This document shows, piece by piece, positions 1 to 64,000 of a stretch of DNA of 64,000 nt. The translations under genes were made by a program, and so were the position numbers. The stretch is from Poriferisphaera corsica (lineage in GTDB: Bacteria; Planctomycetota; Phycisphaerae; Phycisphaerales; Phycisphaeraceae), in contig NZ_CP036425.1 of the NCBI RefSeq assembly GCF_007747445.1, forward strand, positions 124,001 through 188,000, in the 5' to 3' direction. Within the stretch, counting starts at the first letter, position 1. The number at the start of each line of letters is the position of its first letter. Under the pieces are notes generated by a model. The model did no database searches and was not told the origin of the DNA. It saw only the letters and a program-made list of their open reading frames with translations.

Positions 1-1
1 T

Positions 2-238
2 TGGGATCTTGAGTCTGGTGACATAATCATGCTCTACACCGATGGCCTGCTCGATGCCTTCAACACCGATGGCGAAAAGTTTGGACGTCAGCGTGCGATG
101 AACGCATTGCTTACAGCTTCAAGAGAAAAGCAGAACGCTTCAGAAATGCTGAACCACGTCCTCTGGGAGATGCGCCAGTTTACAGGGATTCACCGCGCAA
201 CAGACGACACTACAGTCGTCGTTGTCCGTGTGAAATAA
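2..238 (+). CDS. SpoIIE-type PP2C serine phosphatase, C-terminal fragment
   Basis: This is the 3' end of a gene that begins before the window; the frame is open from base 2 and reads LESGDIIMLYTDGLLDAFN. The GDxxxxYTDGxxxA pattern followed by a late ATDDTTVVVVRVK segment is the typical end of the SpoIIE/RsbU family of PPM phosphatases, whose aspartates bind Mn or Mg. Such enzymes dephosphorylate anti-sigma-factor antagonists or act as response-regulator outputs. The N-terminal sensory part is not visible, so the signal and target are unknown. The gene converges with the DUF4434 gene and shares a terminator hairpin with it. Confidence 0.8.
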   Translation, partial: WDLESGDIIMLYTDGLLDAFNTDGEKFGRQRAMNALLTASREKQNASEMLNHVLWEMRQFTGIHRATDDTTVVVVRVK

Positions 239-262
239 GACCTTCACATAATCCATTGAATT

Positions 263-295
263 AAAAAAAGCCGTGATGTCGCATCACGGCTTTTT
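263..295. terminator. Bidirectional intrinsic terminator
   Basis: A stem of AAAAAGCCGTGATG with its complement around a 3-base loop is flanked by an A-run on the left and a T-run on the right. It sits between two convergent genes and can serve both. Confidence 0.85.
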
Positions 296-315
296 CTAAG
301 TTTATATTTAATCAA

Positions 316-1440
316 TTATTTTATTGCTTCGCAGCAATCTTTCGAGTTGACCGGATCAGCCTTAGCGACTGCAAGGTTCCACTCTTTAAACTCGTTATAA
401 ATATCTTCACCCGCATAACGTTTTGACAGGAAGTTACCAAACTCCCAAGTAATCGTTCGCGTGACATATTCTTCACCCAGCTCATACTGCTTGTCGTAGC
501 GGGATTTCGGTGCCGAGTAGAAACGTAAATCATTACTCACCAAGGTCGTGATGTCTTCTTGCGTTGTGTAAGTGTGATCATCGAACGACGGGTTCTTGAT
601 AAATGTTTCAACGTTATTCCAGAACACCATGTCATGCTTGTCCATGACTTCTTTGAAGCCCGGATAGTAATCGACCACATGCTCAGGCCGCAGGTTACGC
701 GTGCAGCCCACACCGTCTTGCATGGCCACCACATCAAACATACGTTCAGTCAGGAATGAGTCCCACCAACTCGCTAATTCCGCAGGCGGGAAACGTAAGC
801 TAAAGAATGGCGAAGTCAATACCGGCAGATCCGGAGCAATCGCTTTCAAATTCTTATACGTATTCGTACAGAAGTGCTTCAGCGAATCTTCGCGGCTTGT
901 GTTTCGGCAATTGTCCTGGTCCGGCTCATATGAAACATAAAAACCAGCAATCGGAGCCACATCACCATATTGTTCATACAGCTCGTTGAACAGCACCTTT
1001 GAGATGTTTGTATCACGCTTGCACAAACGATCAAAATTCTTGTCATCAACATTCCAGAACTGATTGTTAATCTGGCCCGAAAGATAAATCGGCATCTTCG
1101 TGTCGCGACAAGCTTCCATCAACGGCGTCAACGTGTCACGTTCATGCCATGTCTCAAAATGATCTGAGAAATGGTACGTACAGCCGTAAATCATCGTACG
1201 TGCCGGAATCACAGTTGTGATGCCTGCTGCCTGCATATCCGTCAACTCTTCACACCACTGATCATAATTCAGATCAAGCAGATACTTGTCCAAATGCGTA
1301 CGTCGGGACAAGTCAATGAAGGTTGCCGAAATCTTGCCCCGCTTCGACGGTTCTGGGACATTTCTGAAACTCATGAGCGCTGAATCCTGTAATGAGGGTA
1401 CACATAAACACACCGGGTGCCGGCCTGCATCATACTTCAC
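316..1440 (-). CDS. DUF4434 domain protein (glycosidase-like TIM barrel)
   Basis: The roughly 350-residue core begins KISATFIDL and continues with a WCEELTDMQAAGITTVI segment and acidic/aromatic strands (GFYVSYEPD, FDVVAMQDGVG) typical of DUF4434, a family predicted to adopt a glycoside-hydrolase-like TIM barrel. No signal peptide is evident. The position next to an AGE epimerase and a GH31 glucosidase on the same strand supports a role in carbohydrate processing, but the substrate is unknown. The longest frame starts with GTG at 1440 behind GAGAGG. An internal ATG at 1374 (MSFRNVPEP) with AGGA upstream is an equally good start and would remove 22 residues. Confidence 0.7.
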   Translation of the reverse strand: MKYDAGRHPVCLCVPSLQDSALMSFRNVPEPSKRGKISATFIDLSRRTHLDKYLLDLNYDQWCEELTDMQAAGITTVIPARTMIYGCTYHFSDHFETWHERDTLTPLMEACRDTKMPIYLSGQINNQFWNVDDKNFDRLCKRDTNISKVLFNELYEQYGDVAPIAGFYVSYEPDQDNCRNTSREDSLKHFCTNTYKNLKAIAPDLPVLTSPFFSLRFPPAELASWWDSFLTERMFDVVAMQDGVGCTRNLRPEHVVDYYPGFKEVMDKHDMVFWNNVETFIKNPSFDDHTYTTQEDITTLVSNDLRFYSAPKSRYDKQYELGEEYVTRTITWEFGNFLSKRYAGEDIYNEFKEWNLAVAKADPVNSKDCCEAIK

Positions 1441-1774
1441 AAAACCCTCTCAGTCTAGAATGATAGTGTAAGAGTGGAAGAGATCATGAAAAAGTGTGGC
1501 GATTATAACAGTTATTTCGTGACTATCATTAAGTAATCGTATGAACGAAAGAGATATTAAAATTTTAAATATTTATAAAATATAGATTTATAATCATGAA
1601 ACAGTGTGGTATTTCAAGCTGTGTTTTGCGGCGTAACGAGTTAAACTGTGTCAAAATCGACTCACTTGTCTACTTAATATTTCCTCTGTCAAACTCAGAA
1701 TGACAAGTTTCATCGTTAAAATGTAACGGTGAGTATAAGACCTCCTCCTAGTTCGCAATAACCTCATCTCAGTT
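1441..1774. other. Intergenic, AT-rich, no gene seen
   Basis: About 330 bases without a supportable ORF. It must hold the promoter of the DUF4434 gene, but no single -35/-10 pair stands out. Confidence 0.5.
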
Positions 1775-2233
1775 TTACTGAGACACATCGACAAACTTAG
1801 GCAACCGCTTTGGGGTGTCCTTACGCATGAAGTACGACGACATCTCCAGCCGCTTCATTCCCTTCGGCAACGGCACATAATCCCTGTTCATCACATAATT
1901 AAACTCATCATCCAGCTTTTCCATGACGCCCTTGCCATATTTCCCTTCTAATGCTGCGATCACCACATCGTTGTAACCGTAAATCGACTTGTCAGGGTCC
2001 TTTGGCAGCTTCCCTCTATAAATATGTACTCTCACCCCAACCTTATCCCATAAAAATCGACTATAAACGCGAGGCGGATACGCGATCCCAGATGAACGGA
2101 GTTCCCACTTCCCCTTTGACAGATCTTTATGCGCTTGCATCGGCCCGCCTCGATGTGGCCCTACGCATCCACCAGCTACTAGCACAAACAAAATAGCCAA
2201 CAACAACACGGCTGTGCTCGTTACTCGATTCAT
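1775..2233 (-). CDS. Hypothetical small lipoprotein
   Basis: A 152-residue protein starting with a charged MNR, a hydrophobic stretch (VLLLAILFVLV) and a cysteine at about residue 23 in the context VAGGC, compatible with a non-canonical lipobox. The mature part is rich in Tyr, Lys and Pro and has no domain I recognise. The ATG has GAGAA about 7 bases upstream. It lies between two carbohydrate genes on the same strand, but gaps of more than 200 bases argue against one tight operon. Confidence 0.6.
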   Translation of the reverse strand: MNRVTSTAVLLLAILFVLVAGGCVGPHRGGPMQAHKDLSKGKWELRSSGIAYPPRVYSRFLWDKVGVRVHIYRGKLPKDPDKSIYGYNDVVIAALEGKYGKGVMEKLDDEFNYVMNRDYVPLPKGMKRLEMSSYFMRKDTPKRLPKFVDVSQ

Positions 2234-2395
2234 CTTGATGTTCTCGTCTTTTCACTTCAGGAAGGTATGATCCGCAGCCGCGTTCACTGCATAATCGCGA
2301 CCATCATCAATTTCGTCATAAACGGGCCCCCAATCCACCCCACCCCATCAAGCACTTTCCCCTTGTTATCACGACCGTACTCATCAGGTATTAAA

Positions 2396-2421
2396 AAAGC
2401 TCGGCACATTTACCGAGCTTT
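2396..2421 (-). terminator. Intrinsic terminator after the AGE epimerase gene
   Basis: The stem AAAGCTCGG/CCGAGCTTT with an 8-base loop reads on the minus strand into a U-run (the plus strand has A-run 2393-2398). It begins about 24 bases past the epimerase stop. Confidence 0.85.
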
Positions 2422-2444
2422 CGTATTTAGATTTATTGTTGGCC

Positions 2445-3650
2445 TCAATCTTTAAACTTCACCTTGTCAAACTTCCCGGCCAGCATATCCTCACAAAGCT
2501 TCCAACACATCAGTTGCATCCGCGGTAAGTGGAACGGGCCCTTAAAGATATTTCCCTTCGATGGTTGCGATATCTGTCCATCTCTTCTTAAATAGCCAAA
2601 CCAGTCGCCGTGCTCTGCATCCGGGAAGAATTTATATGCCCAGTCATGCACTTGCTGATGCATCTCCGCATACTTCTTTTCACCCGTCATCGCATAGGCA
2701 TACAGCGTTGCAATGATTGCTTCATTGTGGGGCCACCAGAACTTCATATCCTGCCAGTATTCTTGCACAGGCTTACCATTTAGCCCGACAAAATACATCA
2801 GCCCGCCAAATTCCTTGTCAATACCGCGTGCCCACATCCAATTGAGAATATTCAACCCCAAATCAATGAGTCGTTTGTCATTGTTGCGGTAGCGTGCTTC
2901 ATGCAGAATAAACCATGACGCCTCGATCGCATGACCAGGATTCAGTGTTTGTCCGTCAATATGTTCAATAATCTCACCCTCTGGCGAGACCTGTTCCATA
3001 CAAACTTCCAACTCAGGCTTCACAAAATCCTTCTCTATTTCATCAATGCAGCGCATGATGAGGTCGTCCCACTCATCCGTATCTAACGCCGCACGTAACT
3101 CTTGACACGTCGCCATCATAATCATTGGCGTGCCAATCCCCTTCGCCGGACGTACACCCGTAAATTTCGGCTCAACCAATCCCGGCGTGTTGTTGTATTT
3201 CAAGATCAGATCAATCAGATTGCGTGCGCGATCTGCATAAAAATCGTTGCCTGTTGCCCGAGCAAATGATGCTGAAGCGATCGCACCAAAAGTTTCTGTA
3301 AACGTATATCGGCGTTTACGGATTGGCTTGCCATCTTTCGTTAACTGAAAGAACATGCGCCCATCACTATCAAACATGTTCTCATCCATGAACCGCATGG
3401 ACAGCTTTGCCGCGTCCAAATACTCCGGTTTCTGCTCATGGAAGTTCCACATGTTCGCATACGTCCAGATCGCACGTCCCTGCTGCCAGCCACCCTTGTC
3501 CGTATCAAGCAGCGAACCATCACGATCCACGCACGTCATAAATCCGCCGTACTCGTGATCCAAACTGTGCTTCAGCCAGAACGGCAGCACATCATCTATC
3601 AAACCACCCTTATAGATACCCAGCAGCGACTCCAAACGACTTTTTTCCAT
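2445..3650 (-). CDS. AGE family epimerase/isomerase (N-acylglucosamine 2-epimerase-like)
   Basis: A 401-residue protein, the usual length of the acylglucosamine 2-epimerase (AGE) family, an (alpha/alpha)6 barrel. Visible family landmarks are the GGFMTCVDRDG segment after LKHSLDHEY, the GRAIWTYANM helix, LNPGHAIEASWF with the histidine expected to act in catalysis, and KFWWPHNEAI near the C-terminus. Members interconvert GlcNAc and ManNAc, epimerise cellobiose, or isomerise mannose; the subtype cannot be fixed from sequence alone. Start: ATG at 3650 behind GAAAG. The upstream GH31 gene on the same strand, separated by a terminator, suggests a sugar-use region. Confidence 0.85.
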   Translation of the reverse strand: MEKSRLESLLGIYKGGLIDDVLPFWLKHSLDHEYGGFMTCVDRDGSLLDTDKGGWQQGRAIWTYANMWNFHEQKPEYLDAAKLSMRFMDENMFDSDGRMFFQLTKDGKPIRKRRYTFTETFGAIASASFARATGNDFYADRARNLIDLILKYNNTPGLVEPKFTGVRPAKGIGTPMIMMATCQELRAALDTDEWDDLIMRCIDEIEKDFVKPELEVCMEQVSPEGEIIEHIDGQTLNPGHAIEASWFILHEARYRNNDKRLIDLGLNILNWMWARGIDKEFGGLMYFVGLNGKPVQEYWQDMKFWWPHNEAIIATLYAYAMTGEKKYAEMHQQVHDWAYKFFPDAEHGDWFGYLRRDGQISQPSKGNIFKGPFHLPRMQLMCWKLCEDMLAGKFDKVKFKD

Positions 3651-3781
3651 CTTTCAATCCGATCATAAAACGACATCCAGCAATTATAGATAATTGCCCA
3701 TTCTTCTTGAACACGACAGACCCACTGCTTGTCCCTTTAGCATAGCACAACCATCCCCCCCCTTCTAACCAGCCGCTTCAT

Positions 3782-3809
3782 AAAAAAAGCCGAGCATAAT
3801 GCTCGGCTT
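3782..3809 (-). terminator. Intrinsic terminator after the GH31 gene
   Basis: The stem AAGCCGAGCA/TGCTCGGCTT has a 3-base loop. The A-run 3782-3788 gives a U-tract when read on the minus strand, and it lies 27 bases past the GH31 stop. Confidence 0.9.
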
Positions 3810-3835
3810 CTTAATTTCAATCAAATTGCGATCGA

Positions 3836-6199
3836 TTAAGCTTTAACCGCCTTCGTCTTGCGAACCTTCAATGTCGAACCACAGAACAACATCTCTGCAG
3901 CTTTCAACTCAAGCTCCACACCGTTGAAGACCACGGATTTCGCACCAGGTGCATGCAAAACAGGGCGAATTTTCAAGCCGCCACCCGACAGATCACGGTC
4001 GACAACATCAATCTTCACGACACCACGAAGTTGGCGAACCTTCAACGTGACACGCGTACGCTCGCCTTCCTGATAAGCAAACGTTTGACCATCATCGTAG
4101 CGATACACGTACTCAGCAGCTTTCGTATTGTCCTTGCTCAAGAAGATATGCAGCTCGATATCATCAAGCGTATTCTCATGGGTCTTACGCTCGCCAACCT
4201 GCATCGGGACAATCGCTCCGTCGCGAATATACATCGGCGTCGTTTCATCTTCCTTCTTCGCCATGACTTTCTTGCCACCATCAACCCATTGACGCTTCAT
4301 CACGTCAAGCCACTTGCCCTTAGGCAACGCAACTTCTCGTTTCGCTTCATCTTCTTCCATGCACGGAGCCTGCATCAACGAATCACCAATCATGAACTGA
4401 TCATCAATCTTATCCAGCGGCACACGGTTCGTGTGCTTAAAGTGATACATCAGCGGACGCAAGATCGGATCACCATCTTTCTCCTGGTCCATAAACAGAT
4501 TGTAAAGATATGGCAGCATCTTATAACGCAGTTGAATATAGTGCTTAAGCACCTTGCGGATCTTCGGCCCAAACGCCCATGGCTCTTGGTCTAATGTACC
4601 AATAGATGAGTGGTTACGCAGGAATGGGAACATGAAACATGTCTTATACCAATCAATCGCTAACTCAGGGTTAGAGTCAAACCCAAAGCCCGGAACATCC
4701 GGCCCGTTAAACGGAATACCCGACAATGACAAGTTTAGCGTACATGGAATCGAACACTTCAGATAATGTCTATTCGACGCATTGTCACCCGTCCAGATCG
4801 CAGCATAACGTGAACTTGAGATAAACCCACTACGACTCAGCAAGAACGGACGCAATTCAGGATTCGCCATCAGGAACCCGTCACGTGACGCCTGCTGCAT
4901 ACCCATCGCGTACTGCGAGTGATACGTCGTGTGCTTATCTTTACCATCATTAAACAGCATGTAATGGCATTCAGACGAACCTGTTGATGGGTCGTTCATA
5001 TCCAACCATGCGCCGATGATACCTGTATCGCTGACAAACTTGCTGACCCAAGCCGCCCACCATGAACGCGCCTTCTCCATCGAAAAGTCTGGGAACACCG
5101 TTGCGCCCGGCCAAACAAATCCAATGAAATCACCACCCTCAGGGTTCTTACAATAAACACCCTTTTTCAGACCGTCCTTATAAACTTCGTAGTTCTCATC
5201 CACCTTCACACCCGGATCAATGATCGGCACGACTGGATGGCCCTTCTTCTGAATCTTGCCAATCTCTTTGCCCGGATTTTTGAACAGCTTGTTGTCGAAC
5301 GTGAATACGCGGAAGCCGTCCATATAGTCAATGTCGATCCAAAGACCATCGTTCGGAATCTTATACTGCGTGAATTTCTTTTCGAGGTTGTCCAAATCCT
5401 TATACGACTTATAACCCCAGCGGCATTGCTGATGGCCAAACGCCCATACCGGTGGCAATGGCGTTGTGCCTACGAGTTTCTGCAACTTGCGCGTAAGATC
5501 CGCTAAGCTTTCGCCCTGAATAAAGTAAACCTCAGGTAGCCCATCAGCAGATCCAATGCAGAATCGTGTACCCAAAATATCATCCGCATCGTTCTGATTT
5601 GCAATGATCACATTCGGGTTCATATGCATGAACACCGCATCAGGGTTGTTCACCAAAATGCCAACATAATTCTCACCGTTCTTCACGATCAGGTAAGGCA
5701 CAGATACGTAATACGGATCGGGACGACCTTCTGCCAAAGATTCAAACGGGAAGTCCGCCCAAGCATCCGTATTCCAAAATTTCGTTGAGCGCCCCGTGTG
5801 CTCAAAACCAAACATCTTTTCACCCAGCCCATAAAACCGCAGATCTTTTTCATAGTCGAACTGCATAATCCATGCATTACCCGACACACCAAAGAACCGC
5901 CCTTCACGTGAGCCAAGCACCGTCTCGCCGTCTTCATTACTGATCTGCAAACCTTTACGCTTGCTCAAACTCGCACGACCAAGCTTCTCTGCCCCTTCAG
6001 GCTCACTCAGTTCCGCTTGCGAATACTGCTTCGGCCACACCTTATTCTTCACGACCAGCTGATAAACATCATCACCACAATCTTTGAAAGCAAACTTGAA
6101 TGAACGTTCCGAAATCGACATCGAGCCATTTTCAACGTCCAGCCCCGTCGGCTTCACAAACGAAAAATTCTCTGGCTGTGGGTACTTATTGAAATACAT
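3836..6199 (-). CDS. Glycoside hydrolase family 31 alpha-glucosidase/alpha-xylosidase
   Basis: A 787-residue GH31 enzyme. An N-terminal beta domain is followed by the catalytic barrel with PVWAFGHQQCRWGYKS (about residue 250), DGLWIDIDYMDGFRVFTFD, the nucleophile motif WLDMNDPS (Asp near residue 398) and the acid/base motif WTGDNAS (near residue 470), then C-terminal beta domains. The common family motif is WxDMNE; here the last position is Asp. No signal peptide is seen, so it is probably intracellular and hydrolyses alpha-linked glucosides or xylosides from the non-reducing end. The ATG at 6199 has GGAG 9 bases upstream. Confidence 0.9.
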   Translation of the reverse strand: MYFNKYPQPENFSFVKPTGLDVENGSMSISERSFKFAFKDCGDDVYQLVVKNKVWPKQYSQAELSEPEGAEKLGRASLSKRKGLQISNEDGETVLGSREGRFFGVSGNAWIMQFDYEKDLRFYGLGEKMFGFEHTGRSTKFWNTDAWADFPFESLAEGRPDPYYVSVPYLIVKNGENYVGILVNNPDAVFMHMNPNVIIANQNDADDILGTRFCIGSADGLPEVYFIQGESLADLTRKLQKLVGTTPLPPVWAFGHQQCRWGYKSYKDLDNLEKKFTQYKIPNDGLWIDIDYMDGFRVFTFDNKLFKNPGKEIGKIQKKGHPVVPIIDPGVKVDENYEVYKDGLKKGVYCKNPEGGDFIGFVWPGATVFPDFSMEKARSWWAAWVSKFVSDTGIIGAWLDMNDPSTGSSECHYMLFNDGKDKHTTYHSQYAMGMQQASRDGFLMANPELRPFLLSRSGFISSSRYAAIWTGDNASNRHYLKCSIPCTLNLSLSGIPFNGPDVPGFGFDSNPELAIDWYKTCFMFPFLRNHSSIGTLDQEPWAFGPKIRKVLKHYIQLRYKMLPYLYNLFMDQEKDGDPILRPLMYHFKHTNRVPLDKIDDQFMIGDSLMQAPCMEEDEAKREVALPKGKWLDVMKRQWVDGGKKVMAKKEDETTPMYIRDGAIVPMQVGERKTHENTLDDIELHIFLSKDNTKAAEYVYRYDDGQTFAYQEGERTRVTLKVRQLRGVVKIDVVDRDLSGGGLKIRPVLHAPGAKSVVFNGVELELKAAEMLFCGSTLKVRKTKAVKA

Positions 6200-6678
6200 C
6201 TAAACAAACTCCGATCTGCATGGGGACCGTATACAACCAAACCGACAAGCCTCGTCAATCCTTCTCACGACACTTGCTCAGCCCAGTTCACGCAATCCAT
6301 ATGAAATTGATCAACCGACAAATAAACCCAGCCATCTATCACAGCCTAAATCCATCTGTCACGATCGTCTTGGATCGTTAAAGCAAATTGCGCATTTACC
6401 TGGTGTATCTGAAAAGAGTAAAAATTCAGCAGCAGACCAGTACGATGACCGCTATTTACGAGACGGCTCACTGGTCAATGCTCCAAGTGTTTGGCAAAAC
6501 GCTCTAAACCCATCATCCTCAAGACGATCCACCCTTGCTCATCTCCCGGCCTAAATACCCGATTTAGTGCAACTAAAACGTTGTAGCAGCCCTGGTATGA
6601 GCCCCCAGATTGTAAACGCATTGAGCATTTGAGCCAAACCAATAACCTCTATTCTGATAAACTTTCTTTCTTCCCCAC
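6200..6678. other. Intergenic between divergent genes, contains repeat copy 1
   Basis: A gap of about 480 bases between the start of the GH31 gene (minus) and ddl (plus). It holds a diverged copy of the MITE-like repeat at 6378-6507 and presumably both promoters. No ORF is supportable. Confidence 0.6.
6378..6507 (+). repeat. MITE-like repeat, copy 1 (diverged)
   Basis: 130 bp bounded by TTAAAGCAAATTGC and GCAAAACGCTCTAA, which are imperfect terminal inverted repeats. The inner right half (TTTACGAGACGG...CTGGTCAATG) aligns with the right half of the copy at 60802. This is the most diverged of the four copies. Confidence 0.75.
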
Positions 6679-7812
6679 ATGACATTCACCCCATGCCCTA
6701 TGACCACTAGAGCAATCCAATCTCAGCATTCTTGTACATTTCCCTCACGCGCCGATAATACTTCTGTGACAACCCCTGCTCCCAATCAAAATAGTCTCAA
6801 AATCATCGTCCTCGCAGGCGGCCCCGACGCCGAACGCGAAGTCTCTCTCCAATCCGGCTCTCAGGTCGCTGCCGCCCTCCAAACCGCCGGCCACCACGTC
6901 ACTACCCTCGACATCTCACCCGACAACCTCACCGCCATCGACATCTTCCATCAACAGCAAGCCGACCTCATCTTCCCCGTCCTCCACGGCAAGTTCGGCG
7001 AAGGCGGACAGCTCCAGCAAATCCTCGAATCACACAACCTCCCCTTCGTCGGCTCGCACTCCCTCGCATCACGCATCTGCATCGACAAGCAGCAAACCAA
7101 ACTCATCCTCCAGCAGCACAACCTCCCCACCCCCGCATTCGAAGTCCTCACCCCAGACCAATCCCCCACCATCCCCGCACCCGTTGTCGTCAAACCCGTC
7201 GACGAAGGCTCCTCCATCGACCTGCTCATCTGCAAAACCCAAACCCAACTCACCGACGCACTCGCCCAGCTCCACACCAAGCACCACCGCCTCATGGTCG
7301 AGCAATTCATCCCCGGCCGCGAACTCACCGTCGGCATCATCCCATCCCCCCCCTGTTCGTCGGATGTATATTGCAATTCCGCCCTTGAATCGGCGCGTAA
7401 AAACAACACAAAAGAGCAGGGTGGTTACCTTCCTCTGCCCATCCTCGAAATCATCCCCGCCACCGACTTCTACGATTACCAAGCTAAGTACATCCGCGAC
7501 GACACCACATACACCTTCGACGTTGGCCTCACACCCGAGCAAACAACCCATATCCAATCACTCGCCCTCCGTGCGCATCACGAACTCGGCGCTCGCCATC
7601 TTTCGCGCGTCGACTTCATCCTCGCTGATGACGGCACCCCCCATATCCTCGAAATCAACACCATGCCCGGCTTCACCTCTCACTCACTCCTACCCATGGC
7701 CGCCAACCATATCGGCCTCTCGCTCCCACATCTCACCTCCCTCATCGCTCACACCACACTTCAAACCCATCACACCATCGACACGTCTTCAGAATACGTC
7801 GATAAAAACTAA
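6679..7812 (+). CDS. ddl: D-alanine--D-alanine ligase (ATP-grasp) with an in-frame insertion
   Basis: Joins two D-alanines for peptidoglycan synthesis in the cytoplasm. The family core runs from IIVLAGGPDAEREVSLQSG (about residue 43), through FPVLHGKFGEGG, VVVKPVDEGSSID, GRELTVGI (about 214) and FYDYQAKY, to the metal-binding EINTMPGFTSHSLLP (about 325). Two oddities: about 30 residues rich in Ser, Asn and Cys (about 222-251) interrupt the region where GRELTVGI normally runs almost directly into LPxxEI, and the last 11 residues plus stop are encoded by a short repeat (7777-7843). Start uncertain: the roughly 40 residues before the core are poorly conserved-looking and no good ribosome-binding site is seen; ATG at 6700 or GTG at 6766 are alternatives. 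Confidence 0.88.
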   Translation: MTFTPCPMTTRAIQSQHSCTFPSRADNTSVTTPAPNQNSLKIIVLAGGPDAEREVSLQSGSQVAAALQTAGHHVTTLDISPDNLTAIDIFHQQQADLIFPVLHGKFGEGGQLQQILESHNLPFVGSHSLASRICIDKQQTKLILQQHNLPTPAFEVLTPDQSPTIPAPVVVKPVDEGSSIDLLICKTQTQLTDALAQLHTKHHRLMVEQFIPGRELTVGIIPSPPCSSDVYCNSALESARKNNTKEQGGYLPLPILEIIPATDFYDYQAKYIRDDTTYTFDVGLTPEQTTHIQSLALRAHHELGARHLSRVDFILADDGTPHILEINTMPGFTSHSLLPMAANHIGLSLPHLTSLIAHTTLQTHHTIDTSSEYVDKN

Positions 7813-7843
7813 AAACATCGACACACTCTCACGGCATGTCGAT
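7777..7843. repeat. 67-bp double-palindrome element, copy 1
   Basis: Two 27-bp units, each with ATCGACA and TGTCGAT-type arms (first unit 7777-7803, arm ends ATCGACACGT/ACGTCGAT; second 7817-7843), separated by a 13-base A-rich spacer starting AAAAAC. The same arrangement with identical spacing recurs at 15806. The first unit lies inside the ddl reading frame and the second in the 35-base gap before the convergent aldolase gene. Confidence 0.8.
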
Positions 7844-7847
7844 CCCA

Positions 7848-8789
7848 TCAACCAATCCCCCATCTTTGAATCACCTGAGCAACGCGCTTGCTCTCGCCAT
7901 CATCGCCTATCAATCCTAATGGTGCGCCCATCCACTTTTCACATAACCCCAGCTCCGCCATGCCCGCTTTAACCGTACGCACTGCTTCGTTCACACCCCC
8001 ACCTTCCAAAAACAAATCGCGTGCAAAACCATCAAGCTTTTCCCACAACACCGCAGCCACATCATCATTCCCACGCAACACCGCTTCACAGTACCCACCA
8101 TAAACCCCCGGCCACAAATTCGCTCCACCACACACACCACCATCACCACCCATACACATCACTTCCTTCAGCAGCACATCCGGCCCAACCAATACCACTG
8201 CCTCTCCCTCATCGCGTAATCCAATCACTTCTTTCACATACCCCAGATCCCCCGACGAATCTTTCATCCCCACCACGCCCTCGTGTTTCATCAGCTCACC
8301 CATCAAACCCGCACTCAAGCGATGCCCCGTCACCGCAGGAAAGTGATACACCATCGTTGGCATGCCGCCTTTCTCAACCAGCCTCACCAAACTTTCCGCC
8401 ACAACCCCTTCACTCACCTTAAAATAAAACGGCCCACCACACAGCACACCATCCGCGCCACACGCACCACTCCACTCAATCAATTTCAGCGCATCCACTT
8501 CCGAACACGACATCACCCCAATCAACACTTCTCCCTCCCAATTGCTGCTCCCTTTGCACACCTCAACGCCCCGTTCCACAACTTCACGCTTCATGCCTTC
8601 GCTCAACGATGCCCCCTCGCCCGTTGAGCCCATCAATAAGATCCCATCCACGCCACCATCACCACTCCCCTCCATCACATAATCCAGTACATCACTCAAC
8701 CCCGCCACATCCAGCCCCCCGTCCTCATCCACAGGTGTTACCACCGGCGCAATCATGCCACTAAATCTTCGCCGTTTGTGCTGTCCCAT
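7848..8789 (-). CDS. DapA/NanA family aldolase (dihydrodipicolinate synthase-like)
   Basis: A class I (Schiff-base) TIM-barrel lyase of about 313 residues. Visible landmarks are the N-terminal GMIAPVVTPVDEDGGLD, the substrate-carboxylate motif GSTGEG (about residue 53), the Tyr-containing MVYHFPAVTG (about 146), and the Schiff-base Lys in GMKDSSGD (about 173). Family members make dihydrodipicolinate or cleave N-acetylneuraminate and other 2-oxo acids. The Asp-Ser-Ser after the Lys and the lack of lysine-pathway neighbours leave the reaction open. The nearby SSS transporter would fit a catabolic lyase. Start chosen at ATG 8789 (MGQHKRRRF), with AAGGGTG 4 bases upstream; an upstream TTG/ATG frame extends 8 residues. 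Confidence 0.82.
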   Translation of the reverse strand: MGQHKRRRFSGMIAPVVTPVDEDGGLDVAGLSDVLDYVMEGSGDGGVDGILLMGSTGEGASLSEGMKREVVERGVEVCKGSSNWEGEVLIGVMSCSEVDALKLIEWSGACGADGVLCGGPFYFKVSEGVVAESLVRLVEKGGMPTMVYHFPAVTGHRLSAGLMGELMKHEGVVGMKDSSGDLGYVKEVIGLRDEGEAVVLVGPDVLLKEVMCMGGDGGVCGGANLWPGVYGGYCEAVLRGNDDVAAVLWEKLDGFARDLFLEGGGVNEAVRTVKAGMAELGLCEKWMGAPLGLIGDDGESKRVAQVIQRWGIG

Positions 8790-8993
8790 AATCACCCTTT
8801 CAAGCAAGTACACCCACCAACATTCCTATCGCCCATCCCACCACAGCACCCACAATTACCACACAATATTATTAGCCGCCGATCCATGATCCACGAAAGT
8901 CTTTCCCCTCCCCCATCAAAGTCAGCCATCCAATCACCACCCTCACGCACTTCCGATCCTTCGCATTTCTAGCAAAGCACGAACCACTAGCAC

Positions 8994-9031
8994 TAAAAAA
9001 AAGAAACGCGTCCCTGATCGGTAACGCGTTT
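8994..9031 (-). terminator. Intrinsic terminator, probably for the FtsQ-like gene
   Basis: The stem AAACGCGT/ACGCGTTT is followed on the minus strand by a U-run (plus-strand A-run 8995-9002). It lies about 190 bases beyond the stop of the FtsQ-like gene, with MITE-like copy 2 in between, as if the repeat had been inserted between the gene and its terminator. Confidence 0.7.
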
Positions 9032-9097
9032 CCCATCTTCTCGTTTGTACCAGCCATCTATTTGATGGTTAGTACAATCGGCATCTTTTATTATCGA

Positions 9098-9225
9098 CTA
9101 GAGCATGTTGCCTCATTACGTACCACATGTCCTGCGAAACAATCGGATGCAGGCTTATGTGAAAAGCGTTTTTAACGTAACGACCCATTGCTCAACGAGG
9201 CAAGTCATTTCGCAAAACGTTCTAA
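9098..9225 (+). repeat. MITE-like repeat, copy 2
   Basis: 128 bp bounded by CTAGAGCATGTTGC and GCAAAACGTTCTAA. The interior (CCACATGTCCTGCGAAACAA, AAGCGTTTTTAACGTAACGA) is nearly identical to the copy at 63885. Its right end overlaps the last codon of the FtsQ-like gene and supplies that gene's TAG stop on the minus strand. Confidence 0.88.
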
Positions 9226-10250
9226 TACGTGTTATTCACCCGCCGAAATCCCCCTTGTTGCTCCCCCTTGGCCGGTGCACCCAAACCCTTTCCTCTTGTA
9301 ATCCGTGGCCCAGTAATCTCAACATACTGACCATCAAAATCAATCAACCCGCCTGTTTGAACATTATTCGCAAGCTCAACAAGCCGCTGCAATTTCACAT
9401 CACTCGCCACCTCAATCCCCTGATCATCCCGTGGCGACCTTCCCCAAACAACTTCACCACCATTCACCGTCTCCAGCACAACCTTTACCCGCCCATACAT
9501 ATCCGCACCACTCACATCCACGCTCGCGATTTGCTTCGCCACACCCACCTCAAAACGTAAACGATCCGCCACCGCAATCCCAGCCATCACCTTCGCATCT
9601 TCCCAGCGATCGCCTGCTCTCACATTCGACCAACTCACACCTGAAATCACTGGCAACCATTCCCGATATAAATCCACCTGCTCCGACTGCATGATCATTG
9701 GCAGCAAATAACCTTCTTTGTCCACCGCCTGATAACCATCCGCCCGCGCGACCAACGCCACCGGCTCACGGTAATCAGCCTCAACCACAATCGTCCCGCC
9801 CTTCACTCTTCGAATCTGTTTCAAATCCCTCACCCACGCAATATCCGAGATCAGTCCCGCTGCTTCCTGCAATCGACCCCCATCAAACGGCCCCGGCACC
9901 GGCAATCCTTCTGGACAAATCGCCGTTGCAACCAACTCCTTCACTTCTTCCGCCACCCAGTTCGGCTTACCACGCTCATCCAGCATCCATCCCGGCACAC
10001 CCGCCAGATAAACATCACCCGCCAAAATCTCGTGACTCCAATTCCGCTCCGCATAATCCATCACCCCCTTCTCCATATACCGCCATCCCACCACGAGCGC
10101 CACCACCAGCGCGATCCAACCACACACCTGCACACCTACCACCGTCTGCGCAGGATCCCACTTCGGCGAGGCACTCTTCGCACCACGCTTCGCTGTTGCT
10201 TTCTTCTTCTTACCCCCGTTAAAACTCTCACGTGTTAAAAACCAGCCCAT
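9222..10250 (-). CDS. FtsQ/DivIB-like cell-division protein
   Basis: 342 residues: a Lys/Arg-rich cytoplasmic N-terminus (GKKKKATAKRGAKS), a single transmembrane segment at about residues 40-60 (VGVQVCGWIALVVALVVGW), and an extracytoplasmic part. The stretch WVRDLKQIRRVKGGTIVVEADYREPVALV resembles in pattern the beta segment of FtsQ proteins, which bridge early and late divisome proteins. Ddl lies 1.4 kb away, and ddl-ftsQ adjacency is common in division and cell-wall clusters, but here the two are on opposite strands. ATG at 10250 has GGAG 5 bases upstream. The last codon and stop fall in the right terminal repeat of MITE-like copy 2. The family call rests on architecture and a short segment. 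Confidence 0.62.
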   Translation of the reverse strand: MGWFLTRESFNGGKKKKATAKRGAKSASPKWDPAQTVVGVQVCGWIALVVALVVGWRYMEKGVMDYAERNWSHEILAGDVYLAGVPGWMLDERGKPNWVAEEVKELVATAICPEGLPVPGPFDGGRLQEAAGLISDIAWVRDLKQIRRVKGGTIVVEADYREPVALVARADGYQAVDKEGYLLPMIMQSEQVDLYREWLPVISGVSWSNVRAGDRWEDAKVMAGIAVADRLRFEVGVAKQIASVDVSGADMYGRVKVVLETVNGGEVVWGRSPRDDQGIEVASDVKLQRLVELANNVQTGGLIDFDGQYVEITGPRITRGKGLGAPAKGEQQGGFRRVNNTY

Positions 10251-10558
10251 GCCTACTCCATGTAAACCGTGTTGTTTTCAATTCAGTACCCGTCCCCAGT
10301 CCAAAACGGCAAGCTTACAGCTCGCACTTTTTTGACCCGCCCTCTCACATCCTTTCATCGGCAATACCTTCCCATAACCAACACCCATGACCCCACTCCC
10401 AATACTGCCGCCCCCACAATTATCAGCTCCCCTCTTTTATCAGACCTTCCTCGTCTCGCCCACCCCCTCGCCCCACTTCCCCAACCTTTCACCACCCACT
10501 TCACAATCCCCATCTTCATCATCACTTAAGCAAAACTTGATCTCATCATCACGCTCCA

Positions 10559-10588
10559 ATAAAAAACGCTACCCGATTGAGCAGCGTT
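10559..10588 (-). terminator. Intrinsic terminator after the SSS symporter gene
   Basis: AACGCT/AGCGTT with a 12-base loop is followed on the minus strand by a U-run (plus-strand A-run 10560-10566). It lies 31 bases past the symporter stop. The rest of the gap 10251-10558 is C-rich and shows no gene. Confidence 0.8.
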
Positions 10589-10618
10589 GATTATGGCCCT
10601 TTATTTTTCCCCTCTCTA

Positions 10619-12229
10619 TCACCCCACACTCATAGCTTTCTCTTTCTCAACTTCTTCACCACGATTTCTAGGGGTGAATGCTTTCGCAATCCGCGCCTCC
10701 TCAACTCCCGGCGTCACCCACGATACCACCGGTACCACAAACAACGGCACGATCATCGCCACGCTCGCACCCACCGGCAAACCCAATCCCCCATATTCAT
10801 ACCCAAACCAGCCGCAAATCATCGGCAAGTTAAACACCACACCCGCACACAACAGCCCACTCACCATCCCCGCATACGCGCCCCACTTCGTCGTTCCCTT
10901 CCAGAAAAACGCATATAACATCACACCCATAAACGCCCCCGCCGTCGTTCCCCAACTATACGAAATCAACTGCACAATATACGTAAAATCATTCAACGCA
11001 ATCACGCAGCTAATCGCCACGAACACCGCGCTCATCACCCGCATCAATCCCAACCCGCCCTTCTTCTCGCACTTCTTCATCGCCCCCACAATATCCACCG
11101 ACACCGCGCTCGCACTCGTCATCACCAGCGCCGCCAGCGTCGACATGCTGGCACTGAACATCAACAACAAAATCACCGCCAACAACCACTCCGGCAACTC
11201 GTTCTGCAAAAGCTGAGGCACCATCGCGTCCCATTTCGGGATCGTCTTCTCAACACCATCCACCACCTTCGTCACCGCCAGCGGCTTCTCAAAAAACATA
11301 TGCAGCATACTCCCCATAAAATACGCCACACCACCAATCACACCCGCAAACAAACACGTCGCAATCCCGCCCTTCACAAACATCCCCTCATCCTTCACCG
11401 CAAAAAACTTCTGCGACATCTGCGGCAATCCCCACGTCCCAAAGCTCGTCATAAACACCAACCCGCCCAACAACAACCATCCCGGCCGCCTACCCACCGG
11501 CATATGCGCCTCATACGCATTCTGTATCGCATCAAACACACCGCCCAAACCAACCTTCATACTCACATTTTCACCACCAATCATGTACATCTGACCTGCC
11601 GGCATCCCCGCCACTTTCATCACCAACACCCCAATCATCAGCGTCGAACCCACAAGCATCACCATCCCCAAAATAAAATCGATCAACGACACCGCAAAGT
11701 ACCCGCCCAACACCAAATAAAACGCTGTCACAACCGCCATCCCGATTACCGCATATTCATACTCAAGCCCGAACACCAACCGGAACATTTCGCCCAATCC
11801 TTTATAAACACTCGCGCTGTACGGGATCAAAAAGATAAACACCACAATCGCCGCCAGGATCCGTAACCCCTGACTCCCAAACCGCTCCGCCAAAAAGCCG
11901 GGCACCGTTACCACACCAAGGTTATGACTCATCCGCCTCGCTCGCGCACCCAATACAAGCCACGCCCCCAACGAACCGATCACCGCATTACCCACCGCAA
12001 TCCAAAGCCCGCTCAGCCCAAACCCCCAACCAATCTTCCCCGCAAACCCAATAAACAGCACTGCCGAAAAGTACGCCGTCCCAAACGAGAGCGCACTCAT
12101 CCAAGGCCCGATCCCTCTCCCCCCCAACACATAATCATCAACGCTCCGCGTCTTCTTCATCCCCCAGATCCCGATCCCAAACATCAAACACAGAAACACG
12201 CAAAATAGAGCAATCGCAAACACGTTCAC
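10619..12229 (-). CDS. Sodium:solute symporter (SSS family)
   Basis: A 536-residue polytopic membrane protein with about 13 hydrophobic segments. The N-terminus MNVFAIALFCVFLCLMFGIGIWG is followed by TRSVDDYVLGGRGIGPWMSALSFGTAYFSAV, the classic SSS/LeuT-fold entry (dispersed SVDDYxLGGR pattern), and later YFAVSLIDFILGMVM. It probably couples Na+ entry to uptake of a sugar, amino or organic acid; the substrate cannot be read from the sequence. Starts with GTG at 12229 behind GAAGGG. The downstream genes on the same strand (FtsQ-like, aldolase) are separated by terminators. Confidence 0.85.
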   Translation of the reverse strand: MNVFAIALFCVFLCLMFGIGIWGMKKTRSVDDYVLGGRGIGPWMSALSFGTAYFSAVLFIGFAGKIGWGFGLSGLWIAVGNAVIGSLGAWLVLGARARRMSHNLGVVTVPGFLAERFGSQGLRILAAIVVFIFLIPYSASVYKGLGEMFRLVFGLEYEYAVIGMAVVTAFYLVLGGYFAVSLIDFILGMVMLVGSTLMIGVLVMKVAGMPAGQMYMIGGENVSMKVGLGGVFDAIQNAYEAHMPVGRRPGWLLLGGLVFMTSFGTWGLPQMSQKFFAVKDEGMFVKGGIATCLFAGVIGGVAYFMGSMLHMFFEKPLAVTKVVDGVEKTIPKWDAMVPQLLQNELPEWLLAVILLLMFSASMSTLAALVMTSASAVSVDIVGAMKKCEKKGGLGLMRVMSAVFVAISCVIALNDFTYIVQLISYSWGTTAGAFMGVMLYAFFWKGTTKWGAYAGMVSGLLCAGVVFNLPMICGWFGYEYGGLGLPVGASVAMIVPLFVVPVVSWVTPGVEEARIAKAFTPRNRGEEVEKEKAMSVG

Positions 12230-12618
12230 GTTTCAGCTTCCCTTCATTCCCCCCATCCTCTCAGACAGTCATTCGTACCTAAAATGCCCACCACTCACAT
12301 CTAAAATCCCACTCAATCAAGTGTAACGCAGTATAACAGCTATCAATAAACCAATATATCTTTATATAGCCCCCCCCGTCCCCACCCCCCCCACCTCACA
12401 CCAATCACTTCATCCCTCCAACCTTCAAGCCCCGCACCGCCGGTGCGGGGGTGTCATTCCGTCCATCGTCATATTTCAACACAGCATTCTTCCCCAAAAA
12501 AAGCGCTTTCCCCTTCTTCATCAATGAAACCAGCACGACCCGCTCGCACTCGTACAACTAAAAATTTAAACTACCCTTCGAGATCGTCATTCTCACTTTC
12601 CATCAATAAGGGCAAAGC
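12230..12618. other. Intergenic between divergent genes, C-rich, contains a GC-rich hairpin
   Basis: Contains C-tracts near 12367-12390 and the repeated hairpin at 12430-12450. No ORF is supportable. It should hold the promoters for the SSS gene (minus) and the DUF4253 gene (plus). Confidence 0.5.
12430..12450. repeat. GC-rich hairpin family, copy A
   Basis: CCCCGCACC-GCC-GGTGCGGGG, preceded by TCAAG and followed by GTGT. The same frame (CAAGCCC...ACCGCCGGT...GGGGTGT) recurs at 18250 and 19695 with paired base changes. There is no U-run behind it. Confidence 0.7.
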
Positions 12619-13266
12619 ATGCAATTCATCCAAATCGAAGGCAAAACCTCTCTCGAAAAAACAATTCAATCGCATCAATCCGATACGAAATTATTCATTT
12701 GCGGCTTACCTGAGGAACAAGACAATTTCCAAGATCTAGCATGCATAAATCCAGAATCCCCATCCAATATTCTGAAAAGTGCAGATGAAATCGACGTTCA
12801 AGAATGGTTCGCTAGTCGTAGACGCGAACTAGAAGACGAGCATGGCGAACTGGATTTTTACGAAGGTACTTGGCCAGGCGAATCTGAAAACTCTCACGGT
12901 ATCCAGCTCAATGAATTTGGTACCATTAAAACAGACGTAACCTGCATTACATTACCGATTACTTCCATTTGGAAAGTTTTCGCCCATTTGAAATATGGCA
13001 ACTGGAACGATTGCCCATCACCTGAAACGCACTGTGCCATCTGGAAATACTGGGAAGAAAAATACGGCGCTAAAGTAGTCGCAGTCAGCAATGATATTGT
13101 CGAAGCTTATGTCACAAAACCGCCAACAACCCAGGAAGAAGCCATGAAACTTGCGTGGGAGCAGTTCATCTATTGCCAGGATATTGTCTTGCAGGGGGTT
13201 GAACGGGTTGCCAATCTCGCTTCGGCAATGAAAAACAATCAGTACTGGTACTTCTGGTGGGATTAA
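12619..13266 (+). CDS. DUF4253 domain protein
   Basis: 215 residues. The C-terminal half (YWEEKYGAKVVAVSNDIVEA, PPTTQEEAMKLAWEQFIYC, then VLQGV and the final YWYFWWD) is the DUF4253 signature: a conserved GA(E/K) strand, a PP...A...A.EQ.xxC helix and a Trp-rich tail. Function is unknown; this family occurs singly in many bacteria, sometimes near toxin or immunity genes. Base composition is balanced, unlike the C-rich genes on both sides, which hints at separate ancestry. ATG at 12619 has AAGGG 6 bases upstream. Confidence 0.75.
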   Translation: MQFIQIEGKTSLEKTIQSHQSDTKLFICGLPEEQDNFQDLACINPESPSNILKSADEIDVQEWFASRRRELEDEHGELDFYEGTWPGESENSHGIQLNEFGTIKTDVTCITLPITSIWKVFAHLKYGNWNDCPSPETHCAIWKYWEEKYGAKVVAVSNDIVEAYVTKPPTTQEEAMKLAWEQFIYCQDIVLQGVERVANLASAMKNNQYWYFWWD

Positions 13267-13316
13267 CCGCTCTCTAAAACTTCCTCCTCCACTGCTCACC
13301 TATTAAACTACCCCTC

Positions 13317-13721
13317 ATGGCCATCATCCACACCACCCAAACCCGTGTCCGCTACGGCGAAACCGACCAGATGAACACCTTCTACAATGCTGTCGCTCTT
13401 GACTGGTTCGAAGTCGGCCGCAACGAAGCCCTCCGATCCACCGGCCGCCCCTACACCCAATGGGAAACCGATGGCATCTTCCTCCCCGTCATCGAAGCAC
13501 GCATCTTCTATAAAGGCCGCGCCAACTACGACGACCTCCTCGACATTACCGCCACCCTCACTCTCGAAGGTCGCGCCCGTCTCCGCGCCGCCGTCACCAT
13601 TACACGACCCGACCACGACGGCGCATCCGTCGCCGAAGGCTACACCATTCACGCACTCGCCAACCCCGCCGGCCGCCCCGTCCGACCTCCTCAATGGGTC
13701 ACCGACCTTTTTACAAATTGA
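13317..13721 (+). CDS. Hotdog-fold acyl-CoA thioesterase (YbgC/FadM-like)
   Basis: 134 residues, the normal length of a single 4HBT domain. TRVRYGETDQMNTFYNAVALDWFEVGR carries the catalytic Asp (in YGETDQM) and the helix of the YbgC/FadM subfamily. These enzymes hydrolyse acyl-CoA thioesters in the cytoplasm. The gene stands alone, 50 bases after the DUF4253 gene. No clear ribosome-binding site precedes the ATG, as for several genes in this C-rich stretch. Confidence 0.85.
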   Translation: MAIIHTTQTRVRYGETDQMNTFYNAVALDWFEVGRNEALRSTGRPYTQWETDGIFLPVIEARIFYKGRANYDDLLDITATLTLEGRARLRAAVTITRPDHDGASVAEGYTIHALANPAGRPVRPPQWVTDLFTN

Positions 13722-14143
13722 TCATCGATCTAAGTAAAATCCGATTAATACAACTTTTCATTACAGAATTACCCAAGCACACCCATCAATCCTGTTGTTT
13801 TCTCTTGTTCATGAACGATAATTTCACCATGTTCACATCCGCCTGTGAACATTGTTCGTCGCCAGATGCCTGTGTTCCCGTCACATCTCTCGACATATAA
13901 AACCAAAAGCATCAAACGGGCCTTACCGTCCCCAAACCCGATTGCTGTAGCACATAAAGCATCTAGCACAATGACATGCAGCAATGAATAGCCGCCGCGA
14001 CACTTCGCGGCGCGCCAATATAAGTTTTCAGCAAATCCATTAACACGCAAACGCTCAACTCGACCTATTTTCTGAGATGTTGCAAACAGTCACCCAAGAC
14101 GTATTAAGCAGTTGCGTCATTCAACACCCAAAGGGAGGAATAG
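13722..14143. other. Intergenic with one strong hairpin
   Basis: About 420 bases without a convincing gene. At 13993-14012 CGCCGCGA/TCGCGGCG forms an 8-bp stem with a 4-base loop and no U-run. A good ribosome-binding site (AAGGGAGGA) for the next gene lies at 14130-14138. Confidence 0.5.
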
Positions 14144-14761
14144 ATGTCATTCACGAAACCATCCGTTATTTGCACGATTCTGCTCGCAATTTTCACCATC
14201 ATCACAACCACCCACGCCGCACCCATCAACTTCGGCAACGACACCGTTAATTCTGCCGATACCCACATCTTCGGCGGCGATGCACTCCTCGGCCTTCAAA
14301 TCAACGTAACACACAACACCGTCGCAACACACATCGGTTCAATCTACCAAGGTACCGGCAACCAGGTTCAATTCGGCATCTACTCCGACTTCAACAACGC
14401 CCCCGATCAACTTATCGCATCAACTAATCCGCATAACATCATCTACAACTCACACAACCACATCCCACTGATATCCAACACACCCATTAACGCCGGAACC
14501 TACTGGCTCCTCTCCCTCTACGACGTGCAAGCCACTGGCACGATGCGCGCTGAATCAACCACGAACCCATACATCCTCACATCCTTCACTGGTTCCATGC
14601 CCCCAGTATTCCCCGCAAGCCACCTCACCTATGTCGGCAGATCATTCAATTACTACCTCATTACCGACATCAATGCTCCCATCCCCGAACCCGCATCCCT
14701 CGCCCTACTCTCATTCACTATCGCCCCGATTTTTCTTCGCCGCAAAAAAATAGGCGTATAA
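14144..14761 (+). CDS. PEP-CTERM sorting-domain protein (first of a tandem pair)
   Basis: 205 residues: a signal peptide (about 1-26, ending THAA), a secreted domain beginning PINFGNDTV, and a C-terminal PEP-CTERM signal (IPEPASLALLSFTIAPIFLRRKK). Such proteins are exported, processed by an exosortase and linked to the cell surface or exopolysaccharide. The secreted domain, including the NQVQFGIYSDFNNAPDQLIA segment, is clearly homologous to the next gene, so the two arose by tandem duplication. Function of the domain is unknown. ATG follows a strong AAGGGAGGA site. Confidence 0.88.
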   Translation: MSFTKPSVICTILLAIFTIITTTHAAPINFGNDTVNSADTHIFGGDALLGLQINVTHNTVATHIGSIYQGTGNQVQFGIYSDFNNAPDQLIASTNPHNIIYNSHNHIPLISNTPINAGTYWLLSLYDVQATGTMRAESTTNPYILTSFTGSMPPVFPASHLTYVGRSFNYYLITDINAPIPEPASLALLSFTIAPIFLRRKKIGV

Positions 14762-15002
14762 TTTTGCCTAAACTGCCTAATTCCCCTTGTTTTATAGACT
14801 ATTACAAAAGAATAAAATTCTTTTTTTAAAACGTGCTCATTTATTTGTAAAGCGATTTTCTCGGATTAAACTGAATTGAGTACGTAAAACATGCACCACG
14901 TTTTCGCGTTGTAAGTTGTCGTTTACAAGGGTGGGAGCATTTCCTTTATACGCATATTGTGTATCAGGTAATCAAACCAAGGTTTCGCCGTTTTGTTTGT
15001 AA

Positions 15003-15017
15003 CTAATCAACGGTTAG
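15003..15017. promoter_or_regulatory. 15-bp palindromic box (copy 1)
   Basis: CTAATCAACGGTTAG, arms CTAATC/GGTTAG around 3 bases, centred 33 bases upstream of the second PEP-CTERM gene. Part of a family of six in this window. Confidence 0.5.
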
Positions 15018-15042
15018 AGCCGATTGAGGGAGATCGCAAATC

Positions 15043-15723
15043 ATGAAGACCCAATGGCTAAACGCTTTTTTAAGCGTCCTGACTATTTTTACCTTATCAC
15101 TCACCGCTACCGCCGCGCCTGTTAACTTTGGCAACGATCAACCCCTAAGCGGTACAACCACATATGTTGCAGATTACCTGCTCGGCATCCCCGTCACCAT
15201 CACCCAAGACACATTCATCACACACTTCGGCTCAACTTATAACCAAGCCGGCTCACAGGTTCAATTCGCACTTTACGCCGACAACAGCAATGCGCCTGGT
15301 GACCTCATCGCAACATCTGTTTCGCACACCACATCCCTCGGCATCAATGAAATAGCCGTCGATACACCCACGCAAACCTTTACCCTCGGCACAAGTACAT
15401 ACGAAATGGATCTCCCCATCTCACTTTCCGCAGGCAATTACTGGATCATGGCCATCTACGACCAAGATACACTCGCAACCATCGGCGTCGGTCAAGGCTC
15501 AAGCAACATACACTACATCAGCCAATCATTCGACAGCCCACTTCCCGCAACCTTCCCCCCATCTCACAACAGTTATGACACTGGCGGCCTCATCAACTAC
15601 TTCGTCGTCACCGACGACGACATCTGTGTAAAACCTCGCCTCGTCGTCCCAGAACCCGCCTCACTCTCACTCATCGCACTCTCATCCCTTCTCCTACTCC
15701 GCCGCGAACGCAATCGCGCATAA
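15043..15723 (+). CDS. PEP-CTERM sorting-domain protein (second of a tandem pair)
   Basis: 226 residues: a signal peptide (LSLTATAA), a mature domain beginning PVNFGNDQPLSG, and the C-terminal VPEPASLSLIALSSLLLLRRERNRA. Matches the previous gene over the mature domain (for example QVQFALYADNSNAPGDLIAT) but has about 20 extra residues in the middle and a DDDICVKPR insert before the PEP motif. Probably surface-displayed by exosortase; function unknown. ATG has GAGGGAG about 11 bases upstream. The 280-base gap before it is AT-rich and has no gene apart from the palindromic box. Confidence 0.88.
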   Translation: MKTQWLNAFLSVLTIFTLSLTATAAPVNFGNDQPLSGTTTYVADYLLGIPVTITQDTFITHFGSTYNQAGSQVQFALYADNSNAPGDLIATSVSHTTSLGINEIAVDTPTQTFTLGTSTYEMDLPISLSAGNYWIMAIYDQDTLATIGVGQGSSNIHYISQSFDSPLPATFPPSHNSYDTGGLINYFVVTDDDICVKPRLVVPEPASLSLIALSSLLLLRRERNRA

Positions 15724-15767
15724 TCTCAACGCAGTCCATGCTCACAACAAGAACAACAAACATCATC

Positions 15768-15795
15768 AGCCCGACCACCGCGTCGGGCTTTTTTT
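15768..15795 (+). terminator. Intrinsic terminator after the PEP-CTERM pair
   Basis: AGCCCGAC/GTCGGGCT with a 6-base loop followed by seven T. Confidence 0.92.
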
Positions 15796-15805
15796 ATAGC
15801 ATCTC

Positions 15806-15872
15806 ATCGACATATATCTAAAACATGTCGATAAAAACGAATAATATCGACACATAATGCAAGCATGTCGAT
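15806..15872. repeat. 67-bp double-palindrome element, copy 2
   Basis: Units 15806-15832 and 15846-15872, each 27 bp with ATCGACA...TGTCGAT arms, and a 13-base spacer beginning AAAAAC. Identical layout and total length to the element at 7777. It lies just behind a terminator. Confidence 0.8.
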
Positions 15873-16053
15873 CATATAATGCGCCAATACCATCCTTTCA
15901 CTCTTTCAGCCTGTCTCGATTTCATTAAATGCGAACCACCCCATCTGTCCCATCTATCACATCCCATATCCTCGGTTTCCCCACCCTCTCCCCACTCAAT
16001 TGAGACTCTTTCTCATTTCAAAATAGTTAAAGATCCTTTTATAATGTTCCTGT

Positions 16054-16199
16054 AGCTCTAATGGTCTTCCCTCTCGTCCGCACCTTGCCTGTGCCCCGAC
16101 CCATTGAGCTTCTAAACGTCCGACGCCTGTGGTTCGACTCCCTATTCGAGCGCTGCAGTCTACGGAGGTGGCCAACAAGCACGCCTGCCACGCTTGTTG
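16054..16199 (+). other. Structured leader upstream of the first phenylacetate-CoA-ligase-like gene
   Basis: An inverted repeat AGCTCTAATGG (16054-16064)/CCATTGAGCT (16101-16110) is followed by a tRNA T-arm-like GGTTCGACTCC (16131-16141) and a perfect 8-bp hairpin CAACAAGC/GCTTGTTG (16173-16199). The reading frame is open through this region, but it encodes no family sequence and the ligase starts at 16331. Could be a structured 5' UTR or the relic of a stable RNA gene. The wider gap 15873-16330 holds nothing else recognisable. Confidence 0.4.
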
Positions 16200-16330
16200 T
16201 CTCACCGCTTTGCTTCGCCTGTGACCCGATCAGTGTTCGCGATCGATGTCTTTGTTGTGTCTCGCTTGTGTTGTCTGTGTTGTGCGTGTTCTGTGTTTTC
16301 ATCAACTACGCCTTCTTCCGAGACGCCATC

Positions 16331-17668
<1,338 letters not shown>

Positions 17669-17732
17669 GCCGAACATCAAGCCCACACGTTACACGTATG
17701 GGATCACTCGCCTGTTAAAACAAAAAACCAAC

Positions 17733-17747
17733 CTAACTAACAGTTAG
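17733..17747. promoter_or_regulatory. 15-bp palindromic box (copy 2)
   Basis: CTAACTAACAGTTAG, perfect 6-base arms around AAC, about 20 bases before the ACT-protein start. Confidence 0.5.
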
Positions 17748-17766
17748 AAACTTAAAGAGACCAGAC

Positions 17767-18225
17767 ATGAAAATCCAGCAACTCTCAGTCTTTCTCGAAA
17801 ACAAGCCCGGACAAATGGCCGCCGTCTTCGACATCCTCGGCAAGAGCAGCGTCAACATCATCACCATGTCTACCGCTGACACCGAACAGTTCGGCATCCT
17901 CCGCATCATCACACCCGAATGGGAAAAAGCAAAAACCGTCCTCGAAAAAGGCCAGTTCGTCGTCAATCTCACACCCGTCATCGCCATCCAAGTCCCCCAC
18001 AAGCCCGGCGGCCTCTCCTCCATCCTCGCACTCTTCCAAAACCAAGGCATCAACATCGAATACATGTACGCCTTCCCTTGCGCCCACACCACCGAAGCCG
18101 TCCTCATCGCCCGCTTCGAAGACCCCTGCAACGTGGCCGACGTCATCAACGCAACCAGCGATTTTAAAATCCTCTCAGAAGCCGATGTCTTCAAAGAAAA
18201 GAAATCCTGTGAAATCCAGTCCTAA
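17767..18225 (+). CDS. Double ACT-domain protein
   Basis: 152 residues containing two ACT domains (about 4-68 and 71-140). Each starts with the typical pattern: QLSVFLENKPGQMAAVFDIL and AIQVPHKPGGLSSILALFQ, with glycine at the ligand-binding turn. ACT domains bind amino acids. Stand-alone double-ACT proteins of this type are commonly found next to phenylacetate-CoA ligase and indolepyruvate oxidoreductase genes, as here, and probably sense an aromatic amino acid. No catalytic domain is attached. A palindromic box lies on each side of the gene, the downstream one overlapping the stop codon. Confidence 0.88.
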   Translation: MKIQQLSVFLENKPGQMAAVFDILGKSSVNIITMSTADTEQFGILRIITPEWEKAKTVLEKGQFVVNLTPVIAIQVPHKPGGLSSILALFQNQGINIEYMYAFPCAHTTEAVLIARFEDPCNVADVINATSDFKILSEADVFKEKKSCEIQS

Positions 18226-18236
18226 TTACAAGTTAG
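18222..18236. promoter_or_regulatory. 15-bp palindromic box (copy 3)
   Basis: CTAATTACAAGTTAG, overlapping the TAA stop of the ACT gene and 92 bases before the second ligase start. Confidence 0.4.
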
Positions 18237-18249
18237 ATTGATACTCAAG

Positions 18250-18270
18250 CCCACCACCGCCGGTGGTGGG
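18250..18270. repeat. GC-rich hairpin family, copy B
   Basis: CCCACCACC-GCC-GGTGGTGGG in the frame CAAG...GTGT. It lies between the ACT gene and the second ligase, 14 bases past copy 3 of the palindromic box. Confidence 0.7.
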
Positions 18271-18327
18271 GTGTTTGGAAGAGCCGCCTGCATTTGTTCA
18301 ATCTCGTCACGGATGAAACCCTGAAAA

Positions 18328-19668
18328 ATGACACAATTAGCAACCGAACAAACGATCTGGGATAAAAACGAATCCCTGCCTCGCGAAGAACTCCAAGCCC
18401 TTCAAGCAAAACGCTTGAAGCAAGCCGTTGCCCGTGTCTATCAAAACGTTCCCTTCTATACCGCAAATCTGAACGCCCTTGGCCTCACCGCCGATGACAT
18501 CAACGCCATCGACGATGTTCGCAAACTTCCCTTCACCGTCAAGACTGACCTCCGCGATAACTATCCCCTCGACCTCCTTGCCGTTCCACGTGACCAACTC
18601 GCCCGTCTTCACGCATCATCAGGCACCACCGGCAAACCAACCTTCGCAGTCTTCACACAAGAAGACCTCGACACTTGGTCAGACCTCTGCGCCCGCTTCC
18701 TCTACGCAGGCGGGTTACGCAAAAACCAATTCGCTCACGTCGCTTTCGGCTACGGCCTCTTCACCGGCGGATTCGGCCTTCACTACGGCATCGAACGCGT
18801 CGGCGCCGGTGTCATCCCCGCCGCCTCCGGCAACACCCGCCGGCAAATCGCACTCCTCCGCGACCTCAACACCGAAACCCTCATCTGCACACCATCCTAT
18901 GCATTGAATATAGCCGAGGTTGCTCGAGAAGAAGGACTCGATCCCGCAACCGACCTGCCAATCAAATTCGGCCACTTCGGCGGCGAACCTTGGACAGAAG
19001 ACATGCGCGTCGCTATCGAAGCTGAACTCGGCATCACCGCATTCAACAACTACGGACTCTCCGAAGTCCTCGGCCCCGGCGTCGCCGGCGAATGCCCTTG
19101 TCGCAACGGCATGCACCTTCAGGAAGATCACTTCCTCTTCGAACTCGTCGATCCGCAAACAGATGAGCCTGTAAAACCCGGCGAAATCGGCGAACTCATC
19201 ATCACAAATCTCACCAAACAAGCCACCACCCTCCTCCGCTACCGCACCCGCGATCTCTGCGTCATCCACGAAGAGCCTTGCGATTGTGGCCGAACCACTC
19301 GCCGCATGGGCCGCGTCATCGGCCGCTCCGACGACATGATGATCATCCGTGGCGTCAACGTCTTCCCTTCCCAAATCGAAGAAGCCCTCCTCTCCGTCGA
19401 AGGCACAACCCCGCACTACATGATCGAACTCGACCGTCCCGGCAACCTCGACCAAGTCACCGTCTCAGTTGAAATCCAACCTCACATGTTCTCCGACAAG
19501 ATGACCGAGATGAACATGCTCAAACGCGCCATCGACAAAGAAATCCGCACCATCACCGGCATCGGTGTCACACTTAATCTCGTACAACCACAAACCCTCG
19601 CCCGCTTCGAAGGTAAAGCTAAGCGCGTCATAGACAACCGCTTTGCTCCCGGAAGCATGGAAAAATAA
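18328..19668 (+). CDS. paaK: Phenylacetate-CoA ligase family protein (second copy)
   Basis: 446 residues, a full-length paralogue of the gene at 16331. It keeps every motif: SSGTTGKP (about 96), [64 protein letters not shown] and [11 protein letters not shown]. Differences in the acceptor pocket (VIPAASGNTRRQ versus [12 protein letters not shown]) suggest distinct substrates, for instance phenylacetate versus indoleacetate or a hydroxylated analogue. It lies between the ACT gene and iorA on the same strand, with palindromic boxes and GC-rich hairpins in both gaps. Confidence 0.9.
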   Translation: MTQLATEQTIWDKNESLPREELQALQAKRLKQAVARVYQNVPFYTANLNALGLTADDINAIDDVRKLPFTVKTDLRDNYPLDLLAVPRDQLARLHASSGTTGKPTFAVFTQEDLDTWSDLCARFLYAGGLRKNQFAHVAFGYGLFTGGFGLHYGIERVGAGVIPAASGNTRRQIALLRDLNTETLICTPSYALNIAEVAREEGLDPATDLPIKFGHFGGEPWTEDMRVAIEAELGITAFNNYGLSEVLGPGVAGECPCRNGMHLQEDHFLFELVDPQTDEPVKPGEIGELIITNLTKQATTLLRYRTRDLCVIHEEPCDCGRTTRRMGRVIGRSDDMMIIRGVNVFPSQIEEALLSVEGTTPHYMIELDRPGNLDQVTVSVEIQPHMFSDKMTEMNMLKRAIDKEIRTITGIGVTLNLVQPQTLARFEGKAKRVIDNRFAPGSMEK

Positions 19669-19694
19669 AACAAACACCCCCACAACTCCTCAAG

Positions 19695-19715
19695 CCCGCC
19701 ACCGCCGGTGGCGGG
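19695..19715. repeat. GC-rich hairpin family, copy C
   Basis: CCCGCCACC-GCC-GGTGGCGGG in the frame CAAG...GTGT, 27 bases past the second ligase stop. Position suggests a transcript-end or processing hairpin, but no U-run follows. Confidence 0.7.
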
Positions 19716-19802
19716 GTGTCTGAGCAAATAACTCCAAGTTTGCCCAACTCAAAACAAGCCCCACGCTCCGTGTATGGGGCAACACCCCTCAACCCACACA
19801 AC

Positions 19803-19817
19803 CTAATCAACGATTAG
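19803..19817. promoter_or_regulatory. 15-bp palindromic box (copy 4)
   Basis: CTAATCAACGATTAG, perfect 6-base arms around AAC, about 108 bases upstream of iorA. Confidence 0.5.
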
Positions 19818-19924
19818 CCGTATTTTCCTCACGCATAAACTCACCGCCTGTTCGACATGCCGTGCATGTCAACGCAAGTAATTAGACCCAACCCCGTTCA
19901 ACGATGTATTGACGGAAGACAACC

Positions 19925-21694
19925 ATGAGCGAATTAAAACAAGACCTCCTCTCCGGCAACGACGCCTATGCACGCGGTGCATGGGAAGCCGGTGTTACCG
20001 TGGCCGCCGGATACCCCGGCACGCCTTCGACTGAAATCCTCGAAGCGCTCGCTGCATACAAACAACAAGACCTTCACTGCGAATGGTCACCCAACGAGAA
20101 AGTCGCCCTCGAAGTCGGCGCCGGCGCCGCACTCACCGGTGCCCGCGTTCTCGTGACCATGAAGCACGTCGGCCTCAACGTCGCCGCTGACCCCTTCATG
20201 ACACTCGCATACACCGGATGTGTCGGCGGGATCGTGATCCTCGTCGCCGACGACCCCGGCATGCACTCGTCTCAAAACGAGCAGGACACCCGTCACTTCG
20301 CCCGGTTCGGCAAGGTTCCAATCCTCGAACCCTCCGATGCCACCGAAGCCAAAGATATGATGAAACGTGGTTTTGAAATCTCAGAACAATTCAAAACACC
20401 CGTCATCGTCCGTTCAACCACCCGCGTCTCCCACTCCCGCGGCCTAGTCGATCTCGAAGACCGCCAACTCCCCGAGACCAAAATCGGCTTCCAGAAAAAC
20501 CCACGCCAATTCGTACCCGTCCCCGCATTTGCTCGTCAGATGCGCGTCGATCTCGAAAAACGCCTCCACGATATCAAAGACTTCGCCGAGACCGACTCTA
20601 TTAATCGAATAGAGTACAACGACAAATCTCTCGGCATCATCACCTCATCAACCTCATACCTCTACGTCAAAGAAGTTTGGCCTGAGGCTTCCGTCCTCAA
20701 ACTCGGCATGGCCTATCCATTCGCCGACAAACTCTTCAAAGAGTTCTCAGAGAACGTCGACAATGTCCTCGTCATTGAAGAACTCGACGACTTCTACGAG
20801 GAGCACATTAAAGCACTTGGCATCAAGTGCGATGGTAAAAACTTCGTACCAAACATCGGCGAATTTACCCAATCAAAACTCGCCGTCATTCGCGCCAAGT
20901 ACGAAGGTAAAGAAGCGCCGAATCTTTCACCCGTGGAAGAAGCAGCCGACCTGCCCATGCGACCGCCGACACTTTGTCCCGGTTGCCCGCACCGCGGCAT
21001 GTTCACAGCACTACGTTACTTCGATTGCATCGTCACCGGCGACATCGGCTGTTACGCTCTCGGCGTCGCGCCACCCCTATCCCGTATCGACACCATCCTC
21101 TGCATGGGCGGCGGATTCACCATGGCTCACGGCATGGATCGCTCACCCGAACCGAAGAAAGTGGTCGGCATCCTCGGCGACTCCACCTTCTTCCACTCTG
21201 GCATCACCGGCCTTTGCAACATCGCCTACAACAAGGGCACCTCAATCATCATCGTCCTCGACAACCGCACCACGGCCATGACTGGTCATCAAGACCACCC
21301 CGGTACGGGTAAAACGCTCATGGGCGATCCAACACAAACACTGTCTATCGAGAAGATAGGCGAAGCTTGTGGCATTAAACGCATCTTCTCGGTCGACCCG
21401 CGTGATATCGACAGCAACGTTCAATTGCTTAAACAAGAGTTTGAAGTGGATGAGCCGACGTTGATCGTAGCGAAATACCCTTGTGTTCTGAATGATAAAT
21501 CGGTCTGGGAAACGCCGCGTGAGATCGATCAAGATCTCTGTGTTTCCTGTGGTAACTGTGTGCAGCTCGGTTGCCCGGCGATTGAGTACAACGGTGAAAT
21601 TCCGAAAATTGAACCATTGATGTGTACGGGTTGCTCGCTGTGTGAAAATGTTTGCGAGCTTGACCTGATTAATGCTCAAGGTACGGAGAAGTAA
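19925..21694 (+). CDS. iorA: Indolepyruvate:ferredoxin oxidoreductase, alpha subunit
   Basis: 589 residues. Catalyses oxidative decarboxylation of aryl pyruvates (from Trp, Phe, Tyr transamination) to aryl-acetyl-CoA with reduction of ferredoxin. The N-terminal pyrimidine domain has AAGYPGTPSTEILEAL; the thiamine-diphosphate domain has LCPGCPHRGMF, TGDIGCYALG and GDSTFFHSGITGL; the C-terminus has two 4Fe-4S ferredoxin motifs (CVSCGNC...GCP near residue 538 and CTGCSLCENVC). Base and codon use shift from C-ending to G/T-ending codons within the gene, around 21,290-21,430. The beta subunit follows after 96 bases. Confidence 0.95.
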   Translation: MSELKQDLLSGNDAYARGAWEAGVTVAAGYPGTPSTEILEALAAYKQQDLHCEWSPNEKVALEVGAGAALTGARVLVTMKHVGLNVAADPFMTLAYTGCVGGIVILVADDPGMHSSQNEQDTRHFARFGKVPILEPSDATEAKDMMKRGFEISEQFKTPVIVRSTTRVSHSRGLVDLEDRQLPETKIGFQKNPRQFVPVPAFARQMRVDLEKRLHDIKDFAETDSINRIEYNDKSLGIITSSTSYLYVKEVWPEASVLKLGMAYPFADKLFKEFSENVDNVLVIEELDDFYEEHIKALGIKCDGKNFVPNIGEFTQSKLAVIRAKYEGKEAPNLSPVEEAADLPMRPPTLCPGCPHRGMFTALRYFDCIVTGDIGCYALGVAPPLSRIDTILCMGGGFTMAHGMDRSPEPKKVVGILGDSTFFHSGITGLCNIAYNKGTSIIIVLDNRTTAMTGHQDHPGTGKTLMGDPTQTLSIEKIGEACGIKRIFSVDPRDIDSNVQLLKQEFEVDEPTLIVAKYPCVLNDKSVWETPREIDQDLCVSCGNCVQLGCPAIEYNGEIPKIEPLMCTGCSLCENVCELDLINAQGTEK

Positions 21695-21790
21695 ACGCTG
21701 CGGATCGGTTGAATAATCGAGCAAACGCTTGCAGTTAAGATACTTTGTGCAAGCCAAAAGATAGCGTTAATCAGTAGTAAAAACCTCGAA

Positions 21791-22435
21791 ATGATAACGA
21801 GTGATGATAAAATGAATCAAGTAAATGCTAGCGAAGATAAAGTCACAAGCGTCGTTTTGCTCGGCGTGGGCGGTCAGGGCATCTTGCTCGCCAGTGAGAT
21901 TATGGCCCGTGCGGCAATGCACGCCGGGTTTGATGTGAAGACCAATGAAGTGCACGGTATGGCCCAGCGCGGCGGCTCCGTGATTGCGCAAGTACGTTAT
22001 GGACAAAAGGTTTACAGCCCTTTGATTGCAGAGCGTACGGCGGATGTTTTGGCTTCTTTTGAGAAGGTCGAAGCGGTGCGTGGTGCGCACTATGTGAAGT
22101 CGGGCGGTCTAGCGGTGATTGCGAATACGCAGATTATCCCAACGACAGTCTCTTCGGGCCTTTGTGATTATCCGGCTGATATTGATGATCGGCTGAAGAA
22201 TGCGTTCAGTAATCTGAGCCTGATTGATGCACAGCAAAAAGCGGTTGAATTGGGGAACGTGAAAGCTGCTAACGTCGTGCTGATGGGTGGTTTAAGTGTT
22301 GGTTTGGACTTACCGTTAGATGTATGGCATGAGGGTGTGAAGACGTCGGTGAAACCCAAATTTTTGGAGTTGAACCTCAAGGCGTTTGATGAGGGTAGGG
22401 CGATGACGATTGCATCACAGAGCGCGAATGCGTGA
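21791..22435 (+). CDS. iorB: Indolepyruvate:ferredoxin oxidoreductase, beta subunit
   Basis: 214 residues of the gamma/beta 2-oxoacid:ferredoxin oxidoreductase fold: VVLLGVGGQGILLASEIMARAA near the N-terminus, then NEVHGMAQRGGSVIAQVRYG, the hallmark of IorB. It forms the oxidoreductase with IorA. Start uncertain: ATG at 21791 or ATG at 21812 (MNQVNASED); homology begins only at VTSVVLLGVGG, so either is possible. Codon use is G/T-rich, unlike the 5' four-fifths of iorA. Confidence 0.93.
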   Translation: MITSDDKMNQVNASEDKVTSVVLLGVGGQGILLASEIMARAAMHAGFDVKTNEVHGMAQRGGSVIAQVRYGQKVYSPLIAERTADVLASFEKVEAVRGAHYVKSGGLAVIANTQIIPTTVSSGLCDYPADIDDRLKNAFSNLSLIDAQQKAVELGNVKAANVVLMGGLSVGLDLPLDVWHEGVKTSVKPKFLELNLKAFDEGRAMTIASQSANA

Positions 22436-22463
22436 TGTAAGCTAACTATTTGATGATGTTATG

Positions 22464-22496
22464 AGGCTCGCAGTCTTTGGCTGCGAGCCTTTGTTA
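22464..22496 (+). terminator. Intrinsic terminator after iorB
   Basis: AGGCTCGCAG/CTGCGAGCCT with a 7-base loop followed by TTGTT, 29 bases past iorB. Confidence 0.85.
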
Positions 22497-23208
22497 TGCG
22501 CACGTTTCGCTCAGTGTTTGGTAGTGAGTGTGCTCGCGTTTGATTCAAAAAAGGGGGTGTTCAATTGCGTTAACTGCGCGCACAAACATAGAGAAAACAG
22601 GGGGGAAACGCGCGTTTGTGCGCACGAAATCTCCAAATCAGTGACTTACCCGTAGTTAAAATTGGTCTGTTTTGGTGAGAAATGGCTAAAGAATAGCAAA
22701 ATTTGGGTGATAACCGCGCGCTAACTGAATTTACCACACGAGTGCGAATAGGGGCAAAGGCGCGTTTGTGCGCTTTCTAAAAGATTTTTAGTCTCAAGAT
22801 GAGGGGCTATTCGTGATTTTTACGCGTGCGTCGTGTGCTCATGTTTATGCTGCAGCTTGATGATTGGGTGGCGGCTTTTGGATAGGTGCGTGCGGTATTT
22901 GCTGTGTGCCGTGACGTGTTGAGGAATGGATCGAGTTGATATCCACACGGAGCTAAATGAGCTATCTGCGTTGTGAGATTTTGGGGAGTCAGTGCGTGGA
23001 GAGAGACAAAGATTTTTTAGGTGGGGGGGATTGGGGTTGTGTTCGATATGATTGCGATAACGAGGCGTATTTAGATGCTGTAAAAAGGTATGACTTGATG
23101 CGAGGCTAGAAATATGCTTGCGATAAATTGGGTTGTATAACCTTTGATTAGATTAATTCGTCTAACGTGAAACGCCTAAAATAATCTAACATTTGAATAG
23201 AGTGCTAA
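22497..23208. other. Long intergenic stretch with a thrice-repeated GCGC...TTTGTGCGC motif
   Basis: About 700 bases with no supportable gene. GCGCGTTTGTGCGC occurs at 22610-22623 and 22760-22773, and its 10-base core occurs inverted at 22578-22587, so the first two face each other as an inverted repeat. The rest is G/T-rich. A weak DnaA-box-like TGATATCCACA lies at about 22937-22947, too little to call an origin. Confidence 0.5.
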
Positions 23209-23571
23209 ATGCTTGTCTTTATAACGTGGCAGCAAACATCTAATTGTAGATCCCTGTCATCTTTTGTGATCCTAGCTGGCAAACACTGTTTTCTGATGGC
23301 AACTGCGTTTGATGATGAGACCTATGGCCAACGTTGGCAAGTTGAAACCGTGACGAGCATGTTGAAACGAAATCTTGGCACCGCGCTAACTGCTCATAGT
23401 GATGCACGTCGCAATCAGGAAATGATGCTGATGGTACTCACACACAACCTCGCCATCATCTACATCCGCGGAGGGTTTCTACAGAGCATACCTGGCACCT
23501 TTTATTCCCAATGGCGGGTAGGTGTGAACCTTCCAGCTCGCATTGCTCTCAGATTATGTAAGTTTGTTTGA
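23209..23571 (+). pseudogene. Transposase C-terminal remnant (DDE, IS4/IS5-like), copy 1
   Basis: Residues 37 onward (YGQRWQVETVTSMLKRNLG, then RRNQEMMLMVLTHNLAIIY) match the C-terminal end of DDE transposases, where Y.xRWxVE carries the final catalytic Glu. The 36 residues before it and the start codon look spurious. No intact DDE domain or terminal inverted repeats are visible. A second, more decayed copy lies at 24357 in the same orientation. Confidence 0.75.
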
Positions 23572-23626
23572 AAAACTAACAATTGATTAGCCAAATTAAT
23601 ATTCCCGAAATCCTCTATTTCTTCGA

Positions 23627-24346
23627 TTAGTCAACCTGAGTTATTGCATACACAAGAGGATCTCCATACTCCGTACCAAACAAGTACAGAGCATTACCCA
23701 AAAATAGGGAATAAAAATCGAATGGTGATGGCGATTGTTCACCCATAATATTCAGTTCAACTTGCGGTGGAGCGGCCTCATGCACATGAAACTCTATTCC
23801 AGAACACAGTTGCATAAGAAAATGCATTGGTATATCTCCATCATAAGAAGCTGGTGACTCATTTTCCGACATCCATTGTGGCGTACCCCCCAACATTCCA
23901 AAGTTGCCAAGCTCATTGGATTCAATCAATTCAATCGCACGAAATTTCACTTTCTCCTGATAAGATTCCATCAGGAAGCCATTATTGGTTTCAAAGACTA
24001 AAAACTCGAAGTTCCTTTGGTAATTCGATAAAAACTCTCCAGGGATATCGGCTTGGTGCAAAATCGTTTTAAGCATCTGTGGAACAATAAAGCTTTCATC
24101 CATACAAGATGTACAACAAAACAGTGCAATTGTTTTATCAGCCCAAAACATTCCCGTGGGTAAGGCAATCTGATAGTAAAAGCATTGCTCATTGCCGCAT
24201 AATTTACATTTTGGAACAGTATACCCTCTTGGAATACAGGGTTTTCCTCCCAAGAAAGAAATCTGTTTATTCTGAATGATGTCATTCGTAATATTTAGTG
24301 ACCAACTCATATCAGTTTGAAAATATCCTTGTGTATGTAGTACCAT
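23627..24346 (-). CDS. DUF1963/YwqG-like protein
   Basis: About 239 residues with two halves that both look like the DUF1963 beta pattern: ISFLGGKPCIPRGYTVPKC with CxxC (CKLCGNEQC) and later GMLGGTPQWMSENESP followed by HFLMQLCSG and ALYLFGTEYGDP. DUF1963 proteins are of unknown function and recur in toxin-immunity neighbourhoods; this gene lies beside an RHS toxin relic, so an immunity role is a reasonable guess only. AT-rich, unlike the core genes, and bracketed by two transposase relics. Start uncertain: ATG 24346 (MVLHTQGY) or ATG 24310 (MSWSLNITND). Confidence 0.55.
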   Translation of the reverse strand: MVLHTQGYFQTDMSWSLNITNDIIQNKQISFLGGKPCIPRGYTVPKCKLCGNEQCFYYQIALPTGMFWADKTIALFCCTSCMDESFIVPQMLKTILHQADIPGEFLSNYQRNFEFLVFETNNGFLMESYQEKVKFRAIELIESNELGNFGMLGGTPQWMSENESPASYDGDIPMHFLMQLCSGIEFHVHEAAPPQVELNIMGEQSPSPFDFYSLFLGNALYLFGTEYGDPLVYAITQVD

Positions 24347-24356
24347 CAATTTTCAC

Positions 24357-24581
24357 TTGATATACAACAGAATGTGGCCGTGTTGCCCTAGGTGCATATT
24401 AAAACATAATTTTGGCGCCATATTAACGACTCATAGTGATGCCCTTTGTAATCTGAGAATGAGGCTGATAGCGTTCACATATAGCCTCGTAATCATCGAT
24501 CACTGCACAGAGTTACTACAGAGCATTCCTATTACCTATTATCCCTTGCTTCAAATTTATGAGCCAATCCCCTCTCGATAA
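24357..24581 (+). pseudogene. Transposase C-terminal remnant, copy 2 (more decayed)
   Basis: LKHNFGAILTTHSDALCN and LLQSIPITYY match LKRNLGTALTAHSDARRN and FLQSIPGTFY of copy 1, and the DNA shares CTCATAGTGATGC and CTACAGAGCAT blocks. The RWQVE motif is lost. The 3' end overlaps the tail of the convergent immunity-like gene. Confidence 0.7.
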
Positions 24582-25029
24582 GCTCCATGTACTGACCAAA
24601 CTCAGGATATTGTGCATAGTATCCAGAGACATCGACATGAGAATGTAAAATTTTTGTTTCGGGCGAATTATATGCTGATTGCCGAATACACAAGTCGCCT
24701 GACGTTTTATAGATATAAGAACGACCATCCAAGACATTGTCAGTATTTTGTTCATAAGATCGTCGTATAGCCATCCTCATAAAAAGTCGACTTGTGTGTA
24801 CCTCTTCATAGTGAAATTCTAAATAAATGCGTAACAAATGATCTAAAACACAAACACAAACAAACGTATCTTTTACAATAATTACATACTTAGGAATCTC
24901 ATCTTTGCTGATAAGAACAGTGTACATTTGCCTTGCATTATGATCATATTGTGCAGTTTTTTGATCTATTATATTTAGTGCTTTTTTCTTAGCGTTAAAC
25001 CACGATCTACAATAAATATAACTTATCAT
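24532..25029 (-). CDS. Probable cognate immunity protein of the RHS toxin (uncharacterised family)
   Basis: 165 residues with no family I recognise: a Tyr-rich, mixed alpha/beta-looking sequence without signal peptide. Its ATG lies 2 bases after the TGA that ends the third-frame continuation of the upstream toxin domain (TGA 25034-25032, ATG 25029). This is the tight toxin-then-immunity arrangement of polymorphic toxin loci, and is the sole basis for the call. A ribosome-binding site (AAAGGTG) lies inside the end of the toxin. The frame is intact although the toxin is broken. Confidence 0.55.
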   Translation of the reverse strand: MISYIYCRSWFNAKKKALNIIDQKTAQYDHNARQMYTVLISKDEIPKYVIIVKDTFVCVCVLDHLLRIYLEFHYEEVHTSRLFMRMAIRRSYEQNTDNVLDGRSYIYKTSGDLCIRQSAYNSPETKILHSHVDVSGYYAQYPEFGQYMELIERGLAHKFEARDNR

Positions 25030-25031
25030 AC

Positions 25032-26331
25032 TCAGTACACCTTTCCATTCACATCCCTTATTAGTACACCATGCTTATCCGCATAATCTAATACCTTCTG
25101 TGGAATTGGCCTATTTTGTACAGGTACTTCAAGTATATATTGTCCCTGCAAATTGAGTCCAACTAATCCATTGCTCGTAGGCACATCCGCTATCTTAGCA
25201 CCAACTGGATACTTTTTGGTATTTCTCTGATATAAGATTTTGCTGTGTTCAATTTTATTTGATTGGATTGCGTATATTTTCTTGATACTATCTCGCCCAA
25301 ATCTGGGTTGTATGAATCTAACCTAACATGATTTTTACCAGATCTTTCAATATACACTTCATTATATGGATAAGAAGCACGTCTATCTCGATTAAACTGA
25401 TTGCCTTCTATGATATTTTGTTTCCATTTCGGCAACTCATCAAATGACGTTATGGTTTTGGGTGATTTAGGTAGCTTCGTAAGCGGTACGAGTACCATAG
25501 CAGTATCATAAGCCACACTACCTGCGTATGTTAGATTGCTTTCATGATCAACATCATTATATACAAATTCTCTTACTTGATTTCGCATCCCTAGCGGATT
25601 TAAATCTTTACGAACTGGTACCCTTAAGCCTAATTTTTTATACATTGAATCAAGCAATCTCATGACGTAAAATATATAATCATTGAGTACCGCAATTTCT
25701 TCAGCAAGCGCTCCAGCAGTCCCTGCCGTATAGTTACCTAAAATATGTGTATTACTCCCACTAGAAATGCGTTCTCCATTAACAAGATGAATCGTAGTGG
25801 GTTGTTTCTAACATATGCATAGAGGTTGTAGCCATCGACGTAGCCGGCGGGGTCGCGTTGGAGGAAGCGGCCTAACTCTGGGCTGTAGGCGCGGCGACGG
25901 TAGTGATACAGTTTGGATTCTGAATCGTAACGTCGGCCGGTGAAGCCGTATGGGTTGTTATATGCAGATGTAGCGAGGGGGTTGCCGGTGGCGTCGAAGA
26001 CGGAGGTGCGGCCGAAGGAGGTGTGGGTGTATTGTTCGAGGATTGTTGCGTTGGATGCATCTGCCATGGCGACAACGCTGTAGCGACGATTTTGTATCAG
26101 CAAGCGAACATCGGTGAGCGCAGGGTTGGTTTGCGTCATGATGGCTAACGGCTGATCGACGTATGAGCCGTAGAGGTATGACTGCTTGAAGACTGCGTTT
26201 GCGATGGTGGTATCGGGGCTGTGGTGCTCTTCGATGACCTGTGAACTGTTGTAGATATAGAGTTGAAAAGTTTCGGCGAGGTTGTTGGCGTAGCGGGTTT
26301 TGGTGATGCGGCGATCATTGATTTGCTAGAA
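25032..26331 (-). pseudogene. RHS-repeat polymorphic toxin, 3' part, truncated and frameshifted
   Basis: Read on the minus strand there are three consecutive frames. Frame 1 (from about 26330 to 25790) carries RHS repeats and the RHS core: LYGSYVDQPLAIM, YNNPYGFTGRRYDSESKLY, then AYSPELGRFLQRDPAGYVD and YNLYAYVRNNPLRF. Frame 2 (about 25800-25195) carries a linker and the toxin domain start (NRDRRASYPYNEVYIE, VRLDSYNPDLGEIVSRKYTQ). Frame 3 (about 25210-25032) finishes it (KYPVGAKIADVPTSNGLVG, QYILEVPVQNRPIP, GVLIRDVNGKVY). A stop near 26330 truncates the 5' end, and two single-site shifts (near 25795, and at the A-run near 25212) break the rest. The C-terminal module resembles nuclease-like tips of RHS toxins, from memory and unverified. 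Confidence 0.8.
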
Positions 26332-26427
26332 CGGGCGAAGCGGCGAAGTGAGGGGCATGATGGTTTGGCTGAGTGATTCTTTGAGATGGGGTTGACAGGT
26401 GTTTGGGTGCTTATTAGACTTAAAGAA

Positions 26428-26446
26428 ATTGAGATTCAATCTCAAT
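26428..26446. promoter_or_regulatory. Perfect 19-bp dyad (possible Fur-family-type operator)
   Basis: ATTGAGATTCAATCTCAAT has 9-base arms around one central base, the geometry of Fur-family boxes, though the sequence differs from the classical GATAATGATAATCATTATC. It lies about 300 bases upstream of the PEP-CTERM/pseudopilin/CbiX group, in the gap 26332-26752 that otherwise holds no gene. Confidence 0.4.
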
Positions 26447-26752
26447 AAAACAAACAGGCTTCGGTATTCCTTCCACTCCCTGATTGCTGATGCCACGGTT
26501 GTTGCCATGTGCCATGTTGTAAATGCATGTTTGGCAGTAGCTTGTGATTTCGGTGACAAAGCCGAGCCTGTGGTGCTGGCTGTGTTGGCTGGCAGTATGG
26601 TGCGTTAAACGTGTTCGCGTTCGATTGGTGAATTGTTCGCTATGAAGGACGGAACATGAGGCGCAGGTCTGCTGCGAATTGTCTTGTTGTTGAAAGCAAC
26701 GAGTCGTGAGGCGGGCAGTTTATATGAACCCTCGTTTCTGGAAGGAGAGACG

Positions 26753-27478
26753 ATGAAGAATTCAGGTCATTTAGGAGCGGCATTGGTCGCTGGGATGGTG
26801 TTTGTTGGTGTTGTAGGTGGTGTTGCGGAGGCGACGCCTGTGAATTTTGTAGATCCGGGTGAATGGTCGGTGGGATCATCGGGGTCGACGTATCAGGCTT
26901 GGGATGTATTTACGGGGACAACGGGGAACGGGCCGGATGTTGGCTATAACCGTGAGGGAGATTTGGTGGCGTCTTCTGGCGTGCAGGTTAGCGGGCCATA
27001 TGTTGCGAGCTCGGGGAATTTTTATGGGTTGTTTGGTGAGTTTGATGTGACGGCGGATGTTGTGAATGCGTCTGGTGGTAGTGGCACAGGTACGCATGTC
27101 GTGGTGCAGATGGCATCGACGTCGAGTGCAGATGAGGTGAAGGTTTTCAATGGAGCTGGTGAGGAGATTGCGGGTGCGGTGCAGTTGCGATCGGATGAAC
27201 TAGGGAAGGTGTTTTTGTACAACATGACACCTCCGGGTAGTTCTACGCCGGTTCCGATTTACAGCTATGAAGATATTTATGAGTTTTATCTGCCTGACTA
27301 TGTCGGTGATTACCAGATTGTTGCATCGTATGCGGGGCATTCGAGTTTTGATGGGTTACGGATTGATAGCTATCTGACGGATAGTGCGATGTCGGTGACG
27401 GTTGTGCCAGAGCCGGCGGCGGTTGCGCTGCTTGGTTTGGGTGGGTTGATGATACTACAGAGACGTAGGAAAGTTTAA
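26753..27478 (+). CDS. PEP-CTERM sorting-domain protein
   Basis: About 241 residues: a signal peptide (VAGMVFVGVVGGVAEA), a mature Gly/Ser/Val-rich secreted domain starting TPVNFVDPGEW, and the C-terminal PEP-CTERM tail VPEPAAVALLGLGGLMILQRRRKV. Start chosen at ATG 26753 (MKNSGHLG) because GGAAGGAGAG lies just upstream and the signal peptide begins there; a longer frame from 26684 adds 23 unlikely residues. First gene of a group with a pseudopilin and a CbiX-like protein. Probably cell-surface attached; ligand unknown. Confidence 0.88.
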   Translation: MKNSGHLGAALVAGMVFVGVVGGVAEATPVNFVDPGEWSVGSSGSTYQAWDVFTGTTGNGPDVGYNREGDLVASSGVQVSGPYVASSGNFYGLFGEFDVTADVVNASGGSGTGTHVVVQMASTSSADEVKVFNGAGEEIAGAVQLRSDELGKVFLYNMTPPGSSTPVPIYSYEDIYEFYLPDYVGDYQIVASYAGHSSFDGLRIDSYLTDSAMSVTVVPEPAAVALLGLGGLMILQRRRKV

Positions 27479-27487
27479 GGGAGTGGA

Positions 27488-27523
27488 AGGGGCGGCTGCG
27501 TTAGTGGCCGCCTCTCCTTTTTC
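27488..27523 (+). terminator. Terminator/attenuator between PEP-CTERM and pseudopilin genes
   Basis: AGGGGCGGC/GCCGCCTCT (one G-U pair) with a 10-base loop followed by CCTTTTT. It may reduce rather than block expression of the next two genes. Confidence 0.75.
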
Positions 27524-27550
27524 TGTTTTGGTAATCTTCGGGTATTGATC

Positions 27551-28426
27551 ATGATTGGAAAGAAGATGAAGAGGGCATGGCCCGGGTTTACATTAATAGA
27601 GTTACTTGTTGTTATAAGCATAATCGCGATGCTTATAGGGATGCTATTGCCAGCGCTTAGCAATGCTCGGGTCGCGGCGATGTCGGTGAGGAATCGGAGT
27701 AATTTAAAACAGGTTTTAGTGGCTGGCGAGTTGTATGCAAATGAGTATGACGGGGAGTTGTTGTATGGGTATGCGCCGCCGACGTTAGGGGGTGTGGGTT
27801 TTGATGTTGAGGCGAATGGATTGAAGTTGTCATTTCCGGTGACATCGCGGTATGCGTGGCGGTTGTCGCCGTATTTTTCGGGGATATGGGAGGTGATGTA
27901 TGACCACACGGCGTTGCCAGAGGTTCCGCGGGTGGGCGAGGATGCATCGACGGCTTTTGAAAAAGCGTATGCGATTAGTGTGACGACGGGGTTTGCGCCG
28001 AATTCTGTGTTTGTGGGTGGTCATCATTCGGTAGCTTTTTTTAAGGGGTTTAGGCCGGCAGGCTGGTCGTATGAACGGAATGTGGGTGAGCATGTGGTGT
28101 TTAAGCGATCGGAGATCCGGAACGCATCGGGGTTGATTTGGTTTACAGAAGTGCAGCAAGTGTTGACTGGTGATCTGGTTGAGGGGAATGGGTTTTACTG
28201 GGCTACGCCACCGGTTGCGAATGGGCGGAAGTGGGATGTTGAGGATGGTGAGATGGTTGTATCTAACCAAGGGATAGGGATGGGTTTGCCGAAGGGGCGA
28301 TATGGGGAGGTGACATCAAGCGGGTTTTTGGATGGGCATGTGGAGGGGCTTCGAGCGGAGGAGCTGTTGGATATGCGGTTGTGGTATCAGGGTGCGAAGT
28401 GGGCGGATGATGATTTTGTGGATTAA
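27551..28426 (+). CDS. Type II secretion pseudopilin-like protein (planctomycete prepilin family)
   Basis: About 291 residues. The prepilin cleavage/methylation motif GFTLIELLVVISIIAMLIG lies at about residues 11-29, followed by LLPALSNAR, the usual start of the very abundant planctomycete pseudopilins. A large periplasmic part ends in a SSGFLDGHVEGL motif, the (F/L)LDGHV signature of this group. Pseudopilins assemble at the inner membrane; individual paralogues have unknown tasks. Start at ATG 27551, where the ribosome-binding site is weak; a TTG two codons upstream is possible. It forms a module with the flanking PEP-CTERM and CbiX-like genes. Confidence 0.88.
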   Translation: MIGKKMKRAWPGFTLIELLVVISIIAMLIGMLLPALSNARVAAMSVRNRSNLKQVLVAGELYANEYDGELLYGYAPPTLGGVGFDVEANGLKLSFPVTSRYAWRLSPYFSGIWEVMYDHTALPEVPRVGEDASTAFEKAYAISVTTGFAPNSVFVGGHHSVAFFKGFRPAGWSYERNVGEHVVFKRSEIRNASGLIWFTEVQQVLTGDLVEGNGFYWATPPVANGRKWDVEDGEMVVSNQGIGMGLPKGRYGEVTSSGFLDGHVEGLRAEELLDMRLWYQGAKWADDDFVD

Positions 28427-28464
28427 TTGATTATATGTAGGCAGAAATCAAAGGAGATTTTGAT

Positions 28465-29133
28465 ATGTCGATAAATGGTATGCGAAAGCAGATGAAGTAT
28501 ATGTTGCCGATGGTTGTGATTGTTGGCGCTTTGGTTATGACTGCGGTTTTGCCGTTGGTTGTGTCGGGGGCTGTGGGTGATAAGCAAGCTGATGTAAAGC
28601 AGGTTGTTAAGGATGATGTGGCGGTTGTGTTGGTTGGGCATGGGGTGCCGCCGAGTGATTTCCCGAGGAATGAATTGCGTGCAGCGATCAAGGCGCTGAA
28701 TGAGATGACGGGTCATGATCATGGTGATGGGGGAGAGGATCATGAGCATGATGCGGAGGGGGAAGTGCTTGCGAAAAAGCTGCTGAATTGGCCGATGACG
28801 CGAGAGAACAATGCGTATTATTTTGGTGTGAAGGATATTGCAGATGTTCTGCGATCGAGGTCGGGATTGCCGGTTTTTATAGGTTTTAATGAGTTTTGCG
28901 GGCCGACGACGGGCGATGCGATTGATACGGCGGTGAAGCAGGGTTATACGCATGTGATTGTGACGACGGTGATGATGACGCCGGGGGGTGGCCATTCGGA
29001 GCGGGATATTTTGAATTCGATGAAACGTGTCGAGGAGAATTATCCGCATGTTAAGTTGACGTATGCGTGGCCGTTTCCGGTTGAGCGTGTGGCGGGGGTG
29101 TTGCATGAACAGGTGATGGATTCAATGAATTGA
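28465..29133 (+). CDS. CbiX-like sirohydrochlorin cobalto/nickel/ferrochelatase family protein, membrane-anchored or exported
   Basis: 222 residues. An N-terminal hydrophobic segment (about 12-35: LPMVVIVGALVMTAVLPLVV) precedes a CbiX domain with VAVVLVGHGVPPSDF (about 52) and VIVTTVMMTPGGGHSERDI (about 163-181), whose two histidines ligate the metal in the family. Between them is an unusual His/Asp/Glu-rich loop (HDHGDGGEDHEHDAEG, about 81-97), likely metal-binding. Classical CbiX is cytoplasmic, so an N-terminal export or anchor sequence is odd. It is the third gene of a PEP-CTERM/pseudopilin group. ATG has AGGAG 8 bases upstream. Confidence 0.8.
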   Translation: MSINGMRKQMKYMLPMVVIVGALVMTAVLPLVVSGAVGDKQADVKQVVKDDVAVVLVGHGVPPSDFPRNELRAAIKALNEMTGHDHGDGGEDHEHDAEGEVLAKKLLNWPMTRENNAYYFGVKDIADVLRSRSGLPVFIGFNEFCGPTTGDAIDTAVKQGYTHVIVTTVMMTPGGGHSERDILNSMKRVEENYPHVKLTYAWPFPVERVAGVLHEQVMDSMN

Positions 29134-29160
29134 GGATTGTGAGGAGATTGATGCTGAGAG

Positions 29161-29192
29161 AAAAAGGACAGGCTTTTGGGCCTGTCCTTTTC
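29161..29192. terminator. Bidirectional intrinsic terminator
   Basis: AAAAGGACAGGC/GCCTGTCCTTTT, 12-bp stem with a 6-base loop, between convergent genes. Confidence 0.93.
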
Positions 29193-29231
29193 TAATTGGT
29201 GAATCGATTGATGTGTGATTGGGGGGGGAAG

Positions 29232-31241
29232 TTAAGCTGCTTCACGGATTTTGAATTGGCTGACGAGCTGCTTGAGCTGATCGGCTTTTTCAGAGAGGTG
29301 ATTGGCGGCTTGGGCGGCTTGGTCGGTGCCTTCGCGTGATTGGGCAGTGACGGCTGAGATGCTTTGGATGTTTGAGGAGATTTCTTCGGCGGCGGCGGAT
29401 TGTTGTTCGGCTGCTGCTGCGATGGTTTGGATGAGGGATGAGACGTTGTCGGCGCCGTCGATGATTTCGGAGAGTGAGGAGCCGGCGTCGGTTGCGGTTT
29501 GTACGCCGCGTTCGACGTTGCCTTTGCTTGCGTCCATTTGTGTGATGGCATCGTTTGTGCCTTGCTGGATGTTGCCGATGAGTTCGGTGATGTCGTCGGT
29601 GGCTTTGGTGGTGCGGTCGGCGAGTTTGCGGACTTCGTCGGCGACAACGGCGAAGCCTCGGCCATGCTCACCGGCGCGGGCGGCTTCGATGGCGGCGTTG
29701 AGGGCGAGGAGGTTGGTTTGATCGGAGATGTCATTGATGACGACGATGATTTCGCCGATGCGCTGAGCTTGTGAGCCGAGGTTGCCGATGAGTGAGCCGA
29801 CTTGTGATGCGTCGGAAGCGATCTGCTCGATGCCTTGAATAGTTTGAGAGACGATGTCGGAGCCTGTAACGGCGGTGGATTTTGCTTTGTTTGAGTTTTC
29901 GTGGGCATCGTTACTGCGGGTGGCGACTTCGGTGATTGAGGCGGACATTTCTTCGATTGCGGAGGAGACTTCGGTGACCTGAGCGGATTGCTCGGACATG
30001 CCTTGGGCGATTTCTTCGCTTGAGGATGCGATTTGGGTTGCTGCGGAGGCGACTTGCTGAGTTGTTTCGGTGACTTGAGCGATGATATCGTGGACTTTTT
30101 CGGCGAATGTGTTGAAAGCGTCTGCGAGGTCGCCGACTTCGTCGTCGGTTTGTCGGGCGAGACGTTTGGTGAGGTCGCCGTCACCTTGGGAGATGTCGTT
30201 CATGCCATCAACGACTTGTTTGATTGGGTTGGCGATTTTGCCGCCGAGGTAGTAGAGGAGGAATGAGGCGGCGATGAGGCAGAGGAGGCCGAGGCCGATC
30301 ATTTTGAGGAGTGCGGCTTTGGCGGGTGCGAGAATGACGGATTCGGGTACGGCGATGATGGTGGTTGAGAATTGGCCGCCACGTCCGAAGGATGTGGGTG
30401 CGTAGACTTGGAGTAGGCCTTTGGCTTGCCAGTTCATGGATTCGCCTGCGAGGATGCGGTCTTTATTGAGCTTGAATTCTTCGTTGATATCGGCGGCGTT
30501 GGTGTTGAGCAGGTCGGGCTGATCTTTGTAGCCAACGATGTGACCACCGGGGCTGAGGATGACCATTTTGGCTGAGCCGTCGAAGGCGTCACAGGCGCTT
30601 GCGAGCTGTTGTAGATTATCGAGTGGGATGTCGATGCCGATGACGCCGACGGTTTTGTTGTTTTTGATGATGGGAGTGGCGAATGAGGCCATGAGGACGG
30701 TTTTGCCGCCGACTTCGTATTCGTAGGGTTCGGTGGCTGCGTCTTTGCCGGCTTTATAGGGTTGTTGGTAGTAATCGGCTGTTGCGGGTTCATTGGTTGC
30801 GATGTCGGTGTAGATGAGTTTGCCGGTGTCGTCGCGCGACCAGTAGAAGTTTGCGTAGGTGTCGGGCGCTTTTTCGGTTTGGTTGGTGGGTAAGAAGTTG
30901 GGTTCGTAGTTGAGCCAGACGCCGACGTAGCCGGGGTTGGTTTCGAGTGTTGATTTGAGGGTTTGTTTGATGAGTTCGGGGCTATCAATGCGATTGGTTT
31001 GTGTGTTGACGGCGCTGGCTGCGAAATCTGCAAGTGTGCGGACGGTGCCCATGTCGTTATCGAGTGCGCCTTTGATGGTGTTTGAGGTGGTGAGGGCGAT
31101 TTTGATGGCTTTTTCAGTGGCAGAGGATTGTGCATCACTCCATGCTTTCCAGCCTGCGAAGGTGGTGGCGACGGTGAGTGAGGCAACGAGCGCGAGGCTG
31201 GACCAGGCGACGAATTTGGTTCGGACAGATTTGAACTTCAT
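29232..31241 (-). CDS. Methyl-accepting chemotaxis protein with dCache sensor
   Basis: About 669 residues. TM1 lies at about 10-32 ([19 protein letters not shown]) and a double-Cache extracytoplasmic sensor follows (landmarks [39 protein letters not shown]). TM2 lies at about 310-335, then HAMP ([27 protein letters not shown]) and a long signalling helix with the universal hairpin [20 protein letters not shown]. It controls CheA in response to a small extracellular ligand. The KFKIREAA end has no NWETF methylesterase tether. Start chosen at ATG 31241 (MKFKSVRTK) with AAAGAG upstream rather than the frame start at 31307. Confidence 0.93.
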
Positions 31242-32250
31242 TGGTTGGCTCTTTCTATATAGATAGAGAACTGGTGGAGAACAGTTGTGCGCGCAGCGAT
31301 CGCGCATTTTGTTGTTGGGATAGATGAATAAGGTTTTATGTGGCCGGCGTATTGAGACCGGGTGAGCGTTAAGGGGGTTTTGTGTTGTTATTTGCTCATT
31401 GAGCAGCGTGTCGTTTTGTGAGAGTGGCTTACAGCATTGATTTGCTGAGGCCGCACATCTGGAATACTGGGTGGTTCATAATGCGAACGATTCTTGGCTT
31501 CTAAACAATGAATTCAGTAATCCTGTTTCTGTTATCGTTGTTTAAGCTACCCTTGTTTAGTATTAATATTTAGTAATCGTTATTACTTTTAGGGGTATTG
31601 CCTTGGTGCTATATTTGAAATGACGTTAAATAGTCATGAATGAGGGGTTGTCGGCAGGTAATAGATGATTTGTGTAAGAGTAGAAGTCTGTAAGATAAAA
31701 ATTCTGTAAAACACTGTTAAATCTTGTATAATGGCCGCATCTCTGAAGTCCACGATTCAGTGGCGAGCGTGATTAAAAAGGTATCGGAATTGTCTGATAA
31801 AAAGGCGATTTTGAGTCAATAGAGCAGCTTTTGGGCGAGGGATTTGGCTGCGAGCGAAACAAGTGGGTCTTGTTACGCGAATGAAAGTTTGTGGCGGCTA
31901 TATGGAGGAGAGAGATAGCTGCGACGGGCTTTGAAGGTCTTCGGTTGAAAGCGTGGCGGCGATGAGCTGCGGCGAGCAAGACTGAGAAAGAGATGACACG
32001 GTGTGCGGGCGCGCGATTGGCGTGAGCGTTTGCTGTGGATATTGAGAATGTGGCTGCACTGCAGATGAGTATGTCGTGCGGTTGAGAGAAAATGAGACCC
32101 CGAATCCTGTAACTTCCGGACATTGAGGCTGAGGAATGAAGCCGAGGTGAGGTTAGTGAAGCGTCGCGAAGGTGTAGCCAGAGTGGTTATGCCGGGTGTA
32201 GGTGAGCGATGCTGAGTACAAGGGTTCATAACGAAATCAGGTGATTGCCC
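31242..32250. other. 1-kb intergenic region between divergent genes
   Basis: No supportable gene. A TATAAT at 31727-31732 is the best -10 element seen, which would give a 5' leader of about 500 bases for the SSS gene. The stretch 31740-32240 is rich in G and short GAxG-type repeats but shows no conserved RNA that I recognise. Open frames on the minus strand here are composition shadows. Confidence 0.45.
31727..31732 (+). promoter_or_regulatory. Candidate -10 promoter element
   Basis: TATAAT preceded 17 bases upstream by CTGTAA, a weak -35. It faces the SSS transporter. Confidence 0.35.
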
Positions 32251-34548
32251 GTGAATATGCATGCATTGGACTGGACGCTGGTCGGAATCCTGTTGGTCGG
32301 GATTATTGGTTTGGCGTACTACACGAAGCGGTACACGCAGAGTGTGGCGGACTTTTTGGCGGCGAACCGTTGTGCGGGTCGTTATCTGCTGGCGATCTCG
32401 GAAGGGATGGCGGGGCTGGGTGCGATCTCGGTGGTGGCCCAATTCCAGATGTTTTACAACGCTGGTTTTACGGCGACGTATTGGTCGCTGGCTTCGCAGC
32501 CGATGCTGATTTTGATTACGTTGTCGGGATATGTGATATACCGATACCGTGAGACGCGTGCGATGACGTTGGCGCAGTATTTTGAGATGCGGTACAGCAA
32601 GGGCGTGCGTATCTATGCGGGGATACTGGGTTGGATCTCGGGGATTGTGAACTTTGGTATTTTCCCATCGGTGGGTGCACGATTCTTCATGTACTTCTGC
32701 GGGATTCCAAGATATATCCTGGGGAGTGTTGAGTCGGGCGGTGGTCACATTGTTGCAACGAGCAGTAAGGTGACGCATTACCTGGCGAATGGTGAGACGA
32801 ATGTTTATGCGGGTGATGCGTTATCGAAGCTGGATTTGTCGAGCTTGACGTACACGTTTTGCTGGGCACAGATTGACTTGACGTATATTGCGCTCATGTT
32901 GGGTTTGCTGGCGGTGTCGCTGTTCTTCGTGTTTATGGGTGGCCAGATTGCGGTGATGGTGACGGACTTTGTTCAGGGTATTTTCACGTTTATCGTGATG
33001 CTTGTGATTGTTGCGTTCATTTTCTGGAAGCTTGACTGGGTGGATATTTCGACGACGCTGGCGAGCAAAACGGGTGAGGGGAAGAGTATGCTGAACCCGT
33101 TTGATACGGGGAATATTGACGGGTTTAATCCGTGGTTCTTCTTTATCAGTATTTTTGGGATGTTCATTACGTATATGGCGTGGCAGGGTGCTTCGGCGTA
33201 CAACTCGAGTGCGAAGAATGCACACGAGGCGAGGATGTCGAAGATTTTGGGGTCATGGCGTGGGATGGTGTTTATCATGGCAACGATGTTGCTTCCGATT
33301 GGCGCATGGGTGCTGATGAATCAGGGCGGTGATGGTGCTGAATCGGCGGCTGCATTGACGGGTCAGGTTGATGGGGCGCTTGCGATGATTGGTAATGAGA
33401 GTGTTCAGAATCAGATGCGTGTGCCGATTGCGCTGACGAAGATGTTGCCGGTGGGGATTACGGGCGCGTTCTGTGCGGTGATGTTGTTTGCGTTTATCTC
33501 GACGCACGATACGTATTTGCACAGTTGGGGTAGTATTTTTGTGCAGGATGTGATTTTGCCGTTCAAGAAGAAGCCGTTTACGCCGAAGCAGCATATTTGG
33601 ATGTTGCGATTCTCGATTATGTTCGTGGCGTTGTTCATCTTTATGTTCAGTTTGTTCTTCCAACAGAGTCAGTACATCTTGATGTTCTTTGCGATTACGG
33701 GTGCGATTTATGCGGGCGGGGCAGGGCCGGTGATTGTGTTTGGTTTGTACTGGAAACGCGGTACGACGAAGGCTGCGTTGACGTCGTTGACGCTGGGTTG
33801 GGCGGTCGCGCTGTCGGGCATGGTGTTGCAGAATGGTTGGAAGAGTGTGTGGTATCCGAAGATGGAGGCGTATGCACCGTGGATGCTGGATGTTTGGGCT
33901 GGTTTATTTGAGATGTGCCGTCAGTTGCCGGGGATCAACTGGGCGCTGGATCCTGAAAAGTTTCCGATTGACGGGCAGTGGTTCTTCTTCTTTGCGATCG
34001 TGCTTTCGCTGACGGCTTATATTACGATTTCATTGATAGAGTCATATGTGCTTGGCAAGCCTACCCATAATATGGATCAGCTGTTGCATCGTGGTGATTA
34101 TCGAATCAATGATGACCATGCGGAAGCAGAGAAGCCGCCGGTTGGCATTAAGGCGATCTTGCCTAGCTCTGAGTTTACGTTCAGAGACAAGCTGGTTTAC
34201 TGGGGTAACTTTGCGTGGGTTGCGGTCTGGTTTGTGGTGTTTGTGGTGGCAACGACGATGAACTGGTTGTTGCCAAGCATGGGGTATGACACGTCATTTG
34301 GTAATGATGGCTGGGCGAAATTCTGGCAGGTTCAGGTGTTTGCATCGATCGTGTTGTGTATATTTACGGTGATTTGGTTTATTGTGGGTGGTTTGGGTGA
34401 TATGAAATCTATGTTCAGGACGCTATCGACTGCGAAGCGCGATGTGCGAGATAATGGTATGGTTCATGATGGACATAGCATTGTGGATGATGAACTGGTT
34501 GAGGATGCAGAAGAGAAAGAAGCTGAAACAGAGACTGTTGAGGCTTGA
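32251..34548 (+). CDS. Large sodium:solute symporter (SSS family)
   Basis: About 765 residues, longer than the usual 500-600. At least 13 membrane segments; the N-terminal YTKRYTQSVADFLAANRCAGRYLLAISEGMAG matches the SSS entry motif, and RETRAMTLAQYFEMRYSKGVR the loop after TM3. Family members of this type move sugars or other organics with Na+. A C-terminal extension after TM12 has a cytoplasmic loop (RGDYRINDDHAEAEKPP), two more TM segments and an acidic tail. Start: GTG 32251 with AGGTG 8 bases upstream; TTG 32245 and ATG 32257 are alternatives. Followed by a terminator and the CBM9-like lipoprotein gene. Confidence 0.85.
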   Translation: MNMHALDWTLVGILLVGIIGLAYYTKRYTQSVADFLAANRCAGRYLLAISEGMAGLGAISVVAQFQMFYNAGFTATYWSLASQPMLILITLSGYVIYRYRETRAMTLAQYFEMRYSKGVRIYAGILGWISGIVNFGIFPSVGARFFMYFCGIPRYILGSVESGGGHIVATSSKVTHYLANGETNVYAGDALSKLDLSSLTYTFCWAQIDLTYIALMLGLLAVSLFFVFMGGQIAVMVTDFVQGIFTFIVMLVIVAFIFWKLDWVDISTTLASKTGEGKSMLNPFDTGNIDGFNPWFFFISIFGMFITYMAWQGASAYNSSAKNAHEARMSKILGSWRGMVFIMATMLLPIGAWVLMNQGGDGAESAAALTGQVDGALAMIGNESVQNQMRVPIALTKMLPVGITGAFCAVMLFAFISTHDTYLHSWGSIFVQDVILPFKKKPFTPKQHIWMLRFSIMFVALFIFMFSLFFQQSQYILMFFAITGAIYAGGAGPVIVFGLYWKRGTTKAALTSLTLGWAVALSGMVLQNGWKSVWYPKMEAYAPWMLDVWAGLFEMCRQLPGINWALDPEKFPIDGQWFFFFAIVLSLTAYITISLIESYVLGKPTHNMDQLLHRGDYRINDDHAEAEKPPVGIKAILPSSEFTFRDKLVYWGNFAWVAVWFVVFVVATTMNWLLPSMGYDTSFGNDGWAKFWQVQVFASIVLCIFTVIWFIVGGLGDMKSMFRTLSTAKRDVRDNGMVHDGHSIVDDELVEDAEEKEAETETVEA

Positions 34549-34565
34549 TAATTAGAGGCAAATCG

Positions 34566-34600
34566 CTTGCTGGCAGTTAACGCTGCTGGCAAGTATTTTA
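34566..34600 (+). terminator. Intrinsic terminator after the large SSS gene
   Basis: CTTGCTGGCAG/CTGCTGGCAAG pairs over 11 positions with two G-U pairs, 6-base loop, then TATTTTA. Confidence 0.75.
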
Positions 34601-34652
34601 GGGTGGGATTACAGTGTGGGCGGATGAATGGGGGGAGGGAAAGGGATTGAGG

Positions 34653-34667
34653 CTAACTGACGATTAG
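34653..34667. promoter_or_regulatory. 15-bp palindromic box (copy 5)
   Basis: CTAACTGACGATTAG, ending directly at the GGAG ribosome-binding site of the CBM9-like gene (ATG 34678). A protein bound here would block translation-start or promoter access. Confidence 0.45.
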
Positions 34668-34677
34668 GAGTCATAAG

Positions 34678-35466
34678 ATGAAATTGATGAATATGATGAG
34701 CGTGGGGCTGGTCGCTGGTGGTGTGATGATGGGTGTTGGTTGTGCTGGTCAGGAGTTGGTGAAGGAAGGGGGGCCGATTGCTGGGGTATCGGGTCGGGAT
34801 GTGTTGGTGGATGGTTTTTACGCGTTCTATACAAGTGAAGAAATGACGATGGATGGGGTGTTGGATGAAGAAGTGTGGGCGAATGCGGACGAGGTGCCAA
34901 TCAAGTATGTGTTTGCTCCAGAAGGTTTTGAGGGTGAGGTGAGTCAGACGACCGCGAAGCTGATTTGGAATGATGAGTATTTGATTGTGGGGATAGAGTG
35001 TGCAGATAAGGATGTGAGGTCACATAGCGAGAAGCATGATGACACGTTGTGGGATGGTGATGTGGCGGAATTTTTTGTGAAGCCAAGTGAGGATGGGCCG
35101 CGATATACGGAGATCGTGATAGCGCCGAACGGTGCGTATTATGATGGTGCCTATAACAAGCGTTGGAAAGATAATGGGGCAGGTGGGCCGGGCTGGGAGA
35201 GTGAAGCAGAGATCGGTACGGTTGTGAAGGGGACGGATGGGGATGCGAGTGATGATGATGAGGGGTATGTGGTTGAGTTTAAGGTGAAGCTATCGAAGTT
35301 CACGGATGGTGAGCCAGCGAAGGCTGGTGATGTGTGGCGGTTTGGTGCGTTTCGATATGATTTTGCGAAGCAGTGGGAGAAACCGTTATTGCTGATGAAC
35401 TTTGAGAAATCGGAGAAGGGGTTCCATTATTACGAGGGATACTTGCCGATCCGGTTTGTGAAATAA
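34678..35466 (+). CDS. CBM9-like (carbohydrate-binding/DOMON-type) lipoprotein
   Basis: 262 residues. A lipoprotein signal (VAGGVMMGVGCAG, Cys about residue 22) is followed by a domain of the CBM9-like superfamily: MTMDGVLDEEVWANADEVP (the typical DGxLDExxWxxA opening), AKLIWNDEYLIVGIECAD, DDTLWDGDVAEFFVKPS, and YTEIVIAPNGAYYD. Such domains bind sugars or haem-like ligands at the cell envelope. The link to the preceding transporter is positional only, since a terminator separates them. ATG has GGAG 8 bases upstream. Confidence 0.82.
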   Translation: MKLMNMMSVGLVAGGVMMGVGCAGQELVKEGGPIAGVSGRDVLVDGFYAFYTSEEMTMDGVLDEEVWANADEVPIKYVFAPEGFEGEVSQTTAKLIWNDEYLIVGIECADKDVRSHSEKHDDTLWDGDVAEFFVKPSEDGPRYTEIVIAPNGAYYDGAYNKRWKDNGAGGPGWESEAEIGTVVKGTDGDASDDDEGYVVEFKVKLSKFTDGEPAKAGDVWRFGAFRYDFAKQWEKPLLLMNFEKSEKGFHYYEGYLPIRFVK

Positions 35467-35494
35467 GTATAGAGTGATGAATGAGCAACATGAC

Positions 35495-35527
35495 AACGCT
35501 TGCGGCTAAGGCTGTGAGCGTTTTTTT
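35495..35527 (+). terminator. Intrinsic terminator after the CBM9-like gene
   Basis: AACGCTTGCGGC/GCTGTGAGCGTT pairs at all 12 positions counting G-U pairs, with a TAAG loop and seven T behind. Confidence 0.88.
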
Positions 35528-36338
35528 ATATGGCTTCGGGTTTGTGCATGAGCCGGGGATAAGCAGAGTGCGGATAGGATTTTAGAAAAGAGACAAAAAA
35601 GATTTTTATTAGTTACTGAGATGAACGTCTGGTCATTAATAAAGACTTGAAAATCTTATGATCATGATTTTATGAAAATGAATTGATATGAGTGGGAAGT
35701 AGGCGTTGCGGGCGTTGTTAAATGGTACTGAATGGATGCGAATAAACACGTAACAGGATTCATGTAAACCCTAGAAAGCGGCGTGTGATTGTAGTATCTT
35801 GGGGCAGGGTGAGGCTTGTTTTATGGTTGAATGGAAGCCATAAGACATTATCATCTTGAGATTAACGGATCTGGTGACTGAATTTTGTATTGAGCATCAG
35901 ATTTGTAAGGTGTTGTCGAACATGTAGGCTGAGAGATCAGCTGGGCCTTGTTGATGTGTTGAGCGTGTAGCAAAGAGGAGTATTGCTGCGAGACATGTGA
36001 ACGAGAATGAGAAACGCTGCTTGTGTTGGCAATTTCATGTTTAGGATTCAGCTTCGAAATGATTGATGAGAATACGTATGCCGCTGCAGAGAGGTAGTCG
36101 GTGAGTGATCTGCTGCTGAGTGTAGTGGATGGATGTGATTGAGCGTTAATGAAGCGAATCTAATTAGTTTGAGCAGTCTGCCCGTAAGCATGTTTGTGAT
36201 GTAAAAGAAGAAGCGTTGTGTGCTGATGTTTTATGGAATGTTAGTACGCATGAAATTCGAGTGAAGTGTGGCGAGCTGATATCGGGAGATATGGGTGTCG
36301 TTGGATTTCCTTTAAGTGAATGAGCAGGGACTGTTGTT
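35528..36338. other. 800-base leader region upstream of the cbb3 oxidase locus
   Basis: No supportable ORF on either strand. The first 200 bases are AT-rich and likely hold the promoter. I looked for an FNR-type TTGAT-N4-ATCAA site and found none convincing. The remainder is G-rich with many short GA/TG motifs, similar in texture to the leader before the SSS gene at 31.7-32.2 kb. Confidence 0.5.
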
Positions 36339-38696
36339 ATGGCGAATGACTCGGCAGTGACAAAAAAAGCATCGATAGCGGTAAGCGGGGAGAGCTTGGA
36401 AGAGTTCAGTTACGATGACGCGATTGTGCGTAAGTTTCTGACGGCGATGCTGATTTGGGGGATCGTAGCATTTTTGGTGGGTTTGATCATTGCGATTGAG
36501 CTGTTTTTGCCAAGCTTGAAAGAATCACTTCTCAATGGTGTGTTGGCGAGTCTATTGCCGGCGGCGATCGCAGAGCTTTGTGTGAACGCGATTGATTCGT
36601 TTTTTGGTATTCAGTATTTGACGTTTGCGAGGCTGCGGCCGTTGCATACGAATGCGGCGATCTTTGCGTTTGCGGGGAATGCGATATTTGCGGCGGTGTA
36701 TTATTCGACGCAGCGTTTATGTAAAGCGCGGATGTGGTCGGATAAATTAAGCATCGCACACTTCTGGGGTTGGCAATTGATTATTGTGAGTGCGGCGTTG
36801 ACGCTGCCTTTGGGGATTACGCAGGGTAAAGAATATGCGGAGTTGGAGTGGCCGATTGACATTGCGATTGCAGTAGTTTGGCTAGTGATTTTTGGTGGTA
36901 ACTTCCTGATGACGGTTTTGAAGCGTCGGGAAAGGCATATGTATGTGTCGTTGTGGTTTTATATTGCGACGATTGTGACGGTGGCGTTGCTGCATGTGTT
37001 TAACAACTTGGTTGTGCCGAGCGGGCTTTTTAAGAGTTACTCGATGTATGCGGGTGTGCAGGATGCGTTCATGCAGTGGTGGTATGGGCATAATGCTGTT
37101 GCATTCTTTTTGACGACGCCGTTCTTGGGGTTGATGTATTACTTTTTGCCGAAGGCTGCGGATCGTCCGGTGTTCAGTTACCGATTGTCGATCATTCACT
37201 TTTGGAGCTTGGTGTTTATTTACATTTGGGCGGGGCCGCACCATTTGCATTACACGGCGCTGCCTGACTGGGCGAGTAGCTTGGGGATGTTGTTTAGCTT
37301 GATGTTGTGGATGCCGTCATGGGGTGGCATGATTAATGGTTTGTTGACGCTGCGTGGTGCTTGGCACAAGGTACTGACTGATCCGGTTTTGAAGTTCTTT
37401 GTGGTGGCGATCACGTTCTATGGGATGTCAACGTTTGAAGGTCCGTTGTTGTCGATCAAAGCAGTGAATGCGTTGTCGCATTACACGGACTGGACGATTG
37501 CACATGTGCATGCGGGTGCGCTGGGTTGGAATGGCTTTATGGCGTTTGGCATGTTGTACTGGTTGGCGCCACGTATTTTCCAGACAAAGTTGTGGAGCCA
37601 AAAGATGGCGAACGCACACTTCTGGATGGGTACGATTGGTATTTTGCTGTATATCCTGGCGATTTATGTCGCTGGTTTGGCGCAGGGTTTGATGTGGCGT
37701 GCGATTGATGACAATGGTCAGCTTCAGTTTGCGGATTTCATCGTGACGATCGATTCGATTATTCCGATGTACTATGTGCGTGCTGTGGGTGGAGCGTTGT
37801 TCTTGTTTGGTGGTTTGATGTGTGCGGTGAACTATTTTATGACTTGGAGGAGTCGCCCATCGACCTATGAAGAGCCAGTCTATGCAGCGGCGCCGCTGAA
37901 GAAGGTTTACGAAGGATCGGAATCTAAGGCTGAGGCACGCATTGATGGTGTGCTTGATTCGGCGAAGGCGATTGATCGGTTTAATCAGTTTAAGTGGCAT
38001 AGACGTTGGGAGCGTTTGCCGGTTCGATTTACTGTCTTTGTTGTGGTGAGTGTGACGGTTGCGAGTTTGTTTGAAATTATTCCGACCTTCTTAATTCGTT
38101 CGAATGTACCGACGATTGCAAGTGTGAAGCCGTATACGCCGTTGGAGTTGGCGGGCCGTGATGTTTATATCGCGGAGGGTTGCTACAACTGTCACTCGCA
38201 GATGATTCGTCCAATTTTTGCGGAAGAGTTGCGATACGGTGAGTACAGTAAGCCGGGCGAGTTTGTTTATGACCATCCGTTCCAGTGGGGATCTAGACGA
38301 ATCGGGCCAGACCTGGCTCGTGAGGGTGTGACACGTCCACAGGCGCTGTGGCATTATCGTCACTTCCTGAATCCGCCAGATACTTCGCCTCGCTCGTTGA
38401 TGCCTCCATATCCGTGGTTATTTGAGCAGGATTTGGACTGGAGTTCGATCAAAACGCGCGTATGGGCGATGCGTGCATTAGGTGTTCCGTATAGCGATGA
38501 AGAGTATGCGAATGCTCGTGAGTTGGCTGAGAAGCAGGCACAGGAAGTTGTTGCGAAGTTGATCGAAGATGCGCCGTCACTTAAATCAAAGGCGGCATCG
38601 CTTGAGAAGAGTGAGGGGATTGCATTGATCGCGTATTTGCAGCGAATGGGTACGGACATCACGAAGGAAGCTGAGCCTGAGGCAGATGCGAAGTGA
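36339..38696 (+). CDS. ccoNO: cbb3-type cytochrome c oxidase, fused subunits I and II (CcoN-CcoO)
   Basis: 785 residues. Residues about 30-515 are CcoN with roughly 12 TM helices and the haem/Cu ligands in RPLHTNAAIF, WWYGHNAVAFF, AGPHHLHYTALPDW and IAHVHAGALGWNG. A linker (about 515-565) leads to a TM helix and CcoO with one haem-c site, CYNCHSQMIRP (about residue 614), and the conserved GSRRIGPDLAREG and LMPPYPWLF. It reduces O2 to water as a high-affinity terminal oxidase. CcoN and CcoO are separate proteins in most proteobacteria; here they are one chain with no frameshift. Confidence 0.95.
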   Translation: MANDSAVTKKASIAVSGESLEEFSYDDAIVRKFLTAMLIWGIVAFLVGLIIAIELFLPSLKESLLNGVLASLLPAAIAELCVNAIDSFFGIQYLTFARLRPLHTNAAIFAFAGNAIFAAVYYSTQRLCKARMWSDKLSIAHFWGWQLIIVSAALTLPLGITQGKEYAELEWPIDIAIAVVWLVIFGGNFLMTVLKRRERHMYVSLWFYIATIVTVALLHVFNNLVVPSGLFKSYSMYAGVQDAFMQWWYGHNAVAFFLTTPFLGLMYYFLPKAADRPVFSYRLSIIHFWSLVFIYIWAGPHHLHYTALPDWASSLGMLFSLMLWMPSWGGMINGLLTLRGAWHKVLTDPVLKFFVVAITFYGMSTFEGPLLSIKAVNALSHYTDWTIAHVHAGALGWNGFMAFGMLYWLAPRIFQTKLWSQKMANAHFWMGTIGILLYILAIYVAGLAQGLMWRAIDDNGQLQFADFIVTIDSIIPMYYVRAVGGALFLFGGLMCAVNYFMTWRSRPSTYEEPVYAAAPLKKVYEGSESKAEARIDGVLDSAKAIDRFNQFKWHRRWERLPVRFTVFVVVSVTVASLFEIIPTFLIRSNVPTIASVKPYTPLELAGRDVYIAEGCYNCHSQMIRPIFAEELRYGEYSKPGEFVYDHPFQWGSRRIGPDLAREGVTRPQALWHYRHFLNPPDTSPRSLMPPYPWLFEQDLDWSSIKTRVWAMRALGVPYSDEEYANARELAEKQAQEVVAKLIEDAPSLKSKAASLEKSEGIALIAYLQRMGTDITKEAEPEADAK

Positions 38697-38747
38697 TTCG
38701 GACTTTTGTTGCGTGCTGATTGATTGTGGACAATGAAGAAGGAATGA

Positions 38748-38969
38748 ATGATGTTTAAAGATGTGCTGAACAGTTTTGGGAACTACACGTTCTACGCTGA
38801 GATAGCGCTGATTATTTTTTTCGTGGTGTTTGTTGCGGTCGGCATTCGTGTGATGATGAAGCCGAAGGGGGAGATGGATCATATGGCTGACTTGCCGAAT
38901 GAAAAGGATGATGGGCCGGTTGGGGAGGAGATGCGAGAAGAAGAAGAGGATGAGGGTACGGATAAGTAA
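38748..38969 (+). CDS. ccoQ: CcoQ/FixQ-like cbb3 oxidase small subunit
   Basis: 73 residues: one TM helix (about 15-36, YAEIALIIFFVVFVAVGIRVM) followed by an acidic tail (KDDGPVGEEMREEEEDEG). Size, topology and position between ccoNO and ccoP match CcoQ, which stabilises the complex. Sequence identity is not otherwise diagnostic. Confidence 0.75.
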   Translation: MMFKDVLNSFGNYTFYAEIALIIFFVVFVAVGIRVMMKPKGEMDHMADLPNEKDDGPVGEEMREEEEDEGTDK

Positions 38970-38982
38970 TTAGTCGAAAAGA

Positions 38983-38997
38983 CTATCTGCTGATTAG
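38983..38997. promoter_or_regulatory. 15-bp palindromic box, weak variant
   Basis: CTATCTGCTGATTAG, one change in the left CTAA, ending at the GGAG ribosome-binding site of ccoP, the same placement as copy 5 at 34653. Confidence 0.25.
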
Positions 38998-39009
38998 GAG
39001 CAGTTTGCG

Positions 39010-39609
39010 ATGGCTGAAGATAAGAAGAAAGAAATCGATAACCTGACGGATCATAATTACGATGGGATTATGGAATATGATAATCCTTTGCCGGGATGGT
39101 GGGTATGGCTGTTTTGGGGGACGATTGTGTTTTCGATTATCTATTTCTTTATTGTGACGATGGCGCAAGGGGAGCTGAGCCCATTGGGTGAATTGCGTCG
39201 TGAGAAGGCGATGTGGCAAGAGAGAAAGTTGGCGGTGTTGGGTGAGATGGCGCCAAGTGAGGAGACGATGTTGCGGTTGATGAGTGAGCCGGCGATGTTG
39301 GAGCAGGGGCGGAGTTTGTATGTGGGCAAGTGTGCGGTGTGTCATGGTCAGAATGGCGAGGGGATTGTTGGGCCAAATCTGACGGATGACCGGTATCGTA
39401 ATGTGAAGACATTAATGGATGTGTTTAAGGTTGTGAAGGATGGTGCGGGCGGTGGATCAATGCCAGCTTGGAAGACGCAGATGATGGAGAGTGATATGCT
39501 GCTGGTTTCGGCTTATACAGCTTCGTTACGTGGGGAAGATTTACCGGGTAAGACACCGGAGGCGGCGGATGTTGAGATTGCGCCGTGGCCGAAAGCAGAA
39601 GAGAAATAA
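39010..39609 (+). CDS. ccoP: CcoP-like cytochrome c subunit of the cbb3 oxidase, single haem
   Basis: 199 residues. The N-terminal IDNLTDHNYDGIMEYDNPLPGWWVWLF is the CcoP signature before its TM helix (about 30-52). Only one haem-c motif is present (CAVCHG, about residue 112), with the axial Met in GGGSMPAWK. Classical CcoP is about 300 residues with two haems, so this is a short mono-haem form. It passes electrons toward CcoO/CcoN. It follows ccoQ closely. Confidence 0.9.
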   Translation: MAEDKKKEIDNLTDHNYDGIMEYDNPLPGWWVWLFWGTIVFSIIYFFIVTMAQGELSPLGELRREKAMWQERKLAVLGEMAPSEETMLRLMSEPAMLEQGRSLYVGKCAVCHGQNGEGIVGPNLTDDRYRNVKTLMDVFKVVKDGAGGGSMPAWKTQMMESDMLLVSAYTASLRGEDLPGKTPEAADVEIAPWPKAEEK

Positions 39610-39868
39610 AAATGGTTTTGGCGAGGTTGGTTGAGTGGGGGATGTGTCGCTTGTGTTGTGATGGGCAGGCGCATGATGGGGGAACAGGAAGGATCATGGG
39701 TCTTGGGAGCTAGAATGAGTATTGTTTGTCCGAATTGTATTGACGGATAAGCAAGAAGCGTGGACGACTGAGGGAAGGGAATGAATGGCTTGGTTGCCAC
39801 GCGGCTTGTTCGGTAGAGATGCGTGCGAGAGACATGAGACTAACTGTAGAATAGAGGAAGAAAAACAT

Positions 39869-41293
39869 ATGTCTGAGGCAGAGCGGAATGATGGGCCTAT
39901 GCCCATGGAATCGCCTGAGCAGGTATTGACGACGCTGACAAAGGAGGGGAAGCGTGCGTGGATGTATCCGCGGTTGTCAAAGGGGAAGTATCTGTCGATG
40001 CGTCGGTGGGTTGCTTATTTATTGATTGGTGTGTTCACGCTGTTGCCGTACATTAAGCTGAATGGCAAGCCGTTTGTTTTATTGGATATTGTACACCGTA
40101 AGTTTACGATTTTTTTCTACACGTTTTTGCCTACAGATAGTATTTTATTAGCGATGTTGGCGGTAAGTTTCTTTGTGGGGATTTTTTTGGTGACGGCGGT
40201 TTTTGGTCGGGTGTGGTGTGGGTGGGCTTGTCCGCAAACGGTGTATATGGAGTTTTTGTATAGGCCGATTGAAAGATTGGTGATGGGGACAGGTGGGAAA
40301 GGTGGGAAGCCGAGAGATGTTGGTGGGGGAAGATATGTTTTGTTATACATGATGTATTTTCTTGCATCATGCTTTTTGGCGCATACATTTCTTGCATACT
40401 TTGTTGGAGTGGATGCGTTGTGGATGTGGATATGGGGTTCGCCGTTTAATCACCCGATGGCGTTTTTGGTGATGGCGGCGGTGACGGGTTTGATGATGTT
40501 TGATTTCGCGTTCTTTCGGGAGCAGCTTTGTATTATTGCTTGTCCTTACGGGCGTTTTCAATCTGTATTGCTTGATAAGAACAGTTTGATTGTGAGTTAT
40601 GATCCTAATCGTGGGGAGCCTCGAGGCAAAAAGAAACGGGCTAAGAAGGGTGAGGATGTGTCACTAAAGGTGGTGGATGAGCAAGGGGATTGTATTGATT
40701 GCAAAATGTGTGTGACGACGTGTCCGACTGGGATAGATATTCGTGATGGCTTACAGTTAGAGTGTATTTCGTGTACGCAGTGTATTGATGCGTGTAATAC
40801 AGTGATGGATAAGATTGGTAAGCCACATGGATTGATACGCTATAGTTCTCGTGCAAGAATCGATGGAGAATCTACACGGTTTTTACGGCCGCGTGTGATT
40901 ATTTATCCACTAATCATTTGTTTACTATTAAGTATATTTGTTTTGTTCTTTATTAGTAAGCAGCATGCGTATGTGAAGGAATTACGACAGATCGGTAGCC
41001 CGTTTACATTGGTAGAAGGCGGGAATGTTGTGAATATCAAGCGATTTAAGTTGATTAACCGTGATGATGTTGAGCACGTGTATTCGTTTATGGTCGTGGA
41101 TGATGATCGTGTTGAGTTAATGATGGGAGATGAGATGATTCGCTTGGGGCCGGGAGAGGCGACGGAGGTGAGTTTGAGAATGATCGTGCCACGAGATATG
41201 TTTGAGAATGGGCATCATCGTTGCAAGATCAGGATTTCTGATGATGGTTCGTTCAGCAAGATATATACATCGAGGTTGTTAGGCCCGCTGTGA
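39869..41293 (+). CDS. ccoG: CcoG/FixG-type cbb3 oxidase accessory protein (polyferredoxin)
   Basis: About 474 residues. TM helices are followed by FGRVWCGWACPQTVYMEFLYRPIE, EQLCIIACPYGRFQSV, then two 4Fe-4S ferredoxin motifs (CIDCKMCVTTCPTGIDIR and CISCTQCIDACN), more TM segments and a periplasmic beta-rich C-terminus. CcoG helps copper delivery, probably by reducing Cu(II), during cbb3 assembly. Start chosen at ATG 39869 (MSEAERND) with GAGGAAG upstream; an open frame from 39785 adds 28 unlikely residues. The gap 39610-39868 has no other gene. Confidence 0.93.
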   Translation: MSEAERNDGPMPMESPEQVLTTLTKEGKRAWMYPRLSKGKYLSMRRWVAYLLIGVFTLLPYIKLNGKPFVLLDIVHRKFTIFFYTFLPTDSILLAMLAVSFFVGIFLVTAVFGRVWCGWACPQTVYMEFLYRPIERLVMGTGGKGGKPRDVGGGRYVLLYMMYFLASCFLAHTFLAYFVGVDALWMWIWGSPFNHPMAFLVMAAVTGLMMFDFAFFREQLCIIACPYGRFQSVLLDKNSLIVSYDPNRGEPRGKKKRAKKGEDVSLKVVDEQGDCIDCKMCVTTCPTGIDIRDGLQLECISCTQCIDACNTVMDKIGKPHGLIRYSSRARIDGESTRFLRPRVIIYPLIICLLLSIFVLFFISKQHAYVKELRQIGSPFTLVEGGNVVNIKRFKLINRDDVEHVYSFMVVDDDRVELMMGDEMIRLGPGEATEVSLRMIVPRDMFENGHHRCKIRISDDGSFSKIYTSRLLGPL

Positions 41294-41346
41294 TTCGACT
41301 GTGTTTTAGTTTATAGGGGCTGCGGAAGCAGCTTGGGAGATACGTG

Positions 41347-41865
41347 ATGAGTGATTTTACGAAAGAACGCAAAGCAAAGTGGTTGTGGGGTGGAATTATT
41401 GTGCTGTTGTTGGGTGGTCATGCAACGATCATGATTGGAGCCGCCTATTTAGCGCTTAGTGATCGATCTCATGCGGTTACACCGAATTATTATGAGAGGG
41501 CGGTTAAATGGGACGAGACACGTGCCGAACAAGTGAAGAGTGATGCTTTGGGTTGGGACATTGAGTACGCGTTTGGTGAGCCGGACCTAACAGGTGAGCG
41601 GGAGCTTGTTGTGCGCGTAAAGGATGCGGCTGGGCAGTTGTCAGATGGGATGAGTGGATGGGTCGAAATGTTTAGTCATAAGGTGGCAGGGAAGGTGATT
41701 GGGATGGAAGTAAGTGTTGGCGAAACGGTTAAGGTTAAAATGCGTGAGAGCGGAATATGGACGATTCGTTTTCGAGGTATTGGAAAGTCAGCGGATGATC
41801 TGTGTTTAGATGAAAGGCAGGTTGTGTTGGAGGATTGGCGGGCGGGGAAAGTGAAGCCATTCTAA
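41347..41865 (+). CDS. ccoH: FixH/CcoH family cbb3 assembly protein
   Basis: About 172 residues: an N-terminal TM helix (WLWGGIIVLLLGGHATIMIGAAYLA), then VTPNYYERAVKWDETRAEQ, the FixH signature, and an extracytoplasmic beta domain. Associates with and stabilises nascent cbb3 oxidase. Two consecutive start codons GTG-ATG; the ATG is chosen. Position between ccoG and ccoI agrees with the usual GHIS order. Confidence 0.88.
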   Translation: MSDFTKERKAKWLWGGIIVLLLGGHATIMIGAAYLALSDRSHAVTPNYYERAVKWDETRAEQVKSDALGWDIEYAFGEPDLTGERELVVRVKDAAGQLSDGMSGWVEMFSHKVAGKVIGMEVSVGETVKVKMRESGIWTIRFRGIGKSADDLCLDERQVVLEDWRAGKVKPF

Positions 41866-41885
41866 TCGAAGGATAGGATCAGCAA

Positions 41886-42683
41886 ATGGATATGACAGTA
41901 TTGTGGGCGGTATTGTTGGCAAGTTTGGCGGGATCGCTGCACTGCGCTGGTATGTGCGGGGTGTTTGTGATGTTCGCAGTTGGAATGCCGGATGAAGAGC
42001 GTGCAGGGTTCTGGCGGAATCGACATTTGTTGAATGGCGTTTATCATTCGGGGCGATTACTAACGTATACCTTGTTGGGTGTGGTCAGTGGTGCGCTTGG
42101 GCAGATGATTGATATGGGAGGGACCATGGCTGGGGTGCAGAACACAGCAGCGGGGTTGGCCGGTGGGATGATGGTGATTTTGGGATTGGTGATGATTTTG
42201 AGATGGCGCGGTGTAAAGATTGGCGAGATGAAGGCGCCCGGATTCATGCAGAAATTGGTGGTTAGTGGGCAACGGCTTGCAATGGGATGGCATCCTTTTG
42301 TAAGAGCGGGTGTGATTGGGATGTTGACGACACTTCTTCCTTGTGGATGGTTATATCTGTTTGCAGTGTTTGCGGCTGGAACAGGGAGCGCGGTGATGGG
42401 GGGGGCAGTGATGGCAGCGTTTTGGTTGGGAACGGTACCGGTTTTGGCGACGCTGGGGATAGGTACGGGTTTTGTAACAAATAAGTTGGGTGCGAAGATG
42501 CCGTTGGTTTCTGCGGTGATCATTATTGGGGTTGGTTTATTTACAGTCGTCAATCGGATTGGGATTGATACGAGCGCTTTTGCAGAGAATGCTAATCAAA
42601 AATTAGATTTGGTTGAAGAACAATCGGACCAGACGAAAGGGTTGACGACATCGGATTTGCCGTGTTGTTTTGAAGGTGAGTAA
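41886..42683 (+). CDS. TauE/SafE-like integral membrane protein in the cbb3 assembly operon
   Basis: 265 residues with about 6 TM segments. SLAGSLHCAGMCGVFVMF near the N-terminus and TTLLPCGWLYLFAV in the middle form the paired HCxGMCG/LPCGxLY motifs of the sulphite-exporter/urease-accessory UreH-like family. Homologues sit in many cco clusters between ccoH and ccoI and are suspected of copper or thiol handling; that role is not proven. The C-terminus ends DLPCCFEGE, a further possible metal-binding pair. Overlaps the ccoI start by one base. Confidence 0.8.
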   Translation: MDMTVLWAVLLASLAGSLHCAGMCGVFVMFAVGMPDEERAGFWRNRHLLNGVYHSGRLLTYTLLGVVSGALGQMIDMGGTMAGVQNTAAGLAGGMMVILGLVMILRWRGVKIGEMKAPGFMQKLVVSGQRLAMGWHPFVRAGVIGMLTTLLPCGWLYLFAVFAAGTGSAVMGGAVMAAFWLGTVPVLATLGIGTGFVTNKLGAKMPLVSAVIIIGVGLFTVVNRIGIDTSAFAENANQKLDLVEEQSDQTKGLTTSDLPCCFEGE

Positions 42684-45271
42684 TGGTGGCAGCTAATCAA
42701 GACAGTGTCGATGCACGTGATGCGGATCACGTGAAGGAAAAAGTTGGTGGCCCGTGCGATCATTGTGGGCTTCCGGTACCACGCGGTTTGTGGGTTGATG
42801 ATGCGGATCTACAGTTTTGTTGTAATGGATGTAAAACGGTTTATGAGGTGATCCATTCTTGTGGTTTGGATCCCTATTATACGATTAGAGAACGGGCTGA
42901 ATCGGGGGGTGGAGTTGATAAGCAGAAAGCAGCGACGAGCGGCAGAAAGTACCGAGAGTTTGATGATGAAACGTTTTATGAGCTTTATTGTCAACGGTTA
43001 GGTGAAGAAGGTAGTGAGCGTTTTGCGATCGATTTGTATTTAGAAGGTGTTCATTGTGCAGCATGTGTGTGGCTGATTGAGAAGTTGCCATTGGTATGTG
43101 ATGGTGTGTTGGAAGCGAGGCTTCATCTAGGTAAGTCATTGGTTCGTGTGACATGGGATCGGAGCGTGGTGGCTTTATCGAAAATTGCAAGGATGTTGGA
43201 TTCATTGGGGTATGCGGCACATCCGGCGCAGGGGAGTGAAACGCAGTTGCTTCGTACGCGTGAGGATCATAAGTTTTTGATTCGTATTGGGGCTGCAGCG
43301 GTTTGTGCGGGGAATACGATGCTGATTGCGTTTGCATTGTATGCGGGGATGTTTAGTTGGATGGCGGATGAGCATCGTGAATTGTTTCGATGGCTAAGTA
43401 TGTTTATTGGGGTGGTGGCATTGTTGTGGCCGGGCCAGATTTTTCTGAAAGGGGCGTGGGCTGCAATCAGAATGAGGACGCCACATTTGGATTTACCGAT
43501 TGCGGTTGCATTGGTTGCGGGTACCGTTACAGGGATAATCCATACGATGTTGGGGCAGGGCGAGATATATTTCGATTCTTTGAGTGTGTTGATTTTGTTA
43601 CTGCTGGTTGGGCGATGGTTTCAACATCGTCAGCAACGGCAAGCTGATGATGCTGTGCAGCTTTTGTTTTCATTAACGCCACGTCGTGCGCGACTGGTGA
43701 TGACAGAAAATGAAAGTGATTTGGAACGGGTGTTTGATTCCGGACACGGTGTTGTGCGTGAGGTTCCGATTGAAGGTATCAATGCTGGGGATGTTGTTGA
43801 GGTGCTGGCGGGAGAAGTGTTTAGCGTGGATGGCGATGTGTGTGCGGGTCGATCGAGCGTCAATGAAGCAATCTTAACCGGTGAGTCACGGATGCGTGAT
43901 TTGCTGGTGGATGATCATGTGTGCGCGGGGACAGTGAATGAGTCCGCGAAGGTGTGGGTGAAAGTACGACAGGCAGGAGAGGGAACTCGTTTAGGTAAGT
44001 TAATGCAATTTGTTGAACGATTTGCTCGAGAAAAATCGCCAAGTGTGGCGATGGCGGATCGTATTGCGGGGTGGTTTGTTGTCGTTGTGATTATATTAGC
44101 GTCTATGACATGGTTAGGTTGGTTCTTAATTGATCGTGGGATGGCGACTGAGCATGCGATTGCACTTTTGATTGTGGCGTGCCCGTGTGCGTTGGGATTA
44201 GCGACACCTTTGACAATTGCATCGAGTATTGGGAAGGCGGCACGATCTGATATTTTGGTTAAGGGCGGTAGTGCGCTGGAGAATTTGTCGAAGCCTGGCC
44301 GTATTTACTTGGACAAGACCGGTACGATTACGAAGGGGCAGACGACTCTAAGGGAATGTTATGTAGATTCTGTGTGTGACGATCCTGTTTGGCTAAAGGC
44401 TGCGGTACTTGTTATTGAAGAACGGTCGTCTCATCATGTGGCTAAAGCATTTGTTGAGGCTTTTAATGGGCATGAATCTTTGGTTGATCGAAGTTATGAC
44501 TTGCGTGTTGGTGACGTTGAGCAGATGGCGAATGGAGGGATTGTTGCTGAGATTGATGGCAGAGAGATAGTGATAGGCTCATTGCGGTTTTCAAATGACA
44601 GGAGAATAAATCTTGGCAAAAAAGTTCTTAGTGAGGCGGAGACGGTTGTTTCTGATGGATTGACTTGTGTGGTGATATCACTTGATGGACAGGGAGTCGG
44701 CGTGGCGGGGTTTGGTGATGCGGTCCGTGATGATTCGCACAAGGCGATTAAAGCTTTGGAAAAATTGGGTTGGCAGATTGGTATTTTGTCTGGCGATAGT
44801 CAGGAGATTGCCGAGGAGGTCGCGGTACATGTTGGGTTACAAGGTCGAGATATTTATGGAGGGATGAGCCCTGAAGAAAAGCTGGCGGTCATTAATGAGA
44901 CGAAAGAGTTGGGTCAAATGACCGTGATGGTTGGAGATGGTGTGAATGATGCTGCTGCTTTGGCTGCGGCTGATATTGGTATCGCAGTAAATGGTGGCGC
45001 TGAGGCGTCATTAAGTGCTGCAGATGTGTATTTAGCAAGGCCTGGGCTTGGAGGGATTGTCGAGTTAATGGGACTATCACGGCGTACTGTGCGTGTGATT
45101 CGACGTAATCTTGGTTTCTCATTGAGCTATAATGTGATTACGGTTATGTTGGCTATGTTGGGTTTGATTAATCCGTTGATTGCAGCAGTATTGATGCCGA
45201 TCAGTTCGTTGACGGTAATTACGATGGCTGTTGGGGGAGTGTGGGTTGGGAAGAATAAACACGGACTTTGA
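42683..45271 (+). CDS. ccoI: CcoI-type copper-exporting P1B ATPase
   Basis: 862 residues. N-terminal Zn-finger-like CDHCGLPVPRG...FCCNGCKTVYE (about 26-52), an HMA-like domain with GVHCAACVWLIEKLP (about 122), 8 TM helices, TGES-equivalent ILTGESRM, the metal-transport CPCALGLATP (about 499), phosphorylation DKTGTIT (about 543) and MVGDGVNDAAALAAADIGIA. The usual SPHP histidine motif reads RSSHHVAKA. Exports Cu toward cbb3 assembly. The stop overlaps the ribosome-binding region of ccoS. Confidence 0.95.
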   Translation: MVAANQDSVDARDADHVKEKVGGPCDHCGLPVPRGLWVDDADLQFCCNGCKTVYEVIHSCGLDPYYTIRERAESGGGVDKQKAATSGRKYREFDDETFYELYCQRLGEEGSERFAIDLYLEGVHCAACVWLIEKLPLVCDGVLEARLHLGKSLVRVTWDRSVVALSKIARMLDSLGYAAHPAQGSETQLLRTREDHKFLIRIGAAAVCAGNTMLIAFALYAGMFSWMADEHRELFRWLSMFIGVVALLWPGQIFLKGAWAAIRMRTPHLDLPIAVALVAGTVTGIIHTMLGQGEIYFDSLSVLILLLLVGRWFQHRQQRQADDAVQLLFSLTPRRARLVMTENESDLERVFDSGHGVVREVPIEGINAGDVVEVLAGEVFSVDGDVCAGRSSVNEAILTGESRMRDLLVDDHVCAGTVNESAKVWVKVRQAGEGTRLGKLMQFVERFAREKSPSVAMADRIAGWFVVVVIILASMTWLGWFLIDRGMATEHAIALLIVACPCALGLATPLTIASSIGKAARSDILVKGGSALENLSKPGRIYLDKTGTITKGQTTLRECYVDSVCDDPVWLKAAVLVIEERSSHHVAKAFVEAFNGHESLVDRSYDLRVGDVEQMANGGIVAEIDGREIVIGSLRFSNDRRINLGKKVLSEAETVVSDGLTCVVISLDGQGVGVAGFGDAVRDDSHKAIKALEKLGWQIGILSGDSQEIAEEVAVHVGLQGRDIYGGMSPEEKLAVINETKELGQMTVMVGDGVNDAAALAAADIGIAVNGGAEASLSAADVYLARPGLGGIVELMGLSRRTVRVIRRNLGFSLSYNVITVMLAMLGLINPLIAAVLMPISSLTVITMAVGGVWVGKNKHGL

Positions 45272-45282
45272 AAGGGGACATG

Positions 45283-45471
45283 ATGTCAGTGATCTATATT
45301 GTTTTGCCATTGGCGTTGGTGCTCGCATTAATTGCATTGGTGGCGTTTATATGGTCGGTTAGAGGGGGTCAGTTTGATGATCTAAGTACACCCTCGCTAA
45401 GGATGCTGCATGACGATGAGCAGCTGCGGCAGACTGGTGATACTGACGAAGTTGAGAGCGAAGATGATTGA
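45283..45471 (+). CDS. ccoS: CcoS cbb3 oxidase maturation protein
   Basis: About 62 residues: MSVIYIVLPLALVLALIALVAFIW, a single TM helix, then SVRGGQFDDLSTPSLRMLHDDE, the CcoS signature (GQFDDLxTPxxRML). Needed for cofactor insertion into CcoN. Of two adjacent ATGs (45280, 45283), the second has the better distance from AAAGGGG. Confidence 0.92.
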   Translation: MSVIYIVLPLALVLALIALVAFIWSVRGGQFDDLSTPSLRMLHDDEQLRQTGDTDEVESEDD

Positions 45472-45619
45472 GGGGTTACCTGTGGGTGGGATGCTAAAAA
45501 ATGATGGATAGCGCTTAGTACGATGGATATTGCGATGAATGCGATCAATGATTCATTGGACGGTTATGTTATGTTCAATGGCAAGCATTGTGACCATACA
45601 GATAATTGGAGCAATCCAG

Positions 45620-47110
45620 ATGATACGAAAGCAGAAAGATAAGCAAGATCAGTTGTTAACCACAGCGAGCGGGATACCAGTCGGTGATAATCAGAACAGT
45701 CTGACGGCGGGCGAACGTGGTCCTGTTTTGATTCAAGATTACCACATGATGGAAAAGTTGGCTCATTTTAATCGTGAGCGGATTCCGGAGAGAATCGTTC
45801 ATGCTAAAGGGTCAGGCGCATATGGTCATCTAACAGTGAAGCATGATATCTCGAAGTATACATGCGCCAAATTGTTTGATGAGATTAATAAAAAAACCGA
45901 ATGCTTTGTTCGGTTTTCGACAGTGGGGGGTGAGCAAGGCAGCGCGGATGCTGAACGTGATCCACGTGGTTTTGCGGTGAAGTTGTATACAGAGGAAGGT
46001 AATTGGGATCTAGTCGGAAACAATACCCCCATTTTTTTTATACGAGATGGCGTTAAGTTTCCGGATTTCATTCATACACAAAAGCGATGTCCGATGCGTC
46101 ATGTGAAGGATCCAAACATGATGTGGGATTTTTGGTCTTTGAGCCCAGAGAGTCTGCACCAAGTTACGATCTTGTTTAGTGATCGTGGTATACCGGCTAC
46201 CTATAGGCATATGAATGGCTACGGTTCACATACCTTTAGTATGATCAATGACAAAGGGAAGCGGGTGTGGTGTAAGTTTCACTTTAAAACAAATCAGGGA
46301 ATTATGAACCTGAGTGCTAATCAGGCAGAGCGTATGAAGGGTGAGGATCCAGATCATGCTCAGCGTGATTTGTTTGATGCGATTGAGCGGGGTGAGTATC
46401 CAAGTTGGCGTTTTTGTATACAGGTGATGAGTGAAGAACAGGCAGAAAAAGTTGAGTTTAATCCTTTTGATTTGACTAAGGTGTGGTCACATAAGATGTG
46501 GCCTTTGATTGATGTTGGTGTGCTGGAACTCAATCGAAATCCTGTTAATTATTTTGCGGAAGTTGAACAATCTGCATTTAGTCCCAGTGATGTTGTTCCC
46601 GGGATTGGCTTTAGTCCGGATAAGATGTTGCAAGCGAGAATCATGAGCTATCCAGATGCGCAACGCTATCGTTTAGGCACGAACTATCAGCAGCTGGATG
46701 TCAATCGGCCACGTTGTCCATACGAAAATTATCAACGTGACGGTCAAATGAGCCAAGGCTTCGGTGGCGACCAACCTAATTACGATCCGAATTCAATACA
46801 AGGGACTCCAAAGGAAAATAGAGAGTATAACGAGCCTGCTCTAGATATTGGTCATGCAATCGTAGATCGATACGATCATCGTAAGGGCAATGATGATTTC
46901 ACACAGGCAGGCGACTTGTATCGTTTAATGACCGATGATGAACAACAACGACTAGTTGAAAATATTGTCAATTCATTAAAAAATGCAAATAAGGTAATTC
47001 AGGAACGTCAGATTGTTCATTTCTATAATGCTGATCATGAGTATGGAGAGCGTATTGCAAAGCATTTAAAATTGACATTGCCTAAGAAACAAGGTGTGAA
47101 GACAACTTGA
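45620..47110 (+). CDS. katA: Monofunctional haem catalase
   Basis: About 496 residues, a small-subunit (clade 3-like) catalase that converts H2O2 to water and O2. Visible: [22 protein letters not shown], the catalytic His in [16 protein letters not shown], the catalytic Asn in [12 protein letters not shown], and the proximal haem Tyr in [14 protein letters not shown]. The frame is open from 45539, but the family start is ATG 45620 (MIRKQKDKQ), with GGAG about 9 bases upstream. Codon use is less G-biased than in the cco genes before it. Confidence 0.95.
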
Positions 47111-47135
47111 TGCTTAGTATGGGAGAAATAGAAAA

Positions 47136-47158
47136 CCAGCCGCACATTGTGCGGCTGG
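47136..47158. terminator. Perfect 10-bp hairpin between convergent genes
   Basis: CCAGCCGCAC-ATT-GTGCGGCTGG. Read on the minus strand it is followed by TTTTC, so it fits best as a terminator for the 47198 gene; it may also end katA. Confidence 0.75.
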
Positions 47159-47197
47159 GCGTCTCGATGTTCCCGTGTTCGAGATTGTATGTTAGCG

Positions 47198-48022
47198 TTA
47201 GCTTGATTTGATTTTGAGTTTTATACTTGTACTTTTTAATAGTGCTTTAAGTTGATCAAGATTTTCGGAGCTTAAACGAACCATTCTTGATCGGGTAGAG
47301 CCTTTAAAGAGCGACAGTGTATAAGAGCCAGTATCCAATTTCGCATTGATGGTAGCATCTGCATCATCAAACGAAATATGACCATTGTGGTGGTATTTTC
47401 GGTAAATAAGTCGATGATTGGTGAAGATAATTCCTGCGGATCCTGATTCAGCAGGAGTAATGTCCGTGTCAATCAAATACTCTCTGACGCTTTCGTCAGT
47501 TTTCAGATTTGCCCAAATGCATATTTGATTTAAACATTTCTCTGGAATGCGTGAGCTGTGAACGGGTTGCTGTTGTCGCAACTGATGCTTTTTGAATCTT
47601 GCATCACGTCTTTTCTTACGTTCAGCTTCCTCATCAATCACTGTTATTTCAATATCATCAATATTCGTATTTTCTAATAGCGAAGTTGATTGTGGTGGCG
47701 CTTTAGTTGATGCTGTTGAGGTGCTTTTGAATTTTATATACCGTTTTTTTGTAGATTTAGAATCAGCGTCAGTTTTTGAATCTTTTTTGAGCGATTTCAT
47801 ATCGAGTAGCTTTTTCTCATGTTCTTCATGAAAAGCTACTTCTTCGCGTACGGTCTCTTCGTAATCTTCTTCAAGCCATGATGAAAAAGTATCATCATTT
47901 AAATCGTTTACTGGGGAGGGGGCGATGAAGACATGTTCACATAACGTGCACTTTACTTTGCAGCCAACGACTTCAGGAGGAGCAATGAGTGTGTTATCAC
48001 AATTTGGACAAGGAACGTTCAT
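47198..48022 (-). CDS. Zinc-ribbon protein with C-terminal PH-like region
   Basis: About 274 residues. MNVPCPNCDNTLIAPPEVVGCKVKC followed by CEHVF is an N-terminal CxxC...CxxC zinc ribbon of the type common at the N-terminus of planctomycete proteins. A charged, low-complexity middle follows (many Lys/Asp/Ser), and the C-terminus (GSAGIIFTNHRLIYRKYHHNGHISFDD) resembles a bacterial PH-like domain (xxTNxRLIYxx). Cytoplasmic; function unknown. Start chosen at ATG 48022, where the ribbon begins; the frame is open to 48091. Confidence 0.6.
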   Translation of the reverse strand: MNVPCPNCDNTLIAPPEVVGCKVKCTLCEHVFIAPSPVNDLNDDTFSSWLEEDYEETVREEVAFHEEHEKKLLDMKSLKKDSKTDADSKSTKKRYIKFKSTSTASTKAPPQSTSLLENTNIDDIEITVIDEEAERKKRRDARFKKHQLRQQQPVHSSRIPEKCLNQICIWANLKTDESVREYLIDTDITPAESGSAGIIFTNHRLIYRKYHHNGHISFDDADATINAKLDTGSYTLSLFKGSTRSRMVRLSSENLDQLKALLKSTSIKLKIKSS

Positions 48023-48349
48023 GGTGAAACTTTCAAATCGTAATGCAGAAGCTAATTCAGAGAGATTGTGCGCAAGTGTTGAGTGAGACAAATTACAGTG
48101 TTAGATACTAATGATAAAGGTTCGACGTAATAGTAATAATGAAACCAAGCAAAAGTAAAACAATTGATACAGTTAATGGATGTGAAGTAAAAACAAACAT
48201 TCGAATATAAAACTGTAACGTTAAATGAAACTCAATGATATAAACACATCATAGCGTATTTTGATCGAAATGCCGAAAGAATTTTTAGATTTATATTCGG
48301 TTGGAAACAGATGAGTTGTCTAATGATTTTGATGTAAGATGATCAATAA

Positions 48350-48985
48350 TTAGAGGTTATGAATTTGCTTGATAAGCCACGATGCAAACTCTGCTTTTCG
48401 CAATTCGCCGGGAGAGCTTGTTTGGCCACTGGGGGTGATTAATGTCGGTGTTATAACGTCTGCCTCCATCGTGCCAAGTGGATTTGCTACGATCGCATCA
48501 ACTTTTTTCCGTTTCATTTTAGCGGTTGCTCTTTCAATTAATACGTCAGCTTCCTCGAGTGCGAACGCAATAATCTGCTGATTCGGTTTTTTTTGCGGTG
48601 CAAGTGCAGCGGCCAAATCAGGGGTTGGTGTCAATTCAATAATCATGCTATCCCCTTGATCGTGTGAGCGAGGTAATTTCCCGTCATGTTTTTCAAGTGG
48701 GGTATAATCAGCCACAGCGGCTGCCATGATAAGTATGTCACAATTGGGGAAATGAACAGAAAGTAGTGATTGCAGATCTGCAGTCGATTCAAAACGTAAT
48801 ATGCTGATCTGGCTTGGCATCTCAGGTAATTGAATCCCAGGACCCATCAGCAAAGTTACATTGTGCTCATTTTTATAAGCTGCTAATGCTAGCGATATGC
48901 CAACTTTGCCACTCGAGCGATTGCCGATGTAACGTACCGCGTCAATGGGTTCACGTGTAGGACCCGCAGTGATCAGAATATTCAT
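48350..48985 (-). CDS. coaB: Phosphopantothenate--cysteine ligase (stand-alone CoaB)
   Basis: About 211 residues. MNILITAGPTREPIDAVRYIGNRSSGKVG is the CoaB/DFP dinucleotide-binding signature, then ILIMAAAVADYTP and the C-terminal KMKRKKVDAIVANPLG. Couples 4'-phosphopantothenate to cysteine in coenzyme A synthesis. In many bacteria it is fused to the CoaC decarboxylase; here no CoaC domain is attached. Start at ATG 48985 with GGAG 7 bases upstream, six codons inside the longest frame. Confidence 0.9.
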   Translation of the reverse strand: MNILITAGPTREPIDAVRYIGNRSSGKVGISLALAAYKNEHNVTLLMGPGIQLPEMPSQISILRFESTADLQSLLSVHFPNCDILIMAAAVADYTPLEKHDGKLPRSHDQGDSMIIELTPTPDLAAALAPQKKPNQQIIAFALEEADVLIERATAKMKRKKVDAIVANPLGTMEADVITPTLITPSGQTSSPGELRKAEFASWLIKQIHNL

Positions 48986-49223
48986 ATATCTTCTCCAAAT
49001 CAATCGCTTACATTTTAACTAATCGCGAACTGCATGTAGGGTTACTCGATTCTAATGTGGTTTATGATGATTAGGCAAGATAAAGAGATTGCGCAATCTG
49101 AGGAAGTCGAATTGTGTAGAAACTCGTTGAGTGCCTGTAGTCGAGAATCATAACGAATGCGATTCTACATGATCGAATAATGTATCATTAGAAAATAAAC
49201 CATATTTATACGGCAGATTGATT

Positions 49224-49943
49224 ATGCGCCTTACCGCCAATCTGATAGTTATTTCAATTATTAGCCTCTTGGTGGGCTTTAGTGTCCGCTATTACTACCA
49301 TGCTCAAGTGCTTACGCAGCAAAGCACACAAGTTATGAATGCGCTAAATATGCTCAAAGATGAGGTGGTCTACCGATCGCATCTTGCTAAAGTAGAGCAA
49401 AAAAAGAATATTGTCATACGGTACATTGAAGCTGGTTGGTTTCGAGAAGGCCTGCCCTATAACCAGCTTGTGGGGCATGTTCGTCCATGGATTGATCTTG
49501 CTCCTCCCAATGATTATTCAACCGAACCTCCAGACCCAATTATCGTTTCAGATTTACAGGCCGGTATTTGGTACAACCCAAGTAATCAGATTTTTAGAGC
49601 TCGCATCAAACCGCAATCAACGAAAAAGAAAACTCTTGCGCTTTATAATAAAATTAATCAAGTGACATTGGTTAGTTTGAACAACACATTTAATGTTTCT
49701 CGTATGCCGATTGCAATGAATAGGCCAGTTGATGATGTTATTGCGGCGTCCGCTAATATGACTCTTATCCAAGAACAAAATGTGATAATGCCAGATGTTA
49801 TTTATGGTTCTAATGTGCAAATGTCACATCAAGATTGGCAGGTTGCTCAGGAAGTTGAAGCACTTCAAGGTGATGTTTCTGCTCCACAACGGATTAAGTT
49901 AGATGATCTGAGGTTGAATAGAAAGACGCAAAAGACCGAATAA
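49224..49943 (+). CDS. Hypothetical protein with N-terminal membrane anchor
   Basis: About 239 residues: a short cytoplasmic MRLTAN, one hydrophobic helix (LIVISIISLLVGFSVRYYY), then a Gln/Asn/Val-rich extracytoplasmic region with ALNMLKDEVVYRSH and a WIDLAPPNDYSTEPPDP segment. The anchor-then-alpha-helix layout resembles pseudopilins, but the GFTLIE motif is missing. No family recognised. AT-rich codon use shared with the neighbouring signalling genes. Confidence 0.6.
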   Translation: MRLTANLIVISIISLLVGFSVRYYYHAQVLTQQSTQVMNALNMLKDEVVYRSHLAKVEQKKNIVIRYIEAGWFREGLPYNQLVGHVRPWIDLAPPNDYSTEPPDPIIVSDLQAGIWYNPSNQIFRARIKPQSTKKKTLALYNKINQVTLVSLNNTFNVSRMPIAMNRPVDDVIAASANMTLIQEQNVIMPDVIYGSNVQMSHQDWQVAQEVEALQGDVSAPQRIKLDDLRLNRKTQKTE

Positions 49944-50031
49944 TACAGGTTGAAATTTATAGGCATTGGATGCTTAGATGATCTAAAGCGGTTTTTGATG
50001 ACAGTCGATTCAATATATATAAAAAGCTAAA

Positions 50032-50070
50032 ACCCGTTGCCTAAACTGCAGATAGCTAGCGGGTTGTTTG
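50032..50070 (+). terminator. Probable terminator upstream of the Hpt gene
   Basis: AACCCG...CGGGTT with a 23-base loop followed by GTTTGT. The long loop makes it weaker than others in the window. Confidence 0.45.
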
Positions 50071-50104
50071 TATGTATCGAGTTAGCCGAAATTAAGGTGT
50101 TAAA

Positions 50105-50482
50105 TTGACTGACCAGGCAGATAAAGACATTAATATTCTTAAGTCAGACAGCGATGATAATGATCATTCGTCAATTTACTCTACGCTTCCTGTGAATCGT
50201 GAGAGTTATGATCTGATTGTGTTTTTTATAGGAGAATTGCAGCAACACATTGAGAAAATGAGCGTAAGTTTACATTCGAATAACTTGCGAGATCTGTCGC
50301 ATCATTTGCATCAGATTAAAGGGGCTGGTGGAAGTTTTGGGTTTCAGATACTAACAGATGCTGCAGAGCGAGCGGAGCAGGTTTTAGAAGAAAAATCAGC
50401 ACGGGATTCAGATCGGGTTAAAGCGGTTGATTCTTTGATTTGTCTTTGTAAGCGTGTGAAAGCGCCACCAGTTTCGGAGTAA
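50105..50482 (+). CDS. Hpt histidine-phosphotransfer domain protein
   Basis: 125 residues, a single four-helix Hpt domain with the phospho-acceptor His in HHLHQIKGAGGSFGF (about residue 78). It relays phosphate between a hybrid kinase and a response regulator. Begins with TTG (no ATG nearby) behind AAGGTG. It ends 6 bases before the response regulator-GGDEF gene, so the two are co-transcribed and likely partners. No kinase is nearby. Confidence 0.85.
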   Translation: MTDQADKDINILKSDSDDNDHSSIYSTLPVNRESYDLIVFFIGELQQHIEKMSVSLHSNNLRDLSHHLHQIKGAGGSFGFQILTDAAERAEQVLEEKSARDSDRVKAVDSLICLCKRVKAPPVSE

Positions 50483-50488
50483 TCGTTT

Positions 50489-51385
50489 GTGGAACGTTTC
50501 GCGAAAATATTCGTGATTGATGATTCAAGAATGACTCAACAGCTTGTGATGAGTCACTTGCAGACATTGCGTGTAGAGATCATTCAAGTTTATAGCAGTA
50601 TTGATGCTCTGGATAAGGTGAAAAGACAGAAGCCGGATGTTATTTTATTAGATGTAAATATGCCTGAAATGAGTGGATTCGATCTTTGCCGAAGGATTAA
50701 ATCAGAGCCTGAGCTACATGATATACCCATCATTTTTTTAACAGCAAAAGATGAGATTATTGATAAAGTTAAAGGGTTTGATTTGGGTGCTGCAGATTAT
50801 ATTACTAAGCCGTTTGAGCCTGTAGAGTTGCGGATGAGAGTGAATGTACATTTAAAGACAAAGCATCTTATAGACCTTCTCGCAAAAGAAGCTCGATTAG
50901 ATAATCTGACAGGACTCTACAACCGCTTGTATTTCGATGAACGTATCGAGCAAGAAATACACAGATCAATTCGTGAATTTAAGATAGCAGCAATCATGTT
51001 CATTGATGTTGATGATTTCAAGCACATTAATGATACTCTAGGTCATCCAGTTGGGGATCAAGTGCTACAGAGGATTAGCGAACTTATCTTGTCCGTAAGT
51101 CGTATTACCGATGTGGTATGCAGATATGGGGGCGATGAATTTTGTATGATTTTGTGCAATACCGATAAAAATGAAGCTGCTCTTGTCGCGAAGCGGATCA
51201 TAACGACAATTGAAAATGATCACGAATTGAAAAAAACAGTTCAGCAACTCGTCACGGTTAGTATTGGTATTGCTACAACAGGTCTAGATACAGGCATTGA
51301 TATTCAGCAGATTGTCGTTTCTGCTGATCAAGCGCTATACGACTCGAAAAGGATTGGTAAAAACTGCGTTAGCATCGCCAAGTGA
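50489..51385 (+). CDS. Response regulator with GGDEF diguanylate cyclase output
   Basis: 298 residues. Receiver domain (about 1-125): FVIDDS acidic pocket, phospho-acceptor Asp in VILLDVNMPEMSG (about 55), FLTAKDE, and the Lys in DYITKPFEP. GGDEF domain (about 135-298): LTGLYNR, DDFKHINDTLGHPVGD, active-site RYGGDEF (about 213-219) and an intact inhibitory RxxD site (RITD) five residues before GGDEF. Makes cyclic-di-GMP when phosphorylated, with product feedback. Starts with GTG. Preceded by its probable phosphodonor Hpt. Confidence 0.93.
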   Translation: MERFAKIFVIDDSRMTQQLVMSHLQTLRVEIIQVYSSIDALDKVKRQKPDVILLDVNMPEMSGFDLCRRIKSEPELHDIPIIFLTAKDEIIDKVKGFDLGAADYITKPFEPVELRMRVNVHLKTKHLIDLLAKEARLDNLTGLYNRLYFDERIEQEIHRSIREFKIAAIMFIDVDDFKHINDTLGHPVGDQVLQRISELILSVSRITDVVCRYGGDEFCMILCNTDKNEAALVAKRIITTIENDHELKKTVQQLVTVSIGIATTGLDTGIDIQQIVVSADQALYDSKRIGKNCVSIAK

Positions 51386-51413
51386 TTGATGTGATTCACT
51401 GCGAGGTAGCTAT

Positions 51414-52688
51414 TTGTGGGTAATGTGCCACATTACCATGCATGCGATACAATGTCTGGCTATGGATCAGATTTATCAAAAGCAACTTGCAAACGGGCTA
51501 ATCCTTTTAGGCGAACCAGTGCTAGGATCGGGTTCACTTGCGATGACAATGATGGTACCTGGCGGGCTTGCTGCGCAACCAGCGGATCAAGAGGGTGTTG
51601 CCTCGTTACTATCTGAGATCATTTGTCGTGGCGCAGGCGATCTTAATGCACGTGATCATAGCGACGCACTTGACATGCTTGGTGTTGAACGTTCGACCCA
51701 TGTAGATACGCACCACACAAAATTAGCAGCAACCATGATCGGTTCAAAATTGTCGCAGGCTTTTCCGTTGCTAATGGATATGATACTCAAACCGCATTTT
51801 GAACTTGCAGTATTGGAGCCCACGAAACTTCTCGCTTTGCAAGCACTTGAGGCTTTAAAAGATGATCCGCAACAATATGTATTCAAAGAGCTTCGCAATA
51901 ATCATAACCGGCTTCCATTCGGTCGTTCTTCGCTCGGTAATGCATCACATATCGAGTCTATCACAATAGAGAATGTGAGACAGTTTTGGGCGGCGCGATT
52001 TAAACCCAAAGGCACCATACTGGCGTTTGCCGGTTCTTTTGATTGGCATGAACTAGTCGCTTTAGTTGAGCAGAATTTAGAAGCTTGGAGCGGTTCTGCA
52101 GATACGGTAGATGCGATCTCCGAAGGCGATCGCGGCTATCAACACCTTCAAGCCGATACATCTCAAACACACATCGCATTGGCGTATGATACGATTGCGG
52201 ATCGCGAACCTGATTCAATATTACAAAAAGCAGCGATACAAGTTCTTTCGGGCGGAATGTCTGGCCGTTTGTTTACTGAAGTGCGAGAAAAGCGTGGCCT
52301 ATGTTATTCCGTTTACGCGACATATGGCTCGCAACGTGATCGGGGTATGGTGTTTGCATATGCAGGAACAACAACCGCACGTGCTCAAGAAACGATTGAT
52401 GTGATGATTCAAGAACTCAATCGTCTGTCTCAGGGTATTGATGAAAGCGAATTTGCACGTGCAATCGTTGGTATGAAATCGCGCCTTGTTATGCAAGGAG
52501 AGTCAACAGCAGCCCGAGCCGCCGCGATAGCCAATGAATTATTTATACGTGGCCAATTTATGACGCTAGATGAGTGGGCTACATATACTGATCAAATTAC
52601 GATTGATAATCTAAATCGTTTTTTAAAAGAAAATCCACCAAACAAAATGACTGTGGTAACGATGGGCGAGAATCAGTTAACTATTTAA
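51414..52688 (+). CDS. M16 family (insulinase-like) protein lacking the HxxEH zinc site
   Basis: About 424 residues with two M16 halves: YQKQLANGLILLGEPV and GSLAMTMMVPGGLAAQP at the start and the C-terminal half with SGRLFTEVREKRGLCYSVYATYG. Active M16 enzymes have HxxEH after the first beta strand; the aligned segment here is SLLSEIICRG, without the histidines. The REKRGLCY motif (Arg/Tyr pair) of the partner subunit is intact, so this is probably the non-catalytic chain of a heterodimeric M16B peptidase, or a chaperone-like relic. No catalytic partner is visible. Start uncertain (TTG 51414, ATG 51462). Confidence 0.8.
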   Translation: MWVMCHITMHAIQCLAMDQIYQKQLANGLILLGEPVLGSGSLAMTMMVPGGLAAQPADQEGVASLLSEIICRGAGDLNARDHSDALDMLGVERSTHVDTHHTKLAATMIGSKLSQAFPLLMDMILKPHFELAVLEPTKLLALQALEALKDDPQQYVFKELRNNHNRLPFGRSSLGNASHIESITIENVRQFWAARFKPKGTILAFAGSFDWHELVALVEQNLEAWSGSADTVDAISEGDRGYQHLQADTSQTHIALAYDTIADREPDSILQKAAIQVLSGGMSGRLFTEVREKRGLCYSVYATYGSQRDRGMVFAYAGTTTARAQETIDVMIQELNRLSQGIDESEFARAIVGMKSRLVMQGESTAARAAAIANELFIRGQFMTLDEWATYTDQITIDNLNRFLKENPPNKMTVVTMGENQLTI

Positions 52689-52700
52689 TCGATGGAAATG

Positions 52701-53705
52701 CTAGTTTTTTGATAACTTGTGGTCTTTGTTTTTGAACTGAACTGCATAAGCTGCACTTTTTAAGATTTGTAAATAATTGCCTCGCTCATAAGCTCGTTTA
52801 TCTTCAGCGTGCGATAAATTCATGCAGCCTCGAATTTCGCCAAGTGTGTCAATCTGATGTGATTCACACCATTGTTCTAGCTGCTTTACCATTTGGCTTA
52901 ATAGGCCGACGCCTTCAGAAATAAATGGCGTGACAACTTGGCATGTACTGGCACCGCACATAACAGCTTTAATAACGTCTTCAGATGACTTCACTCCACC
53001 AGTGATACCAATCGGCAATCTGCCATGGCTCGATAGAATTGCGGCCCATCGCAGTCTCAATCGCAGTTCATCTTCATGAGTAGCATTTAGTCGGTAGGTC
53101 ATGGTGCGTGTTTCAATATCAATATCTGGCTGCATAAAACGATTGAAAATGACAAGCGCTTGAGCGCCAGCGTCACGTATTGCATCAGAATAATGCGATA
53201 AACTCGTGTAATTTTGAGAGATTTTAACTGCCAAAGGTACATTGATACGTTTTGTCAGTTCGCTGACAATTTGCACATCCTCAGCTTCAATATCCTCGCT
53301 GGATAAATCTCGTTCAGTTGCCACGCGATATAAATTCAATTCAATAGCATCCGCGCCTGCATTAATTGCCTGTATTGCATATTTAGTCCAGCCACCCGGG
53401 GTCGCACCATTGATAGACGCGACGATCGGCACATGGACTTCACGTTTCAAATGTTCGATTTGTTTTAAATAGGTGGAAGGATCAACAATCGGTTCTCTTG
53501 TTAATGAAGCTGAATCGTGATTCGATTCTTGTTGGCGCATTTGAATGAGCCTGATGTCTTCTTCGAACAGAGAACGCATGACAATCATCGGTGCGCCTGC
53601 ATCGACTAATTCACGAACGAATTCAATGTCGTAACATAGCGGTGATGCCCCAGGAATGATGGGGTGATCAAGTTCGAAACCCAGATAGTTGGTTCTTAAG
53701 TCCAT
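52701..53705 (-). CDS. Dihydroorotate dehydrogenase-like flavoprotein
   Basis: 334 residues of the DHOD TIM-barrel family: MDLRTNYLGFELDHPIIPGASPLC, VPIVASINGATPGGW, AGADAIELNLYRV, VPLAVKISQNYTS, IGITGGVKSSEDVIKAVMCGAS. FMN-binding family. Proteins with this exact opening are annotated as DHOD-like and occur beside pyruvate:flavodoxin oxidoreductase genes in other bacteria; they often lack a proven pyrimidine role. The Ser/Cys base of true PyrD is replaced (LNLYRV segment), so the reaction is unclear. Convergent with the M16-like gene, 12 bases apart. Confidence 0.85.
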   Translation of the reverse strand: MDLRTNYLGFELDHPIIPGASPLCYDIEFVRELVDAGAPMIVMRSLFEEDIRLIQMRQQESNHDSASLTREPIVDPSTYLKQIEHLKREVHVPIVASINGATPGGWTKYAIQAINAGADAIELNLYRVATERDLSSEDIEAEDVQIVSELTKRINVPLAVKISQNYTSLSHYSDAIRDAGAQALVIFNRFMQPDIDIETRTMTYRLNATHEDELRLRLRWAAILSSHGRLPIGITGGVKSSEDVIKAVMCGASTCQVVTPFISEGVGLLSQMVKQLEQWCESHQIDTLGEIRGCMNLSHAEDKRAYERGNYLQILKSAAYAVQFKNKDHKLSKN

Positions 53706-53820
53706 TTAGCATAGTGTAACCGATCATAAACCTCGAATCATCAGATTCTTTTCGATCACTGCTATCACAGTATGCATTGCAGAATTGCTAAATGAAGTGA
53801 TATACGTATTTACATAATAG

Positions 53821-53853
53821 AGCACTGCCCGGGGTTCCCAGCCAGGCAGTGCT
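53821..53853 (-). terminator. Probable terminator after the HAD phosphatase gene
   Basis: AGCACTGCC/GGCAGTGCT, 9-bp stem with a 15-base loop, 38 bases past the stop on the minus strand. The U-run is poor (CTATTATG). Confidence 0.6.
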
Positions 53854-53891
53854 TGCACGCAACTTCATGCTCTAAAAATGAAATCGGTCGT

Positions 53892-54695
53892 TTATGATGC
53901 ACTTAGTAGCGTGTATTCTTCAATATTAAAGCTAACCTCACGTGGATTGATATCAGCAACAGATCCAACGACTAAATCAGGTTGAAAAGCATAATCACCC
54001 AATTCATCGCATCGTGTTCCTCCTGAGAGAACCAAGATCGTTCGATACCCCATCTGCACGCCACCCATGATGTCAGTGCTCATCGTATCGCCGATCATCA
54101 CGGTCTCATTGGAGGACAAGCCAAGCTCCTTTCTCGCAGCCCGCATCATAATCGGCGATGGCTTACCTAATGAAAACGCTTTTGTTCCGGTTGCTTCTTC
54201 CAAGAGCGCAACAATCGCGCCACATCCCGGTCGTGTACCGCTTTGTGTCGGACAGTTAGGGTCAAGGTTGGTTGCAATCAATTTCGCACCGTCTAATATC
54301 ATGTTAGTTGCCGCTTCGAGCATCTCAAAACTAAAAGTACGCGTTTCGCCCACCACAACATAATCTGGCTTTTTATCAACGATCGAATACCCATTGCGAT
54401 GTAGTGCTGTTGTTAAGCCTGAATCGCCAACCACATACGCGGTACCGCCAGCTTTCTGTTCTGCTAAAAATCTTGCCGTGGCCATCGCACAGGTGAAGAT
54501 GTGTTTCTCGCCAACATTAATCCCCATTTGCCTCAGCTTCATCACAATATCTCGACGCGAGCGCTGTGAGTTATTAGTAAGAAACAAAAACGGAATGTCA
54601 TGCTCCAGCAGCGTTTTGATAAAATTATCTGCGCCCTCGATTAGTTCCGTTCCCCGATAAATAACACCATCCATATCAATCAGATAACCATACAT
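53892..54695 (-). CDS. HAD-IIA family hydrolase (NagD-like phosphatase)
   Basis: 267 residues. Motif I DMDGVIYRG (nucleophile Asp, residue 7), motif II FLTNNSQRSR, a C2 cap, motif III Lys in FSLGKPSP and motif IV MIGDTMSTDIMGG. Dephosphorylates small phosphometabolites (nucleotide or sugar phosphates) in the cytoplasm. ATG is preceded by GAGGAGAT. Stands alone. Confidence 0.9.
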   Translation of the reverse strand: MYGYLIDMDGVIYRGTELIEGADNFIKTLLEHDIPFLFLTNNSQRSRRDIVMKLRQMGINVGEKHIFTCAMATARFLAEQKAGGTAYVVGDSGLTTALHRNGYSIVDKKPDYVVVGETRTFSFEMLEAATNMILDGAKLIATNLDPNCPTQSGTRPGCGAIVALLEEATGTKAFSLGKPSPIMMRAARKELGLSSNETVMIGDTMSTDIMGGVQMGYRTILVLSGGTRCDELGDYAFQPDLVVGSVADINPREVSFNIEEYTLLSAS

Positions 54696-55300
54696 ATTGC
54701 ATCTCCTCTAATGTCCAGCCGTGTACCAGACCAATGATTGTTTGCCTGGTTGCTGCTCATTTAAGCAGCAACCATTCAGTTCACCTTTCATTAATGCAAA
54801 CACCATGCCAACTCAGTTTTGTTTGCAATTGATTAGTACAAATGGGTCTTAGAACGCTAGGAATCGAGATCAACTCGTATTACTCGCTATGTCAGCCCGA
54901 TCTCGCACTAAGGGTTCTGCCTAAATCTCGTGCAGACCACCTTTGTCTGCCTGATAATGCGTCATATCCAAGACGGTCAATAGATATCCGGGGCTTATAA
55001 TTGTCCGTCGATTTCAAAAACCGGATTCCAGATTCCACTAAACGAACCCATTGATTGTTATCTTTGCTAAGAACCGTCCAGACTCCCCCAGAGGGGATTT
55101 TTCAATCATAATTTGCTACCATGTTGGCACTTGGATCTAGCTCAAAAACAGGATCCAGCCCCTCATAGGCCTCGTCAGCAGTATTTTGCCGACACTATCA
55201 TTAACAGGCCTTCGCAGCCTTACCGCTGAAATTCGGGGCTGTTGTGACGCATATCACAACACCATCAAGATGTATTCAAAAAGCACAGGAGCCCAAACCT
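54696..55300. other. 600-base intergenic region upstream of the E2 gene
   Basis: Between the divergent HAD gene and the E2 gene. Contains short hairpins (GCAGAC/GTCTGC near 54934-54952, CCCCAGAGGGG near 55086-55096) but no ORF or recognisable riboswitch. It must carry both promoters. Confidence 0.45.
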
Positions 55301-56575
55301 ATGGCTATCGAAATCACGATGCCTCGCCTCTCAGACACCATGGAAGAAGGTACTCTCGTCAAGTGGCACGTCAGTGTTGGCGATAAAGTCGCATCCGGCG
55401 ATCACCTTGCAGATGTCGAAACAGACAAAGCCACCATGGAGCTCCAAGCTTTTGACGACGGCACACTTGCCAAACTCGCACTAGAAGCTGGCAACACCGT
55501 CCCAGTGGGTTCACTCATCGCAGTACTTGCAGAAGATGGTGAATCCGTCGAAGACGCCGCCGCTTCTGCTGGCTCCGGTTCTTCAACCGCATCTACTGCT
55601 CCTGCACCCGCCGCCGAAGCAGCACCAGTTGCCACAGCGACCGCAACAGCAGCCCCAGCCGCTCCTGCCGGCACACGCGTCTCACCACTTGCCCGCAAGC
55701 TTGCTGCCGAGCACAACGTTGATATTTCAACCGTTCAAGGCACAGGCCCTGATGGTCGTATTATCAAACGCGACATCCTCGCCGCCGCCCAAGGTGGCGC
55801 CTCAGCCGCATCAGTTACCGCGACTCCTGTCCCGGCAACACCTGCAGCAACCATTGCTTCGGTCGCATCCGAGTTAAAAGCCGAAGAAATCCAGCTCAAC
55901 GGCATGCGTAAGACCATTGCAAAGCGTCTTGTCGAATCGAAAACAACCATCCCTCATTTCCAGGTCACCGTTGCCGTCGACATGGACCCAATCCTCGAAC
56001 TCCGCAAAACCCTCAACAGCCAGCTCGAAAACCAAGGCGTCAAGCTGTCTGTCAACGACTTCATCGTCCGCGCATCAGCACTCGCTCTCGTTCAGCACCC
56101 AACCGCCAACTCTTCATGGGCTGGTGACAAAATTATCCAGCACGGCACCGTCAACATTGGCATCGCCGTGGCTCTCCCAGCCGAACGTGGCGGCGGACTC
56201 ATCGTTCCAACACTCCGCGATGTGCACGTTAAAGGCATGCGTCAGATCAGCACCGAAACCAAAACACTCGCAACCAAAGCGCGTGAGGTTGGTCTCACCC
56301 CCGAAGAAATGTCTGATGGCACATTCACCATCTCAAACCTCGGCATGTACGGCGTCGAAGCCTTCACCGCCATCATCTCACCACCTCAATCCGCCATTCT
56401 CGCGATCGGCGGCGCTGTCCAAAAACCAGTTGTCAAGAACGGCGAGATCGTCATTGGCCATGTCATGAACGCAACCATCTCCGCCGACCACCGCGTCCTT
56501 GACGGCGCAGTAGCCGCAGAGTTCATGAACACACTCAAGTCCCTCCTCGAAAACCCAGCCGGCTTGCTCGTGTAA
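55301..56575 (+). CDS. pdhC: Dihydrolipoamide acyltransferase (E2), pyruvate dehydrogenase type
   Basis: About 424 residues. A lipoyl domain opens MAIEITMPRLSDTMEEG with the lipoylated Lys in VETDKATME (about 43); an Ala/Pro/Thr-rich linker follows (about 85-122), then the peripheral subunit-binding domain VSPLARKLAAEHNVDIS...GTGPDGRIIKRDI (about 126-160) and the acyltransferase core ending in ISADHRVLDGAVAAEF with catalytic His/Asp (about 395). Transfers the acetyl group to CoA. The E1 and E3 genes are not in the window. Start at ATG 55301 with AGGAG upstream, not the longer frame at 55244. Confidence 0.93.
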   Translation: MAIEITMPRLSDTMEEGTLVKWHVSVGDKVASGDHLADVETDKATMELQAFDDGTLAKLALEAGNTVPVGSLIAVLAEDGESVEDAAASAGSGSSTASTAPAPAAEAAPVATATATAAPAAPAGTRVSPLARKLAAEHNVDISTVQGTGPDGRIIKRDILAAAQGGASAASVTATPVPATPAATIASVASELKAEEIQLNGMRKTIAKRLVESKTTIPHFQVTVAVDMDPILELRKTLNSQLENQGVKLSVNDFIVRASALALVQHPTANSSWAGDKIIQHGTVNIGIAVALPAERGGGLIVPTLRDVHVKGMRQISTETKTLATKAREVGLTPEEMSDGTFTISNLGMYGVEAFTAIISPPQSAILAIGGAVQKPVVKNGEIVIGHVMNATISADHRVLDGAVAAEFMNTLKSLLENPAGLLV

Positions 56576-56603
56576 CACACGCAACAGAACCTTAAAACCA
56601 ATC

Positions 56604-56636
56604 AAGCCCGAAGCGATTCACGTTTCGGGCTTTTTT
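56604..56636 (+). terminator. Intrinsic terminator after the E2 gene
   Basis: AAGCCCGAA/TTCGGGCTT with an 11-base loop followed by six T. Confidence 0.9.
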
Positions 56637-56832
56637 ACTGAACTAGGTAGATTCCCGTGCAGTTTGTATGGTTAATGTTGACGCTTTAAGATACGTCTAC
56701 CGCGTCCACGCCGCCGCGCTTCTGGGAGCTTCCAAGGCAACGATCTCTAGGCAAATCATGTCTTACTCGAGATGCCGAATCACCGCTAAATAAGCTCAGA
56801 TGATGAATTAACAAGAATACCACGAGTTTATT

Positions 56833-58407
56833 ATGCGCAAATACTTATCAAATTTGAATAAATCAATAACCGCGTTTTTTGCAACGATCGCGTTATCGGC
56901 AATGCCAGCTACTCATGCGATTGGAGGTAGTATTTCTTCTTCGTCATTACATGGGAATGGTGAGATTTGGATAAATAACGGCAATCCCATCGACGGATCA
57001 TTGACACTAAACGGTGATTCCGCCGCGATCATTCGTATAGATCCAGTAGGCACTGGAGCTGGGTCATTGATACTCTCCGGCACAATCACAGTAGATGGCC
57101 AAGAAATCCCGATTGGCGATGGCGGTGGTGAAATCACAGTGGCTGCTCCTAGTTACCGTGTCATTGCAGTATCACAGCAATTTTATCAAATGACTCAAAT
57201 GCTCGAGGCAGATTTAGTCAGCGATGGTCCACTCGAGAATATTGCCGTTGAACTTCAGCATTTAAGTACATCCGATTACATGCGATCTGTTGGAAGCCTC
57301 CTCCAAAATAGCCTCGCAAGTCAGACTGCGATGGCCACTAAAGTGGCCGCGAATAATGCATCAATCATTCATCATCGTTCAAATGCGCCGACCGCAGGTT
57401 TTACTTTAAATACCGCCTCCTCATCTGATCAATTAGCGATTCATGAAGCGAATGATCCTAGTCAATACGCTTCATTTTTGCAGAATGAAGAGGCAGCGAT
57501 AAACGACCGAAGTCTTGATGCGTTTACCGGTTCCGCCATCTTTGATTGGCTGCCCGACAACGAGATCGGCGTCTATCTCCTCACCAGCTACACACAATCC
57601 GATATCGACGCGACCGCTAACCAGCTCGGATCTGAATCCAAGCAATTCGATATCCACTTCGGCTCTGATTTCGAAATCGTTGAAAATCTTCGCGTTGGTG
57701 GCGCAATCGGCTACGCCAATATCGATAGTGATGCCGACCAAAATCTTGGCAACACAACCGTCGACGCGATCAGCCTTCTCTCTTACGCCAACTATTTCCT
57801 CACGCCTAATCTTCGCATAGACACATCCGCCGGCATCACCTACAGCAATTACGACATCGAACGCAACATCTTCGTCGGTGCATCCAAAACCACCGCCACC
57901 GCCGCCACCGACGCGCGTCAATACAGCTTCGAAATTGGTGCTAACTACCTCATCGACGACCTGCCTGTCGAAAATCTCACCCTCACTCCGTTCGCTTATC
58001 TTCAGTACACCAAAACCGAGATCGACGGCTACACCGAATCCGGAGCCGGAACTGCCAGCCAAAAAGTCAAAGATCAGGAAGACATTTCTCTCGTCTCTTC
58101 ACTCGGCGCCCTCGTTTCTTACAAAATTGAACGTGGCGCCAGCGTATTCGAGCCGTTTATCTCTGCCAGCTATCAGCACGAATTCAAAAACGATAGCCGC
58201 AATGTTTCCTTCTCATTTGTCGGCAACCCTGCGAATCCATTCACAGCGATCATCGACAGCACAGACGAAAACTACTACGCCTTCTCCACCGGATTCCTCT
58301 ACGCCTCACCCGAAGATTTTTCGATCCGCCTCAACTACGACACCAACTTCGAAAACGATAACATTGAATCACACCGCATTTCCGCTGCCATCCGCTTTAA
58401 CTTCTAA
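56833..58407 (+). CDS. Autotransporter-type outer-membrane beta-barrel protein
   Basis: 524 residues. Signal peptide (about 1-29, ending THA), a short passenger with a Gly/Ser/Asn-rich beta stretch, an alpha segment (QQFYQMTQMLEADL), then from about residue 235 a beta-barrel of alternating amphipathic strands (IGVYLLTSYTQSDIDAT, LRVGGAIGYANIDSDAD, LRIDTSAGITYSNYD) ending in a terminal Phe (AAIRFNF), as outer-membrane barrels do. It may be a surface adhesin or esterase-less relic; passenger function unknown. The first 230 codons are A/T-rich, while the barrel half uses C-ending codons, a sharp change near 57,530. Confidence 0.82.
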   Translation: MRKYLSNLNKSITAFFATIALSAMPATHAIGGSISSSSLHGNGEIWINNGNPIDGSLTLNGDSAAIIRIDPVGTGAGSLILSGTITVDGQEIPIGDGGGEITVAAPSYRVIAVSQQFYQMTQMLEADLVSDGPLENIAVELQHLSTSDYMRSVGSLLQNSLASQTAMATKVAANNASIIHHRSNAPTAGFTLNTASSSDQLAIHEANDPSQYASFLQNEEAAINDRSLDAFTGSAIFDWLPDNEIGVYLLTSYTQSDIDATANQLGSESKQFDIHFGSDFEIVENLRVGGAIGYANIDSDADQNLGNTTVDAISLLSYANYFLTPNLRIDTSAGITYSNYDIERNIFVGASKTTATAATDARQYSFEIGANYLIDDLPVENLTLTPFAYLQYTKTEIDGYTESGAGTASQKVKDQEDISLVSSLGALVSYKIERGASVFEPFISASYQHEFKNDSRNVSFSFVGNPANPFTAIIDSTDENYYAFSTGFLYASPEDFSIRLNYDTNFENDNIESHRISAAIRFNF

Positions 58408-58445
58408 ACCGCAACGTGCAATTTCTTTCTGCACTTAACTAATAC

Positions 58446-58476
58446 AAGCCCATAGCTTCATGCTACGGGCTTTTTT
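58446..58476 (+). terminator. Intrinsic terminator after the autotransporter gene
   Basis: AAGCCCATAGC/GCTACGGGCTT with one internal mismatch and six T behind. Confidence 0.85.
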
Positions 58477-58616
58477 CATGTCCTTTCTTCCCGTTTTTCA
58501 TTCCCCAATCCGCGCCTTCAACGCCGTTTTGAATTACAATTGCCCTGCAATGGCCTAATCCTATTCAAGATCCGGCCACATCATCCCAAAGCCTTACCAC
58601 AAGCGAGCTTATCATC

Positions 58617-59144
58617 ATGATGGATCCGAAATCTCTCGAGCAGCTCATCCGAAACATCCCCGACTACCCAAAGCCCGGCGTCCAGTTCAAGGACATCACT
58701 CCGCTACTCGCCGACCCCGCTGGCCTCGCTATGGCTGTTGAACTCATGGCCTCTCCCTTCCGTGGTAAAGGCATCGAACTTGTCTGCGGCGCAGAATCTC
58801 GCGGCTTCATCTTCGGCACAGCCATCGCTCAAGCACTCTCCGCCGGCTTCATCCCCATCCGCAAACCCAACAAGCTCCCATCTGATACCGCCGCCATTAC
58901 TTACGACCTCGAATACGGCACCGATACACTCGAAATCCATAAAGATGCCATCAAACCTAAGCAAAAAGTACTCATGGTCGATGACCTTCTCGCAACCGGC
59001 GGCACCATGAAAGCCTGTTGTGATCTCGTCGACGGACTCGGCGGCAACATCGCTGGCGTCACCGTTCTCATCGAACTCAACTTCCTCAATGGACGCAACG
59101 TCCTCGCCCCATACGACAACGTTCACCCCGTCCTCCAGTACTAA
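58617..59144 (+). CDS. apt: Adenine phosphoribosyltransferase
   Basis: 175 residues, standard APRT length. IRNIPDYPKPGVQFKDITPLL and the PRPP-binding VLMVDDLLATGGTM (about 120-133) are diagnostic; AESRGFIFGTAIA is the substrate loop. Salvages adenine to AMP. Two adjacent ATGs at 58617/58620. The TAA stop is inside copy 6 of the 15-bp palindromic box. Confidence 0.96.
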   Translation: MMDPKSLEQLIRNIPDYPKPGVQFKDITPLLADPAGLAMAVELMASPFRGKGIELVCGAESRGFIFGTAIAQALSAGFIPIRKPNKLPSDTAAITYDLEYGTDTLEIHKDAIKPKQKVLMVDDLLATGGTMKACCDLVDGLGGNIAGVTVLIELNFLNGRNVLAPYDNVHPVLQY

Positions 59145-59155
59145 TCAGTCATTAG
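59141..59155. promoter_or_regulatory. 15-bp palindromic box (copy 6)
   Basis: CTAATCAGTCATTAG, overlapping the apt stop codon (59142-59144) as copy 3 overlaps the ACT stop; 44 bases before the CPBP gene start. Confidence 0.4.
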
Positions 59156-59198
59156 ATAAACTGCTCTTCAAGACCGCACAACACAGGATCACTCCCGC

Positions 59199-60035
59199 AT
59201 GTCAAAAACTGGACGACAAGCCCAAGGCGAACTCGGCGCCATGACTTCCTACTGGGAACGCTCACATTGGCCACTTCAAGCCCTCATCTTTTTACTCCCC
59301 CTCATACTCCTCTACGAACTCGGCACATACCTCTACGTACGCGCCTACAACACGCAGCTCCCCAACCTTCAAGCTGAAGTCCTCCTCTCCAAATTCCTCA
59401 ACCTCTTCGGCGAAGCCTCCGGCGTATACCTCCCCGGCCTCATCCTCATCATCGTTCTTTTCTGTTGGCATATCGTTCGGCGTGATCCATGGAAGCCCGA
59501 GCCCAAACTCTACCTCCTCATGTACATCGAGTCCTTTCTCCTCACCATCCCACTCCTCGTCTTCGCCGCCATCTTCATGCGCGAACACGCCGCCTCCGTG
59601 ACCTCAATCCTTCAGCAAGCAACGATCCCCGTTGAGACAATTCAAGGTGACACGCTTTCGATCGAAACCAACGTTGCCGTATCCAGTGCCCAATCCTGGC
59701 AAGCCGGCCTGCTTCTATCAATTGGTGCAGGCATATACGAAGAACTCGTCTACCGGCTCATCCTCATCGCCATCATCCACACCATCCTCGTCGACCTCAT
59801 CTCACTCCCCCCATATATCGGTGCGATCGGCGCCGTCCTCGGATCCTCCCTCGCTTTCGGCTACATCCATCCCGAAGCGATCTCGCTCGGAATGCTCCTG
59901 TTCTATACAACCGCAGGCATCTATTTCGCCGTCATCTACCTCGCCCGAGGCTTCGGCATCGTCGTTGCCACCCACGTCCTCTACGATATCATCGCCGTCT
60001 CCTCCACCTTCCTCTACTCGCTCATGTCCGATTGA
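59199..60035 (+). CDS. CPBP family intramembrane metalloprotease (CAAX/bacteriocin-processing type)
   Basis: 278 residues with about 7 TM segments. The zinc-site motifs are in order: EELVYRLILIA (EExxxR, about 181), FGYIHPEA (His, about 222) and VVATHVLYD (His, about 258). Cleaves unknown substrates within the membrane. Start at ATG 59199 or ATG 59241 (MTSYWERS); the second is closer to the first TM helix. Confidence 0.88.
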   Translation: MSKTGRQAQGELGAMTSYWERSHWPLQALIFLLPLILLYELGTYLYVRAYNTQLPNLQAEVLLSKFLNLFGEASGVYLPGLILIIVLFCWHIVRRDPWKPEPKLYLLMYIESFLLTIPLLVFAAIFMREHAASVTSILQQATIPVETIQGDTLSIETNVAVSSAQSWQAGLLLSIGAGIYEELVYRLILIAIIHTILVDLISLPPYIGAIGAVLGSSLAFGYIHPEAISLGMLLFYTTAGIYFAVIYLARGFGIVVATHVLYDIIAVSSTFLYSLMSD

Positions 60036-60144
60036 CCTCCCTCTACCCGTCTCATCATTTTATTTCAAGCCCATGATCTTCCGGGGAGACCGGTAACTCG
60101 ACACCCCCCATCCCCTTCCGCTACCATGTCAGCGGAGATACGCA

Positions 60145-60792
60145 ATGACCGATTCACAAGACAAAACGACCTCTAATTCCGACCCAAAAGCCACCAATAT
60201 CACCTGGCATAAGGGTGCGATCACACCCGCAGATCGCCACAAAAATCTTGGACAGAAAGGCTGCACGCTCTGGTTCACCGGCCTCTCAGGTTCCGGCAAA
60301 TCCACCGTCGCGGTCGCACTCGAAAAAGCGCTCATCAAAGAAGGCCATCACGCCTACTGCCTCGACGGCGACAACATCCGTCACGGACTCAATGCCAATC
60401 TTGGCTTTTCCCCTGAAGACCGCGAAGAAAACCTCCGACGTATCGGCGAAGTCGCCAAACTCTTCGCAGACTCCGGCCTCATCACCATCACCTCTTTCAT
60501 CTCGCCTTATCGTTCATCACGTGATCAAATCCGCCAACTCCACGAGCAAGTCGGCATCCCTTTTTTCGAAATACACATCCACGTCCCTCTCGGCATCGCC
60601 GAATCGCGTGACCCAAAAGGTCTCTACAAAAAAGCCCGTGCCGGCGAGATCAAAGACTTCACAGGCATTCATCAACAGTTCGAAGCACCCGAATCCCCAG
60701 ACCTTTTCCTTCCCACTCACGAACTCAAACTCCACCAATCCATCACTAAACTCATCGACCTCCTCAAACAAAACAATATTCTTACTCCATAA
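60145..60792 (+). CDS. cysC: Adenylylsulfate (APS) kinase
   Basis: 215 residues. P-loop GLSGSGKST (about 46-54), LDGDNIRHGLNANLGFSPEDREENLRR, and ISPYRSSRDQIR are the CysC signature. Phosphorylates APS to PAPS for sulphate assimilation or sulphation. No cysD/N genes are nearby, so it may serve sulphation of polysaccharides. ATG is preceded by GCGGAGATA. A MITE-like repeat begins 10 bases after the stop. Confidence 0.95.
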   Translation: MTDSQDKTTSNSDPKATNITWHKGAITPADRHKNLGQKGCTLWFTGLSGSGKSTVAVALEKALIKEGHHAYCLDGDNIRHGLNANLGFSPEDREENLRRIGEVAKLFADSGLITITSFISPYRSSRDQIRQLHEQVGIPFFEIHIHVPLGIAESRDPKGLYKKARAGEIKDFTGIHQQFEAPESPDLFLPTHELKLHQSITKLIDLLKQNNILTP

Positions 60793-60801
60793 CCACACAC
60801 A

Positions 60802-60930
60802 TTAGAGCAAGTTGCGTGATTATCTGGAACATCCGATGACTCAGAATTCATCAGCCTACGCTTGTCATAGCTACCTTTTACGAAACGACCCTTTGGTCAA
60901 CGATCCAGGTTATTTCGCAAAACGCTCTAA
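60802..60930 (+). repeat. MITE-like repeat, copy 3
   Basis: 129 bp bounded by the best-preserved ends, TTAGAGCAAGTTGC and GCAAAACGCTCTAA (reverse complement TTAGAGCGTTTTGC). Lies between cysC and a terminator of the convergent PEP-CTERM gene. Confidence 0.88.
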
Positions 60931-60943
60931 ATAAAACGTGCAA

Positions 60944-60978
60944 TAAAAATGGGCAAGACGCTTTCGCCTCTCACCCAT
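60944..60978 (-). terminator. Intrinsic terminator after the His-rich PEP-CTERM gene
   Basis: On the minus strand ATGGGTGAGAGGC pairs with GCGTCTTGCCCAT (two wobble pairs, one mismatch), GAAA loop, then TTTTTAT. Confidence 0.8.
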
Positions 60979-61001
60979 AAACGTGGATCTTCATGCTCCC
61001 A

Positions 61002-61796
61002 TTACTTTTGACGTCTTCTGCCAATAGCTGCTAATCCGCCCAATCCAAGCAAGGCTAGACTTGCAGGTTCAGGCACCATCGCGCCTTCAATAAACGCAAC
61101 AGCCGCTTCGTGAAGCGCTTCACCGTGTTCACCCACAGCAAAAACCAACACACCCGGATCACTTGCCGTTAAACCTTCTTGGCTAAACGACATCGCAACA
61201 GCATAGATACCATCTTTGATGTTATCCGTGCCATTCGCCTCATCCAGCATGTAGAAGCCGATGTGTTGATGTAGTCCACTATCAGCACCTGTCTGCCCAA
61301 TGACAAAACCATCGACATCATCAGTACCACCATTAACCGTAGCAGTGTACGTTTCAAACGGGCTTATCTGCCTAGCAGCAGTAAACATCGTCCCATCGTT
61401 CACCGCATCAAATGCGATATCATTAACATCCGACGCATCCCAGTAAAACAGATTAGAGACTGTTCCGCCAAGCTCAAATGCATTGAAATCAAACGACACA
61501 TCCGTACTTGCCAGTGGTGCAGTGATCCCGTCATCATACTCGTCCGCCTCAACGCCGAACCCCGGATTAGTTGCGTAATAAGATTCCGGCATCTCTGCGC
61601 CCATCGCAACTAACTTCTCAATCACACCACCATGCTCAACCATCGCAATCATCTGACCATCCTTAATACCCAGCAGGATATCTGAATGGCCATGATGATG
61701 ATCTTCAGCAAACGCCTGTGATCCCATAATGCCTGTCGCCATAACAACCCCGCCAATCATCAAACTTTTCTTTAAAGTATTCTTTAAAGTATTCAT
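61002..61796 (-). CDS. His-rich PEP-CTERM sorting-domain protein
   Basis: 264 residues: a signal peptide (IMGSQAFA), a mature N-terminus starting EDHHHGHSDILLGIKDG (a possible metal site), a secreted domain with acidic and Gly-rich strands and further His residues (GLHQHIGFY, GEHGEALHEAA), and the C-terminal VPEPASLALLGLGGLAAIGR. Surface-anchored by exosortase; the many His residues suggest metal binding. Downstream of a pseudopilin gene on the same strand (58 bases). Confidence 0.88.
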   Translation of the reverse strand: MNTLKNTLKKSLMIGGVVMATGIMGSQAFAEDHHHGHSDILLGIKDGQMIAMVEHGGVIEKLVAMGAEMPESYYATNPGFGVEADEYDDGITAPLASTDVSFDFNAFELGGTVSNLFYWDASDVNDIAFDAVNDGTMFTAARQISPFETYTATVNGGTDDVDGFVIGQTGADSGLHQHIGFYMLDEANGTDNIKDGIYAVAMSFSQEGLTASDPGVLVFAVGEHGEALHEAAVAFIEGAMVPEPASLALLGLGGLAAIGRRRQK

Positions 61797-61854
61797 ACGA
61801 AAATCTCCCTGTTAATAAAATTGTTTTTGAATAAGAACGAAAATTTTTCAACCA

Positions 61855-62610
61855 CTATTTTCCCACCACCATCGGATCAAAACGATTCTCCGTCGGGCTC
61901 ACATACACAGTCTCAAACGTAGATGTCTCTGCATGCCCATCCAGATATCCCCAGTTACTGATACTCCCCTTCTCATCTTTCGGCCCCCCATGCGCGCCAA
62001 TCGCATACTGCTTCGCAGCATTCTTCGGAGCAAGATGCGCCGTCGCGCTCGTGGCCCACGCAGAAACGTGCCCATGATCTGACCCCGCATACTCACCCTC
62101 AAACGTCATCATCACAAAATGCACCACCCCAGTTGGCTGCCGCACGTTATCCATCGTGTAATGCCCATCCACACTCCCCATCCCCCAAGGCCCCCACGCC
62201 ACCAACTCACTATCTAAAAAGTCATTAATCCCATAACTCGTCATGCGACGCCGATCATTCGATGAACCCGGTATCGGATCGCCCTCTGGATGCGGCCCCC
62301 AATGCGGGCTATCATCCACCGGCGACCGCAAGACCACATCCACCCCATAATCTTTTGCCAGCGTTTCTGTCCACGGCTCATGCGAACCGTGCGCCGCACC
62401 ACCATGCGCCAAATTCGCCTGAATCAATTCACCATCGTTATCAATCACATACGCATAATGCGCGATCTCCAACTGACGTATTTGGCTCAAGCACTTGATC
62501 GTCATCGCAGTCCGCCTAGCGCTTGATAGCGCTGGCAACAAGATACCAATTAGTAATGCGATGATCGATATCACTACAAGCAATTCAATCAATGTAAATC
62601 CACGTTTCAT
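61855..62610 (-). CDS. Type II secretion pseudopilin-like protein (planctomycete prepilin family)
   Basis: About 251 residues. MKRGFTLIELLVVISIIALL at the N-terminus, then LLPALSSARRTAM, the planctomycete pseudopilin hallmark. The periplasmic part is His-rich (LAHGGAAHGSHEPW, SPHWGPHPEG, GSDHGHVSA) and ends with NWGYLDGHAETS, equivalent to the LDGHVE motif in the 27551 gene. Start chosen at ATG 62610 because GGGAG lies 9 bases before it; a second ATG at 62619 would leave no space. Forms a module with the His-rich PEP-CTERM gene. Confidence 0.88.
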   Translation of the reverse strand: MKRGFTLIELLVVISIIALLIGILLPALSSARRTAMTIKCLSQIRQLEIAHYAYVIDNDGELIQANLAHGGAAHGSHEPWTETLAKDYGVDVVLRSPVDDSPHWGPHPEGDPIPGSSNDRRRMTSYGINDFLDSELVAWGPWGMGSVDGHYTMDNVRQPTGVVHFVMMTFEGEYAGSDHGHVSAWATSATAHLAPKNAAKQYAIGAHGGPKDEKGSISNWGYLDGHAETSTFETVYVSPTENRFDPMVVGK

Positions 62611-62624
62611 CAGGAACATCTCCC

Positions 62625-62639
62625 GGTTATCAAATAACC
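62625..62639. promoter_or_regulatory. Perfect 15-bp dyad upstream of the pseudopilin gene
   Basis: GGTTATCAAATAACC, 6-base arms around CAA, adjoining the ribosome-binding site. Same 6-3-6 geometry as the CTAA...TTAG boxes but a different sequence; a possible operator. Confidence 0.35.
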
Positions 62640-62811
62640 ATTAATCACAAGCGACCCGCGATACGCACGCAGCATATCACCCAGATCATTCACTATTGAT
62701 AGATAAGGGAGTCTCAGATAGTCAGGCTACGTACAATTAATCACCGCACCTTATGCGCAATGTTTGCACGATATCTTACGAATCAATCTGAAACACAACT
62801 AGATATGTACT

Positions 62812-63177
62812 TCAACCCATCGGTGGCCCGCGCCCACGCAACTCACCATCCACCTCCATCGTCCAATTCTCACCTTCCGCAACCAGTGTCTCCACCAGCC
62901 CCAAAACATCATGCACACCCACCGCCGAATCTTCAAACATCTGTTGCCGCAGCAGCGTCAACTGTTCGCACACCCCGCATCGATGCTCAGTATTCTTCTC
63001 CTCAGCCCCCTCAATCCCACATGTCCCCAGCTCCCCTGCCGTCACATGGGTGACGATCGCCTTAACTCCATGCTCATGCCCCATCGTCAAGTGCACGCCA
63101 CGCAATAACCCCGAATACTGCATCAGCAGCATCAACACGCACAACCAGACTGCGGCACGTTTGGCGAACATGCCCAT
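62812..63177 (-). CDS. Small exported His/Cys-rich protein
   Basis: 121 residues: signal sequence or anchor (AAVWLCVLMLLMQYSGLL), then LTMGHEHGVKAIVTH and a cysteine cluster (GTCGIEGAEEKNTEHRCGVCEQL). The HRCGVC pattern after a His-rich stretch resembles small DUF2946-like exported proteins found near metal genes; that assignment is tentative. Lies upstream of the pseudopilin/PEP-CTERM pair on the same strand. An AT-rich imperfect dyad (TGATAATAGATTATTA, 63180-63195) sits directly before the start. Confidence 0.55.
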   Translation of the reverse strand: MGMFAKRAAVWLCVLMLLMQYSGLLRGVHLTMGHEHGVKAIVTHVTAGELGTCGIEGAEEKNTEHRCGVCEQLTLLRQQMFEDSAVGVHDVLGLVETLVAEGENWTMEVDGELRGRGPPMG

Positions 63178-63247
63178 AATGATAATAGATTATTACGAAG
63201 ATGCAATAACCAATTGCAGTTTAATATACTTTTTATTCAAAAACGAC

Positions 63248-63589
63248 TTACCTGCGCGCCCGACGTGTTCCCAGCGTTGGGTTCATCGCCGCGAAATTGA
63301 ACACCACACCCGCTTTCAAGCCCGCCACTTCCAGATATGCCGTCAGCTTATCCGCCAACTCATCTAGATCCGCATTCATATCCGACAGCACCAACAGCGC
63401 AATCTCATCATCCACGTGATAAACCAATTGGCCCTGTACTTCCCCGCCATCCACCAATTCAAATCGCTTCTCAACCATCACACTCCGCACGATCCCCTCA
63501 TAAACCTTCCCCGGCATACCCGGTCCAGTCGAATAATGTATCGTGTGGATCGCGTCCACAATCTGATTTTCTTTCGCTTCTAATGACAT
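63248..63589 (-). CDS. GxxExxY-like protein, divergent
   Basis: 113 residues. IVDAIHTIHYSTGPGMPGKVYEGIVRSVM corresponds to the GPGxxExxYE helix region of GxxExxY proteins (the Glu is Gly-Lys here), and LTAYLEVAGLKAGVVFNFA to their conserved C-terminal Lx.YL...GL..GxxxNF. The nuclease-like D...ELK core of the family is missing or altered (EIALLVLSDMNADLDEL). Probably an inactive or repurposed member; function unknown. Confidence 0.6.
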   Translation of the reverse strand: MSLEAKENQIVDAIHTIHYSTGPGMPGKVYEGIVRSVMVEKRFELVDGGEVQGQLVYHVDDEIALLVLSDMNADLDELADKLTAYLEVAGLKAGVVFNFAAMNPTLGTRRARR

Positions 63590-63884
63590 CTATATCTGCT
63601 CGCAATCTTTGCGAAGCACTCAGACAGGAAACCATACCTTGCATGAGCCTGCACGCTCACGCAATTCATCAACCATATCGATACCCACCTCACATGCTTT
63701 ACGCGCCTTCTTCCGCTTCCTCTCTAACGGCCCACCCCAAGCGCACAACCCCTCCCATCTTCTTTTCTATGCCTTCCTAATCCTGACTTCTTTTTCTATG
63801 CAATAAAATACGCAGGGAACAAAACCATTATCAACAATCTCTTTGCTTCTGTAAACGTCTTATCACAAGAACACTTAACCCCGC
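63590..63884. other. Intergenic, no gene seen
   Basis: The plus-strand open frames here have Pro/Ser/His-rich composition typical of antisense shadows in C-rich DNA and no start signals. Nothing else recognised. Confidence 0.4.
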
Positions 63885-64000
63885 TTGAGCAAGTTGCATC
63901 ATGACATGCCACATGTCCTGCGAAACAATCGGAAGCAGGCTCGTATGAGAAGCGTTTTTAACGTAACGACCCACTGGTTAATGAGGCAAGTAATTTTACA
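63885..64000 (+). repeat. MITE-like repeat, copy 4 (cut by window end)
   Basis: Begins TTGAGCAAGTTGC and matches copy 2 through most of its interior (CCACATGTCCTGCGAAACAA, GAAGCGTTTTTAACGTAACG). The right terminal repeat lies beyond the window. Confidence 0.85.

Follow-up and report, generated by a model that had tools for sequence, protein, structure and literature searches.

CfbA, SirB and CbiX-S are cytosolic biosynthetic enzymes. Other chelatase-type proteins act outside the cytoplasm: in Bacteroides, published work describes extracytoplasmic chelatase-type proteins (BtuS1/BtuS2 and HmuS) that are required for obtaining iron from heme, with FeoAB importing the iron and activity rising at low iron. 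For Desulfovibrio vulgaris, a periplasmic class II chelatase, CbiKP, is described. Here we describe three same-strand genes (26753-29133) in a 64,000-nucleotide stretch of the genome of the marine planctomycete Poriferisphaera corsica (the window). Their products are a PEP-CTERM protein, a pseudopilin and a protein of the CbiX fold that carries an apparent export signal. We give an even chance to the reading that this trio is an iron-starvation surface operon, whose chelatase probably works outside the cytoplasm, freeing iron from heme-like tetrapyrroles and so supplying FeoB. The regulation of the trio and the linkage of genes 1 and 2 are well supported; that heme is the substrate is what we infer. 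The features of the locus, by position in the window, are:

26392..26420, + strand: sigma-70-like promoter, 10/12 matches, 17-bp spacer
26428..26446, no strand assigned: perfect 9-1-9 dyad, predicted Fur-type operator, covering the expected transcription start
26467..26480, + strand: 14-nt leader element, identical within the leader of the ZRK32 trio
26753..27478, + strand: gene 1, PEP-CTERM surface protein (P0001), 241 aa
27488..27515, + strand: terminator-like hairpin after gene 1 and before gene 2, perhaps an attenuator
27551..28426, + strand: gene 2, pseudopilin (P0002), 291 aa
28465..29133, + strand: gene 3 (P0003), 222 aa, a protein of the CbiX-type class II chelatase fold whose N-terminus carries an export signal or anchor
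28639..28641, + strand: His59, equivalent of CfbA His9 / SirB His10
28714..28764, + strand: His/Asp/Glu-rich stretch, residues 84-100, within an insertion missing from ordinary CbiX
28891..28893, + strand: Glu143, equivalent of CfbA Glu42
28993..28995, + strand: His177, equivalent of CfbA His75
29162..29191, no strand assigned: perfect 12-bp inverted repeat, perhaps a terminator, in the gap that separates the operon from a convergent chemoreceptor gene

A preliminary description of this DNA had named a surface protein, a pseudopilin and a CbiX-like chelatase; all three reading frames lie where it placed them and pass the Pfam cut-offs for PEP-CTERM, prepilin and CbiX. Gene 1 scores 22.1 bits against TIGR02595 (cut-off 16) and 21.3 bits against the PEP-CTERM C-terminal motif PF07589 (cut-off 20.7); its predicted structure, with a mean pLDDT of 44, was too poor for a fold search. 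Another PEP-CTERM protein, rich in His, is encoded elsewhere in the window. Gene 2 scores 25.3 bits against the prepilin motif PF07963 (cut-off 21.2) and 28 bits against the GspG major pseudopilin model TIGR01710 (cut-off 88.85), and so matches only the general prepilin N-terminus; its true start may be 27566, as the ortholog in strain ZRK32 begins there. At E<=0.1 this genome has 64 prepilin-motif matches, and ZRK32 has 92. By eye, transposase- and RHS-like remnants lie upstream of the trio. The inverted repeat downstream is absent from the terminator-scan listing, though the scan covered the region.

Strain ZRK32, of the same genus, carries the trio with the same gene order and promoter-dyad spacing. 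Identities between the two sets of proteins are 68, 74 and 66% for genes 1, 2 and 3, and dN/dS is about 0.26, 0.18 and 0.34. Upstream of the ZRK32 trio lies a gene for a COG0523/CobW GTPase, which would be compatible with zinc or cobalt as well; this gene does not adjoin the trio in this genome.

The promoter is the sole promoter-like site in 26300-29250, where shuffled sequences average 2.9. Its ZRK32 equivalent (contig L021, 7790-7818) has 9/12 matches, in a region with 5 such sites against 4.3 in shuffles, and the gap between promoter and dyad is 7 bases in both genomes. The claimed perfect 19-bp upstream dyad of Fur-type geometry proved exact, at 26428-26446 and 100% complementary. It is unique in the window even when up to 3 mismatches are allowed (0.03 expected from shuffles), and ZRK32 keeps it with 1 mismatch. 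Searching 26300-29250 against Rfam gave no known leader RNA at the gathering threshold. Terminator-like hairpins are more numerous in the region than in shuffles (10 versus 3.5), and the same type of scan lists none at the ZRK32 place corresponding to the hairpin between genes 1 and 2.

Sites resembling the trio dyad precede flavodoxin, feoAB (feoA) and a pseudopilin-PepSY operon in both this genome and ZRK32, with all three gene identities confirmed by Pfam; the feoA site of this genome, which has 3 mismatches to the consensus, was spotted by inspection upstream of feoB and missed by the genome scans. A matrix trained on these 6 sites, with the trio dyad excluded, gives the trio dyad a score of 23.8. 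Taking as a Fur operator a 9-1-9 or 7-1-7 dyad that lies over a promoter and is common to iron genes, the trio dyad is one, and we regard its assignment as a Fur-type operator as well supported. ZRK32 has 17 sites of this type with up to 2 mismatches against 5 in a reversed control, and 11 of the 17 fall outside long ORFs (P 6e-5, using a coding fraction of 0.81 measured on the same loci, and counting as outside the L057 site, which lies within a short antisense ORF). The excess in this genome alone is small (9 versus 5 in the reversed control). Matrix scores of at least 10 were found upstream of 7 of 26 gene-1 matches and 3 of 146 other genes at the same loci (Fisher 7e-5); the 26 include 7 weak gene-1 relatives, several gene starts were set by hand, and the ZRK32 box is missed, a tandem repeat shifting it past the 400-bp limit. 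Leaving out this genus, the count is 6 of 24 (Fisher 3e-4). Half of the scored upstream regions (10/20), those of genomes G008 and G662 included, hold no unusual Fur-type site. Three FUR-family genes are encoded in this genome; one looks Zur-like by eye, which NCBIfam did not bear out: its best models are Fur and PerR, all far below cut-off.

Relatives of gene 1 are patchily distributed, occurring in at least 24 of 397 class genomes; such counts are lower bounds, part of the first-look candidates in each genome (e.g. 7 of 53) having been scored. A same-strand pseudopilin follows within 1.6 kb in 17 of the 19 closer matches, two of which, in G089, share one pilin, and within 340 bp in 14 of those 17. 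Left out of this count are 7 weak relatives (G137, G652, G294, G729, G672, G102 and G666; E 2.5e-16 to 4.6e-11), none of which is followed by a pilin on its own strand (for 3 there is one on the other strand) or has a box score of 8 or more. In G008 the pair is preceded by a binding protein, a FecCD permease, an ATPase and HemS; the ABC subunits fall below every heme-specific NCBIfam cut-off (254.8 versus 261 bits for the ATPase), and HemS alone is clearly a heme gene. In G662 it is preceded by a DtxR-FeoA fusion and FeoB, so that linkage of the pair to heme and to FeoB is each seen in one genome. That genes 1 and 2 form a recurring linked unit in scattered Phycisphaerae, in some with an iron-type operator, is well supported. 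The earlier suggestion that the trio handles a metal or a tetrapyrrole at the surface was right in direction, and the choice of metal narrows, most likely to iron: feoAB and flavodoxin have operators of the same type, and relatives of the pair stand beside HemS and DtxR-FeoB. The only full-length FecCD permease of this genome adjoins a binding protein that NCBIfam does not name above cut-off, so this locus is silent on heme.

Gene 3 matches CbiX (PF01903) over residues 122-204 with 48.4 bits (cut-off 22). An N-terminal hydrophobic segment is visible by eye and as a helix of the structure model, consistent with the membrane anchor proposed earlier, but anchoring is only one option: the protein may be soluble and periplasmic instead, because the ZRK32 ortholog has a signal-peptidase-like A-Q-A site (by eye). 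The His/Asp/Glu-rich loop of the preliminary description corresponds to the stretch at residues 84-100, whose composition is kept in ZRK32; it is part of an insertion of ~50 residues that follows the first His motif. The residue roles behind the His-Glu-His assignment are those of the CfbA metal set, taken from PMC11301274, and the set is invariant among the 3 aligned relatives (rows L168, L170, L002 and L004 were ignored as wrong-strand ORFs). A GGGHSE(R/K)DI motif is common to gene 3 and a Myxococcales relative that lacks the stretch and in which no export signal is visible by eye. The structure model, of moderate confidence (mean pLDDT 67), has a chelatase fold, matching SirB (Z 12.0, 119 aligned residues, rmsd 3.2), FetB (Z 11.9, 111 residues, rmsd 2.5, 11% identity) and CfbA (Z 11.1, 98 aligned, rmsd 2.5). 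Named matches include cobalt and nickel chelatases, and the best by phmmer carries the name sirohydrochlorin ferrochelatase. Gene 3 falls short of the CfbA equivalog model NF033198 (27.1 versus 120 bits) and of the CbiK family PF06180 (13.3 versus 26.2 bits), and CobN is absent from its Pfam matches up to E 0.1. Since both this genome and ZRK32 also encode an ordinary CbiX, the exported protein is an extra copy; the separate CbiX outscores gene 3 (109 versus 49 bits). Fold and active site make it plausible that gene 3 handles a metal or a tetrapyrrole.

The preliminary description had suggested checking whether the trio is conserved across Phycisphaerae; in the genomes searched, it is not conserved as a full set. 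The gene 1-2 linkage recurs, with the patchy presence described above, and the exported chelatase was found only in this genus: among 298 class genomes full-length gene 3 was detected only in its own, the matches in 14 others being limited to 82-98 CbiX-domain residues (27-32% identity). A search of 392 genomes of the phylum at E<=1e-12, with 7 first-look candidates scored in many of them, likewise returned only its own genome. A separate contig scan gave matches in ZRK32 and in one Myxococcales MAG without the trio, and tblastn found no match on plasmids. We saw no chelatase beside the gene 1-2 pair in the other genomes inspected.

We propose the following mechanism. The three genes would form one iron-starvation operon with a Fur-family repressor sitting over the transcription start, a step strongly supported by the sequence. 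Judging from their motifs, the gene 1 protein would be anchored at the surface via the PEP-CTERM route, and that of gene 2 processed and assembled as a pseudopilin. Linkage and operators support genes 1 and 2 as a surface module that recurs in Phycisphaerae and serves to acquire iron or heme; in this genus an exported class II chelatase appears to have been added to it. This enzyme, gene 3, most likely runs in reverse, or binds heme or porphyrin, so that iron would be freed from heme-like tetrapyrroles outside the cytoplasm; the ferrous iron would then enter by FeoAB, whose operator is of the same type.

Several other readings share parts of this evidence. It is possible, if doubtful, that the Fur-controlled iron operon contains no enzyme and that gene 3 instead binds a metal or heme as a scavenger or chaperone, its stretch or cleft holding iron or heme for hand-over. 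Retention of the composition of the stretch in ZRK32 fits this, and there is a precedent in CbiKP of D. vulgaris, which is reported to be a heme-binding protein; however, the invariant His-Glu-His set, and a GGGHSE(R/K)DI motif present even in the relative without the stretch, suggest that catalysis has been kept. We consider it unlikely that the trio serves zinc, cobalt or nickel and answers to a different Fur-family regulator, for example Zur. The shared operator type and the HemS and FeoB neighbours of pair relatives argue against it, as does the absence of the COG0523 gene from beside the trio in this genome, even though that gene precedes the ZRK32 trio, three FUR-family genes are available, and cobalt and nickel chelatases are among the named matches of gene 3 (the best being the one called a ferrochelatase). 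A zinc system as such, suggested by the His-rich stretch, the ZRK32 COG0523 gene and the His-rich PEP-CTERM protein in the window, was not retained, since operators of this type also precede iron genes.

The trio might also be chance neighbours, with gene 1 alone or genes 1 and 2 as the iron unit and the chelatase a passenger. The lack of a chelatase beside the pair in other inspected genomes and the terminator-like hairpin after gene 1 would agree with this, but ZRK32, at about 70% identity, shows the same gene order, similarly tight spacing and purifying selection, and we hold it to be very unlikely. Least probable of all, and scarcely credible to us, is that gene 3 inserts metal into sirohydrochlorin in the usual way, on the path to siroheme or cobalamin: its CbiX/CfbA family match is what such an enzyme would give, yet its export signal (by eye), its score far below the CfbA cut-off and the separate, better-scoring CbiX all speak against that role.

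We can tentatively imagine, while thinking it more doubtful than our preferred reading of an iron-starvation surface operon, that in some Phycisphaerae a PEP-CTERM protein and its dedicated pseudopilin make up a surface module that acquires iron or heme and is able to replace TonB-dependent receptors. The parts that release iron would be exchangeable: in this genus an exported CbiX chelatase, elsewhere ABC transport with HemS, or FeoB. The TonB plug domain has 0 matches in this genome and ZRK32, and the module would offer a possible route to iron for Gram-negative bacteria in which this domain is not detected. It would also give a testable role to one recurring kind of pseudopilin that is the partner of one PEP-CTERM family and frequently lies behind an iron-type operator. 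Among the open-licence papers listed, titles and abstract beginnings yielded no such system for planctomycete pseudopilins and iron, for PEP-CTERM and Fur, iron, heme or iron limitation, or for planctomycetes and Fur.

Among known systems, the Bacteroides proteins BtuS1/BtuS2 and HmuS resemble our proposal in placing chelatase-type proteins outside the cytoplasm together with FeoAB, but they are CobN-like heme de-chelatases of the CobN superfamily, whereas gene 3 encodes a 222-aa CbiX fold with no CobN match in Pfam. FetB of Porphyromonas gingivalis has a chelatase fold matching the gene-3 model, although both its sequence (11% identity) and its host are distant. We know of no pseudopilin or PEP-CTERM partner of IhtB, which we take to be the same protein as FetB. 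CbiKP, like gene 3 with its predicted export, is a class II chelatase outside the cytoplasm, but it belongs to the CbiK family, whose cut-off gene 3 does not reach. With CfbA, SirB and CbiX-S gene 3 shares PF01903, the fold and the His-Glu-His set, and it differs from them in its export signal (by eye), its insertion of ~50 residues and its iron-type regulation. Gene 3 would thus add a CbiX-type branch to the few known exported chelatases tied to heme iron.

The trio lies in a 4.29 Mb, single-contig genome from the same genus as strain ZRK32, which we used for comparison. It comprises the following elements:

26392-26420, promoter-like site, 7 bases before the dyad
26428-26446, perfect dyad (Fur-type 9-1-9 inverted repeat)
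26753-27478, gene 1, PEP-CTERM protein
27551-28426, gene 2, pseudopilin
28465-29133, gene 3, CbiX-domain protein, hydrophobic segment at the N-terminus
29162-29191, 12-bp perfect inverted repeat

In the gap separating genes 1 and 2, a terminator scan identified a terminator-like hairpin; the inverted repeat at 29162-29191 was absent from its output. By eye, the region upstream of the operon (23209-26139) contains transposase-like and RHS/YD-type remnants; at this place ZRK32 instead carries genes for an aquaporin-like protein and a COG0523 GTPase.

We found the three genes in identical order in ZRK32 (CP066225.1, locus L021), with protein identities of 68% (gene 1), 74% (gene 2) and 66% (gene 3) and dN/dS values of ~0.26 (0.259/1.00), ~0.18 (0.204/1.13) and ~0.34 (0.246/0.733), respectively. 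The ZRK32 dyad has one changed base and likewise comes 7 bases after a promoter-like site. The leader there is longer owing to a tandem repeat, and a 14-nt leader element is identical in both strains.

Our sequence comparisons place the trio operator in an iron regulon. Scanning the genome with up to 3 mismatches gave 12 sites including the trio's, versus 3 with a reversed control; a 17-bp form with up to 2 mismatches gave 9 sites versus 5 in this genome and 17 versus 5 in ZRK32. In both genomes, a flavodoxin gene, feoA-feoB and a pseudopilin-PepSY_TM operon each have an operator-type site upstream, and the flavodoxin site is identical between the two; domain-family searches confirmed the names of these genes. 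Textbook genes of iron limitation include flavodoxin and FeoAB. Eleven of the 17 ZRK32 sites fall outside long ORFs (~3.3 expected, P = 6e-5). Across both genomes together, 4 of 26 sites have a pseudopilin within the next 600 bp, more than the 0.26 expected by chance (P = 1.5e-4); this count leaves out the trio, and two of the four are orthologs. This genome encodes three FUR-family proteins, one of which was compared with NCBIfam.

Further operator-like sites in ZRK32 (L057, L065, L067) lie upstream of a di-heme peroxidase (MauG/CCP), a heavy-metal P-type ATPase (by Pfam on its counterpart from our genome) and a PepSY-like protein (24.7 bits, cut-off 28.8), and others lie immediately 5' of two more lone pseudopilins (L056 3058-4086, L062 3025-3912). 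The window's second-best operator-like site (15999-16017, score 18.7) precedes genes that by eye are phenylacetate-CoA ligase-like and indolepyruvate oxidoreductase-like.

A profile search (E ≤ 1e-10) returned 26 gene-1 matches in 24 of 397 genomes of the class, and the gene-1 family is therefore patchy; among the genomes listed from the taxonomic family of this genome, 4 have a relative and 11 others do not. The closer matches (E ≤ 1e-21) number 19, from 17 genomes, and at 17 of these 19 a same-strand pseudopilin starts within 1.6 kb downstream, in 14 cases within 340 bp; the two exceptions are in G723 and G149 (G-numbers denote other genomes searched). The 7 weaker matches all lack such a pseudopilin. 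Nine aligned pseudopilins have C-terminal features in common (DGH, and a W close to the end).

Several related arrangements were seen. At four loci of other Phycisphaerae (L134, L135, L136, L140), judged by eye, a weak gene-1 relative lies behind an exported protein of another kind (motif DRW.YPFN or near), and three of the loci also have a divergent pseudopilin with an RRW motif at its end; this is perhaps a sister system. Extra exported proteins, mutually similar by eye, lie 5' of the gene-1 relative in three genomes, at L128 (3248-3958), L093 (6753-7439) and L090 (6921-7355); Pfam calls PEP-CTERM only in L093, and none was found beside the trio in this genus. The window holds a second pseudopilin and PEP-CTERM pair (61002-62619, minus strand), the latter protein with a His-rich N-terminus, and a weak operator-like site (62775-62793; score 12.4, equalled in 1 of 400 random sequences), possibly another metal-linked module. 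At 14144-15723, two similar exported proteins are encoded in tandem with no adjoining pilin; their ends resemble PEP-CTERM (16.4 and 15.4 bits, cut-off 16).

We trained an operator matrix solely on the sites of flavodoxin, feoA and pilin-PepSY, six in all, and used it to score 20 regions 5' of the 19 closer gene-1 matches, with 400 first-order random sequences as reference. For 8 of these regions (this genome, ZRK32, G156, one of two in G062, G234, G060, G267 and G723), no more than 0.5% of the random sequences reached the score of the best site; for G225 and G149 the figures were 1.5% and 1.75%. The other ten were unremarkable (both in G008, G662, G080, G710, both in G089, G068, G696 and the other in G062). 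Scores of at least 10 occurred for 7 of all 26 gene-1 matches versus 3 of 146 other genes of the same loci.

Two neighborhoods of the pair point to iron, in one case heme, judging by gene content. G008 has the order binding protein, FecCD permease, ATPase, HemS, PEP-CTERM protein, gene-1 relative, pseudopilin. Pfam confirmed HemS (PF05171, 259 bits), FecCD and Peripla_BP_2, and the best ATPase match is a heme model just under the NCBIfam cut-off; NCBIfam gave no name for the permease or binding protein. By sequence, we classify this transporter as HmuTUV-like. G662 has the order DtxR-FeoA fusion, FeoB, unnamed protein, gene-1 relative, unnamed protein, pseudopilin. Elsewhere, the pair is followed by a DUF4198-like protein (G156; 17.3 versus 34 bits), a 91-aa ORF and a Kelch protein (G080), or DUF6607 (one G062 locus); the remaining inspected loci had no telling neighbors.

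The top sequence matches of gene 3 are SirB and CfbA. Its AlphaFold model (mean pLDDT 67) best matched CfbA in Foldseek (E = 9e-4), and VIA-align, in which rows within 1 of each other are tied, gave SirB (Z = 12.0), coproporphyrin ferrochelatase (12.0), P. gingivalis FetB (11.9) and CfbA (11.1). His59, Glu143 and His177 align to the metal-binding residues of CfbA (PMC11301274). An insertion of ~50 residues after the first His motif is missing in ordinary CbiX and largely kept in a Myxococcales relative; it is His/Asp/Glu-rich in only two of three aligned sequences, both from this genus. Since the genome encodes a second, ordinary CbiX (109 bits), gene 3 is probably dispensable for siroheme. 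A signal-peptidase-like site, seen by eye in ZRK32 gene 3, suggests export, perhaps in a soluble form. Heme is a candidate substrate, based on the fold, the active site, the one HemS neighborhood and analogy.

From the operator position, we infer that Fur would leave the operator in iron shortage; the PEP-CTERM protein would then stand at the surface, the pseudopilin would be assembled in the envelope, and gene 3 would act outside the cytoplasm. We found no TonB plug domain in this genome or ZRK32; three of seven further genomes had none and four had 1 to 7, so the module is not restricted to TonB-less cells. In the text searched, heme, PEP-CTERM, pilin, TonB and Fur do not occur as whole words in the paper on ZRK32 (PMC10945688), nor do PEP-CTERM, pilin and TonB in a class-wide genome paper (PMC11266412). 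Chelatase-type proteins located outside the cytoplasm of Bacteroides are described as removing iron from heme, and FeoAB as importing that iron (PMC6460266, PMC12583661); for IhtB, a role as a reverse ferrochelatase is considered likely (PMC13227078). By analogy, this logic would fit the trio, because the feoA operator is of the same type as its own.
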